Shown: piece by piece, positions 1-64,000 of the stretch
How the letters are laid out: each line of letters begins with the position of its first letter
Numbering within the stretch: the stretch's first letter is position 1
NCBI GenBank assembly: GCA_003117195.1
Contig: BDSI01000043.1
Coordinates: 747,977-811,976 of the forward strand
Direction of reading: 5' to 3'
Source: Eudorina sp. 2006-703-Eu-15
Lineage: Eukaryota; Chlorophyta; Chlorophyceae; Chlamydomonadales; Volvocaceae
Length of the DNA stretch: 64,000 bases
The notes under the pieces: generated by a model
The model's input: only the letters and a program-made list of their open reading frames with translations
Told to the model about the DNA's origin: nothing
Databases searched by the model: none
Translations under genes and position numbers: made by a program

Positions 1-38
1 CACCCCTCCTACCCTTCCCCTCCTACCCCTTCCCCTCC

Positions 39-69
<31 letters not shown>

Positions 70-300
70 TTCCCCTCCTCCCCCCCCCCCCCCCCCCTCC
101 TACCCCTTCCCCTCCTACCCCTTCCCCTCCTACCCCTTCCCCTCCCCCCCCCCCTACCCCTTCCCCTCCTACCCCTTCCCCCCCCTCCCCCCCTTCCCTC
201 CCCCCCCCCCCTTCCCCTCCCACCCCTTCCCCTCCTACCCCTTCCCCTCCTACCCCTTCCCCTGCCACCGTACCCCTACCTCTGCTGCCCCTGCCCCTGC
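1..300. repeat. C-rich low-complexity tract
   Basis: The first 300 bases are runs of C and variants of a CCCCTTCCCCTCCTA unit. The tract lies upstream of the exon at 320, so it is most likely intron sequence of the acyltransferase-like gene. Open frames across it are Gly/Pro artefacts. Confidence 0.8.
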
Positions 301-3300
301 CCCCCCCCTTCACCCGCAGGTGACCAGTCTGTTCCTGCACCTGGTACCCGCGTTGGTGTCCTGGTCGCTCAGGTGGGGCCGGGGGGGGGGGAGGGAGGGG
401 AGGGCGTGTGGGGGAGGGCAGGGGAGGGGGTTCCGAGGGCAGTGGAGTTAAAAGAGGAGGTGGCGGCGGTGAGCTTACCCACGGACGGAAACGGGACCTC
501 ACGTAACCCGACCCGACCTGATCCGACGGGTGACCCACGGGACGGCTCCGCATGGCACGTGCAGTGCAGCACCGTACTCGTTTTCGGGGCCGTCGCGTAC
601 AGGCAATCCGTAGAGGAACACATGGACAACTCCGGTGCCAACCGGGCCCCCATCCTGGACGCCCGGAGCCCGCCCCCGCGCCCACCTCCGCACCCGCACC
701 TGCCCCTGGCTTGTCGTCAGGTGGTACGGTGACCCCAACCGCTTCGGGCCGCCGATTGAAGCTGCTGCGGAGGACAGGTGCGGGCGAGGTGGGGAGTGAG
801 GGTGGGGCTGGCACTGGCACTGGCACTGGCACTGCGACTGAGGGTGAGGGTGAGTGTTGTCCGGCCCCGTCATTCGAACTCGGCGAAGGGAGGGTCAGCG
901 GTGACTCGCCGGGCGGCATGGAGCTGTCAGGGTGCTCTGTACATCACGCTGTCTTCTGCAGTACCGCACGTGATGGGTGGCATGTGAGTTGAAACAATGA
1001 AGGCAGAACCAACCCCCGGTCACATCCGCGGGCGGGTGGGTGGCGGGTGGGTGGCGGGAGTGTGGCGGGTGCCGGGAGGCGGGGGTGTGGCGGGGGTGTG
1101 CGGGTGCCGGGAGGCGGGGGTGTGGCCACCCTGGCGCCACGCAAGCCCCCGGGTGTGTCGACCGGGGACCGGGGACCGACCCGTTGCCCGGGACAAGGTG
1201 CACACGCGGGTGTTGCGTGGGACGGTGGGAGGAGGGGGGAAAGGTGAGAGGCCATGCTGTGAGGAGGATACTGTTCGGGGGCGGCGCGGCGCGGCGCGGC
1301 GCGTTGTGGCGGCGGGGGGCGGCGGGGTCCTCCCGGCGGCGCATCGTCCCTTCCCTCCTATAGACTTATACCCTCTCGCTTCCTTATGACCTCTTCTTTA
1401 TGCCGTACAGGCGGAGACGAGTCGATGCACGGCCCGCACCCATCGCGTACCTCACGCTCGCGACTCGCTTGATCCTACATCCCCTCCCCCTCCCCCGCCA
1501 CCTCCCCCGCCCCCGCGCGCCTCCGAATCCGCCCCGCAGGGTGCAGTGGCACTCGGCGGGGGTTGTGTCCAACGTGCTTCTGCCCATGGCCTTCTACGTG
1601 GCCTGGGCCCTGGCCTACTACCTCAAGATATTCGTGTTCTCCAGGTGCGACGGCGGAAGCGGGGAAGAAAGGGAGCTGCCGAGGGAGGGCAGGGTGGGCT
1701 CTTGAACGACGAAAGGGGGCCGGGAGCGGGCTCACGCTGCGGAGGGAGCCGCTCAAGGTACCGCAGGGGGGAGAAGAGGACAGCCCGCTCATTATCACTG
1801 CGCCGCACTTCAACAGCGTCGTCGACCACCGGGACAACTGCTACCCATTCGGTGACTTTCGAATGACATGAGAGGGGGGGAGAGGGGGAAGGCCCTGTAG
1901 GGGGTGGGGTGGGGTGCTTTGCACCCTGCGGCACCCTGGTCTGTCTGACGTCGTTTGGCCTACGACCTGGCCTGGACCGGACCGGACAGATCGACCGCCG
2001 GCAGCCCCAACCGGCAGGCTGCCCTGTGCCTGTCCCTGTGCCCTCCGCGGCCATGCGCGCGACCTCCCTCTCCTTCATCTTCACGTCCTCCCTCGCCCCC
2101 CACTCGTCCCCCTACCCCGTCGCACGCACCCGTCACGCCCCCACGTCCTAACCCTACACTCGTCACACGCCAGGGCCAAGATCCAGCAGCGAGGCTACCG
2201 CACGCTGTTCAACTACGTGACCACGCAGAAGAAGGTGGGTGTGCGGCATGTACTGCCGTGCCGAGCGATACTTGTAGGGCAGCACTGGCGGTGTGCAGCG
2301 CGGGATTCTTCGCGGCGCGTTCGTGCAGCCTCCCACTCCCACTCCCACCTGCCGGGATCGCGACTTGCCTCTGATGCGCTCTCCCTCCTCTTTCGCACCC
2401 CTCTCTACCTCGTACGGTGTCTCTCTCACTCCCTACCTCCATTGCGTTCCCTTGACGCAATCCAATCCGACCCGCCATTCCCACGCCGCCCCTCCCCCCA
2501 GGGCACCTTCCACGCCATCGCCCGGCGCATCCCACCGGCCCTGCAGCCACCCGTCTACTTGGCGCTGCACCTCTGCTTCTGCGCCACCACCTTCCTGGTA
2601 GCCCTTATCTGCTGGTACAGGTGTGTGTATGCGTGGAGGGGGAGGGGTGCGGGTTGGGGGGAGGGGCGTTGGGTGTTTGGGGGGCAAGATGCTGTAAGGT
2701 GAGCGAAATCTTATGGGCAAGTGCGAAGGGCGGCCGGCCGGTTCCACACGGGTTCAGCACACAGCAGCGCAGCAGGAGGAGGTAGAGATGCGCGCTTGCC
2801 ATAGATGTGTATCGGCTCTGGGAAGGTCGCTGGGGGCTGGGTGCGCATCTCCTGCGTCTAGGGGCGGTGGACCCCCCTTCCCCACACACACCGCACCTCC
2901 CCTTTCCCCCAGCGCCGGCCCCAGTAGGGCGGCCCGTCCTCACTCCGCAGTCGGCGCTGCCGGGAGGGCATGGGGGTCAGGACTCGGAATCATATGCGGA
3001 TCATGCGGTTTGTGGGTCCGGGCTCCGGGGTTGAAATGAAAAGAGAAACCAGGCCGGGTCCGGGGTGTAGACACTGGGTGTCGTGACACGGTTCGCACAG
3101 TGCGGAATGGCCTGGCGTGGCGCACGGTCTATTCGCTCCTGCGTCAACCCCCGTGCCCTGTCCGGCCCTGTCCTGGTGCCGCAGCTTCTGGGCGCACTCG
3201 GTGCTGCTGGCGGCCGTCGCCAGCGCCTCCATCTGGCACGGCGGCAGCTACTACTTTGAGGTGTTCGCGCGCAGGTGCGGCGCCTCGCGAGGGGAGAGTG

Positions 3301-3705
3301 GTGCGAGTGCGCGGGATTGCCGGATTGAACCATTGGGTCTTATTCTTGATGTCGACGATGGACCCTGCGGGTCATCGGTGACAGCCGCAGCCTCCTCACC
3401 ACACAATGCCAAGACGAACGTGTGTGATCGCTACTGTTTAGGTGTGCGCATGTCGCGTGATTGTGTGGGTTGAGGGTACCTAGGGCAAAGGATACGGATT
3501 TATTTCCAGTGAGGGAGGAGGTTGGATGGCCCATATTCGGTAGGAGCTCCGTCAAAGCATCGCTCCTGGGACGCAGCTGGAAACGGAGTCGGCAAATTGA
3601 TCCCCCCAACCCAACTTTTCGATTCCCCAAATCTTCGATTTTCGCCCCCCGTGCAGATATCACGAGCAGCTGCTTCCTTCTGCGTCGCCCCGGAAGGAGG
3701 CCTGA
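1..3705 (+). CDS. GPC1/DUF2838-like glycerophosphocholine acyltransferase, 5'-partial
   Basis: This is the 3' portion of a multi-pass membrane protein; its start lies left of the window. Exons fitted by splice sites and phase are 320-372, 721-777, 1540-1644, 2174-2234, 2502-2620, 3185-3274 and 3657-3705 (stop TGA). The peptide carries hallmarks of the GPC1 (DUF2838) family of yeast and plants: a hydrophobic SLFLHLVPALVSWSLRW segment, then HSAGVVSNVLLPMAFYVAW, the charged loop QQRGYRTLFNYVTTQKK, another membrane span, and the closing WHGGSYYFEVFARR signature. In yeast and plants this family acylates glycerophosphocholine to lysophosphatidylcholine in the endoplasmic reticulum; that function is inferred here from similarity. 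The next gene is convergent. Introns hold repeats, including one discussed under findings (1800-1865). The family assignment is firm and the substrate less so. Confidence 0.8.
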
Positions 3706-5318
3706 GATGTTGCTAGAAACCGCATGTGCACCTGTTGCCGCGCTGTCTCCTAGCAGCTCTCGACTTGCGTGCGCCGCCATGTGTGTCACATCTCACATGC
3801 TGTTGACAATGGAGAGACATGTGCGTTTTCTATAATCCGCATGGAAGGCTTACATTCTATCATTCATTGATACCGGAGGTTTTGCACCCGCCGGTATTGC
3901 ACTGCGCCGCTATCGACCTGAGCCATCCATCCGGCCACGCCGTACACCGTCGCCACCATCCTCAAGTCGATTGCCAAGCCAGGGTCAGTATCACATAAAT
4001 AAGCTTCCACAGCATCGGAAAGACCAGGAACCATCCTGTTTCTGCAGACTCCGTAACATCAGACATGGCCGTTATTTCCAAACGGACACACGGTTAGTAT
4101 CGGTTCAACTGCAATCCTCCAGAAACCGGCTTCCCCCAGCTCCACAGCTAGGCCACTCCAAGCCAGACCGTGCACTGTTCCGCCTTCAGGGCTCCCTAAG
4201 GCGGGGTACGAATACTAGTGCACCACTAATTATAGGTCACAACGTCAGGCACATCAAAAAGGGCGAGGCAGACAACCCTTCAGCCCCTGCAGTGACATCT
4301 TGTAAACCGAACGTATTCCCGGCCTTGACATCCCGACACAGGGGGATGGTACTAACATGCTGCTTGTCCGAGCGCGTCTTCAAGCACGTACAGGACAAGA
4401 TCTCAGAACATGAGCTTTATAAACTCATTAGTAATTGGATTCGAGCACCGAACCGCAGGCAGGCTCCGACGCCCGCAACATAATGTTCCAGAGCGGTGCC
4501 TGGAGAAGCACGTTTATTTTGATTATTAACCCTCGACCGTCGGCATGTGTGTGACACCTTCACACATAAGAACAGCGGCCAAGGCACCCATCCCAAATAA
4601 ATGCGCCATTTTGCCATACCAACCCGCAGCTGATCACATATCACAACAACCAAGTCGCCCCCAACCATTCATTCACTCATCCGCTAGAACCTAGGCAAGA
4701 GAAACACGTGGCGAACTGGCGCAACGTGTGGCATAGAACTCGGGGACACCCCGACGGTCTGTCGATCTATCGGAACAAAATGGGCAGCAGCACAACGCAC
4801 AATCATATCCGTAGCCAGCCAAACCAACCGTCCTCGTAACGCGTAAATCCCTGCCACAAGAGTCTAAAAATATAAGCGACCCAAAAGGTTTGGCGGGCCA
4901 AACTGCCGCATAGATCCGGGGGAAAAACTCGTGGCACCCCTCACCCAATATCCGTCCAAGGTGGCAAGCACGAAAGCACCTCTCAGTCAGCATGGCTTCC
5001 ACGGACTGCCGGAAAATGCCGCCGGCGGCGTCCAAGCCTTCCCCACACCTACTCAGTCCGCGCAGATAATTCCTCCAGGCATTCATTCACATCTGGTCAC
5101 CCAACATTAGCCCGGTGCGGTGATGCACTGAACGTGCTCTCCACGAGTGTGTGGAGTAGATGCTACTAACAAATACCAAAACCCAAATGGCCGCGCGCTG
5201 GCATTTGCTGGTGAGCGGCTTTCACAGTCATAAAAATACATCGAGAGGCACAGAAACACTAACACGCCACAACTCCTCGGTCGTCCCGCAAGTACCCAAT
5301 TCAAGTTTCGGTTGGTCT
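3706..5318. other. Convergent intergenic/3' UTR region
   Basis: This stretch lies between the stop codons of two convergent genes and has lower GC than its surroundings. It should hold both 3' UTRs. A TGTAA hexamer-like signal at 4301-4305 on the plus strand could end the left transcript. Open frames of 131 and 170 codons here (4691-5086 minus, 3971-4483 plus) have no recognisable domain and no coding-like composition. Confidence 0.5.
4301..4305 (+). terminator. Possible TGTAA polyadenylation signal
   Basis: TGTAA is the usual volvocine polyadenylation signal. This copy lies about 600 bases after the acyltransferase stop codon and is the first one downstream that I found. Confidence 0.35.
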
Positions 5319-7297
5319 TCAGATGCCCTCACCCTGCATGTTGGACAACTCCTCGTCGTCCCAATGGCCGGCTGGGCTGGAGCTCGCGTCGTCCTGCTCG
5401 TAGTCACTCTCACACGAAGAAGCGCCCCCCTGGCACCCAACATCGTCCTCGTCCATCTTGGCGAGCAGCGCCGCCGAGTCCTCCGTCACGGAAGCCTCCT
5501 CGTCGATCGAGTCACACTCCTCACTATCCATGTCATGGTGCATGAAGTGCTGCTGCTGATGCAGAGCGAGTAGATAACTGTTCATCGGACTGTAAGCAAG
5601 CCCCTGTGGCAGCGCCGCAACCGCGGGAACGGCGGACGGTGCATGACCTATGGACAGGGTGACCGCTCCGCCGGCGGAAGAAGCTGCAGGCAGCTTGGGC
5701 AACGGGATGTCCAGCGTCGTCGCCGCCATCAACAGAGTCACCTTGTAGGGATCGGCGTCCGCAGGAGGCCGCCGGTCCGTATAGTAGCCGCCCTGCTGCA
5801 TGACGGTGAGGCTCGGCACCACGACGGAGGCACCCGCGGAACCCACGGAATGGGTAAAACACGACATATGTGGAGCCGCTAGGCGCTCCAGCATGCCGTC
5901 GTTGTAGGCAAACTGGTGCTGGATGTGGGTTGCCTGTAGCCGCGCGAGCTGCTGCTCTATCACGCCGAGGCCGTGCGGCGCGCGTCGCGTTGCCGCTGTG
6001 CTGTATTTAAAATAGCAGCCCAGCGGCCGCTCCTGCGGCATGGCGTCTGGGTCCCAAGAAACGGATGTGCCATTATCTTGTGCGACGCGCTGTAAAAGGT
6101 ACCGACTTGTCCACAGGTCGTCGCCCAAATCCACGCCCGAAGAAGGTCCGATCTTGTATGAATGCAAGCCCTCGAGGCTGTGCACGTCGGCTCCAGTCAC
6201 CTTAATTCCCGCGTAGAGACAACAACGCAGGTGAGAATCTGCAACGGTCCTTGCCGTCTTCTGTTTTGCGGCAGCGCCTGTGGGCAAGCAAGCGGCCAGG
6301 CATAGGTTAAGGTGTGAAATTCGCTCGGAATAGCACAAACGCCCAAAGCAAATATACCGCTCTTTTCCTTACTTTGTTCAATAATCGCAGGGCAATGTCC
6401 AGCGTCCGGGAGCGGCCGCCGCAAAGTGGACGCGACTGGACTAGACACCTTGGCCGTGTGGCCGTTCTTGCTCACACCGCCGCGTGCGGTACCGCTGCTG
6501 TGACCTTTGCAATGGCTGCTGCAGGTGCTGCTGCTCCGTGAAGACAACCGCCGAGGCGGGCCCAAAGGCACGGCGGTCGGATAAGCTGGGTGAATGATGG
6601 CATACTCCTGCTCCGCGGCGAAGACCGGCTCCTCCTGCTCCGCTACCATGAGCACGTTCTCGCATGCAACCCGGCTGTTAGACTCGCTCGGCTGCAGGAC
6701 AGTAGCCGGCGCCGTGGTCGGCTCCGCGGCGACCTGGAGAAATTCACAGTGAAGAGAAAAAATTCAACTTCGGGACCGAAACACAGCACCGAACGCCTTA
6801 AACACTCAGACACTGTTCCAACAAAAAGCTTGCAGCTAGCTCACCTGGCAGGCGTGAAAGGTGTCGCAGAGGACCAGAATGTGGTCGCCGCCCCTGAACG
6901 GGTCCCTGAAGATCTTGCGCGGCTTCAAAAAAAGCTCATGGTTGGGCTCAGCCAGCTGGTTACCAGGATTGCTCTCCACCACCATGACCGGCGCCTCCTC
7001 AGGGCAGCTTGGCTTCGACTCGAGCACCTTGGTCTTGCTCTTCAGCTGGCCTGTTCCTCCCACAAGCCAAATATACTCGGCCATGACCTATGAATATCCA
7101 GAAAAGCAAGTGAAGAAACGCGCTGTGGCCGGAGACCTCCCATTCGGCAACCTGCGCGAGCATCGCACCTGCGAAGTGACCTCCGGCGCGCGGAGATAGG
7201 CCGGCAGCGTGCATGTTTCTGACGCGCTGTGGTTGGAGGAGTCATCCGCGCTGCCGCCACCGGCAACCCCACCGAACGCGAGCGCTGTGAAATCCAT
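5319..7297 (-). CDS. Glutamine synthetase-like protein, predicted inactive
   Basis: Four exons (7169-7297, 6845-7087, 6478-6733, 5319-6277) close in phase to 528 residues. Type II glutamine synthetase identity is clear from AEYIWLVGGTGQLKSKTKVLE near residue 45, RKIFRDPFRGGDHILVLCDTF near 107, PVFAAEQEYAII near 165, LRCCLYAGIKVTG, GPSSGVDLGDDLW, KYST and GYYTDRRPPADADPY. Active enzymes have a DGSST loop, a WEF metal ligand, NGAGAHTN, the NERRLTG and HET loop, two Arg in ANRGASIR, and FEDRRP. Here the equivalents read VVESN, HSY, RPLGCYFK, a MLERLAAPHMS stretch, SAGASVVV and YTDRRP. Metal, ammonium and phosphate ligands are therefore mostly gone. About 150 extra C-terminal residues are His/Gln- then Asp/Glu/Ser-rich. 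The first exon (43 residues) precedes the usual N-terminus. A strong donor-like GTGAGG just before the stop leaves room for a further exon. Confidence 0.82.
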
Positions 7298-9014
7298 GCT
7301 TACTGTGAGAGACAGCCACAAACAGAAATGAGAAAGTGCACAAGAATTGGAAGATGTCCGAAAGCAGTTTAAGGAAAAGTTTCGTGGGTGGCCCAAGCTC
7401 TAAAAGCTACGTCGTACTACGTACTGCAGAGCTACCCGCTTTCCTAATTCACGTTCCTAATTCAGGAGAGTTTGTTAAAATTTTGGTTGCAATTGCATGC
7501 ACAGAGGTTGGTAATGTTCAAAGAATTTGTGGTCTCGTTTACGCTGGACTGGCTGCGACTAATACAAAATTGCCAAAATTGCCTTAATTGGGGAATATGC
7601 TTGCAATTCAAGCTAGTTGAGCGCGTCCCTATTATCTAATTTGTCAATAATCCGCATGTCGCGTACGTCGATTATTACGTTGTTTTCGCTAGCTGTTCCT
7701 TGGTAGGATCGGTTAAATTCATGCAAGTTATTTTATTTGATATATTTAAGGGAAGTTTTCGGGCTTTCCGCTGGTACGGTCTGCAGACTGCAGACTCACG
7801 TCGACCTTGCATACCTGCGTGTCTGAGGGCAGAAATTTAAAGATGAATCAATGAGTCGTTGAGAGCGCTGATAGTCAGCTCGAAATGATCGAGAAATTAC
7901 TGTGGGTGTTGGTTATGCAAGATTTCCGTTACAGCTCTCCACTTCGGTGCGCCACTCGCCGTCCTACCTCACATCATCCGAGGCATAATCTCTCTTCTGA
8001 CCAGCACCTGCTGCTGCGTCAAGGCGCGCCCACACCTGACCCGGACGATGGCGCAAAGCACCTTGGTGGTAACCGGACCGCCATGAGCGTTTAGACGTTC
8101 TGCTTCCAGCTGTTTCTCCAAGAGGCGAAGCTCCCATGTCTCACCATTGCAAGCGCTTGTCCGTATGCTGGGCACGTTACACCCCGCGCCGGTCAGCACT
8201 TCCCGTCAGCAAGGACGTCACTGCGGCACTACATCGTCAGCGGCCTGAGCTCTGTGGCCCCCTCACCAGGTAGCCCCACCTGAGCTCAACGCCGCCAGAA
8301 CCACCAAAGCCGCCATTGCCCCGGACGGCTCCCGCCCTGCACCGGCGTCCCCACCCTGACCCACCTGTCAGCACTTCGATCGGCCTCTGCGCGACACGCA
8401 CCGGGTCGCTATCAACGCATTCCGCCCCCATACATACCGCACACGCATCTCGCGGCTCAGTTTTTTTATACACGCGCATCCGCACAGCTGTGATGTCCAT
8501 GTCCATATCCCAGGACACCCAGGACACGCATCGGCATGTCTCCGCGCCAACTCCAGTCCTGCCAGTACGACAGAGCCGCGGGACCGAGCCGTACGGCACA
8601 GAGGGGCGGCCAAGGCAAGTGGCACCCAATCGGCCGCGCTCCGAAACCTCACCGCATATCCCGCGGCGCAGCGGCCCGCGCCAACGACCTCGCGACCCCT
8701 CCCCTTCGCACCTTGGCCACTCCTGCCGCCTCCACACTCTCGCACCTCGCCACTTCGCTCGACTGGTGGCGGACCGGGAGTACGGCCTCCCGCGCTGCAG
8801 CCGGTACCACACCAAAACACCGCGTGCATGCCCATCCATGGATGCACACGTGCATGCTCACAAATGACGCGCAAATTTTGGGTACATATGTTTGTCGTAC
8901 AACAATGCCGCCCCGATGCTCAGAGGCGCCGCCGCGATCGGGGAGAGCAACCCCCCGAAGCGGGCGGCCCCTCATAAGTCGCCACACCCCTCGAGTACCG
9001 TCCGCAGCAGCAGC

Positions 9015-9066
<52 letters not shown>

Positions 9067-9832
9067 ACAACAGCAGCAGCGGTAACATTCCCAGCCGTGT
9101 TTCAGTTTCGGGCCCCTGTGCGGGCCCCTGCGCGATGCTGGACGGGCGGCCTCTACCTCACTCTTTTCCCTCTCCCTGCCCTGCCCACGGCAACGCGCCC
9201 ACACCTGCGGCGCCCGTACAGCTCTCTGCATCGCCGCTGCATATCCGAGTGCGATTCCCATTCCCGTCCTCGCCGCCACGTCGAACACCCAACACTTCAA
9301 ACGGCACCGGCGCCGATATGTACACCCACCTCTCGTGTCCGCCTATGCCGGCACCCCTGATACCCCAACAGCTGGGACGGCCTCCTGCCGCCCCAAGCCC
9401 CAACAGCAGGCAGGCGAAGGAATGTGCCGCCGACCGGCCCGAACCCGCGCTTCGATGTGCGGCCATTGCTGCAGCTGCGGCAGTTGCGGCGGTCACATCG
9501 AGGACGGCAACCCCTCTCCGCGCCCCAGTAAGCCTGTTTAATCTGTTGTACACCCTTCGACACGCCCCCAGGAAATTTCGTTCATTCAGGGCATCACCAT
9601 CAAGCTTCACGCAGTCCCAGCGGCGGCTGGATGCTGCCACTCCTCCTCCCCTCGCTCCGGGACCCCTCCATCAAGACCCATCACGACCGAGGCATCAAGG
9701 GCGCAATGCTATGGAGCACATGTATCCGCGTGCCTGCGTTCCTTGTGACTCGTTGATGATGGGGTGGAGCGGCATGGGGCCCAAGACGCGGCTGCGCGCC
9801 GCCCTCCTCCTCCCGCCAACCACCCGGCTGTC
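7298..9832. other. Intergenic region, AT-rich then CAG-rich
   Basis: Positions 7300-7900 are AT-rich and probably hold the promoter of the leftward glutamine synthetase-like gene. From about 8230 to 9832 the sequence is GC-rich and likely carries the long 3' UTR of the CRAL-TRIO gene; a minus-strand TGTAA lies near 8178. I see no further conserved coding exon. Confidence 0.45.
9001..9078. repeat. AGC/CAG trinucleotide repeat
   Basis: This is an interrupted run of AGC triplets with occasional AGT and AAC. It yields poly-Ser, poly-Cys or poly-Ala frames that are not genes. Confidence 0.9.
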
Positions 9833-12800
9833 TCAGGGACGCGCGAGCAGGCTCTTGTACGTCAGGCAGGCCATGGCCGCCATCACCAGCGCCGGCACCA
9901 CCCGCACCAGCCACAGCCGCAGCTCGTGCAGCTGCTGCAGCTGCTGAGCCGCGGTGCGCCGCCCCAGCGGCCGCAGCAGGGCCACCAGCACCACCGTCAG
10001 GGCCGCCCAAAGCCGCGCGGCCGCGCCGCTGGCAGCAGCCGCGGCCCCGACGGCGGCGGCGGGCGCGGCCGCGCCGTCGGTGGAGCCGCCGCCGTCGGCA
10101 TCGTCCGCGTGGAGCGGGTGGGCGGACAGGAGGCCCGCCTCAGCCGCGCGCCTTTGCTGCGCTGCCTCCCGCGCTGAGATGGCTCCCGCGATGCAGTCCG
10201 GCAGGTCCTCCACGCGGCAGATCTGCAGGAGAGTAGGCAGGCAGGCAGGAACAGGATATTCGCAGGCAGCCAGGCAGGCAGGCAGCCAGGCAGGCAGGCA
10301 GGCAGGCAGGCAGGGTACAGGATATTGGCAGGCGGGCAGGCGGGCAGGCAAGCAGGTGGGTAGGCAGGTGTCGACTGTACACCCCTTCCCCGACGAAACC
10401 CGAGCATCCCACTTGATCCGGTGGGGGAGGAGTCGCGGAGGGTTGGTGCATGCGTGTGGGTGGTTTTTGGCTGTAGACCGACTGAAGCCACCCCAGCAGC
10501 AGCGTCATGCCATCAATTGCAGCGGCGGCGGAGGGGGAGGTACATACCAATAAATATACCTAGAGAGATACCAAGGATGCCGCAGCGCCCCAAACCCCCG
10601 CCCCGCGCTGGGTCTGCCCGGGTTCGTTCTGGCTTTGTTTCTCAGGTCAACCCATTTCCCACCCCGCCCAACCATGTCGCCCGCACCGCACCGCACCTTG
10701 ACTTTCTGGCGGGTCTCCGCCGACAGCAGGTTCAGCACCGCCCCGACACTCATCCTCAGCCCCCGGGGGAAATCCACTAGGTACATGGCCTACGGAGGGC
10801 CCCGGGGGGAGAGGCGAGAAATGTTATGTGGCATGGGGATAGCGGAAATCGGCAGGCATGCTGGAGCTGCGCTGCTGTCAAGAGCAAGGTGGTATCACGA
10901 ACTGGTGGGCTACGAGAATTCGCGCTGACTATCCGAGTAAAGGGCCCGGCGAAAACTGACACACATACACACACACACGGGCGGGCGGGTTGCACTTCTA
11001 AACACACACACACATTTTTCCACACATGTACACACACGCACGCACAACCAGACGCAAGTCTCTGTTCCGACAAGTGCTACCGGTAACTTCAGCGTCCCCC
11101 GTCCCCCGGATGTGCGCTTTCAGTCTTCGGCGACGCCTGCCTTGCCGGAAGGTTCATGCTACTGACGCGTCAGAGCCGCCCCCTGCCCCCTTGGTCCTCC
11201 AGGCCCAACGGTGCAACCCCCGGGTCCTCCTCTGACGGTCCGTGCGCAGCCCAACCCGCTACTTTAACCGCCCCCCATTACCACCCGCCCCCCATTACCA
11301 CCCGCCCCCCATTACCACCCGCCCCCCTATACTTCCCGCTACATCCCCCTCCTCGTCCGTCTTCAGTATGTCTACCAACGTCCTGTACCCTATTCGTCCG
11401 AATCCCTCAGGGCTTCCCGGCTGGCCCCTCCCTCCTCACCCTCAATCGCCCCGGGTAGTGACGCTGCACCAGCCGCGCAAACTCCCGGAACATCGGAGCC
11501 AAGCGCAGCGCCTGTCGTACATTGGATCCGGATCCGACGACCACGACGCGGATCCGGTCGTCCAGGCGGCCTCCCACCCCGCCCGTGCCGCTCCTCGCGA
11601 ATGCCTCCGCTGTCAAGCCACGGGATCCCCAGCTCCCGCCGCCGCCTGCCCCCGCGGCAGCGCCTCCGCTGCCTCCGCCTCCGCTGCCGAGTCCTCCTGC
11701 CCGCCCCGACGTCGATGCCCCCCCGCTCGCACGCGCCGCTGCAGACCCCGCCGCCTCCGCCGCCAGCTCCCCTGTCCCGCTGCCGCCGGCGCTGCCATCC
11801 TCCTCGTCGTACTCAGCCCCAGCGCCGCCGTCGACGGCGCTGCCGGCCATGGAGGCCGGCGCCGGCGGCGACGCCGCCACCGGCGTCGCCGCCGCCGAGT
11901 CGATCCCCAGGCCCCGCGCCGCCGCCGCGACGGCGGCTCCGGCGGCCGCCGGCATCTGCGCCATGAGCACCCTGGTTCCATAGTCCAGCTGCGATATGAT
12001 GGCCTGCACACACTGGCGGCCCTGCCCCCGGTTGCAGCGAACTACGGCCTGCGCCAGGTGCACGTGCAGCCAGAGGGTGCCATCTGGGTCGGGCCCTGCC
12101 CACCAGGTGACATCATCCCAGTCCGCCAGCTCCCGCGCCGTCATGAAGGGGTAGCTCGCGCGCCAGTTGGCGGTGCTGGTGACGCGGGCGGCGGTGGCGG
12201 CTACCGCCCGGGCCGCGTCGGCGGGTTTGTGGGCCTGGGCGGGGTCACGGTTGGGGAGCCGCGCTTGGGTTTAGCGAAGAGACCCGTCCGACGCAAACCA
12301 GTCACCAACATATTCATTACCACAACAACCTAAAAATGCAAGTACATCAGATCGCTCCTCCTGCCCTCCCCGACCTCCTCACCGCCAGCAGTCCGCAGTA
12401 CAGCAGGTACCGTGTCAGTTCCAGCCCGTCAGGGTCCAACCCGGGCGGCAGCGACCGCAGCCCCTGCTGCGCCAGGACCTGGAGGGGGGTGGGGAGGGGA
12501 GGGGAGGGGAGGGGCAAGAGCAGGTTGTACGGTTCGGCAGACCGGAGGGGAAGCAGTGCAGCAGCTTGGGGGCTCCCGGATCACCGAAAGGGCCCTACGT
12601 CTACGGGTTGATGCGTCCAGGGGTGGACGCGGCGTCCGCGCGACGGGGTTCTTAAACCCTTCAACCCTAAGAGACGCTGCTACCCAACCAGGTAGTTGTT
12701 CCTAGGGCCCGTCTCTTTCTTGCAACAGACAACACCCCGGTTGGCCGATGCAAGGGGGGCCGCCCCTCAGCCCCGGCTGTAACACACGATTGTGTTCAAA

Positions 12801-14548
12801 CGCCACCGGGCCGGGCCCTCCCCCTCGACATCAACATCATTATCAGTTTCATTACCAGTGTCACCACCAGTCGACGAGGCCCTCCACCCCCCTTCATGTC
12901 AACAAAGAAACCCTATCGCGAAAAGTCACCGAATGTGCGGTAGTCGTCCGGGTGGCGGACGTCGCCGTTGAAGTACGTCGGCTCTCCACACCCACCCACT
13001 TTTGGTCTCTTATTCAAACGCACTTTTGGTCTCTTATTCAAACACGCTTTTGGTGTATTCCCCCATCGAGGAAAGCCCCACAGCTACCGCCACATCTCAG
13101 TCACCCCCACAGTCCCACCACCCCCATACACCCAAATACACACCCACACGGCGTTTTGCTCGCAGTTGCAACGGGACTCCGAAAACAACGCGAGCGGATT
13201 CCACGCACGCACTGCATTTTGGTGTGAGTCCGTGTGCCCAAGGCAGCCGACCCGCAACAGCAGGTAGTCTTCCGCAAAGCAGCGAACCCAACAGCGCGCC
13301 TATTCGACAGAGGTCTTCCGACACCGCAGCCTTTTTATTTCACTGTATGGGTCAATGGGCAATGGGATATATTGTATACGCATACAGGCAACTCCTAGGG
13401 CCCCGTGCATGTCCCGCACTCTTGTTCTGCTCGCCTAAAGAACACACCCACACTCACACATACACACCCACATGATCCACACTCACGTTCCGCAGCACCC
13501 GCCCCCAGGCCGCGTACTTGGGCGCCGCTTGGGGCATCTGCAGCAGCCCCCACTCCGGCCGCGGCACCGACGGCGGCAGCGGGGGCAGCTGGTGCCGAAA
13601 CGACGGCACAGGCCCGGCGGCGGCCGCCGCCGCTTCGGCCGCCGCCGCCGCCAGCGGGTCCGCCGCCGCCGCGCCATCATCGTCCGGGGCCGCCGCCGCG
13701 GCGCCCGGCAGCGCCGCCAGCGGCAGCGCGGCCGCGGCGTCGCCGACGCCGTCGCCTCTGCGCTTGGCCCCCGCCATGTACTTGACGAAGCGGACCCCCT
13801 TGATGACGGCGGCGGGCAGGAAGATGACGTGGGCTGCGCGCAGCAGGACCTCGCGCTTGGGGCCGTGCCCCAGGCGGCGCTCGTTGAGTACGAGCACCAG
13901 GGCGGCGGTCTCCACAGCGGCTGTGGGGCGCTTGGCCAAGCGGCGCGCAGCGCCTAGAAGCAGCAACTGCACGGGTGGGTGGTTGAGTTTCGGGGTAGTT
14001 GGGTTGGTGGGTGGGTGGGCGTGGTGGAAGGATTGCGACGCTGGATTATGGGAGGGGCCCAGGGAGTAACTGTGGCCGTGAAAGAGGCGAGGTGGAAGGC
14101 GCGAGAAAAACGTTTGGCGTGATGGCTGAAATGGTATTAACCTGCCTTCGCACCGGAGACATCTGAGCGCAAGACGCGAGGGTAAGGGCGGACGGGCCGC
14201 TGGGGCAACCCAACCTAGCTGCGGGGCATTGGGCCGTATTCTGGCGGTGAAATGGAGTTATGCACGAGGAACCCCTGATGTGGCCGCATTGCTGAAAGAG
14301 CCTGCCCCTGGCTGCCACACGGCTCACACCGCGTTGTGCTGTGTACGAAACCCGGGGTGCGAAACGATGGCTGTCAAGACCCCAGCACCATGGTGGTTAA
14401 TCACGGCGCAGCCGCGCAAGGACGTAAGGCCGGTGCCAAGCAAAACGGCCATCAGGAGTGCATCGCCATTACTCAACCTACAACTGTCCTGTAGAGCGTC
14501 CGAGTCCCATGCGAACCGTCCCAACCCCGGGTATAACTTTGGCAACAG
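9833..14548 (-). CDS. SEC14-like CRAL-TRIO domain protein
   Basis: Six exons join in phase 0: 14330-14548, 13487-13966, 12383-12478, 11440-12234, 10697-10789 and 9833-10222, giving about 690 residues. An upstream first exon is not settled; an ATG at 14856 opening MWKLIGK with a donor after seven codons would fit. The CRAL-TRIO N-terminal helices read DGLELTRYLLYCGLL then ANWRASYPFMTARELADW. The lipid-binding core reads TLWLHVHLAQAV, LRLAPMFREFARLVQRHYPG, and AMYLVDFPRGLRMSVGAVLN followed by LLSAETRQKV. These match SEC14-type phosphoinositide/lipid transfer proteins. Between the second and third core strands lies a roughly 110-residue Ala/Gly/Ser insert. The N-terminal 230 residues are hydrophobic to basic and unassigned. 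A C-terminal segment VRVVPALVMAAMACLTY may be a membrane anchor. The lipid ligand is unknown. Confidence 0.82.
10240..10370. repeat. GCAG/GGCA tetranucleotide repeats
   Basis: Repeated GGCA units fill much of the intron between the last two CRAL-TRIO exons. They produce spurious Ala-Cys-Leu-Pro frames. Confidence 0.85.
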
Positions 14549-15299
14549 CTGGCGCAGGGTCCCGACAACTGACAGTTTGCGCTAGATTCTAAAATCCAAA
14601 GTGTGGCTTTGAGACGAACAGAGTGCGCACCCCACTGCCAAAACCGCGCGGTTCCCACGCACGGTTCCGACTGGCAAAAATCATAATACGAGCACGACAG
14701 ATATAGTTGCAGCAATTCCACAACTATGAAGCGACACATTCGTTTTCGCTCTCCAAAGTAGGTCCACGCCTTTGCGTGACCTTTCCGGGACAGTAACGTC
14801 CTTCTGAGCAACGAGCGCAGCAGGCAAACACCGACCTTGCCAATTAATTTCCACATGATGACCGAGAGCACGACTCCTCGACTCTTTTTCAGGGCAGGCC
14901 ACACAGGCCAATCGCGCCCTATTCCCGCATTTCTAAGAGTCCTTGGCAAGTGATAAACAGCAACAAGTCTAAGGCATAATTATGATTGTTTGTGCTATCA
15001 ATAGTAGCGATTGCGGCCCGATCGCAAAAGTGCTGGATTATCGATTGCACAGTCAGCAGATAGGAATTTGTGTGATCGCAATGCAATATGTCTATTGTGC
15101 CTGGCTTAAGACTAAATACGCTTCAGGCGTTGCAAGATTGAAGTCACCTTGTGGATGCCGTACAACATTGGTTGAAAAACAGTTTTTGGAACTCTTCGGT
15201 CTTGGGTGACGCGAAAGGCGTTTGACATGATATTACCAAGAGAGCGCACTCATTGATTGTAGTGATATTTGCAGCCAAGCCTTACTTCTTACCGTCAAA
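14549..15299. other. Divergent 5' region of two genes
   Basis: This interval separates the leftward CRAL-TRIO gene from the rightward FAD oxidoreductase gene and has lower GC than the introns. It should contain both promoters and the unresolved CRAL-TRIO first exon. I could not identify a TATA box with confidence. Confidence 0.45.
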
Positions 15300-18200
15300 A
15301 TGCATCGAGGCGCTGCAAGTGGCGCTGCAGCGCTGGGCTCTGCAGCGCCCCAGGAACAAGCATCGTCGTCGCCTGTGGCGAAACCAGCGCGCAACGCGCC
15401 CAGCGACGCGAAGGCGAGGCAACCGCAAGCCCAGCCACAGGTGCGACGCCAGCCGAACCAGCGGACCGCGGAGGCTGGCGTCCAGCGCGCCCCGGTCCCC
15501 CTCGATGCCGTGGAGAAGGCTCGCCGCCAGATGGGTTACCGCAACAGCTGGCACCGGCGTCAAGTTGACCAGGACGCTCAGGTGCGGCAAGTGGGCCACG
15601 TCAACATGGCTAATTACACCAATCCCGCATGTACATGTCCTTGACACACACATATTCAACACACGGTGTGATTGTTGGGGCCCTGACGGCGCATTCCTTT
15701 CAGCTTAGAGCTTAGCACACAGTGTCGGTGTCACGGCGGCAAGGCACATGGTGTCCAGGCCCCCTCCCAGCCCCCTCTCCCAACCCCTCTACCAGCCCCC
15801 CTACCAGCCCCCCTACCAGCCCCCCGCCCGGCGCCATCGGTACCGAAGTAGCCCGCAACGAACCACCCGGTGTCTGCCACCGCCGTTCCTCCCCCGGGGT
15901 CAGCGGCTCCCCGCAAGCCGCCTGCCACTCGGCTGAACAATCACCCAGGCCCTCACCCCCCTCTGTCTCGTCTCCTGTGCCAAGCTCCCGCTCCCCTCCT
16001 CCTCCTCCCCTCCTCCTCCCGCTCCTCCTCGTCCTCGCCCCCCTCCTCCTGCCCCTCGCTTCGGAGCACCAGGTGCGGTGGCCCGAGCCCCTGTCCCTGA
16101 ACCCCTCCGTGGCCATCATCGGGGGCGGCATGTCCGGACTGATGTGTGCGCGGGAGCTGGCGCGGCTGGGTATCAGGTGGGGTGCCCGGGGGTTCGGAGT
16201 TGCGGGGTTGGGTGGTGGCGATCAGGAGGAAAAAGCGGGGCGTGAGGTGCGCCAGCTGGGCAGCATGCTTCGGAAAAGAGGGGGAGCAGGAAGCCGAGAA
16301 CAGGGGGAGAGGAGGGGCCACCGGTCAGACGGAAGCTGGGGGCCCGTAAGATCAGGCCGGACAGCCACCGTCGCAGCCCTTGCAGTCCTCCCCCCTCGCC
16401 GACCCACGGGTCGCGCCCCCTAGCCCCCTGCCCCCTGCCCCCCCGTTCCCCTGTAACGCGTCCCGGATCTGACCACCACCCAGAGCGGCGAACGCTGTGT
16501 TCCAAGCCCGCTGTGCCCCCATCGGCAGCTCCCTCGCCCTCACCCGCACCCTCGCCCCTTCCCGTCCTCGCCCCTTCCCCTTCCCGCCCTCAGGAGTACG
16601 GTGTTCGACACGGGCAAGCACGGCGTGGGCGGCCGCATGGCCACGCGGGCAAGCGGGGAGGCCTCACTGCGCGCCGGGACGGGGTCGCTGGCGAAACCGG
16701 CCGTACCGCTGAGCGGACTCAGGCAGGTGTCCTGTAGGGGCGCGGGGTTGTACGACAGGGTTGTGAAAGGGGCAGGAAGCACCGGGATGGGGATATAGGG
16801 GGCAGGGTACCGTACCAGGACATCGCGGGCGGGTGACGAGGGTTGCAGGACACGCACGGCAGAGCTTCCGGAACGGTTGTTGCGCGACAGGGGTGGGGCG
16901 CGAAGCAGGGTGCGGGTGATCCACGGGTCGGCACGGGAACTCCAGGGAGGAGGCTTTCCTGCCGACGCTTCCGTGCTCGATGCACACAGCAGCCGGACGC
17001 AGCTCTGCGGGGAGGGCTATTCCTCCTCGGATCGGGGGAGGGTCCTGGCTGTGTGACGCGGCATGGGGGGAAGGACTGCACGGTTTGTCTGCCTGGGACC
17101 CTCTCTTACCCCTCCCCCCTTCCCCCGGGTTACGCGCAGGTTCGACCACGCGGCCCAGTTCTTCACCGTCACGGGTGCGGCTGCGGCGGGGGGGGCTTGC
17201 GGGTTGGGATCGGAGAGGCGGGGGGGGTGTTTGAGCGCGGGGGGGGTACAGGAAACTGGTAGACATTTCAAACTGCGCTGCTGCGAGAGCAAAGGGCGGA
17301 GGGGGTCCGCGTGCCTCAACACCCCATGGAGGATCCGGAGCTGAGCTGCCGACGATGCCACCGGCCCTGTCGCCGTGTTGGTTTCGGGGCTGCCCCTCCC
17401 CCTCCTGTAGAGTGGACCGCCTGGGCTGTGGGGGAGTGGGGGATGGGGGAGAAGGCTAGCGAGCCAGGTTGGGAGGTTCAGGGACGCGGATGGGTGGGGG
17501 GGAGAAACAGGGCGCCGGATGGAGTTGCCGTACATACTGACGAGACACGCCCTGATGGGCTGCTCGCGAAACACCCTTACCGGCGCCCATGATCGGATGC
17601 TCACCACCCCCCTCGAATCCTTCCCCGTCCCTCCCTGGCCCCCCTCTCCCCTTCCAATGCCCTGTACACCCCTCCGCCCCCCCCTCCCCGCTTCCCCCCT
17701 TCCCCCCTTCCCCCCTTTGCAGACCCCGCGTTCCAGGCGGTGGTGGACGAGTGGGTGGCGGCGGGGGCGGTGCGCGTGTGGGACGGCCCCGTGGGAACCC
17801 TGCGCGCCGCCACGGGCGCCTTCTCGCGGCTGCCCGACCAGCCGCCCCGCTACGTCGCCACCCGGGGCATGAGGGCACTGGCGGAGGGGCTGGCGGCGGA
17901 GCTGGAGGGGCCGGGCGGGCGGGGCCGGGTGGAGCTGCGGCGGCCGGTGTGGGTGGGCAAGATGCAGGTGGGTGTGGGTGGGCAAGATGCAGGTGGGTGG
18001 GGGTGTGGGGTGCTGGGGTCGGGGGTGGCCTGGGGTCGGGGGTGGCCTGGGGTCGGGAGGGTTTACTGCGGTCAGCCAGGGATTACAGCCCGGCGGGCTT
18101 CCTTCCCTGGCCGCACAGTGATGGTCGCTCAGTTTCTCAAGGTGAAAGTCCCTGCACTCCCACGTTCCCCCTTGGCTTGCTAGCTGGCTCTTTCTCTCGA

Positions 18201-21200
18201 TGCGCCTCGGTTTGTGTGCCAGCCTGCCAGCCTGCCGCATACCACCATGTCTATGTGTAGGGTACACTAAACTCGAGCTATGTCATCCTACATCAAGTGC
18301 AACATACATCATACATGGGGGGGAGGCGCGGGGGTAAACCAGGCTCCCGGCGCAGCGCACACTGAGGACAGACTGAGGGCTTACTTCGCCGCGGGCGATC
18401 CGATCCGGAGCTGTCGTTCACGGCCCCCTAACGTCCATGGCGCAGCGCTGTGGTCCCATCCTCTGGCCCCACCCACCCATGGACCTTTGCCCCCGCCCTC
18501 CGCCCGCCGGCCCCCCTCCAGCCCCCCCGCCTCCGGTCCCCCCTTCCGGCACCCCCGCCCCCGCCCTCCGCCTCCGTCAGGCAGTGGAAGGCCGCGGCTG
18601 GTCGCTCCAGGGGGAGGGCCGCGACCAGGGCATGTACGACGTGGTGGTCATCGCGCACAACGGCAAATGCGCCAACCGGCTGGTCGGACCCACGGGTCAG
18701 TGAACCAACGCACGCGACTCCCTCCCTGCAGCCCTTGCCGTACCTGCGGGTCTGTCTGCGGGTCTGTCTGTGGGGCCCTTCACCTCCTGGCCTGCGCAAG
18801 CTTTCTCCGCTTGCTTCTCCGCCAAGGGCCACCTCCCTGAAAACCCCCGCCTCACCCCGCTGCGCCAACGCTCTTCTCCGTCCCCGCCCCCAGGGGCGAT
18901 TAGCCGCTGCCTACCCATTCTCCACCCTGCCTTCCCTTTCTGTCTGGGCAGTTTTGATTCCAACTCCCTTCCCCCCCTCCCCCTCCCCCCTTTGTCCCAA
19001 CGGCAGGCGCCCCCAAGGTGGCGGAGCAGCTGATGCGTCTGCGCCTGAACGCGGTGTGGGCCCTGATGGTGGCCTTCGACGGCCCCGTGCCGGTGCCCTT
19101 CGAAGGTGGGAAGGTGGGCCCTGGGGCCTCTCGGAGGGACCCGCCTGGCGCCTACCACCTCTCCCTCCCTCACCCCCTCCCTCACCCCCTCCCTCACCCC
19201 CTCCCTCACCCCCTCTCTCACCCCCTCCCTCACCCCCTCCCTCACCCCCTCTCTCGCCATCCCTCCCCCGCCCGGTGCGGTGCGGTGCGGTGCAGCTGCC
19301 GTCTCTTTGGATGAATAAATGAACGTTACAGCGGACCCCAAAGGGATCAACTGTGTATACGGTACCAAGGCAAGCCCCAGTAGGCCCCACCGACAAGGCG
19401 GCAAGACACCACCACACCTCAACGCCGCGAACAAAAACACATCGGGCCATGACCCCACCCAGACAGACACCGACGCAAGCAGTCTCTTCGTTGCGCCGAC
19501 GTCTGGCAACCTCCGCCCCGCCCCGCCCCGCCCCGCCCCGCCCCGGCCCCCCCCCTTGGCCACAGGTGCCTTCATCCAGGGCAGTCCGGTGCTCAGCTGG
19601 GCGGCCAACAACACGTCCAAGATGCAGCTGAGGTGGGCGGCGGGGAGGACCCGTGCGCCCCTGTGTGTGTGCGTGTGTGTGAGCGTGTGTGTTTGTGCGT
19701 GTGTGTGTTAGCAAGGAGAAAAGCTGAGCCGCGAATAAGCAGAACCGTGTCCAGCAATGCAACCGACGACTGAGACCGAGACCAGAGTTACCAATATGCC
19801 AGGGCGAAGTATGTCGACCATAAGTAGTCCCAAGGTGGTGTAGTCCGTGATGCTGTAGCGCCCCGTATCGTTGTCGAGCGCCGGTGGGCGCCGTGACGCC
19901 AGCAGAAGTAGCGGCTATGACGTCGTAGGCTAATGCAGACGAAACCCTACTAAACTACCTACTGATCCTAAGGTGCAGCAAAAGCAAGGGCGTATGCGTC
20001 AACAGCGCGTGCAATGCCGACAGCAAGCAAGTGCCCGGCACAACCGTCCCAGCCCGTGCAGAAGGAAAAGATACTGACCTGAATGCAGAAACGGGAGCAC
20101 CAAGCGAAGCAGCACCGTCAGTGGTTATCGAAGCGAAGTCGGAGGACATGCAAGGCGGATGGCAAGACAGGGACACACGTGAGCGCGACGGTCCTAAAAG
20201 TGGTTAGTAAGAAGGAAAAAACGAGCAAAGCAAAGGGAATGGAAAGATGCGGGTGCCGAATATGCAGTGATATGCCGGGTACGAACGCGGTCAACTGCCG
20301 TCACAGCGCAGGGGCAAAGAACTAATAGCAGATGCTGCGGACTGCCGGCGTGCGGACTCTGCGTGTGTGTGTGTGTGTGTGTGTGCATGAGTACGGCAGC
20401 TGCCCGCAGCGGGCACCTGTCCCCCGCTGCCCTGCTCCCGCCCCACCCCTGCCTCCTTGCACAGTGCCCGGCTGTGAGAGAGGGTGCTCCTGTGCGGTCA
20501 CGCCGAGGCAGACCTCCGCGATTGCGTCCGTGCCAAGGGTGAAAGCTGACAGGGGTTTCAACCAGGTGACGAGTGCCGTACTGATCGGGGATGTGCCGCA
20601 CAACCCGCACCACCCCAGCACAGCCGCCCCCAACCCACCCGCCGCACACATACACAGACACAGACACACACAGACACGGCGGGTCTCTTATCTCAACACA
20701 CACATACACGCGATTCCCCGCCCCACCCCCGCACCCCCCACCCCCGCCGGGCCCCAGGCACACGCCCGGTGACGTCGAGTGCTGGACCCTCTTCTCGACC
20801 AACGCGTACGGCCAGGCGAACAAGGTACGACACGGCACCTTCCCACGGGACGGGACGGTGCCGCACACTGCGGGAGGGTTGCTGCCCTCCACGAACCCGG
20901 GTCTCAGCCCGCCCGCCCGTACATCGCCCCCGCTGACCAACACCCGCCGACTCCCGCGCTCCGCACTCTCCCTCCCATACACACCGACACACGCGCCCAT
21001 CCCCAAGCCTCTCCGCCCTTCCACGCCTCCCCCCTCCTGTGTACGCCCTGCGGTCAACCCCTCTCACCCCAGCGCAGTTTGAATACGTCCTATTACCCCC
21101 CTCTCCTCGCCCTTCCCCCGCCGTGTCCCCCCCCCAGGTGCCGCAGGAGGCCATCCCCTCGGATGTGGCGGACAAGGTGGCCGCGGAGATGGTGGCGGCG

Positions 21201-22589
21201 TTCCAGCAGGCGACCCGTGGGTCGGCGGCGGGGCCGGGGGCAGCTGCCCGCAGCTGGCCGCGACCCGTGTTCACGCGGGTGCAGCTGTGGGGGGCGGCGC
21301 TGCCGCTCAACACGCCCGGGGTGCCTTGCATCCTGGACCCTGACAGCCGGGTGGGGTGGGGTGGGGTGGGGTGGGCGTGCGGGTGGGGTGGGTCCATGGG
21401 TTGCTGGGTCGGGCTGTGTCGGTGGTGGGTTGCACCGGCTCCGGGGGGTTGGTCCGCTGGTGGCGTGGTGGGTGCGGGTTCGCTGTCTTGATTGACACAG
21501 GAGTTTGGTTCGCTTTTAAACCCTAAATGCCTGTCAGTACGACATGACTCAACACGCACACGCGCATTCGGCACGCACCCACCCCACTCACCCAGCCAGC
21601 CAGCTGAGGACTTGAGGCGCCGGGGTGGAGGTTGGGGGAGCAAAGTCCTGTCCCCTGGTTGTTCCACCAACACCCCACCATTGTCACCGTCCTGGCTGGG
21701 ACCTGACCTGCTCCTGTGACCTGCTCCCCGGACCCCGGGGTCCTGCCCCCCCCCCTCCCCCCCTTCCCCAGGTGGCCGTGTGCGGCGACTGGCTGAGCGG
21801 GGGCAGCCTGCAGGCGGCGGCGGTCAGTGGCATCACGCTGGCCCGCCAGATCGCAGGTGGGCGCCCCGCGACCCGCCAACCGCTTACCCGCTACCCGCCA
21901 ACCGCTTATCCGCTACCCGCCAACCGCCGCAGTCTCCCTCAAGGCTCCGCCCTGCTCGCCGCCGCGTTGCGCTGCCGCTGCGCCCTGTCACGCTGCCAAG
22001 TCACGAGTCACGTGTATCCTTTCAGTGAGCGGTGACCTGCGCCGCCCTAACCGCTAACCGGAAGTCCCCTCGGACCGAGTCCCGTGGTAGCGCGACCCAA
22101 CCCTCCGTACATCCGTGACAAGGGCGGTGCGGTGCCCTCCCACTGTCGAGGCCGGTCGGTCGCGATCCTGAGCCCAGCCCTCCCCCCCCCCCCACCACCA
22201 CCACCACCTGGGCACCTTTCTCTAGGCGCCTATCCTACGTTCCTACCTGTCCCCGCCTCGGGGCTCCGGTCACAACTGGGTCCCCTTCCCCTCCCCTTGA
22301 GCTGCTGCTCCCCACATCGCCCACATCCGCCCACATCTCCGTGTGATTGCCCATTAGCCTCGTCCCTCTGCCCCTTGCCCCCCCGGGACGTTGGCGCTGG
22401 CAGCAGCGCAGCGCCAATCATCGCTGTGCCTAGCTGCCTACCAACGCCTAGCTGCATCCCCCTCGCTTCCCCGTTGCAGGGCTGCGCGGCAAGTCGGGCC
22501 CCGAGCAGCTGGCGCCCTTCCGACTAGGACTGGACGTGACCCAGTTCAAGCCGCTGAGGGCCACCGACATCGGGGAGTTCCCGCACTGA
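15300..22589 (+). CDS. Renalase/amine-oxidase-like FAD-dependent oxidoreductase
   Basis: Twelve exons close in phase to 516 residues: 15300-15581, 16073-16176, 16594-16722, 17140-17174, 17723-17967, 18581-18695, 19007-19105, 19566-19632, 20758-20824, 21138-21350, 21772-21856 and 22480-22589. The Rossmann FAD motif VAIIGGGMSGLMCARELA sits near residue 106, followed by VFDTGKHGVGGRMATR and FDHAAQFFTVT. The middle carries DVVVIAHNGKCANRLVG, VLSWAANNTSKMQL and ECWTLFSTNAYGQANK. The closing FAD-contact motif is VAVCGDWLSGGSLQAAAVSG. The order matches plant and cyanobacterial NAD(P)/FAD oxidoreductases of the renalase group (for example Arabidopsis At3g04650). The first 94 residues are Ala/Gln/Arg-rich and could be a plastid transit peptide. 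The third exon needs a GC donor (AG|GCAGGT at 16723) to keep frame. The substrate is unknown. Confidence 0.86.
19150..19262. repeat. CTCACCCCCTCC tandem repeat
   Basis: About nine copies of a 12-base CCCTCCCTCACC-type unit lie in the intron after the 19007-19105 exon. Confidence 0.85.
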
Positions 22590-24102
22590 GCGGCGGCGGG
22601 GGGGCCCCGGCGCAGTACAACAAGGGGAAGGGGAACGCCCGGTTACGCGCAGTCGCCGGGGCAGCGAGGCTGTCTCCGGAGATCCAATGCTGCCTGGGGT
22701 CCACCTTGGACCTGCGCCCTGCGTCGATCCCCGCGCCAGCGGGTGCGTTTGTGCGTCGGCACCGGCGAGCCCGGCCCTTGGTCCCGCTCCGGGGCCCCGG
22801 CCCCGCTCCGTGTTTAGTGGCTTGCAGCGGCGGCCTGACTCTCTTCTCTCCGGGCAGTCAGCTCTTGGGGTGGGGGGTCCCGATCCTGGCGCTGTCTTCA
22901 AAGGACAGGAGGGGGGGCCCGGAGGTGCCCCGGCAGTGCTGACCGCCACCCAAGGTGGAGGGAGACAGGGTGCGGGAGGGGGAGGGCGCGAGACTCCAGG
23001 GAGGGTGGCCGGGATTCGAGGGCGGTTGAGGGAGTGGAAGGGAGTGAGAGGATGCGAGAGGGAGGGAAGGGAAAGAGAGATGAGTTGTATGTCATGGGTT
23101 GCTGCGCGTGTGGGAGGTTAGACGATAGAGAGGGAGGGAGAGAGGGAGGGAGAGAGGGAGGGAGAGAGGGAGGGAGAGTGGGAGAGGGGGAGGGAGAGAG
23201 GGAGGGAGTGGAGCGGAGGGCGGAGGGCGGAGGGCGGGACGTCACCACCGGCCCACCGGGGAGTGTAAGGGGAGCGCGGAGTGCAGGCCGCAGTGCCCTA
23301 CCCTGCGGAGAGACCGCCGGGCGGTCATGGCGCATGTGGCGGGAGGGAGGGCGGGAGGGAGGGGAGGGGGGGCCAGCGGGTGGCGGAAGACTGCCGAAGA
23401 CGCGATCGGGCGCGGGCATTCCCTGGCACACACCCAGCGACCAACGTGGAGGGGTCGTCGTTGCGCGCAGGGGGTGCGGCGGACGTGCGCCTGGGCGCTG
23501 TGTCAGCGCCCGATGTCTGACGCGAGGGCAGCTGCGCGGCAGGCCCGCGCTGCGATGTCATTTGAGGTGCATGCGAAAGGAGAATTTTCAATGGATTTGT
23601 ACGGATGGATGGTTGAGTGTTACAGCGAACCCCCCTGAAGAAGTCATCGGGTCAAGCAGCTGTCAAAGGGGTGGACAGCGCTCGCACCTGACTGTCTCTC
23701 AGGCGGGCCAAACGATATCACCTCGATGGATCACCACCAATCCCAGCCAAGAATTTGACCTAAAGTTCCTGCGATACGAGTTTGTCTTCGAGAAACCTTG
23801 CCGCTGTACCGATAGGGGTCTGCGATGTTCGCCTACGACATATGCCAAAGGCCTGCACGGTCACTAGATGGTGCTCTGTGACTGCACTGCAGCAGCGCCC
23901 CACGTGCTTGGATGACCAATTGTCGTGTTTGGGACGGAGCGGGGCAGGTGTTAACGCTTGGGTGCAAACCGTTATCGTAGTCTGCATGTTTACTAAATCT
24001 AGCTATTATTGCCAGAGTTCCTTCGCCAAGTTTGTGCCGAACGACCGGGGCTGCGGAGCGCAACTCATTCCGGAACGAGCGGGATTGCCGACACGCATTA
24101 AA
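22590..24102. other. Intergenic region with GAGG repeats
   Basis: This region holds the 3' UTR of the FAD oxidoreductase and upstream sequence of the small membrane protein gene. A GAGGGAGA repeat occupies 23126-23215, and a TGTAA at 23264-23268 may end the oxidoreductase transcript. I see no conserved coding segment. Confidence 0.45.
23126..23215. repeat. GAGGGAGAG tandem repeat
   Basis: A simple purine repeat downstream of the FAD oxidoreductase stop codon. Confidence 0.85.
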
Positions 24103-24475
24103 ATGGTGATTTGTATTGAATGTGGCAGCAACAACGCGTGCAGGTGCGTATCCAGGCGCGCGCTCTTTCAATAATATATTGCGGACCCACGGGACGCACT
24201 GCATAAGTTCTTTCGCAATGGAGCAATACGTTGATAAATACTACTAATGAGCATCAGATGCTGCATAACCGGCTTGTGATTCCCTGTTGTTTGCGCCGTC
24301 TTGCAGGTGTAAGTGTCTGGGGCCTACGTTGGGCTTCACTGTGGGTGTCGTGGTCGCTGCCCTGGCCTACCCGCTGGGCGCCTTAATCTACTGCTTCAAC
24401 CAGCCTACAGCAGCCAAGCTTTTCTCGGCGCCGGCCGACGTCTACACGATGACTTCAGCGGCCCTCCCCATCTGA
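24103..24475 (+). CDS. Small Cys-rich single-pass membrane protein
   Basis: Two exons (24103-24143 and 24307-24475) join in phase to 69 residues. The protein starts MVICIECGSNNACRCKCLG, so it has a CxxC followed by a C-x-C-x-C cluster. A hydrophobic span GFTVGVVVAALAYPLGALIY follows, and then a short tail ending in SAALPI. The ATG has an AAA before it. The split codon (AG|G, Arg) and the flanking GTGCGT and TTGCAG splice sites support the model. A TGTAA lies 34 bases after the stop. I do not recognise the family. The Cys cluster could bind a metal or form disulfides; that is speculation. A longer 5' end cannot be excluded because the frame is open upstream. Confidence 0.55.
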
Positions 24476-24508
24476 ACAACGCGGGGACAGCGTTTGCGGA
24501 AAGCTCAC

Positions 24509-24513
24509 TGTAA
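24509..24513 (+). terminator. TGTAA polyadenylation signal
   Basis: This signal lies 34 bases after the stop of the small membrane protein gene, a normal distance for volvocine algae. Confidence 0.6.
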
Positions 24514-24816
24514 TGTATCGTTATCACGCAACAATCCCTCGGTGATAAGCAATGCAAACCAATGTCCACGCAGCACAGACGCGGCAGTGCCTAATCACCG
24601 CTTGGTGGTTCGTGGGGCCCACGTGCATTTCCGTCTACCTTCAGTAAATACATGACCAAGTATGCTATCGAAGTTTGGTTTGAGCTAAGGAGGAGACCGT
24701 GTAAGAGCAAAATACGGCCGCCGCCGCCGTACTAGCATCCCCACTTCAACGCGTTGGGTGCCGCCCTATGCCCTTCTTCCTTTGGCCTCTTTGGTGTGAT
24801 AAACAGCGCCGCAACC

Positions 24817-25354
24817 ATGGCCAAGTCCAAGAACCACACGGCGCACAACCAGAACCGCAAGGCGCACAGGCAGGAAGCATTCTGACTTTATAGCGGATAA
24901 TCACCGAAATTGCGTCAGTGACATAGCTTCTTTTGAATAATACAGGAACGGCATTAAGAAGCCCCAGAAGCACAAGTACAACTCGCGCAAGGGGGTGAGC
25001 CTGCCGCCGTTTGGGGACGTTCCGTGAAGCCTTGCCAGGATTGCTGCGTCACGGCTGGCGAGAATGCCGAACGATTAAATGAACTGAATGATTTTCCTTA
25101 GTCTCTGCTTTGCTGGGGGTCCTGGCCATCCGACTGTGAACTGAACTATTCCCTTTTTTTGCATGTAGATGGACCCTAAGTTCCTGCGCAACCAGGTGAG
25201 AGGGTCAAGGCTGTCTTAGGCGGGGTAAACTGGGAGGCATGGCATCTGTGACCTTCATGCGCATCGCCCCTAGTTGTTGCTTGAGTTCACTGCACCTTGC
25301 TTGGTTTCATGACTGCAGAGGTACTCCAAGAAGCACAACAAGAAGGTGGAGTAA
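24817..25354 (+). CDS. RPL29: 60S ribosomal protein eL29 (RPL29)
   Basis: Four exons (24817-24869, 24946-24994, 25169-25195, 25319-25354) give a 54-residue, highly basic protein. It begins MAKSKNHTAHNQNRKAHR, continues NGIKKPQKHKYNSRKG and MDPKFLRNQ, and ends RYSKKHNKKVE. This is the complete eukaryotic eL29 of the large ribosomal subunit at its usual short length. The first intron must use a GC donor (CACAG|GCAGGAAG), because the split Arg codon and the following Asn-Gly-Ile leave no GT alternative nearby. A TGTAA follows the stop by about 70 bases. The gene is expected to be strongly and constitutively expressed. Confidence 0.97.
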
Positions 25355-25422
25355 AGCGGCCATGAGGAGGCCTTGGGGCGTACGTCTTCCGGCTATCGCC
25401 CCCGGTGGCTATGCGGCATCTG

Positions 25423-25427
25423 TGTAA
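25423..25427 (+). terminator. TGTAA polyadenylation signal of RPL29
   Basis: It lies 69 bases after the RPL29 stop codon. Confidence 0.65.
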
Positions 25428-25504
25428 CGCGCCTTGTCGGTACTTTCCCTCCCCTGGTTCCTGGGCTGTGGGCAGCTCAGATGTGGTTCGGCACGGAAGT
25501 GGTT

Positions 25505-25596
25505 CACGTCGCAGAGATAACAGCTGCGCACGGGGGCCAGGACCCGCGGGCACGTCGCAGAGATTACAGCTGCGCACGGGGGCCAGGACCCGCGGG
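25505..25596. repeat. 46-base tandem duplication
   Basis: Two adjacent 46-base copies differ by one visible base (GATAACAG versus GATTACAG). Each contains CAGCTGCGCACGGGGGCCAG. Confidence 0.9.
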
Positions 25597-26837
25597 CCAG
25601 CAGGCGCGGCAGTGGATGTGGCAGCTCCTCAGACGCAGCACTGAAAGAATGCCGGTTGCCCAAGCGTTTCGCCCGCCAGGTTTAACCACGTCTTTGAAAG
25701 CACGCCGGGGATCAGCTTGTGGCATGACAGCTTTGGAAAAGGATCGGGGACATGTCGAATGCTACAGGAAAGCCTCGTCCAATCAGATGTTGCAATCTTG
25801 ATATCCTATCGAGTCTTAGGAGCGCAGCAGTTTCTCTCAGTTGCCCCTGCAGCCAGCAGCTGTCAGTAACTTTGTGATCAAATACCCGGGGGCGACAGGC
25901 TTCCCTCAATACGCCCTGCTACCAGCTCTCGGGAAAAACGACTCCGGGGTACGGTCGCGTCCATTAGTGGCTATCTCCAAATGTGCCTCCTACCTGCTCC
26001 TTCCAGATCCCCAACACCGCATGTGCACGCGTAACCGTGTAGCGTGCAGCATCAAAGCAAACAAGCCTAAGCGCGTGGAAAGGACGTGAGGAGCAAACAT
26101 CTCTTCCGGACCTGACGACGCCCTGTCGCTCCGGCATTCACGCGAACGGCAAACCCACACCCTGTACGTCCCGCCCCGCCGCCCGAGTCTGCACACAGCC
26201 GGCCATCCGAATGCTCTTGTCATGGACATGTGCTGCACGTGGGATGCTCTCTCACAGCAAGAAACTGATGATGATTCTGGAAAGAAGCGCAACCACCCTA
26301 AACAATCACGTCCGAATCACGAAACCTAAACAAGTACACGAGTGGACGATTTCGACGGTCCACGAAAAAGCTGCGACCCTGCGCGTCTGGCGCGCACTTC
26401 AGTGGCCTCGCAGAGCAGGCAGCGTCTGCCAGGTCGGCAGGTGCTCCAGGGGATCTCAGCTGGCGACCCGACGGAACGCCGCTCCAACAACCTCCCGGTT
26501 GTTGACCCCCTCCACAGACATGCGACGGTATGCCCCTAACCCCTAAGTCAAGTACATGTGCACCAGGAGCGACACTTAAACCCATTCTCGACCCGTCTTC
26601 AAAACAATTCCTACATGCCGTACAGTTAGCCGTTGCTAACCCCTGCTCGTCCAACCGTATCCGTACGACTCCGGGTGACAACCCGTCCGCAGTCCCTTGA
26701 AGCGCGTCAAACGTGGGCAACGCAATCATCCGTCGCGCTCGTCCGTGTGTCTCTCCCGACGGCCCGACCCAGTGCTGATGTGGTCCGACCCAGTGCTGAG
26801 CGTCTCCTCACCCCTCCTCGATTTCCTGTGGGGCCAA

Positions 26838-29459
26838 TCAGTTTTCCCTGTACGGCAAGATAGTGATGGTGCCCTGCTCGCTCTTGAGCGTCACCGTCTC
26901 CTCCTCCCGCTTGAGCGCCGGCACGACGTTGCTCAGGGCCTGTTCGGGGAAGGCAAGGATGCAAGCCCGGGTGCAAGTTCGTGGGCGTTGCGATTTGGGT
27001 CGCGGCCAATCTTCTGCACATCAGGGGGGAGGGTCACATGTGGGTCGCATCCTGCCAGGTCCGCCCCACAGCGTCATCAAGGAATAAACTGTGTAACACG
27101 TCCCAAGGAAAGACACCCCACGGGCGGTTCATAGTACCCGGGATCACCGCGTCGGCCGCTACCCAAGGCGGCCGGACTTCCCTGTGTGCACCAACCGTCA
27201 TGTACCGCCATCCTGACCGTGCATTGCTTGACGCTCAGCCAGCGTGACTTTCAATAACCCCCGCAGATGCGAACGCCAGCCGGGGTAGGGCCAGCCGGGG
27301 TGGGCCTCCCCGCGTATTCCGCCGCCGCGCACAAGCACACAAACGTTCCGGCATCGCCCAGGCCCCCAAAGTTTTGTATTCCTGCCCCGCTGCCCCGCTG
27401 CTCCTCGCGATCTCTGATCCCCCAGCGGTGTCCCTACCGTGCCTGACCCCGCCCTGCCCCCTCTTACCTTGGTGAAGTGGTGGGCCAGCAGCCCCAGCGG
27501 CCCGAACACGGAGCACAGCAGAACGCTGTGTAACGTGGGGATGCCGGCACGCAGCCCTGCGGGGGCGCCGTCGAGGGCGGGGATCAGCGGGCTGCGCCCA
27601 ACGGCCCCCTAACGCCAAGAGACAGCAGGCAGCAAGTCGTTCACTCGCGGCCGTTTCGTCCGTACCCAACGGAGCAACCGGGTGGAGAGGCACTGACTGC
27701 TTTGGCGAGGTCTCATTGGCGTGAGAGGGTTATCAAGCGGGTTGTCGGGGGCAATTCGTGATTACCCTGGTGCTGATGCTGTTCAAGAACCGACGTAGGT
27801 GGGGTCCTGCTCGCCCCGCACCTCACAAGCAGGGGCCGACTTTAGGTGGGTAGACTCCCCGGTCCACCCAGGTGCACCCACATCGGCATTGTACCCACCC
27901 ACCCGCTGCCCGCCCTCCCACGCCCTCCCTGCATCTCGCCCGCAGGCGCCGTGCGCTACATCCGGGCAGGGTACCACTTCCGTCAGGCTCTGCGTGTCAC
28001 CATTGTGACATTCGACCCCCCTCCATATTCCCGCCCTCCTAATTCTCCGTCGGCCACCCCGCGGCCCCGCCCCCTGATGTACAGTCATCAGGGGCTGTCA
28101 CTGATCAGCCCTCGGGAGGGAAGGGGGAACCGGCTGCCCTCTGCTCACCCTCCAACAGGCACCACCTCCCCGCGAAGAGGTTGATAACCAGCACATGGAG
28201 GACCCAGGAGGCGGTCACCGGCAGCCGCCCGAACAGCGTCGAGATACCCTCCAGGCGCGGGAAGAACTGCGGGTTGAAGCCGCCTGGGAGCGGGAGAGGG
28301 ACGGCGACAGGAGTCACCGTACAGCGTTAGGAACAGGAGTGCGGTTTCGGCGAATGGCAGTGTGCGGATAACTGCGTGAGGACATGGATAGGGACATGAA
28401 TCGTGTTGCAACTAGTCAGGAGATGAGGCCGACGCCAGGGAAACACGCGTTGTTTGGTGTGCGTGTGGTTGGTGTGTGTGCGTGTGTGTGGTGTGTGCGT
28501 GTGTGTGGCTTGAGGAGAACCCTCGACGTGGCGGGGAGCAAGGGATGCACGGGCGCCATGGCCAGGTGGAAGCAACCAGCCAACCAACACTCGTTGCGCC
28601 AACTTTGGACTGGAGTCATGAATCCTTTTGTGAATGTTAGGGGCCTCCAACCAGCGTGTTACCAAAAACCTTCTCAAGCAGACCTTTGGTCCGCAGATCG
28701 GGTCCCATTGAAGTGTACGGATATTGCTAGGGCCCCATGCATGGAACACCGCCGGGGTCGCTGTATGCGCAAGCGCGCACCCCTAAATATGCATGGGACG
28801 AGCGCCCTTTGACCGCATTTGCAAGTGAAATCATCGCTCAGATCAATCAGGATCAGCGCGCTAGTTCCGGACTGCGCACCTGACAGCCCCTCCTTGAGAC
28901 TACCAGGCATCATAACTTGGAGGGTGTCGGGCGACCAGGATTGCACCAACAAAGCGAGATACGCTAAGCACAGTGGGACGAACGGCCAGACGGATGAGAA
29001 GAACCCAGCGGATTTCCGTGGAAAGAGCGCCATCTGCGAAACGAACCCAAGCGGCCCTCGGGTCGGTGGCGAATTTTGTAAGAAGTGAAAATTTCAAGCA
29101 AATGCCATAACGGCACATACCGTGGCGAAGCACAGTGCCGTGTATGCTGTTGACGCCAAAACGGTGTAAATGACCGCCTCTGGCAAGGTCGCCAGGACCG
29201 GCGCGGAAGCTGTTACAGCGGCAGCGGCGGCAGCTTTGCAGCATGGCTTAGTCGCTGCTGCCGCGGCAGCTGATTGTGTCGCTCGGCACGCAAAGCCCCG
29301 TGCATGGACTTTTCCAGCACATTCTCTATAACCGCATGTCGCGCTCCATGATCGAGTCGATTGCAAAGGCGACCGGCAGAATAACGGGTTCACCAACTGA
29401 TGTCTGGACCAAATGTGTGCCGAAGTGGGTCCGAGCTTCTTCTGAAGCAGAATATCCAT
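26838..29459 (-). CDS. ABA4-like (DUF4281) neoxanthin-synthesis protein
   Basis: Five exons (29121-29459, 28880-29033, 28149-28283, 27468-27556, 26838-26939) close in phase to 272 residues. The DUF4281 core is clear: LASTAYTALCFATMALFPRK, LAYLALLVQSWSPDTLQVMM, FFPRLEGISTLFGR, ASWVLHVLVINLFAGRW, and LRAGIPTLHSVLLCSVFGPL with a following HHFTK. It matches plant ABA4, a four-span plastid envelope or thylakoid protein required for neoxanthin formation, by order and by the W-x-H-x-x-x-x-x-L-F-A signature. The first 60 or so residues are Arg/Ala/Ser-rich and fit a chloroplast transit peptide. The C-terminal exon adds a hydrophilic Glu/Lys tail. Whether this alga makes neoxanthin through it is inferred. 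Confidence 0.88.
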
Positions 29460-30964
29460 CTTGCTCTAGATCACCCGAATCCGAAATGAGCTTGTACTTT
29501 ATGCATTAGATATGTTTGTTATAGAAATCGAGCGGAGTTGCATGTGGGTTTTTAGATCGCATTAACCGAATGGCCAACCACCCGGAGAGCACTATGGTGC
29601 ATGGTCATGATGGCTGACGGTGAGGTCATCTTGTGAAGGTTACATTATGTGGTTTGTGTGATCTTCAAGGATTATAGTTCTCCCGCACTTGGTGTTGTTG
29701 ATTTTCACACTCGGCTCGGTGCACGTACCGGTGTCCTTCGCCGACTTCAAGTCCTCGGGCGAGGGCTGAGTCTGTATTGGGATCATTATCTGCGGTCAGC
29801 CCATTAGCAGATGATGTGCGGTTGACATGGAGGTTGATCCTAAAGTGCTTGGAACAATGCACACGCAAAATTGTTCTTATTTTAGTGAGGACATGTCTCG
29901 TATGCTGATGGAGGCGGTCCGATCTCCTTTGCATCGGCCGTGATTTGCGCAAGGTGGTTTCCTTGTCTGCGAAAATTCCGCAGGTCGCCCAGAGGGGCCC
30001 AATCTTCTGCCCGCCTCTATTCCAAACCATCCACTTCGTCCCGTAACAAAGATAACGTTCCGCAAGCCAAAAAAACCGCGGTGCGCGCTTAGCAGCAAAT
30101 TCAGTCCGGAGCCCCCCCCTTCTGCTCTTCTCATCCCTCAACGTTCAAGCCCTACTGCAGCCGCTGCACGCGCCCGCTGCAGCCCCCCCCTGGAGCTCCT
30201 GCATGTACCGTATGCGCAGCGCCCTGGGGCCGTCATCACTGCTTTGACCACCCCCCACCATTCCTCTTGTGCAGTCCAATGCAGCTCAGTGCAGTTCAAT
30301 GCAGTTTTATGCAGTGCGGTGAGGCGCAGTGTGCTTAGGGGGGGGAACCCGCCCTGTGCAGTGCAGCAGCATAAACCCTAAACCCTCAACCTCTAACCCC
30401 CACACACCCACAATGCAGCGCAGCGCAGCACACAATGCAGCGCAGCGCAGCGCGGTGCGGTGCGGTGCGTGATGACACGGCGGCATCGGGCTGCGTCCGA
30501 TGGATGCCCCCCTGCCTTGTGGTGGTGGGCGGCCCCACTGCACATCTGACACGTCCCGACTGCCCACCCACCCACCCACCCACCCACCCAGAACATCCCC
30601 GAAAGGCCCACCCCTCCCTCCCCGCACGCGCTTGCCCCGCGCACCCCCCGACCACCGCTTCCCCCCTCTCCCGGGGCGTCCCCTCCCCCACCACACACAC
30701 GCCCGCCCGCCCTCCCCCCACCACACACACACACACACACAATTCGCCGCTCAAGTGTCTCAAACACATACACACACGCAGCCGATCGGGCGGGCGGGCG
30801 GGTTGCAATTCTAAACACACGCAGCCGCAGCTGCCTTAGGCCGCAGGCTCCCTTGTTCCGTTGTTGTTCTGCTGTTTGTCCATTTGCAGCTTGTCATGGT
30901 ACGTATTTTGGCCCTTGGTTTGGGTCAGGGGGGCTTCTTCCCTAAACACACAGCCGCAGCTGCC
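29460..30964. other. Intergenic region with GC-skewed short repeats
   Basis: This is upstream of the ABA4-like gene and downstream of the BTB-Kelch stop. Positions 29460-30150 are of moderate GC. A 158-codon minus-strand open frame there (29665-30141) has no recognisable feature. Positions 30270-30480 carry GCAGT and GCAGCGCA short repeats and a telomere-like element (30372-30386). A minus-strand TGTAA lies near 29643. Confidence 0.45.
30372..30386. repeat. Interstitial telomere-type repeat (CCCTAAA)2
   Basis: Two CCCTAAA-type units, the complement of TTTAGGG. Confidence 0.8.
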
Positions 30965-33900
30965 CTAGGCCGCGCACAGCGACAGGCCCGCCCGCCCGCC
31001 GTGGCTCAACGGCGCACACCCCCTCCAGCGCCCCGCCACCACGTCGTAGCACTCCACGCTGGACAGCACCGTCATGTCATCCACACCCAGGCCGCCACCG
31101 CCGCCACCGCCACCGCCACCACCGCCGCCGCCGCCGCTGCCGCAGCCCTGGAAACCCGGAGCCAGCCCCCGCGGCTGCGCGAAGAAAGGCAAACCATTGG
31201 CAGGCAACGGCGCGCTGCCGTACCGGATGGCGCGGGCGCTCGACCCAGCCAAGTACGGCGGGTACAACATGTTTTGCGGCGGCGAGGAGCCGTACGCGCC
31301 GAGGCTGCCGACGGCGAACGGCGGAGCTGGGTGGGGATGGGGGTGGGGGTAAGGATAGGGGTAGGGGTAGGGAGGGGGGTGCTGCTGCTGCGGCGGCGGT
31401 ACATGCTGCCCGCCCGCCGCCGCCGCCGCCGCGGCTGGGCCCCGGCCCCAGGCGCCCGCCAGGCTGCTGCTGCTGCTGCTGCTGCCTCCGCCGGCGGCGC
31501 CTGCAATGGGGGTGCTGTTGCACTGGCCCCCTGCGACGTACAAGCAGCTCCCCAGTGCCGCCATGCCGTGACTGGACCTGCATGAGACCACCATGAGTGT
31601 GTGTGGGGTGGGTTGGGGAGGTGGGATAGAGCGGAGGGGTAGGGGTAGAGGCGCTTCGTACGTCGTCAGGACGTCCACGAGCAAAACAGATCAGCGCCTC
31701 CTAAACTCATCGGGGGAAGGAGAGCGACGGGGAGGGGTTGTGACGCCGCCTCGCTAGTTCTGTCCATCCCGACATCGTCGGTCATCGGTTGGGTGCCCCT
31801 CCCTGTGCGATCGCAAAAGAGGCGCAAACCCACACGGGGCGGGGACGCACAGGCGGTACCGGCGAGGCGGCCAACCGTGGATCGGCGCACACCCGCAGCG
31901 CAGGGTGGCCGCATGGCAGGCGGGACCTAATGGCCCTCCCCGCCCCTCCCTGCCCCGGGGAACGACCCGGCAGCTCGCACTTACCCCTTGTCCTCAATCA
32001 ACAGTTCAACAGAGCGGCGAAACCGCAAAAGAGCACCAAACCGATAACCGCAGATTACCTCCACACACACACACACACTCTACCCCTCCCTCCTTCCCCC
32101 GCGGCGGCAGGGCCCCCCCCCACACACACACCTGGGTGCCGACATGGGCTCTAGGGGGGTCCACCTGCCCTCCCGCGGGTCCAGGGCCTCCAGGGAGGAG
32201 AGGCGGGTGCGGGACTCGTTGACGCCCCCCGACACGTAGATGCGCCCGCCGTGGGACGCGGCCTGCGGGGGGGGGGGTGTTCGCAGGCAGGCAGAGCGGG
32301 AGTGCGTGACATGCGCGGGGCATGGCTGAGCCCGGGAAAGGCCCGTACGCCACACAACCGCCCCTGCCCCAACCCATAAAAAACCCAGCAGTTAAGCGGG
32401 ATACGGAGTTAGGCTGGGGCCGAATGACCATCTGCGTAGGTCGGCATATGTGTGTGTTTAGCTAAGAGACCCAATCGATGGCGGCGCCGCGGCTCGCCGC
32501 GACTCGGTGCCGAAACGCGCCTGCCCGGCCTCGACGTCCCCCCCCTCGCCCTGCCCCTCCTCCAACGTCCCTCCCGCATCACGTGCGTTGCAGCTCTGAC
32601 CGCCCCTCGTACGTATCCATTTCACAATTCTTAACTCCCCGGTCGGCCCTTCCTTCTCCCCCGACGCCAGACGCCGACCCTGCGCTGCGCAGTCCCCCGC
32701 CTCACCGCGGTGTATTTCCTCGCCACCTCCATCTCGCACCCCAGCAGCTGCCACCGACCCGACCCCAGGTCCAGGTACTCCCCGCTGCGGTGCGTGCCGC
32801 CGCCGGCGCCGCCGCCGCCACCCGCCCCGCCGCCGGCGCCCCCCAGCGCAAACACCCGGCCGCCCAGTACGGCACATGCGTGTGCGCTGCGGGGCAGGAC
32901 CATGTCGGGTCCGAGCGTCCAGCAAGAGGGGTAGCAGGCGTAGGAGGCGTCGGGGGGCAGGTCGGCGGTGCGGGTGGGGGTGAGGATCTCCACCGAGCTG
33001 AGCACATGCTGGACCTGGGGGCTTATGGTCAGGACGGAGAGAGGGGACAGGCGGGGGGGAGGGGCGGCGGAGGGGCGGAGGGGGCGGGGGATCGGCCTTC
33101 ATTGACATGCCGGGGGGCGCGGGAGTGACATGCGGGGCAGACGCCGGGTACCTTGGTACGGCACCGTTGGGTGTCTGTCATGGTTGGTTACGTGGGTTAG
33201 GTCGCGATCACGTGCACGATTGCGATCACGTGACGGAGGGGTCATCCGGTCACGTGATGGGTACCGTATCTTGAAGGGCTGTGTCCGGCGCCCACCTGCT
33301 GCATCTGAGACCGGCCGCCGAGCACGGTGAGCATCCCTGCGTGGTACAGGTGGGACGTGGCGGTTGGGACGTGGCGGTTGGGGCGCGGCGGTTGGGGCGT
33401 GGCGGTTGGGACATGGCGGTTGGGACGGGAGGGCTCAGTGAAGGCCAACGAGGGGCGCATCCAACCAGCCGGGATATGTGTGGGCATGGGCATGGACAAG
33501 GGATGCATATGGGCAGTAGCGGTAGAGGCCGGTTGCGGTATCAGCCGCCGCCAGGCAGCACGCCTGCCGTGTACGGTGCCCTCCAGTGCGGGTACGGCGG
33601 CTGCCGCAGGTGGCGGGCTGCATGACGCCCCCCTTTCCTACTCCACCCTACCTCAACCACCAACAGCACATCCGTGCCGCACCTGCGACCGCCACCACGC
33701 CCGCATGCGCCCGGGGCATCAGCAGCGGCGCGGCCGGCTCCCAGCTGCGACCCACGGGTCCGTCGGGGCCCCAGGGCAGCCGCCACACGCTGCTGCACAG
33801 CGGCGTGCCGCCCACCAGGTACACAGCTCCGCAGCTACTCAATAGCGACCTGGATCCAGCCGCGCTGGATCCCAGTGTGGATCCGTGTGCGGATCCGGGA

Positions 33901-36900
33901 ACCATGGCGGAGCCCGTGAATGACAGCCCCTGGAGCAGCGACGGCCCCGCGACCCATTGGTCGGTCCGGGGGTCGTACATCTCCACGGCCTTGACGGAGC
34001 GCCAGCTGGCGTCGTGACCGCCCGCGGCCAGCAGGCCTGACGCCAGTTGCCGCCGCGGCCGGCCGCCGCCGCCGCCGCCAACCAGGTCGCGGGGGCTGCC
34101 GTCGCCGCGACCCGCCGACCCTACGACGGCGCCGACGCGGCGCACGGACTCACTCAGGCCACTGGCGGCGGCGGCGGCGGCCGCCCTCGGCGTCCCTGAC
34201 GGCGACGCCGCAGTGCCGTCAGGACCAGGACCCGCGGGTGCCAGCTCCGGCGCCGTCGCCGCTTGAAGCTCCGACAGGAGCCTCCTCAGCCGCAGCACCG
34301 CGGCCGGGAGGCCAACCCAGGCACTGCCGCCCGCCGCCGCCGCGGCAGCCGCCGCCGCTGCGTGCTCGTGCTCGTACGCATCCAGGAGGGCCCCAAGCGC
34401 ACGGACGCGGGACGGAAGTGACCCACGGGTCAGATTGACGTGCGGCTGGTCCGGCAGCGAGCTCCAATGCACCAGCCGCACCAGCTCCGTCGCGGTGGCC
34501 GTGCAATAGCCGCTGCTACTGCAAGCGCTAGCGCTCCTGCTACAGCCCCCACGGCTGGCGACACCGTCGACTTCGCCGTCACCCAAGCTCCTGCACGGGG
34601 TGCTGCCACCGCCGCCGGGCTGCTCGTCCACCGGATACTGCTCGGCCAACCACTCCAGCGCGCACTGCAGCACGTCGCTCTCCTGTCGGTCGCACAATCA
34701 GCAACCGCCGCGCAGAAGCGAGGGGGAGGTATGGATTGGGGAACGAGGGGGAGGGGGAGGAGGACAGGGCGTGGGGCGACGCGTGGGGATCCCAAACCCG
34801 GGATGCCGCACGGGGCCGGTGGCGGTTCGAGGTACAATCAGCACCCGCCGCCCCCACCTCTCTTCAACAGGTCACGGCCCCCTCCCGCCCGCCCCAGAAT
34901 ACGGCTTCTCAAACCCCGCGCCTTGCTCCCCGGCGGCGCGGGCAGTCAGCAGAAGCAAGTCCACGATTTTCACAAACCTTCCTTCCTCTTACCCTCCATT
35001 TCACGAATCCCCCTCTCCGGCCCCGGCCCCGCCCCCTCCCTGGCCCCGGCCCCCTCCCTGGCCCCCTCCCTGGCCCCGGCCCCCTCCCTGGCCCCGGCCC
35101 CCTCCCCGGCCCCCTCCCTGGCCCCGGCCCCCTCCCTGGCCCCGGCCCCCTCCCCGGCCCCCTCCCTGGCCCCGGTCCCCTCCCTGGCCCCGGCCCCCTC
35201 CCCGGCCCCGGCCCCCGGCCCCGCGCCCAGCAGCCCCAGCTGTCCCCCCGGGCCCAGCTGTCCCCCCCCCGGGGTAGCACTCACGCACTCCGCCAGCAGC
35301 TCCTCGCTCCGCAGCACCTCCAGCAGCAGCTCCAGGGGCAGCGACGACAGCCGCAGCTCGCCCGCCCCCGCCTCCGGGCCGCCCGGGCCGCCGTCGCTGC
35401 TGATCCGGGTGCGGACCAGTACGGAGAAGCGCCGGCACACGTACGACATCTGGGAGGGGGAGGGGACAGGGGTCAGGGGAAGGGACAGGGGCGGCGTAGA
35501 CATGCGGCGAGGAAAAGGAAAAAGAAGAAGGCGGCGTGAAGCCGGGTGAGGGGATGTCGCAACTCGATGGGTACGGCATTAGTGCCGTACCAGGACTTGC
35601 GGGAGGGGGTGCGGGCAGGGCCCGATGGAGTAACGAACGAACACTTAGTACACATATGTGCGTCTCATAGAGCACAGATGTACGGCTCACAGGAGGCACA
35701 TGTACGGCTCACATATGTACGGCTCACCAGCTCGTCCCTGAGCGGCCCCATGCTGTAGCGCCAGGCCAGCAGCAGCAGCGGCAGGCAGGTCTGCAGGCCC
35801 AGGTTACTGCGCATGAACTGGAGGAGAGGGGGGGTGGGCGGGGCGGGTGGGCGGGTGGGTTAGTCCAGCAGGGGGAGGCAGGGGCGCAGGGCAAGGGAGG
35901 GTCCCGCAAACGGGGGGCGGCCGCCACCGCCCGCCGGAGCGTCATCTCGGGTGCATGCAACGGCGCTAATCATCCCCACACACACACACACACATGCGCG
36001 CGCACGCCGCACAGTTGGCGGAGTGTGTCAGGTGGGGTACAGCAAACTGGTGGGTGTTCACGACGGCGTGGCGGTGTGCCGTCGACACCTCACCACCTTC
36101 AGCATTTCGCCACCCAGCCATCCAACGACGATGCCGCCCCGTTCATCTTCCATGCCCCACGTTGTCGCCCCCCTGCTGCTCACCGCCGCGCACGCATCCA
36201 GCAGGGCCGCCGCCCCAAGGTACGACGCCGCGGAGATGAGCCCCTCCAGGTTGTCCGCCGCCACCTCCACCTGCCTGTCGTACAGTGCCCCGACCGCCAG
36301 CCGAAGCGCCCAGCCGTCCACCCCCGGCAGGCTCACCACCGCCGCCGAGGAGCCCGGCGCCCCTGGAGCGCCCTCGCCGCCGCCGGCTCCGCCGCCTCCG
36401 CCTCCGCCGCCGGCCTCCGCGCTCGCCGCCGCGGCGGCGGCCGCCCCCGCCGCCGCCGCCGCGCGCATGTCGCTCATGGCCGTCCCCGCCCCCGCCAGCA
36501 GGGCTCGGAAGTAGCTGCAGGTAGCTGCCAGCACCACGCGGTGCGCGGGCAGGTCCTCCACCTCGCCGATGTCCTCGTCATCCTCGCCGCACGCCGCATC
36601 GCCGGCGGCAGCCGCGGCGAGTCCGGGGGCAGCGTCGCTCGCGACGGCGGCCACGCTGACGCCCTCCACGGTCTCGCCCGCGTCGTCAGCAGCGGCGATG
36701 GCCACGTCGTCGTCGTCGTCAGCAGCGGCGACCGTGACCTCACCGCCGGCGGCGTCCAGCAGCGAGCAGCTGCCGAGTTGGGTCGGGTGCGGACTGCGGT
36801 CAGCTCGAGGGCGGGCTGCGTGACTGGGCCGGGAGGGGACAGTGGGAGGGCCGGGGGCGGCTGCGGTTTCGGGGCGGTGTCGTGCTGTGACGGTCCGCAG

Positions 36901-36984
36901 TACGATGTCGCAGAGGAGGCGCTGGTGCCAGAGGTCCGCGAGGGATGAGGTGAGGGCCGCCGGCTCCAACAGAATGGTCTTGCT
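30965..36984 (-). CDS. BTB-BACK-Kelch (KLHL-type) protein, 5' end open
   Basis: Eight exons (36184-36984, 35728-35817, 35285-35449, 33683-34682, 33296-33336, 32706-33014, 32132-32262, 30965-31577) total 1049 codons in phase. An upstream exon with the ATG is missing; a segment ending at a GTACGT donor near 37214 (VFKGPLDVCRKHVER) may supply it. The BTB domain reads ADLWHQRLLCDIVLRT, then LPAHRVVLAATCSYFRALL, LRLAVGALYDRQVEV and NLEGLISAASYLGAAALLDA. BACK-like helices follow (FMRSNLGLQTCLPLLLLAWR, ESDVLQCALEWLAEQYP). Kelch blades follow: AVEMYDPRTDQWVAGPS, AVYLVGG, GMLTVLGGRSQM, CAVLGGRVFALGG, HGGRIYVSGGVNESRTRLSS, and CLYVAGGQ with VECYDVVAGRWRG. Such proteins usually act as CUL3 ubiquitin-ligase adaptors; that role is inferred. 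Long acidic, Ala and Gly inserts expand both the BTB and Kelch parts. Confidence 0.85.
35035..35232. repeat. CCCTCCCTGGCCCCGGCC tandem repeat
   Basis: About a dozen 12- to 18-base GC-rich units lie in the BTB-Kelch intron between 34682 and 35285. Confidence 0.85.
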
Positions 36985-37962
36985 CTGCAGCCGGAGAGAG
37001 GGGGTAGGGGTGGGGTAAGGGGCGCCCCAGCTTCTTACTCCTTTTCGTCTGCGTCAACGCTTCGCCGTCTGCGTCCGTCCCAACATCGGCGGTTATCGGT
37101 TTGGTGCTCTTTTGCGGTTTCGCTGCCTTTATTGACAACGGGGTAAGGGGCGAGGTGGTGGTAATTGCGTGTGCGACGGTGTGCGTGGGGAAGAGGGGGA
37201 ATGAAACACGTACTTGCTGGCGGTTTGCCTCTCGACGTGTTTACGGCACACGTCCAGAGGCCCCTTGAAGACCACGAAATTTTTTAATGATGATGGGGGA
37301 TTTGCTAGTCGTGAACGCTGGGGTTTTCAACGCGACACGTGCCCCATGGGCCGGTGCAGTAACTTTATCCAGCATGGTAGCATAGCTGCGTAAAATTGTC
37401 TTTAACCTGCACCCCACGCGGCCTAATCTCACCTGGACAACGTGTGGTCCGTCGATCGATTGTCCAGAGGCAGATCCATCAAACATCTTCTCAACAACCT
37501 TAGGATATTATAATCAACTAGACCAGTGTACGATAACAGTACCCGGGCGTAACTGGTGACTTCAAGCTGTTGGTGCTCGAGACCACAGGCTTCGCTCCTT
37601 GGGTCACCAAGTATTGCCCTAGGCTTGCATTGAGATACAGCATACACATTTATGTGCCAAAAACAAAAAAGCTTGCAGTTTCCCACTAAAGCTCGGTTCA
37701 ACTGTCGACGTGAGTTGCGCGAGATGCACGGCACGACAGTCCGTCAATTGAACTTTGATGGCAGAACGCCTTTGATGCAAAGCACTTTTCTCCTAACACA
37801 TTGAATGCAAAAATATGTAAAACTTGAGTTAATCACAGCGATGCCCGTGTTCCCCTGCTTCACGCTCGCAGTACTGCCCAAGCCTCGCGCACTCCTGTCA
37901 CCAGTATGAGCCGTTTGCGACAAGGGACGCCGATATAGTTCCTACATGCTGATTGAGACTTG
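36985..37962. promoter_or_regulatory. Divergent spacer between the BTB-Kelch and RDR genes
   Basis: About 1 kb separates the first supported exons of two oppositely transcribed genes. The AT-richer part, about 37240-37900, most likely holds both transcription starts and the missing BTB-Kelch first exon. The repeat at 37074-37135 has inverted and direct relatives in the last BTB-Kelch intron. Promoter motifs were not identified. Confidence 0.4.
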
Positions 37963-40900
37963 ATGGAGCGCCAGATAAACGGGTTCAGCGCCTTCCGGAG
38001 TGGCGAAGCCGAGAATGCCGCCAGTTCGGACTACTACCCACAATTCGACAGCAATCAGTCCTCTCCCAGCAAACGCGTTGCAAATCAGCTGAACGGAGGA
38101 TCCGCTTCCGTTCGGCAGCGCCTGTCCTCTGCGCCTGGCGACGTCGGAGCTGCAAGGGCTGGTCCCGGTTCCCACGCCGGCGCCTGTTTGCATCACAACG
38201 CCTGCGCGGAATATGTTCTCACAGAAGCCACTAATCTTCATGGATCTGGGTCTGCCGGGTATGCTGGGCCGCAGCCCTAAAGCGGCTGTTGTTCCGACCC
38301 GCATCGAATGGGTCAACGCATCCGCACCCGCACCTTCTCCTCTTGCCCACCAACTTCCATCTGGGTCGCCCTTTCGCCAGGTTCAGCGAGCCACCAACGT
38401 TGCTTCACACACCCCTGGCCACGATCCCGCCTCTCACCCCTCCGCCCCCCCCCCCGTCTCCCCCTGTTGGATTGGGACCCCTCGACCCCCACCCCCAGGC
38501 CGCCATACACTCCCCACTGCGCGCCCGCGTCCGCACCTCGCCCGACTCAACCAGGCGCGGGGGTGGCGGTCCCGCGGGCCCATCCTCGAATGGGAGCTCC
38601 CAGCTCCGCGGCAGCACTTCCTGGGGGCGGAGCTGCATCCAACCCGGGAGGAACCAACCCACCCGGCACCGCCTCCACCCCGGCGGCAGGACCCGCCAGC
38701 GCAGGACCCGGTGCCGGTCCCGATTTCTTTGGCGGAAGGAATGGCGGCCCCGCCATGGACAGCCCCCCGCCTCCCGCTTCACTGCGCCCGAGCACGAGGA
38801 CCCGCGTACCGGCCCTTGCGCCCGGCTTCCACCTTGGCCAGGGGACCCAGCTGACGCAGTTTGAAGCAACGCCACCCCGCTCGGCACCCGGGCCTTATGG
38901 CCTGGCTGCTGCGTCGCAGCAGCAGCAGCAGCACAGCCCTTCGCAGCAGCCTGCACTCGGCTCTTCCCCAATCTGGGCCACCCCAGCGGCCGCGGCGGCG
39001 GGCCGCAGGCCCGCCGCAGCGCCGGCGGCGCCAGGCGGTGGCCTCTCCCAACCGCCGCCGGCTGCCCCGGCGCCTGAGCCACTGGGCACCGCGCTGCGGA
39101 CGCCGTCGCGCGCGGCCGCCGCCTCGCCGCCGACACCGACGCCGCGGGCTTCGGCGGCCGCGTCTTGCGCGCAACTGATTTCGGCGCACCTGCGGGTGGG
39201 TATAGGAAATTGGTAGACATATTTTTACTGCGCTGCTGCGGGTGGGTGGGTACCGTAGGCTTGAACCGCGGAGTTGCAGTCCCCCCCGTTACCGTCGCCG
39301 TTTGTGGACGTAGCCAGGGACTGAGATACGCGGATCGGTGTGACTGCAGGAGCGCATTAGATCTGAGGAGCTCCCGGATGACTTGTGTCGGGAGGTTGGG
39401 GGGAATATGGGAAATTGGTAGACACATTCGGGAGGTTGGGAGGAGGTTGGGGAGGGGGTTGTGGCGCCGGCATGCCCCCGCTTGCCGCGACTCCTGCGGG
39501 GCTTGTGGCGTAGGGTAAACCCTAAACCCTCTTCACCCCACAGGTCGCCGTCATCCCTTCCTTTCCCTTCCCTACATGATATGATGAACGCTGCGAGTGA
39601 TTGAGGGCGATGTGAGCCCGCAGCTCCATCCTGTCGGTCCTCCACGAAGTCCCGCGCCGAAACCACGCCTCCGCGCCTCCGGCTCCGCGCAGGGCCCCGC
39701 TTGCGACGCGGACCAGCCCGTGCCGGTGCCGCGGGCCCCCGGGGACGTCTCTGAGACCGCTGAGAGGCTGCACCTGTACACCGGCCTGCCGTTCCACTGC
39801 ACGTGAGGCGGGAGGGGGCGGGTACAGGAAATTGGTGTGGGGGAGGGGGGGTAAAGGAGGGGGAGGGGGAGGCGGCATTCAGCAGATAAGGGTTGAGATA
39901 TGGTCCCACCCACAAGAGGAGATCGCGCTGCGTCGGCTGCCATCGCCGCCCTCGGCCACCCCCATGCCACGGGTCCTCGGGGTCTCGTTGACATGAGGCT
40001 TTGTTCGTTTCGGTGGGCGGCAGTCTGCCTTCGTTTCAATGGGCGGGTTCTCGGGTGGACTCCGGGGCGCGGGGGGCACCAGGGGCGCGGGGGTCACAAG
40101 GGTGGACTCGGGGCGCGGTTTCCTCATCATTGGTCGGACATCGCCCCGGGCCCCACTTTCCACGCCCTCTGGTCTGGAGCTACCGGCCCCCGGCCCCCTG
40201 ACCTTCCTCTCCCCCCTCGTGACGTTTCCGCTCATCCCTCCTCCCCTTCCGTCCGCGCCTCTCTCCCTTCCTATCCCCTTCCTATCCCCTTCCTATCCCC
40301 CCTCTCCCTCGTCTGATTTCGCATTAGCCTCCGGTCCTGTCCTATCTTGTCCCGCCCTGTCCTGTCCTATCGTGTCCCGCCCTGTCCTGCCCTGTCCTGT
40401 CCTTGCCCGCAGCCTCATGATGGAGCTGCTGGGCTTGGCCCCCGACTGCTGCAGCCCCGATCTGCTGCGCGGCCTGGCGGCCTCCACCGCCGAGTCGCAG
40501 CTGCTGGCGGTGCTGAGCGTCCTCCTGGCGCAGCGCCAGCTGGGGGCAGCGGACGGATCGGGAAAGGAAACCGGGGAGAACGCGGCGATGGCGGGCGAGG
40601 AGGGGCGCCCGGGCAGAGGAGGACGCGCGGCCGGTGCTGGTGGGGCGCGTAACGGCGGAGGGGGCGGAGGAGCGCGGGGCCCCGGATCCGAGGCGGTGAT
40701 GGCGGAGGCCCGGGCCCGCGTGCGCGCGCACTGGGACACGCTGCGGCGCGGCGGGATGGTGCGTGTGGCGCGGCCGGAGGATGGCGGGGGCGACGGAACG
40801 CTGCTGCCGTACGATCCCAGGCCGGCGCAGCTGCCGCCGTACAGGATGGTGGTCGCCCGCTGCGAGCTGCAAGCCCTGCAGGAGGAGGAGGAGCAGGAGG

Positions 40901-43834
40901 AGGAGGAGGCGGCCTCGGGGCGTCGGCAGCGGGGCCAGTCGCAGGGGCAGCGGCGACTGGGTGTGGCCGCCGGCTGGCGCCGGCGGGCGCAGCGGCTGTG
41001 TAGCCCCGGGGTGGCGGTCAGCGACGGAGCGGTGCTGCGGTATGAGCTTGAGGTGGGCGGGGCCGGTTGTGGGAGAGGGAGGATGGTGAAGAGGGCAGGG
41101 CCGGTGGTTGCGTGGCCGCGTTCTTCGGTGGGTGGGTGGCGCGGCGGGTGGGTGGGTGGGTGGGAGTACTGGATGGGATGGGAGGAAATCCAGGGGCGGA
41201 GGTCCTGACGGTTGGTTGGCTGCGGGCCCCACTCCCGTCCCAAATGCTCCGCCGGCGGCGGCGCCGCAGGTCTCCCGCGATGGCTGCTACCTGACCCGCC
41301 ACCCCGTGCTGGCCGCCCACGACCGGCTGCTGCGGCTGGAGCTGGAGGACCCCGCCGCACTGACGGAGGGGCACGACGAGGCGCGGCGGGGCGCAGCGCG
41401 GGAGGCGCTGGAGAGGCTGCTGGGCCGGGGCTTCTTGTTCGGGGGCCGCCTCTACCGGTGAGCAGGGAGGGAGGGTGAGCAGGGAGGGTGAGGAAGGAGG
41501 GTGAGTAGGGAGGGTGAGGAAGGAGGGTGAGTAGGGAGGGTGAGGAAGGAGGGTGAGGAAGGAGGGTGAGGAAGGAGGGTGAGCAGGGAGGGTGAGTGAG
41601 CGGTGGCGGTCTCTACCGGCGGGAGGGCGCAGCCGCACCGGTGGCCACCAGCGGATTGCGGGCGGTACGTCAGTGTCCCGGGGTCAGTGCCTGGGGTTTC
41701 CTGGCGCTGGTGGTTCAAACACCCGGGGATGGAGGGGGTCCTCGAACTGGGTGTAAAGTGGTAGGCATATTCCCGACACCAGGGAGGGGGCCTCACCGCG
41801 ATGTCGAATCCTGCGATGGGGCCCTGCAACCCAGCATTTTCATGCTCGCATGGTCGATCAGATCGATCCATCAGGTACCTGCCCCGCCCCCCGCGCGCCC
41901 TGGTCCCCGGCCGGGCGCCGGCTGGCGCCGCCCCGCCCTGGCCCGCCCCGCCCCGGCCCGCCCCGGCCCGGCCCGGCCCGGCCGGAAGAGACGACAGTCG
42001 TACATTCCAACTTTTTTTCCTTTGAAGGTAGATGACGAAGCACAGCGTTACCAAGAATTCTACTATTTCATAATATTGCAAAACTTCTTTGTAATAAACA
42101 AAAGTGTTGGCCCCGCTGCAGGTACCTGATGGCCAAGGACTCGACGGTGTGGTGCGTGGCGGTCCGAAGCGCACTGCGGGCTGACCTGGCGGCTTGGCGG
42201 CCGCTGAGCCACCCCATCATGGTGTGTGTGTAAAAGATAACTGAGCCGCGAGAAGCGAAGTCCAGCATAACAGGCGATGTAGGCGACGGAATGGTGTGTG
42301 TGTGTGCGTGGTCAATGAGAGTGTGTGTGTGTGTAGGTGTAGGTGTAGGTGTGTGTGCGTGTGGGTGGGTGTGTTCGTGGGCAGGCAGAACAGGAGTGCG
42401 TGACGCGCTGGAGTGTCAGCTGTTCAAACCGACCCGGAAGCATTGTGTGTGTGTGTGGTGTAGTGTCTAAGAGAACTGCATTGGTGTGTGCGACTGCGAC
42501 TGCGACTGCTCAGAGGGGACGGACTTAAAAAGGGGCAGGGGGCCATGCCGCCGCGCTGAAGCGCGGGCCGGAAACCGGGGAACTGCGGCGGGCGGGGGCG
42601 GGGAGGCGGTCCAACAAGGCACGGCGCGCGTGCACTCCGCGACCGCCCCCGCCCTGCGGCCTTGTCGCCCACCTTCTCCCGGCCCTTACCCATGTCCCAC
42701 CTGCCCGCCCGCCGGGCAGGACGGCTGGCCGCAGCTGGGCGCGGCGGTGCGCCTGGACAGCTGCCAGGCCATGTTCATGCGGGCGGAGCTGTGGGCCAGC
42801 AAGGCGGTGCCGCTGGCGCTGCAGGGATGGACCGTTAGGTGCGTGCGAGCCGCGGCGTTGGTTGCTTCGTTGGCGCGACGGTTTCTTGGTTGGTTGGCGT
42901 GACTGTTAGGTGGTGTGTCCCCTGACGACGTGGCGCCCGAGGCTCTGCGATATGCGGCGCAGCAGCCCCTCCACATCGGCAGCCACTGTGTCCTCCGACT
43001 GGACCTCCGGCCGCCTCCACCCCGCTGCCCAGCCCGGGCGGAGCAACAACCAACGAGCCCGTGACGTCATGTCGTACCGTGGCTCCTCACACTGTCCCCC
43101 GCTGTCCTGACGCCCGTGTCTGTGTCTGTCCTCCTGGCCGCTCCCGGGAATGCCTCGGTGCCGACCTAGGTATGTGCCCGATATGGAGGCGCCAGCCCCT
43201 GCTCCGGACTTCTCGAATGTCGGAGCCCCGACCATTACCAACACCAGCAACAGCAGCAGTCCAGATAGCAACGTCAGAGCTCCCGGAAACCCCGGCGCCG
43301 GCCCCGGCAGCAGCAGCAGCAGCAGCAGCCACCCTGCGCCCGCGCCGCGGCCCGCTGCCGCCCGCATCCTGACCGACGGCGCGGGCCAAGCCTCCCTGGA
43401 CCTGTGGGACCTGATCCCCGCGGCCTGGAGCGAGCACCGGGCCGCAGCCGAGGATGCTGACGTCACCGCCGAGTCGCTCTGGCGGCGAGCCGGCGGAGGC
43501 AGCGGCGGCGGGGCCGGGGTCGGTGGCGGCGGCGGCGCCGCCGCCGCCAGGGGCTTCCGCATGCCCGTCCAGATGCGGCTGACCCACGCGCTGCTGCCGG
43601 ACCGCCCCCGGGTGATGGCCAAGGGGATGCTGTCGCCGGACGCCAGCCTGCCGCCCCGTACCATCGTACTGCCGTACAGCTGCGTTAAGGCGCCCGCGCG
43701 GTCAGAGCTGGAGATGTGGGACGCGATCGCGTTTAACGCGGAGCCGGCGGCGGGCTCGGAGGAGGAGGAGGAGGAGGTGGAGGAGGTGGCCGCGGGGATG
43801 GGTGACCCGGGGTGGGACGGGCGCCGCAACGGGC

Positions 43835-43871
<37 letters not shown>

Positions 43872-46800
43872 GGTGCGCGTGCGGGCCCTGCCGGGGTATC
43901 CCCCCGACGTGGTGCAGCTGGAGCTGAACAACTGCGGCAAGGAGGTGTCCGGCAGCCGCCTCAATCAGAACCTGCTGCCGCTGCTGGTGCACCACGGCGT
44001 GCCCCGGGAGCTGCTGTACCAGTTGAGTGCTGCGGCGGGGGCTTGGGGGGAAGGGGAGCCGGGACCGGGGCCTGGGCGAGGAGGGAACGTCGAGGCCGGG
44101 CGCCGCCACCGTAATGATGATGGGGCGGCGCTCTTCGCGCGCAACGGGTAAGGAAGCCCGTCTGTGCGGGGGGGGGGGGGGGGGTAATGAAATACCAGCG
44201 GAGGTGGTGCTACTAGGGCAGTCAGCGGGGGGCGCCCATCGTTTCGCACCCGGGCGCTCGGGTCCGCTGCAAGGGGCACCGGCGACACCGTCTCGCACGG
44301 GTCAACTTCCTGCTGTCCAGGGAACCCTGCCTTGTGCCTTGGTGACCCTGCCTTGTGCCTTGGTGACCCTGCCTTGTGCCTTGGTGACCCTGCCTTGTGC
44401 CTTGGTGACCCTGCCTTGTGCCTTGGTGACCCTGCCTTGTGCCTTGGTGACCCTGCCTTGTGCCTTGGTGACGCCTCAACACTGGCCCGAGGTTGCAGCC
44501 ACCGCTGACTGTCTCTCGTCATTCCTCGCTGCCCGCACACCCGCCGCTGTCCCCCGCAGGCGGCTGGATGCCGCCCTGCAGGAGGTGACCGACTGCATGG
44601 AGAGCCCGGCGGTGGCGCTGCGCACCCTGAGGGGCTTCGAGGAGGGCTTCGCGTGTCTGAGGCAGCGGCTGGAGGCGGGCTGGGGCTGCAGCTTCGGCGA
44701 CGCGGCGGTCGGCGGACTGCGCGGGCGGGGCCGCGGCGCCGGCGCGCCCAAGGCCTGGGACAGGCCCGACGCGCACCTGGTGCACGAGCTGCGGGGGTGG
44801 GTGGGTGGGTGGGTGGGTGTGAGGGGGTGGGTGGGCGCGGCGCGGGACCCACAAAGTGGAAAGGAACAACGGGACGACGTAACAAGGACAAGGGACTGCG
44901 ACGACGTTTCTAAATTGGTTTCATTCCTACGCGCAGGATGATGGTGGTTTCAATCTATGCCAAGGATGATGGAATTGTAGGTCTGTGTGTGTACTCTAGG
45001 GTTTAAAGCCAAAAAACGAGGTCTACCAAGCCTGGCGACAAACACACGTACCAACCAGTGCGGAGTACGAAGTTGCGGTTGGGCACCGGGATTTAGATCG
45101 GCAGCTAAGCGGGCTGATATAGGGGTCCCCGGCGCCCCTGCCCGGGAAGGACAGGCAGGGCTCCCACCGCAACCCGTCCCTCGCACAGCGGTAGAGTGAG
45201 TGCAGCGGTCAGTGGTGTTCAGCGATGGACCCGCCCGGCAGACGTTGAGACGTGCCATCCGCCACACCCCGAGAGGTGCACCCTCCGGGAGGCACCCTGA
45301 TGCCCTTGACACCACCCTATCCCGCGGCCCCGGGGACAAGTTACGTTCTTCCCCTTTAAAGACACATTACAACGAAAAGCATGCAAGTGTTGCCCCACGC
45401 GCCCACATATCCGTCCCTCCCTCCCTCTCTCCAACGCCTCCCTCCCCCGCAGCCTGCAGGCGGCGCTGCTCAACAAGCTGAGGGAAATGCAGATCCCGCT
45501 GCTGGTGCGCGGGTGCACGGGATGGCGCATCCAAGGGGTTGGCGCACACACGGTAGCTCGCCGCATCGGAGCACGCGCGAGGGGGGGCGGCTGCTGGCGC
45601 GGAAAGTGCGGGGTCTGTGCGTGGGGCCCGCTTCCAACCGGGCTGGAGGCCGCCGGTACCTGCATACATGAGGGTTTGTCCCCACTATTGCACCGTAGCG
45701 TAGCTGAGCCCCCAGCACCAGAACTTGGGGGCACTCCCATCATGCCCCGACCCACCCCGCCCCGGCCCCCTTTACCGAGCCCTTCCAGGACAGCTACATG
45801 GCCCTGGGGGTGCCCGACCACACCGGATCGCTGCCGCGGCGCTGCGTGACCCTCCTGGACGACCTGGGCCGACCCGTGGTTCCGGCGCCGCGGCGCTGCC
45901 TGCTGTACCGCGACCCCGAGATCAACCCCAGCGGCCTGCTGGCGGCCTGGGTGATGCCGCCGCCGCCCGGGGTGGTGCGGGGCTTCGGAGCGGGGCTGTC
46001 CAGCGCGCTGGTGATGCCGGTGCAGGTGCGTCATCGGCGTGGGCACCTTCGAGACTTGAAGGAAGAGAAGGGAGCAAGGAACAGGACGGGATGTATGGAC
46101 AGGACGTACTGCTGGATTCGGGGCAGGGGCACTGGCGATGCCTGTCCTGAGCGCTGGTGATGCTGCGGGGTCAGCTGCATCGTCGACTGGATGGCCTGAG
46201 GCCGCGGCTTAGCCCCTGGAGGCTTGCTTGGAGCGATGGAGCCCTCTGCTGACCACCACCTTCGCAATAGGAAGAGGCCCCGTGGGCCGCCGATGTCGTC
46301 CATCCGGCCTTTCCACCCGGCCTTGTCACCGGCCTGCAGGGCGGAGAGTCGCTGGCGGCGCTCATGGCAGGTGGCGACTACGACGGCGACACCTTCCATG
46401 TGCTGATGTGGGAGCCGCTGGTGGAGGCGGTGTGGGGCCGCCTTGCGGCGAAGCAGGGTGTGCCGCTGGAACCCCCGTCGGACCCGTCGGCACCGCAGCA
46501 GCAGACGCCGCGGCAGTACCATCCGGTGTGCCAGCAGCGGCAGCCCGAGCTGCAGTTGCAGCCCCAGCCCCAGTCACCATGGCTGGGGGGCCAGGGGCGG
46601 CGCCCCCGCTCGCCGGGGCAGGGGCAGGGACTGGATGCACCACCCCGCACGCCGCCGCCGTACGGTCCTGGTCAGCAGCCACACCAGCACCCACACCCCC
46701 ACCCGCGCCAGCACCGCGAGCTGCATCCACATCCGCAGCAGCACCGACACCAGCATCCCCAAACGCAGGGGGATTACCACCAAGACCAACATTACCAGCA

Positions 46801-47604
46801 GCATCACCAGCAGCATCACCAGCAGCATCACCAGCAGCAGTGCCAGCAGCAGTGCCAGCAGCAGTGCCAGCAGCAGTGCCAGCAGCAGCAGCAGCAGCAG
46901 ACGAGCTACCCGCACTCGCTGGGGTGCGGTCTGGGCCCGCCGAGGAACCTGACGCAGGGCCCGGCAGCAGCGCCCGAGACGGTACGGACACCGCCATCCG
47001 GGGTGCCGTACCAGTCGGCGTCCAGGACACAAGAGCAGGGCCCCAGCACCAGCGCCTCCGCCGCCGCGGCGGGGCGCGCAGGAGGGTTCGGAGTGGGATG
47101 GGCTGGTGGTGGTGATTACGGCAGCGCCTGGCGGCCGGGTATGGCGGGAAACACTGGGTGGCAGCCGCAGCCTTCCCAATGCCCCTCCCCGCTGTCGTTT
47201 CCGGGTCCAGGCACACCGCCACTGTCCGCAACGTCCACCCCATCGCCTAGGCAGCATGTCCCGCAGCAGCAGCAGCAGCAGCAACAACAGCGCCCGCCAC
47301 CCACGCAGCAGCAGCAGCAACAGCAGCAACAGCAGACCAAGGCCCGAGTTCCCAGCTACGCCGAGGCATGCCGCCGGGGGCTGCTGTGGCAGATGCCGCC
47401 TCAAAAGTCGGGGCCGCGCGGAGAGGTGCGGCAGGTGCTGCGGCGCCCTATATGTATGCCTTCAACGAGGACGGCGCGCACCTCTGTGTGTGTGTTTAAA
47501 AAAGAAGCCCGCCCGCCCTGTGTGTGTATCGTTGCATATCTGATCGGGCCCGACGTTGGCTGTGTGTGTGGTATTTAGGCAGGCAGGACAGGAGGCAGGA
47601 CAGG

Positions 47605-47690
<86 letters not shown>

Positions 47691-50600
47691 AGAAGTGCAA
47701 CCCGCCCGCCCGCCCGATCCCAGGTATCAATATACTTACCATAAAACCTGCGAGGAAAAGAACTTACCATATGCAGGCGCGCGGACAAGGCAGCCGCGCC
47801 ACCACCGCAAGGCAAATCATACCGCAAATACTAAATACGGAGACGCACGACGCACGCAAACGGATTATTTACCGACCTGTGAAATGTATGACGAATGTAT
47901 GGTGATGGCCCCCACGGAAGCAGCGCCGGTCGTCCATCATGCGGGAACGCGGAAGGAAGCAAGTTGTGAGGCAAAGTGGAAGGGAGCAAGAAAGAATACA
48001 GTAACGAAACAAGGTGAAAGCAAACAGGATGAAAGCAAATTTAGGCAGGCAGGACAGGAGGCAGGACAGGCCGTGTGTGTGTGTGTGTGTGTGTGAATCG
48101 TTACATATCTGCCGGGCCGACGCTGGCCGGGGGCGCTAACCCGCCCCATACGGGAGACCGCCGAAGCACTCTCCCCCGGATCACTCTCCCCCGGATACGG
48201 GGGAGAGGGGCGTAAGGGGCCTCTGTCCCCTCGCTCTCAACCAGGGACGCGCGCCCGATCCCCGAGGATCGGTGACAGGTGTGTCCCCTCCAGGGATTGG
48301 GCGAAGGCCCATCCCGGGCGGCCTGCGCCTTGCAGTCCGCTGTTCAACCTCCTCAAGTCCTTGCAGCACCCAGGGCGCGCTCCTCAGCAATTCGGAGGCG
48401 CGCCCCTGCCCGGTGCGGTAAAACTAGCCTGGTCCCGCGTCCCAACCTAATCGTACTAGCTAAGGTTGTGTGCGTGTGGATGTTGGATGCCCACCGCCTC
48501 GGCCCCGGGGCCAGGGCACACGGGACTGACTGGAGAAGCGACCCTGCGGGCACGACCTGGTCATCACACGCACGTACCCGGTCGGCGCCTGCGTCCGGCT
48601 GAGGGGACACCCCTCTCACCACCCGTCCATTCCCTTCGCCCCGTCCATTTCCACACACCCACCCACCCCGTCCATTCCCCCCGCCCCGTCCATTCCCCCC
48701 GCTCCTCCTCCCCGCAGATGGATCCATGCGACCTGATCCAGCAGATGGTGCAGTTCTTCGTTCACGCGCAGGTGGGACGGGGTGCACGTTTGGCGAGGAG
48801 GGGCGTCGTGGTCAGTGCAGGAGGGGCGCGCTGGCCGTTGGGTGAGGGCAAGTGCGGCGGGGCCAGCGCGGCGGGGGGCGCGAGGGCCGAGGGCCGGGCG
48901 GGCGGGTCAAGGTCGGGTCGGGTGGGGGACTGGGGGCAGCTCAGGCGCATGTGGGCCAGGTTCGGGACCGCGACGTTTTGAATGTACCAGAGTCACCCAC
49001 CAGCCCATCCACACCCGCGCATCCATCCGCCCCTAGTGTTCATGACATATCCCCTCCTCCCCCGCCCCGTTGGGCCGTTTTCGTTTTACCCGCCCCCCAA
49101 TCCCCTCTTACCGGTGATTATCGTTGGTCAGTATTTGTCGCCCGGCTGGGTGTGTCTGGGCTGTCACTTTTCAACCCCCAATGCCCCATCAGATTGCGGA
49201 CGCCTCTATCGGGATCTACCACTCGTACTGGCTCAAGTGCCTGGAGCTGCCCGAGGAGCAGGGCGGCGGGGCGGGCGGCCCCTTGTGCCTGACGCTGGCC
49301 AGCTGCTACGAAGCGGCGCTGGACGTGAAGAAGCACGGGCGACGGCCGGAGCTGCCGCGGGATGTGGAGGTGCGTGTGGGCTGTGGGCTGTTGGGGGCCG
49401 GGTTCTGGGGGACTGGGGATAGGGAGGGAGGGGTAGCGGGAGGAGGGAGACAAAGAGGGGTTTTCCCCGTGTCCTAATCAGGCCTAGCACCTAGGGGCGC
49501 CCGGTCCAGGGGGGGCTCAGTGGAGGTGTCTAGCGGACCCGTACCGTGGAAGGGGGAGCTTCTGAAGTGCGCTTTTGCGGTTTCACTCACTGTCTAGATT
49601 GCCATGAGGGGGCTCCGGGGGAGGCGGAAGGTGCGCCATGGGGCGTGGTGCGCAGTGGGGGTGTGGCGGGGTCGGCTCGGACAGGTGGCAACGGGTTGGT
49701 GCCACAGACTGTCCGCAATGGGGCGGATGCCCGCCCGGGGGGGTGGCTGCTGGCCGGGCGCCGCCGCCGCGACCTAGGCCCTTGACCCCCCCCCCCTGCT
49801 CCCGCCTTTTGCTGCGGAGACCGCAGGCACTCTGCCGACGTCTGCCCAACCCGTCTTGGCACCGCAAGGTCTGGCGGGGCAACGGCAGACAGCAGCAGCA
49901 GCAGCAACAACAGCCGCCGGCCGCAAGCGCGTCCGTGATGTGGGACCTCTTCACCCGCATCCAGGAGTACCAGGACAGGCTGCGGTGCGCTCCCCACCAG
50001 GGCGGGGGCGGCCACGCGCTGCTGGGCTTTCCGGTTTCACACACCGGCCTTCCCGCGGCGGGGTCAACGCCGCTGGCAGCGCCCGACGGTGGGATGGACG
50101 TGGACGACCGGCTGGTGGAGATGGCGCTCAGCGTGCTGTGGCCGGGCCCGGGCCAGGGGCCGGAGCGGGAGCGGGAGCGGGAGCAGCGGTGGAGGGAGCT
50201 GCGGGAGCGCTGCTGGCGGGTGGTGGACCGGGAGTGGAACACGCCGTGGAGGGAGGCCTTCTCGGCTGTGAGTGGCGGGCGGGCGGGGAGTCGGGGAGTG
50301 AGAGGGCGGGGGCGGGGGCGGGGGCGGGGGCGGGGGCGGGGTAGTCACCCTTGTGATGGCTCGGGTGGCCGGCGAGCCCATGCAGACATATCCACATCCC
50401 TTGTGCCATTGTTGTTTTAATGCGAATTATTTGATGCTTTTGTTGGCGCTTCGTCTGCAGCGAGACGGCCGTGGCGGTGGCGGGGCGGGGGGCGGTTCCA
50501 AGGAGTCCTGGCGGAGGGCGGAGGCGGCGGGCCACGTGCTGGAGCGGGAGCTGGTGCGGCGGGTGCGGCGGGGCCTGCTGGCGGCGGCACGCGACCTGCT

Positions 50601-51350
50601 GCCGGGGCGGCTGCAGCTGGGTGGGTGCGAGCGTGGATGGGCGGGTGGGCGCCGGGCTGGTGACCTTCGGGTGGGAAGACGGCAGACAAGGCAGGAATGC
50701 GTGACGTACAGATGTGTGTCCGTGTAGTCAGCACCGATGAAGACGACCCCGGATGATGCAGAGTAAACGTATACCATGCGTGCCCCCTCCCCTGCCCCCT
50801 CCCCCGGATTCACGCGACGCAGGAGACACAGTGGACGACGGGCTGGAGGATGCGGACAGCTGGCGGGGCAATCCCGCGGGGCCCTCGCAGCGCCCGCTGC
50901 GACCTGCCGCTGCGGGCGCCGGCACGGGCACGGGCAGGGACACGGGCAGGGGCGCGGGGTGGTGCGATGCGCTGATGTTGGACCTGCGGCCGCGCGCGGC
51001 GCTGGCGACGGCCCTCTACGCGGCCGTGTACCAGCATCGGGCGGCGGAGGCTGAGGCCCGGCGTACCCGCAGGTACGCGCGCTCGTACGGTGTGTGTGAC
51101 GGGTGATACAGGGTTTGTGTTTTGTGTTTTGTGTGTGTGTGTGTGGGGGGTGGTGTAAGAGAAGAGACCCGCCCGACCCAAACCAGGTGTGTGTACTAAA
51201 TGTCATTCGAGGCCTGACGACGGCCAAGGGCTGTTGACCCAGCCCTAACGGAAAGACCCTCTTCTCCCTTTCTGTATGTGTTTAGAAAGGGAAGAGAGGG
51301 TCTTTGTGTGTGTGTGTGTGTTTGTGTTTGTGTTTTTGTGTATGTGTGTA

Positions 51351-51398
<48 letters not shown>

Positions 51399-51663
51399 TG
51401 ATGGCTGGCCCACCACCGCAACTCGTATCCGTTCACATCCTATCCCCCAACCCCTCGTCTCCTGCCTGCCTGCCTCCCTCCCTCTCTCCTTCTCTGCGCA
51501 TCACTGCATTCCGCAAACGCGACGTCACAGCGGTGGCGGCGGCGGTGGTGGCGATGCGGGCAGCCGGCTGGGTGTCGTGTGGCTGACGGCGGGTGCGGAG
51601 CTCAACTGGGCGTTCAAGGTGCTGCGCAGCGACGGTCAGCTGCCTCTGGGCGGGAGGGGATGA
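37963..51663 (+). CDS. Cellular RNA-dependent RNA polymerase (RDR family)
   Basis: About 19 exons total 1993 residues in phase: 37963-38258, 38499-39195, 39624-39802, 40413-41052, 41270-41457, 42122-42221, 42720-42838, 43170-44021, 44560-44796, 44937-44984, 45453-45504, 45789-46025, 46271-47434, 48718-48771, 49193-49369, 49869-50267, 50461-50620, 50823-51072 and 51531-51663. The first two exons and the 44984 donor are tentative. Family landmarks, in order: ILTDGAGQASLDLW, RVMAKGMLSPDASLPPRTIV, VVQLELNNCGKEV, LREMQIPLLDSYMALGVPDH, CLLYRDPEINPSGLLAAWVM, then the catalytic GGDYDGDTFHVLMW (46370-46411, Asp triad near residues 1251-1255). After it come DLIQQMVQFFVHAQIADASI and CLTLASCYEAALDVKKHG, the usual post-catalytic helices. 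The enzyme is expected to copy single-stranded RNA into dsRNA for Dicer. A Gln/His-rich insert of about 280 residues follows the active site. The N-terminal 330 residues are low-complexity. The last exon could instead splice at 51637 to one near 51920. Confidence 0.86.
39516..39530. repeat. Interstitial telomere-type repeat (CCCTAAA)2
   Basis: Two CCCTAAA units in an RDR intron, about 95 bases upstream of the third exon. Confidence 0.8.
41457..41605. repeat. GGGAGGGTGAGGAAGGAGGGTGA tandem repeat
   Basis: A purine-rich minisatellite that begins exactly at the 5' splice site of the RDR intron after 41457. Several copies contain GTGAG and so resemble donors. Confidence 0.85.
44324..44470. repeat. 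21-base minisatellite, seven copies
   Basis: Seven apparently identical head-to-tail copies of a 21-base unit (ACCCTGCCTTGTGCCTTGGT plus G) fill 147 bases of the RDR intron between 44021 and 44560. Confidence 0.95.
46791..46906 (+). repeat. CAG/CAC coding repeat inside the RDR gene
   Basis: CAGCATCAC and CAGTGCCAG units encode a Gln/His then Gln/Cys tract within the large RDR exon 46271-47434. A second CAG cluster lies at 47262-47336. Confidence 0.9.
47607..47688. repeat. (GT)41 microsatellite
   Basis: An uninterrupted GT run of 82 bases in the RDR intron after 47434. It is flanked by a TTTAGAAGTGCAACCCGCCC element that recurs, inverted, next to other CA runs at about 10979 and 30788. Confidence 0.95.
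51304..51397. repeat. Interrupted GT microsatellite
   Basis: GT dinucleotides with TTTGTG interruptions in the last RDR intron. Confidence 0.9.
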
Positions 51664-54600
51664 GGGTCGGGGATGGTCCTCGGAGAAGCGTCGGCCTCGA
51701 GCGCCCCTTGGAGATGGCGGTGGGCGGCCGTCCCCCCGGGAGGAGCCTGCACCCGCGAGGGAGGCGCAGGAGCGCGGGGGGGGGCGGTGCGGGGATGCGC
51801 AGCGGCGCGAGGTGGGAGGCGGGAGGTGGGCGGTGGCAGGTGGGAGGTGGGGGTCGGGTGGGAAGCCACAAACCAGGAATGGGAGGCAGCGGCCGGAGTT
51901 GCTTTCGCCGGCCGCAGCGAAGGCGGCCGTTGCGGCGCAGGGACGGGCTTCGGACGGAGTCGCCGCCAGCGGGCCAGCAGTAGGCTCCCGGGCGTAGATG
52001 GCTGCGGGCGCCGGCCGGGACCTGGGTGGTCAGGTATCCTGGTACAAGGAATAGATGGGCCCAGAACGAACCCGGGGGATAGGGGGCTGGGAGTTGGGAG
52101 GGTGCGGGTCATCAGGGCGGCAGCACTCCGCGGGGTGCTCGCCGGGGTTGTGTCTGTCGGCCTGTCTGTCTCTCTGTCTGTCGTCGTCTTCCTTGCGAGG
52201 AGCGGTGTCCATATTTATTAGGTCTCTCAAGACAGGATTGACAGCATTGACTAGCCAGCGCATTCCCGAAAAGCGGGGGGCGGGGGGAGAAATGCAGTCG
52301 TCCAGGCACGTGAGAGACACATAGTTGTTAGTTTTGTCCGTTGTAGGTTGGGGTGCAGTACGGTAACGTATAACAACCGCACCGTCCGTGATCATGTACA
52401 TGTAGTTTGTGATTGTGTGTGTGGGTGAGTACATAGAATGTAATGTATATGGTGCATAGTATAGTAGTAGTACCGTTACAGTGTGGATAGGCTTCCGGGC
52501 CCTGTCTAAGGGTTTATGTCGCGGTTTTTATATGATGCTATAGGACACCTTCAAACATCATCACACCGAACCTACGCCATACGAACCGAGGGTCCAAGGC
52601 GGTTGATCCTGCCAACTAAGGATCCCACCCTATCCATATGGTGCATGAACTTACGACCCCCGGGCATCTCGCCGAAGGCAAGGCATGGCACGGTTCGACT
52701 CTGTGCAGAAGCAAAGCACGTCAAGAAGCGGACATGAGGCTCAGGGGTTGGTATGTCGAAGGCTTCGAACCCGCACCACAGCCGTGCATTGCTGTGGGTG
52801 AGATTCGTACCGGGTTGCGATGTGCATGCGACCCCAAACCCTAGGTGTGTAGGACGTTTGAGTGGTCATCAAAGAGTCGGTGTGGTGGCCCCGTGTGGCC
52901 CCTTGGTGGGTAGGGTTGGCACCGGCACCCCTACGTGGGCGGTTGCGGACTGTATATGTTTCTGGGGTGATTTCGCGGCTCCGGGTGATTTCGCGGTCCT
53001 TGGCATGACGGTTGGTTGGTTGATTGATGTTCGGTTGTAATTAGGGCCAGCGTCAGGCAGAGGAGCTTTTCTTCATGCGTGGCTGTAGATGGCGCCTCAG
53101 GCACGTCAGAAAGCTGCTGTTGTCAGTGCGGATGAGTAAATTGTAGGTATGTGGGTTCGGAGTCCGCGCGTCTGTCACGACCCGAACTTCGGTTATGGAA
53201 CGTGTGTGTCGCGCTTCTCCAGGGGGACGTCCAATCGTCGTCGTCGTCACGTCGTCCGGTGGACAGCTAACAGCTGCTGGCGACGAACCAACGATTCCTC
53301 TCGGATTCCCGGATAGGGTATCGTCGACCGAACACCCGGGGCAGCTCTGTCCTGCGGGCTTCGTCCTCTGGGCGGATTCGTGCCGCGGGGGCGTGCGCAC
53401 CGCTTGCCCATACCCGTACCATACCCATACCATACCCGTACCATACCCATGCATGGAACTGCACCTCCGCCCTGGGAGGGCGGCGGGCACCGGTCCAGGG
53501 GAAAGCAAAGATAGCGCTTGCAGTGGAAAGTCAAGCTTGCCGCGCTTGCAGGCCGTAGAGAGTCCAATACCTGCCTCTACACGGTGCACCCCTGCCTGCA
53601 CCTCCTAAACAGCTCCTCCACAACCTTAGCTAGACCGTAGGCCGCATCGTCCACATCGTCTCGTGTATAATCGGTCTTCAGACCCCTTTCCGCGCCTCCC
53701 CCTGCCGCTGAAGTACCCTGCCGTACCCACTGCAACACCATCCGAATCAACCTGTCGCTTGTTCTCCAGAGTTGTCCCAACCAACCAACCAACCAACCAA
53801 CCAACCAAGGCATCTGTCATTCTAGATCTGGATCACGAAGGATCGCAACAATGCAAACATGTGCTTTGGGCAGTGCGGTGCGCAATCCTGCCCAGCCTCT
53901 TCCGCGAACTACTGCCCCCCGCCCCCCATCAATTGCTAGACCTGCAAGCCAATAGACAAAATCCAAGGACTGCACATGCCGTGGTATTGCCGTTCGGAAC
54001 ACATGTGAATGCACATGGTTTTGAACATCAGATCAAAAACACGGCGCGCCATACTCCCAATGCTGTGCGTTGCCACTAGTACGGCATCATGTACGACTTC
54101 GGGCCCTGCCGTCCCAACGCGCCGCATACCCCCGCGCCGGGCGTTAGGCGTGCGTTGCCCCGCCCCGCCTGCGCATCCATCCACACCCCAACAGCTCCCT
54201 CTAATAATTACTGTCACGATGCAACGCACTCGGAGCTGCGAGGCTTGACTACCTCTGACCGTGCAGGGGACACCCACTCTTACCGTCTCAGTCCTCTACA
54301 GCCTGCAGCATCTGAGCTGATGCGAGGCACCGCCCATCAGCTATCTAATCTGCTGGATAGCGGAGGAGGAGGATGCGATTGTGTGGCATTCGGCAGCCGG
54401 CATGCGGAACCCGAGGGGATCCGTCTTTCGGGTCGACAACCGTCACCACAACCATCACCATCATCAATAAAAGAAGCCCTCCCTTGCCTCGGTACGCACT
54501 ACAGTTGTCCTCCTAAAGCGGATCAATATATGGGTAAAATGCAGTACGGCTCCTCCTGCAAACATTGGCAGGGGCCCTGGGCGGCCTTCGCCCAGGGCCA

Positions 54601-54740
54601 TTGGAACGCGTGCACGCGCACATATAGCGCCTCCTGACGTCGTACACGGTTCTACACTGAACTACACTGGAGTGTACCACTGCTAGTATCGGAAACCGCA
54701 TCGCAAAAAAAAATCTTTTTCAATGAACGACACTGGGGCA
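51664..54740. other. Intergenic region, possibly with an unrecognised minus-strand gene
   Basis: The left part is the RDR 3' UTR, with TGTAA at 52439-52443. Further right, two minus-strand stretches look coding by composition: about 53620-53790 (with TDYTRDDVDDAAYGLAKVVE) and 53053-53220 (with TPNPHTYNLLIRTDNSSFLT and ending MKKSSSA). I could not join them with confidence or name a family. A CCAACCAACC run lies at 53773-53808, and repeated CCATACCCGTA units lie at 53405-53452. Confidence 0.4.
52439..52443 (+). terminator. TGTAA polyadenylation signal, probably RDR
   Basis: The first TGTAA I found downstream of the RDR stop, about 775 bases away. Confidence 0.4.
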
Positions 54741-55056
54741 CTACCTGCGAGCCCGCCGCCTCTTCTTCTGGACGCGGGATTCTTCGTTCTGACAGGGATT
54801 CAGCCACGGCGTGTGCCGGATGCAGCGTGCTGTGTCGACGACACGCGCGGCACGGCACCTTGCAGGGCGTCTTCGCATTCAAACCAAACCAGACGAACTC
54901 CCCGCCACCACCATCCCAACCCATTCGGTTCTCTCACATACATATATGTACATCCCGCGCTGCTTCGGATGATGATGATAATCGAGCAGGCAAGGCCTGC
55001 TCCTCATCATCCTCATCCTCGTCCTCATCAGATTCCGACGCAGAAGACGCTGACAT
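54741..55056 (-). CDS. Possible 50-residue acidic/basic protein
   Basis: Two exons (54952-55056 and 54741-54788) join in phase 0 to 50 residues. The first encodes MSASSASESDEDEDEDDEEQ and a Ser-rich stretch; the second encodes NEESRVQKKRRRARR and a stop. The splice donor is GAT|GTACAT and the acceptor CCCTGTCAG. An acidic N-terminus with a basic nuclear-localisation-like end is typical of small nucleolar or chromatin proteins. I do not recognise the family, and a longer 5' part in other exons is possible. Confidence 0.4.
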
Positions 55057-55240
55057 GACTAATCCGGTTGCGTTCGCGCCAAAACCCGCACGGCGCCGTG
55101 TGTTGCACGCTCTGCTGGAACACCCGCGCCGCCGACTCCAGGGTGCAATCATTCTCTGCTGCCACACCCTGCTGCCCACCTAAAACCCTGCGGAGACGCT
55201 GCTGCAATACCCGCACATCACCGCGACCTGGGTACGGAGA

Positions 55241-55346
55241 CATCGCTGCCTGGTTACGACGCTACCTAGTTACGACGCTGCCTAGTTACGACGCTACCTA
55301 GTTACATCGCTGCCTACTTACGACGCTGCCTAGTTACGACGCTGCC
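55241..55346. repeat. 16-base tandem repeat (CGACGCTGCCTAGTTA)
   Basis: About six and a half 16-base units with small differences, located in the putative 3' UTR of the pherophorin gene. Confidence 0.9.
55302..55306 (-). terminator. TGTAA polyadenylation signal of the pherophorin gene
   Basis: The minus strand reads TGTAA 182 bases past the stop. It sits in one variant copy of the 16-base repeat; the other copies read CGTAA. Confidence 0.5.
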
Positions 55347-55487
55347 CGACGCTGCCTACTTGCTTATTCCCAGGCTATGGAACACTTTGCGCACGAGATG
55401 GTTTGGTGCGCCGATTGGGTGCGACCTCGGGGCTCGACCTAAAACCCAAAACCCTAAAACCACTTCAGGGAAAGGTTTTGGCGTGCG

Positions 55488-60871
<5,384 letters not shown>

Positions 60872-63640
60872 CTTGAACAGACCTCCTTTGTGCGTGTTAG
60901 TTGAAGATATGTGCAGCTCAACGTATTTAAACGAATGTGGCACGCAGTGCTGGACGACCTGGGCCTTATCCTGACCATAAATTGTAACGCGGGTGGGCGA
61001 ACGTCGGAAACGCTTTCGCTCCACAGCGATGGACCTAAAATTTTTTGGATGCACAGAAACATTTAACCTTGCGAAACGATATCCCAAACGCGCTTCAGCA
61101 GTAGTAATTCTGAATAGCGTACTGTGAAACTCAAAAACACCCGTCGAACGTTCGTACCCAATCTGATTCTGATACGGGCTATCCATGTCGAAACAAGCTG
61201 TGTCGTCTCCCTCCGAATTTCCCTCCAATAAGTTTCTTATTATGTATCACAAGCAACATCAGGACGGCGCCTTGAGTCGGTCCCAAGTACGAACCATACA
61301 AGCAGGGAGTGAAACGGCCTGAAACAATCGCATCCAACGCATCACTACACTGTGAATGAGAATGTGAAGGGCTCACCACAGACCTCCTCCGGCCGCCACC
61401 TGCCGTAGACACGGTGCGTGGGCGGAACCGTCAGCGCGCAAGCTTACTAGCTGTTGAGGCGATAACAAAGGTTATATGCCGGACCTACACGCACCACACG
61501 CAAATTCAAAAGCAAAGTCGCTCCACGGGCTGGGTACTTAGGGTGAAGAGACCCCCATGTCTCATGTCCCATGTCCCATGTGCCCATCAGTAGTGAACCA
61601 AATGCTACACATGGGATCGGTGTGGGCCGTATCCTCCGCCCGGGCGTGTATGACTGTATATTTATCCGATGGGTCGACAGCAGGCGACCAGGTGCGCCCC
61701 AGGGACTGTGGCGCCGCCGACTTGTGCACCGTGGCAGCAACCTCCGGACGTCGGCAGCAAGTTGGCGATGACAACAGGCTCATGGAGGGTTGTGTATGCA
61801 GCGATGAAACACATTACAAAGATAAAGAACGGGCGACTGCCGCTCTCCTAGCTCCTCCAACGCCAGCTCGGTCTGCGAGGCGGCCAGCACTGGCGGCCGC
61901 GCGGGGGCGCGCCATCTTGAGCCGGGGGGCTGGCTGGACCGCCAACGAACATGGCCCTTGTCGCAGCTCGCAGGTACACCCAAGCAAAGCAATCACCCGC
62001 CCAAGCCGGGAGCGAGCAAAGGAAGCGGAGCTCATGCTTGCAGGAAAGCGCCCGCTGTATGCGCCCGCTCTGTGGGCGCCTTCGCAGCCGCTGTGCCGGT
62101 CACACAACACAGCGGTGCGGCCGGTAAGCAGGCGGCCGCCGTACACCCGGCCGCCGACCCCCGTGCGCACAATCTATTACAACCGCGCGCATGTGGTCTC
62201 TATGTTCCGCCATGTCTCCTCCCGGGCCCCCCGCGCATCGCGATGACAGCGAGCGGCTGATAAAGTGATAATCCATAGCGAGTACACGACACATTCCTGC
62301 TTGGATGCAGCCATGTCGTGGCCATCCACCTAGGTTCGTGACGTATATCCGCATCCCAGTTTCCCACCAGCCACCCGCCTCCGGGTGAGTGTGCACCGAT
62401 CCGCTCCTTATCTCTACAGCTTGAGCGGTGTCCCACATGCCTCATCCGTACGCCAGCCATGTAGGGAGCCTCGTGCGGCCCACCCAACCATGCGATGACA
62501 TGGATATCACCATTCGGCCAAGCAACAAGCACGGCAGACACCGAATCTGCTGCTCGTTCAGCCTTTGCATCGAACGCACATTCCCCCCCCCGCACTCAAA
62601 TGGTCCTAACCTCCGAATCGCATGCGTTGTGTGTTCTGTGGGAGGGCCGCGTCGTCGTCCGACCAAACGACCCAATGACCAGCCGCCACTCCACGACGAT
62701 AAGCCAAGCTTCGAAGAACGTTCAACACATTAAGGGGATAACAATGCACGCGCGCCCGCACCCCCAGTCCGGAAGCTCCACGGCTGTAGACCTCTCCCCG
62801 ATGGGCTCAGGGGCATCTGACCGCACTGGCATCCTGCCACCGCAACTGCCTGCCTGCCCGCCCGAATGAATGACCGGCTGACCGAGAGCTGCTACTGATG
62901 CGAATGAAAGTTGGGCGCAGCAACCCCGCACAACACTTGAGCAGTTCGTGAGATGTCTCTCTTAGGTCGGCGCGCAGCAATCCTCTGGCTGCCGTATGTA
63001 TGTGCCGCCCCGACTCATACAGCACGTGTTGCTTGGAAGCACATACATACACGTCGCGAACGACACATTACCCGACGTCGCGCACGCACAGCACGTATAC
63101 GTACTGTACCGCCAAGTACCGCCTAGTACCGCCTGGTACCGCCTGGTACTGCCTGGTACCGCCTGCTGCACGTTGCTCACTCTCGACGGCTTTGCAGATG
63201 TATGTCTGGTGTGACTCGAGTCGCCCAAGCAAGCAGCGCGACCTACCGCCCTTTTTGGTTGGTATGCAGCAAACTAAAACGCAACCGGGTGTTTGTCTAG
63301 GGTGTTTTATGATTGCTCGGGTGGCAGGTAAATCAGCGTGACGCCAAACCCTACGCTGCGGCTGCATGCCATGTGACACTTGCTTGCTACCTGGCCACCC
63401 TCACTGATAGCCATGCAGATTCCGCAGCTCGCTATATATTAACCACATAAAACCATGGTTCCAGCCTCGATCATGGTTGCTATGAGTCCCTGGTAATAAA
63501 GCCTGCAGGCAAACGTTTTACGGAGCGGCGTCCAGTTGGCTGAGGCCCCCCGGCCGGATGGACCGCATCCCAGATACTCAAACACATAAAAACACCCCGC
63601 CTTGATCCTGGGGAGCGAGCGGCCGCCGTACAATGCATGG
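60872..63640. other. Region between two tandem pherophorin genes
   Basis: This region holds the promoter of the left pherophorin and the 3' UTR of the right one. Positions 60872-61450 are AT-rich. On the minus strand at about 62450-62570 a stretch including SVSAVLVAWPNGDIHVIAWL looks protein-like but has no clear start, splice partners or family. A tandem TACCGCCTGG repeat lies at 63107-63168. Nothing else could be assigned. Confidence 0.4.
63107..63168. repeat. TACCGCCTGG decamer repeat
   Basis: About six 10-base units (GTACCGCCTG and GTACTGCCTG variants). Confidence 0.9.
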
Positions 63641-63713
63641 CTAGGGTTTGGCCCCCAGCGCGGTGCGATAGATGGGGCAGCAGTCCTTGTTGGCGTTGAA
63701 GGTGCTCGTGTAG
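63641..63713 (-). CDS. Second pherophorin, terminal exon only
   Basis: The 73-base exon starts after a CTGCAG acceptor in the same phase as the last exon of the left pherophorin. It encodes YTSTFNANKDCCPIYRTALG then AKP and a stop. The CCP-x-YR ending matches the left gene (FNMKSCCPVYRAAWG) and the family's C-terminal Cys pair. The rest of the gene must lie to the right of the window; 63714-64000 is intron. Two adjacent copies in the same orientation indicate tandem duplication. Confidence 0.75.
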
Positions 63714-64000
63714 CTGCAGGGGGGCCAGGGGGCGGCAGGGTTTAGGGTTTAGGGTTTAGGGTGGGGAGCAGCAGGAAGGGCCGACGACCGCCACCGAGGG
63801 AGTTGCTGCCGCCGGCCGCTTGCAAGCGGAGGATCCACCTTGGGTCAGGAAGGCATGCGAGCAGGCAGCTGCTGCTGCTGCGAGGGGAATCCGGCACTGA
63901 GTGCTGTCTGGGCAGCGGCAGGAGGCAGGCAGGGCTGCTGGCCCGTTGAGACCGAGTGCATCGGGACGTTGACTGCCTGCTTGCTTCGCTGGGGCCCCCC
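63714..64000. other. Intron of the second pherophorin (window edge)
   Basis: No exon could be recognised between 63714 and the right edge. The stretch contains a telomere-type repeat at 63738-63761 and a CTGCTG run. Confidence 0.5.
63738..63761. repeat. Interstitial telomere-type repeat (TTTAGGG)3
   Basis: Three perfect TTTAGGG units preceded by AGGG, inside the intron of the right-edge pherophorin. Confidence 0.9.

What the first reader, a model, noticed from the sequence alone, without database searches (positions are those of the whole stretch)
37963..51663. Full-length RNA-dependent RNA polymerase gene in a volvocine alga
Seen: the GGDYDGD catalytic motif at 46370-46390, preceded and followed by RDR-family landmarks in the right order, in about 19 phase-consistent exons. 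Known: this motif defines the cellular RDR/QDE-1 family that makes dsRNA for RNA silencing. As I recall, RDRs are reported missing from Chlamydomonas reinhardtii and Volvox carteri. Inference: this species keeps, or has regained, siRNA amplification. If retained, the loss in model volvocines is secondary and lineage-specific.
Basis: partly seen in the sequence, partly recalled or inferred. Interest (0 to 1): 0.85.

Follow-up and report, generated by a model that had tools for sequence, protein, structure and literature searches.

The report
Divergent RNA-copying silencing enzyme, volvocine alga
The window holds an intact-looking gene for a cellular RNA-dependent RNA polymerase, the kind of enzyme that makes double-stranded RNA for gene silencing; its closest relatives in our searches are little-studied genes of other volvocine green algae and their single-celled kin near Chlamydomonas.

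Summary

It is a new member of a known family. The tree gives a clade of these algae (100/100) on a long stem, apart from plant RDRs and from a second, conventional RDR of the same genome (contig C57). A third, divergent RDR lies on C75.

Orthologues around C. reinhardtii would make its lack, if real, a secondary loss. Argonaute matches exist in two regions; no Dicer was detected. Silencing function is inferred, not shown.

The parts
38281..39195 (+). Likely upstream coding block (low complexity), open frame joining in phase to the next exon; start codon unresolved
   Evidence: Ends CACCTGCGG|GTGGGT; joined translation stays open
39624..39802 (+). Exon 1 of the 16-exon model (RLHLYTGLPFHC)
   Evidence: In-phase GT-AG; by eye like RLHLYTSLQL of P0003; no tblastn row
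40413..41052 (+). Exon 2
   Evidence: GT-AG, open frame; tblastn with P0002 and P0003
41270..41457 (+). Exon 3
   Evidence: GT-AG; orthologue match
42122..42221 (+). Exon 4
   Evidence: GT-AG; orthologue match
42720..42838 (+). Exon 5
   Evidence: GT-AG; orthologue match
43170..44147 (+). Exon 6: DGAG, KGM, SCVK and LNQNLLPLL landmarks
   Evidence: tblastn E 1.8e-42 with the V. africanus orthologue
44560..44796 (+). Exon 7
   Evidence: GT-AG; orthologue match
45453..45504 (+). Exon 8 (LQAALLNKLREMQIPLL)
   Evidence: In phase; like LQDALLIRLKEMQIPLP of P0001; no tblastn row
45789..46025 (+). Exon 9: GVPDHTG and YRDPEINPSG landmarks
   Evidence: tblastn E 6.3e-29 with the V. africanus orthologue
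46340..47425 (+). Exon 10: catalytic GGDYDGD, then a stretch rich in Gln and Pro (351 residues from the motif to the next conserved helix, which lies in exon 11)
   Evidence: Acceptor corrected from 46271 because P0001 and P0002 read MP(V/I)Q|GGESLAA and P0003 MPIA|GGESLAA; length
46370..46390 (+). Catalytic motif GGDYDGD
   Evidence: Only match in six frames; its three Asp columns are Asp in 18 of 18 sequences with the region
48718..48771 (+). Exon 11 (DLIQQMVQFFVHAQ helix)
   Evidence: GT-AG; orthologue match
49193..49369 (+). Exon 12
   Evidence: GT-AG; orthologue match
49827..50267 (+). Exon 13
   Evidence: GT-AG; orthologue match
50461..50620 (+). Exon 14
   Evidence: GT-AG; orthologue match
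50823..51072 (+). Exon 15
   Evidence: GT-AG, open frame; no tblastn row, but lies inside a BLASTP alignment to P0003
51531..51663 (+). Exon 16 with TGA stop
   Evidence: Matches the C-termini of P0002 and P0003

Best explanation
This is an intact nuclear gene for a cellular RNA-dependent RNA polymerase (RDR, PF05183) of a divergent subfamily of volvocine algae, inherited vertically. The core would close around a metal-binding Asp triad (DYDGD) and copy single-stranded RNA into double-stranded RNA, which Dicer would cut into siRNAs for the Argonautes of this genome, most plausibly against transposons or for phased secondary siRNAs. Shown here: identity, kept catalytic residues, core fold (predicted, on an orthologue), orthologues and clade. 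Inferred: polymerase activity, entry of the product into Dicer/Argonaute, and targets.
Against: No transcript, small-RNA or enzyme data. No Dicer or RNase III match in the genome, though that search is exon by exon. The protein is far from characterised RDRs (stem 2.11 changes per column) and carries a long low-complexity stretch just after the active site. Exon by exon, PF05183 does not flag this locus. Whole-chain TM-scores in the fold search are low (0.23-0.27 by query).
Confidence: 0.78

Rival explanations
1. A polymerase-fold protein that has left RNA silencing: this clade has evolved fast, and the enzyme may act in another RNA process or be losing activity, while the conventional C57 RDR does the silencing work.
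For: Very long stem and rejection of a common clade with the C57 pair (p-AU 3.9e-6); 179-351 residues of low-complexity type between DYDGD and the next helix in all 5 family members measured; a better-scoring RDR exists in the genome (254 bits).
Against: Catalytic Asp triad and nearly all other conserved residues kept; open frame and conservation across four other species.
Confidence: 0.15
2. Foreign or viral gene: contamination, an endogenous giant-virus element, or recent horizontal transfer.
For: Few hits in the protein database (3 and 6); algae of this group are known to carry viral insertions (recalled).
Against: Predicted spliced gene of 16 exons on a contig of at least 812 kb; a clade of volvocine proteins with V. 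africanus nearest; a scan of viral contigs with two peptide patterns gave 35 stretches, 0 confirmed relatives.
Confidence: 0.02
3. A recently dead gene: the exon model is open but the locus is not expressed or lacks a working start.
For: Start codon unresolved; introns full of simple repeats; no expression data.
Against: No stop in 1676 codons and coding-like codon-position GC; C-terminus matching orthologues.
Confidence: 0.05

Closest known systems
Predicted proteins Vafri_2621 (Volvox africanus), HYH03_017627 (E. debaryana), HYH02_014926 (C. schloesseri), TSOC_005560 and TSOC_012800 (T. socialis)
   Same: Orthologues: 52, 50 and 49% identity for the first three over 91, 41 and 62% of the searched core; GGDYDGD and a long stretch after it wherever the region is present
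   Different: Vafri_2621 is marked partial and T. socialis has two pieces; names given are 'hypothetical', 'RDRP core domain-containing', 'Uncharacterized' or 'RNA-dependent RNA polymerase'; I found no functional work
Arabidopsis and maize RDR2
   Different: DYDGD where the plant rows checked have DLDGD; separate in the tree from five plant RDRs
QDE-1 (Neurospora, Thielavia)
   Different: About 19% identity in the structural alignment; no QDE-1 sequence was in the tree, so kinship is untested
C57 RDR of the same genome and Vafri_14238
   Same: PF05183 family
   Different: C57 has DLDGD; groups with fungal, animal and unnamed RDRs (99/99); one clade with the window family rejected
V. carteri RdRP of Dueck et al. 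2016 (PMC5093975)
   Same: A volvocine RdRP reported with Dicer and HEN1
   Different: Its sequence was not in what I read, so I cannot say which of the three RDR types it is

Membership tests
Cellular RDR/QDE-1 family (PF05183) | Profile score above Pfam's cut-off | tested here: met
   70.8 bits against 23.8 (on the model before the acceptor correction)
Cellular RDR/QDE-1 family (PF05183) | DxDGD catalytic motif | tested here: met
   GGDYDGD, 46370-46390; Asp columns 18 of 18
Cellular RDR/QDE-1 family (PF05183) | Polymerase core fold of QDE-1/RDR2 | tested here: met
   On the V. africanus orthologue, mean pLDDT 64.6 with a better core; not on the window protein
Cellular RDR/QDE-1 family (PF05183) | RNA synthesis on RNA templates | not testable with these tools
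   Needs an enzyme assay
Plant RDR-alpha (RDR1/2/6) | DLDGD motif (rule recalled; seen in the 3 plant rows checked) and grouping with plant RDRs | tested here: not met
   DYDGD; five plant rows form their own group 98/97
Plant RDR-gamma | DFDGD motif (recalled) | tested here: not met
   DYDGD
QDE-1 class | Grouping with QDE-1 in a tree | not tested
   No QDE-1 sequence was at hand for the tree
Amplifying RNA silencing pathway | Argonaute and Dicer in the same genome | tested here: inconclusive
   Piwi: 7 exon-level matches, 5 over cut-off, 3 with one stop counted; PAZ: 3 matches, all over cut-off, 1 with one stop counted; on C117 and C75. RNase III (two profiles) and Dicer_dimer: 0 matches; the Dicer_dimer control rang nowhere

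The most novel reading that the evidence does not exclude
Volvocine algae and their single-celled kin have a private, non-canonical RDR subfamily with DYDGD and a long disordered stretch beside the active site, overlooked because the canonical profile scores it poorly exon by exon; it, or a relic of it, explains the phased siRNAs reported in Chlamydomonas despite 'no conserved RDR'.
Probability: 0.25. Interest if true: 0.68.

Novelty: new member of a known kind. Interest (0 to 1): 0.47.

Why it matters
A published small-RNA map of C. reinhardtii asks whether that genome hides a non-canonical RDR or has a different way to make phased siRNAs (PMC7676726, passages). A divergent RDR clade that includes C. 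schloesseri, a close relative, gives the right profile to answer the first half, and places RDR retention or loss on the tree where volvocine multicellularity evolved. Three RDR types in one genome also give a tractable set for splitting functions.

Tried and rejected
Rejected: chance motif; contamination or viral origin; plant RDR-alpha or RDR-gamma membership; one common clade of the window family with the C57 pair (C75 not in that group). Rejected my own first exon-10 acceptor at 46271 after orthologue comparison. The C75 row sits beside the window family (95/98) but has a 2.83 end branch, so I make no claim from that. Dicer searches found nothing; not read as absence. Rfam and tRNA scans of the window: 0 and 0. 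Of 13 open frames of 350 aa or more, 8 away from the gene were scanned: none reached a Pfam cut-off, 1 had a weak DUF2749 match below it. Literature: no paper of the held library holds both 'Chlamydomonas schloesseri' and 'RNA-dependent RNA polymerase'; 2 hold 'RNA-dependent RNA polymerase' and 'volvocine' (one of them, PMC9698635, seen only as a listing). The genome paper of C. schloesseri and E. debaryana (PMC8226300) has no occurrence of RdRP or RNA-dependent RNA polymerase in its main text. By I found no description of this subfamily. Species not identified: 181.2 Mb in 3033 contigs equals none of the four assembly sizes in records (3180, 2471, 1897, 1461) seen in passages of PMC6123790.

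Full report
Observation. The window is C43:747977-811976 of a 181-Mb assembly. GGDYDGD lies at 46370-46390 and is the only motif of its kind in six frames; shuffles almost never produce it. Exons with GT-AG borders around it join into one frame that ends at a TGA at 51663.

Gene model. tblastn of three orthologues against the locus has rows on 13 of the 16 exons of the final model; exons 1, 8 and 15 have none. It also shows that the DYDGD exon begins at 46340, not 46271. With an added 5' exon the model has 16 exons and 1676 residues. A further upstream block joins in phase. The start is unresolved; 37963 is only plausible.

Identity. The spliced protein matches PF05183 at 1.3e-19. The first database search gave 3 hits: V. 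africanus, E. debaryana and C. schloesseri, all with PF05183. A profile search gave 6 proteins: those three, two T. socialis pieces, and a metagenome fragment that is 92-97% identical to C. schloesseri in two conserved parts and 46-52% in a third, variable one. Of these newcomers the two T. socialis pieces reach the PF05183 cut-off and the fragment does not. Both searches scored only about 8,000 candidates that share exact words, so more distant relatives may be missed. The same profile against the PDB found 3 QDE-1 sequences, then 4 RDR sequences, then one chance-level coat protein.

Relatives in the same genome. PF05183 exon by exon rings on C57 and C75 but not on the window locus (6 matches). 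Partial models of these score 254 and 79.5 bits. C57 has DLDGD and a V. africanus orthologue; C75 has SGGDYDGD. So this alga has at least three RDR loci.

Phylogeny. In a 36-row tree the window gene and four species' orthologues form a clade at 100/100, with V. africanus nearest (97/94) and the rest unresolved; C57 sits with fungal, animal and unnamed RDRs at 99/99; five plant RDRs group apart at 98/97. Holding the window family and the C57 pair together is rejected, p-AU 3.9e-6. Eight rows, seven of them algal (all the algal rows but the V. africanus partner of C57), differ in composition, C57 fills 49% of the columns, and C75 has a very long branch, so deep placement is uncertain. No QDE-1 sequence was included.

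Pathway. Argonaute domains occur in two regions, C117 and C75; a few of these matches carry a counted stop, as exon-blind matches can. RNase III and Dicer_dimer profiles found nothing; introns limit this search, and V. carteri is reported to have a Dicer.

What is known. C. reinhardtii is described as lacking conserved RDRs although phased siRNAs are reported, with the suggestion of an uncharacterised non-canonical RDR or another pathway (PMC7676726, passages). V. carteri is described as having one RdRP and phased siRNAs (PMC5093975, passages and section 6). RDR-like proteins with long branches and low support are noted in Chlorophyta (PMC7994812, passages), and an RdRP without a Dicer homologue in Coccomyxa (PMC3446292, passages).

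Inference. Orthologues in E. debaryana, C. schloesseri, T. socialis and V. africanus put the gene in their common ancestor (species relationships recalled), so lack in C. reinhardtii would be secondary. I did not search the C. reinhardtii or V. carteri genomes; no protein named from either appears in the hit lists (complete) or 33 (120 of 220 shown, many unnamed).

Oddity. In all five family members measured there are 179-351 residues between DYDGD and the next conserved helix; Gln is 15-23% of it in four and 4% in C. schloesseri. I did not measure this distance in other RDRs.

Verdict. A real, probably working, divergent RDR: new member of a known kind, of moderate interest because it makes the Chlamydomonas question testable.

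Noticed in passing
G000 C57:212863-217412 (L001, L002, L005-L008): Second, conventional RDR (DLDGD) with a V. africanus orthologue, grouping with fungal and animal RDRs rather than plant ones; open stretches downstream look coding by eye and unlike an RDR.
   Followed up: partly
G000 C75:503800-506478 (L003, L004, L009, L010): Third RDR-like locus with SGGDYDGD and a very long branch; no close homologue of it surfaced in the profile search. An Argonaute region lies on the same contig near 365-371 kb.
   Followed up: partly
window 46793-47335: CAG-type repeats encode polyglutamine runs after the catalytic loop; in C. schloesseri the equivalent stretch is poor in Gln.
   Followed up: partly
window 47573-47629 and 48039-48095: Identical 57-base copies within the intron after the DYDGD exon, each running into a GT microsatellite (41 copies of GT at 47607-47688); a TG tract also fills part of the last intron.
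   Followed up: no
window 44324-44472: Seven perfect 21-base tandem copies inside an intron.
   Followed up: no
P0126: Metagenome protein fragment (357 aa, 8.3-kb contig), 92-97% identical to the C. schloesseri orthologue in two conserved parts: another close Chlamydomonas relative may carry this RDR.
   Followed up: no
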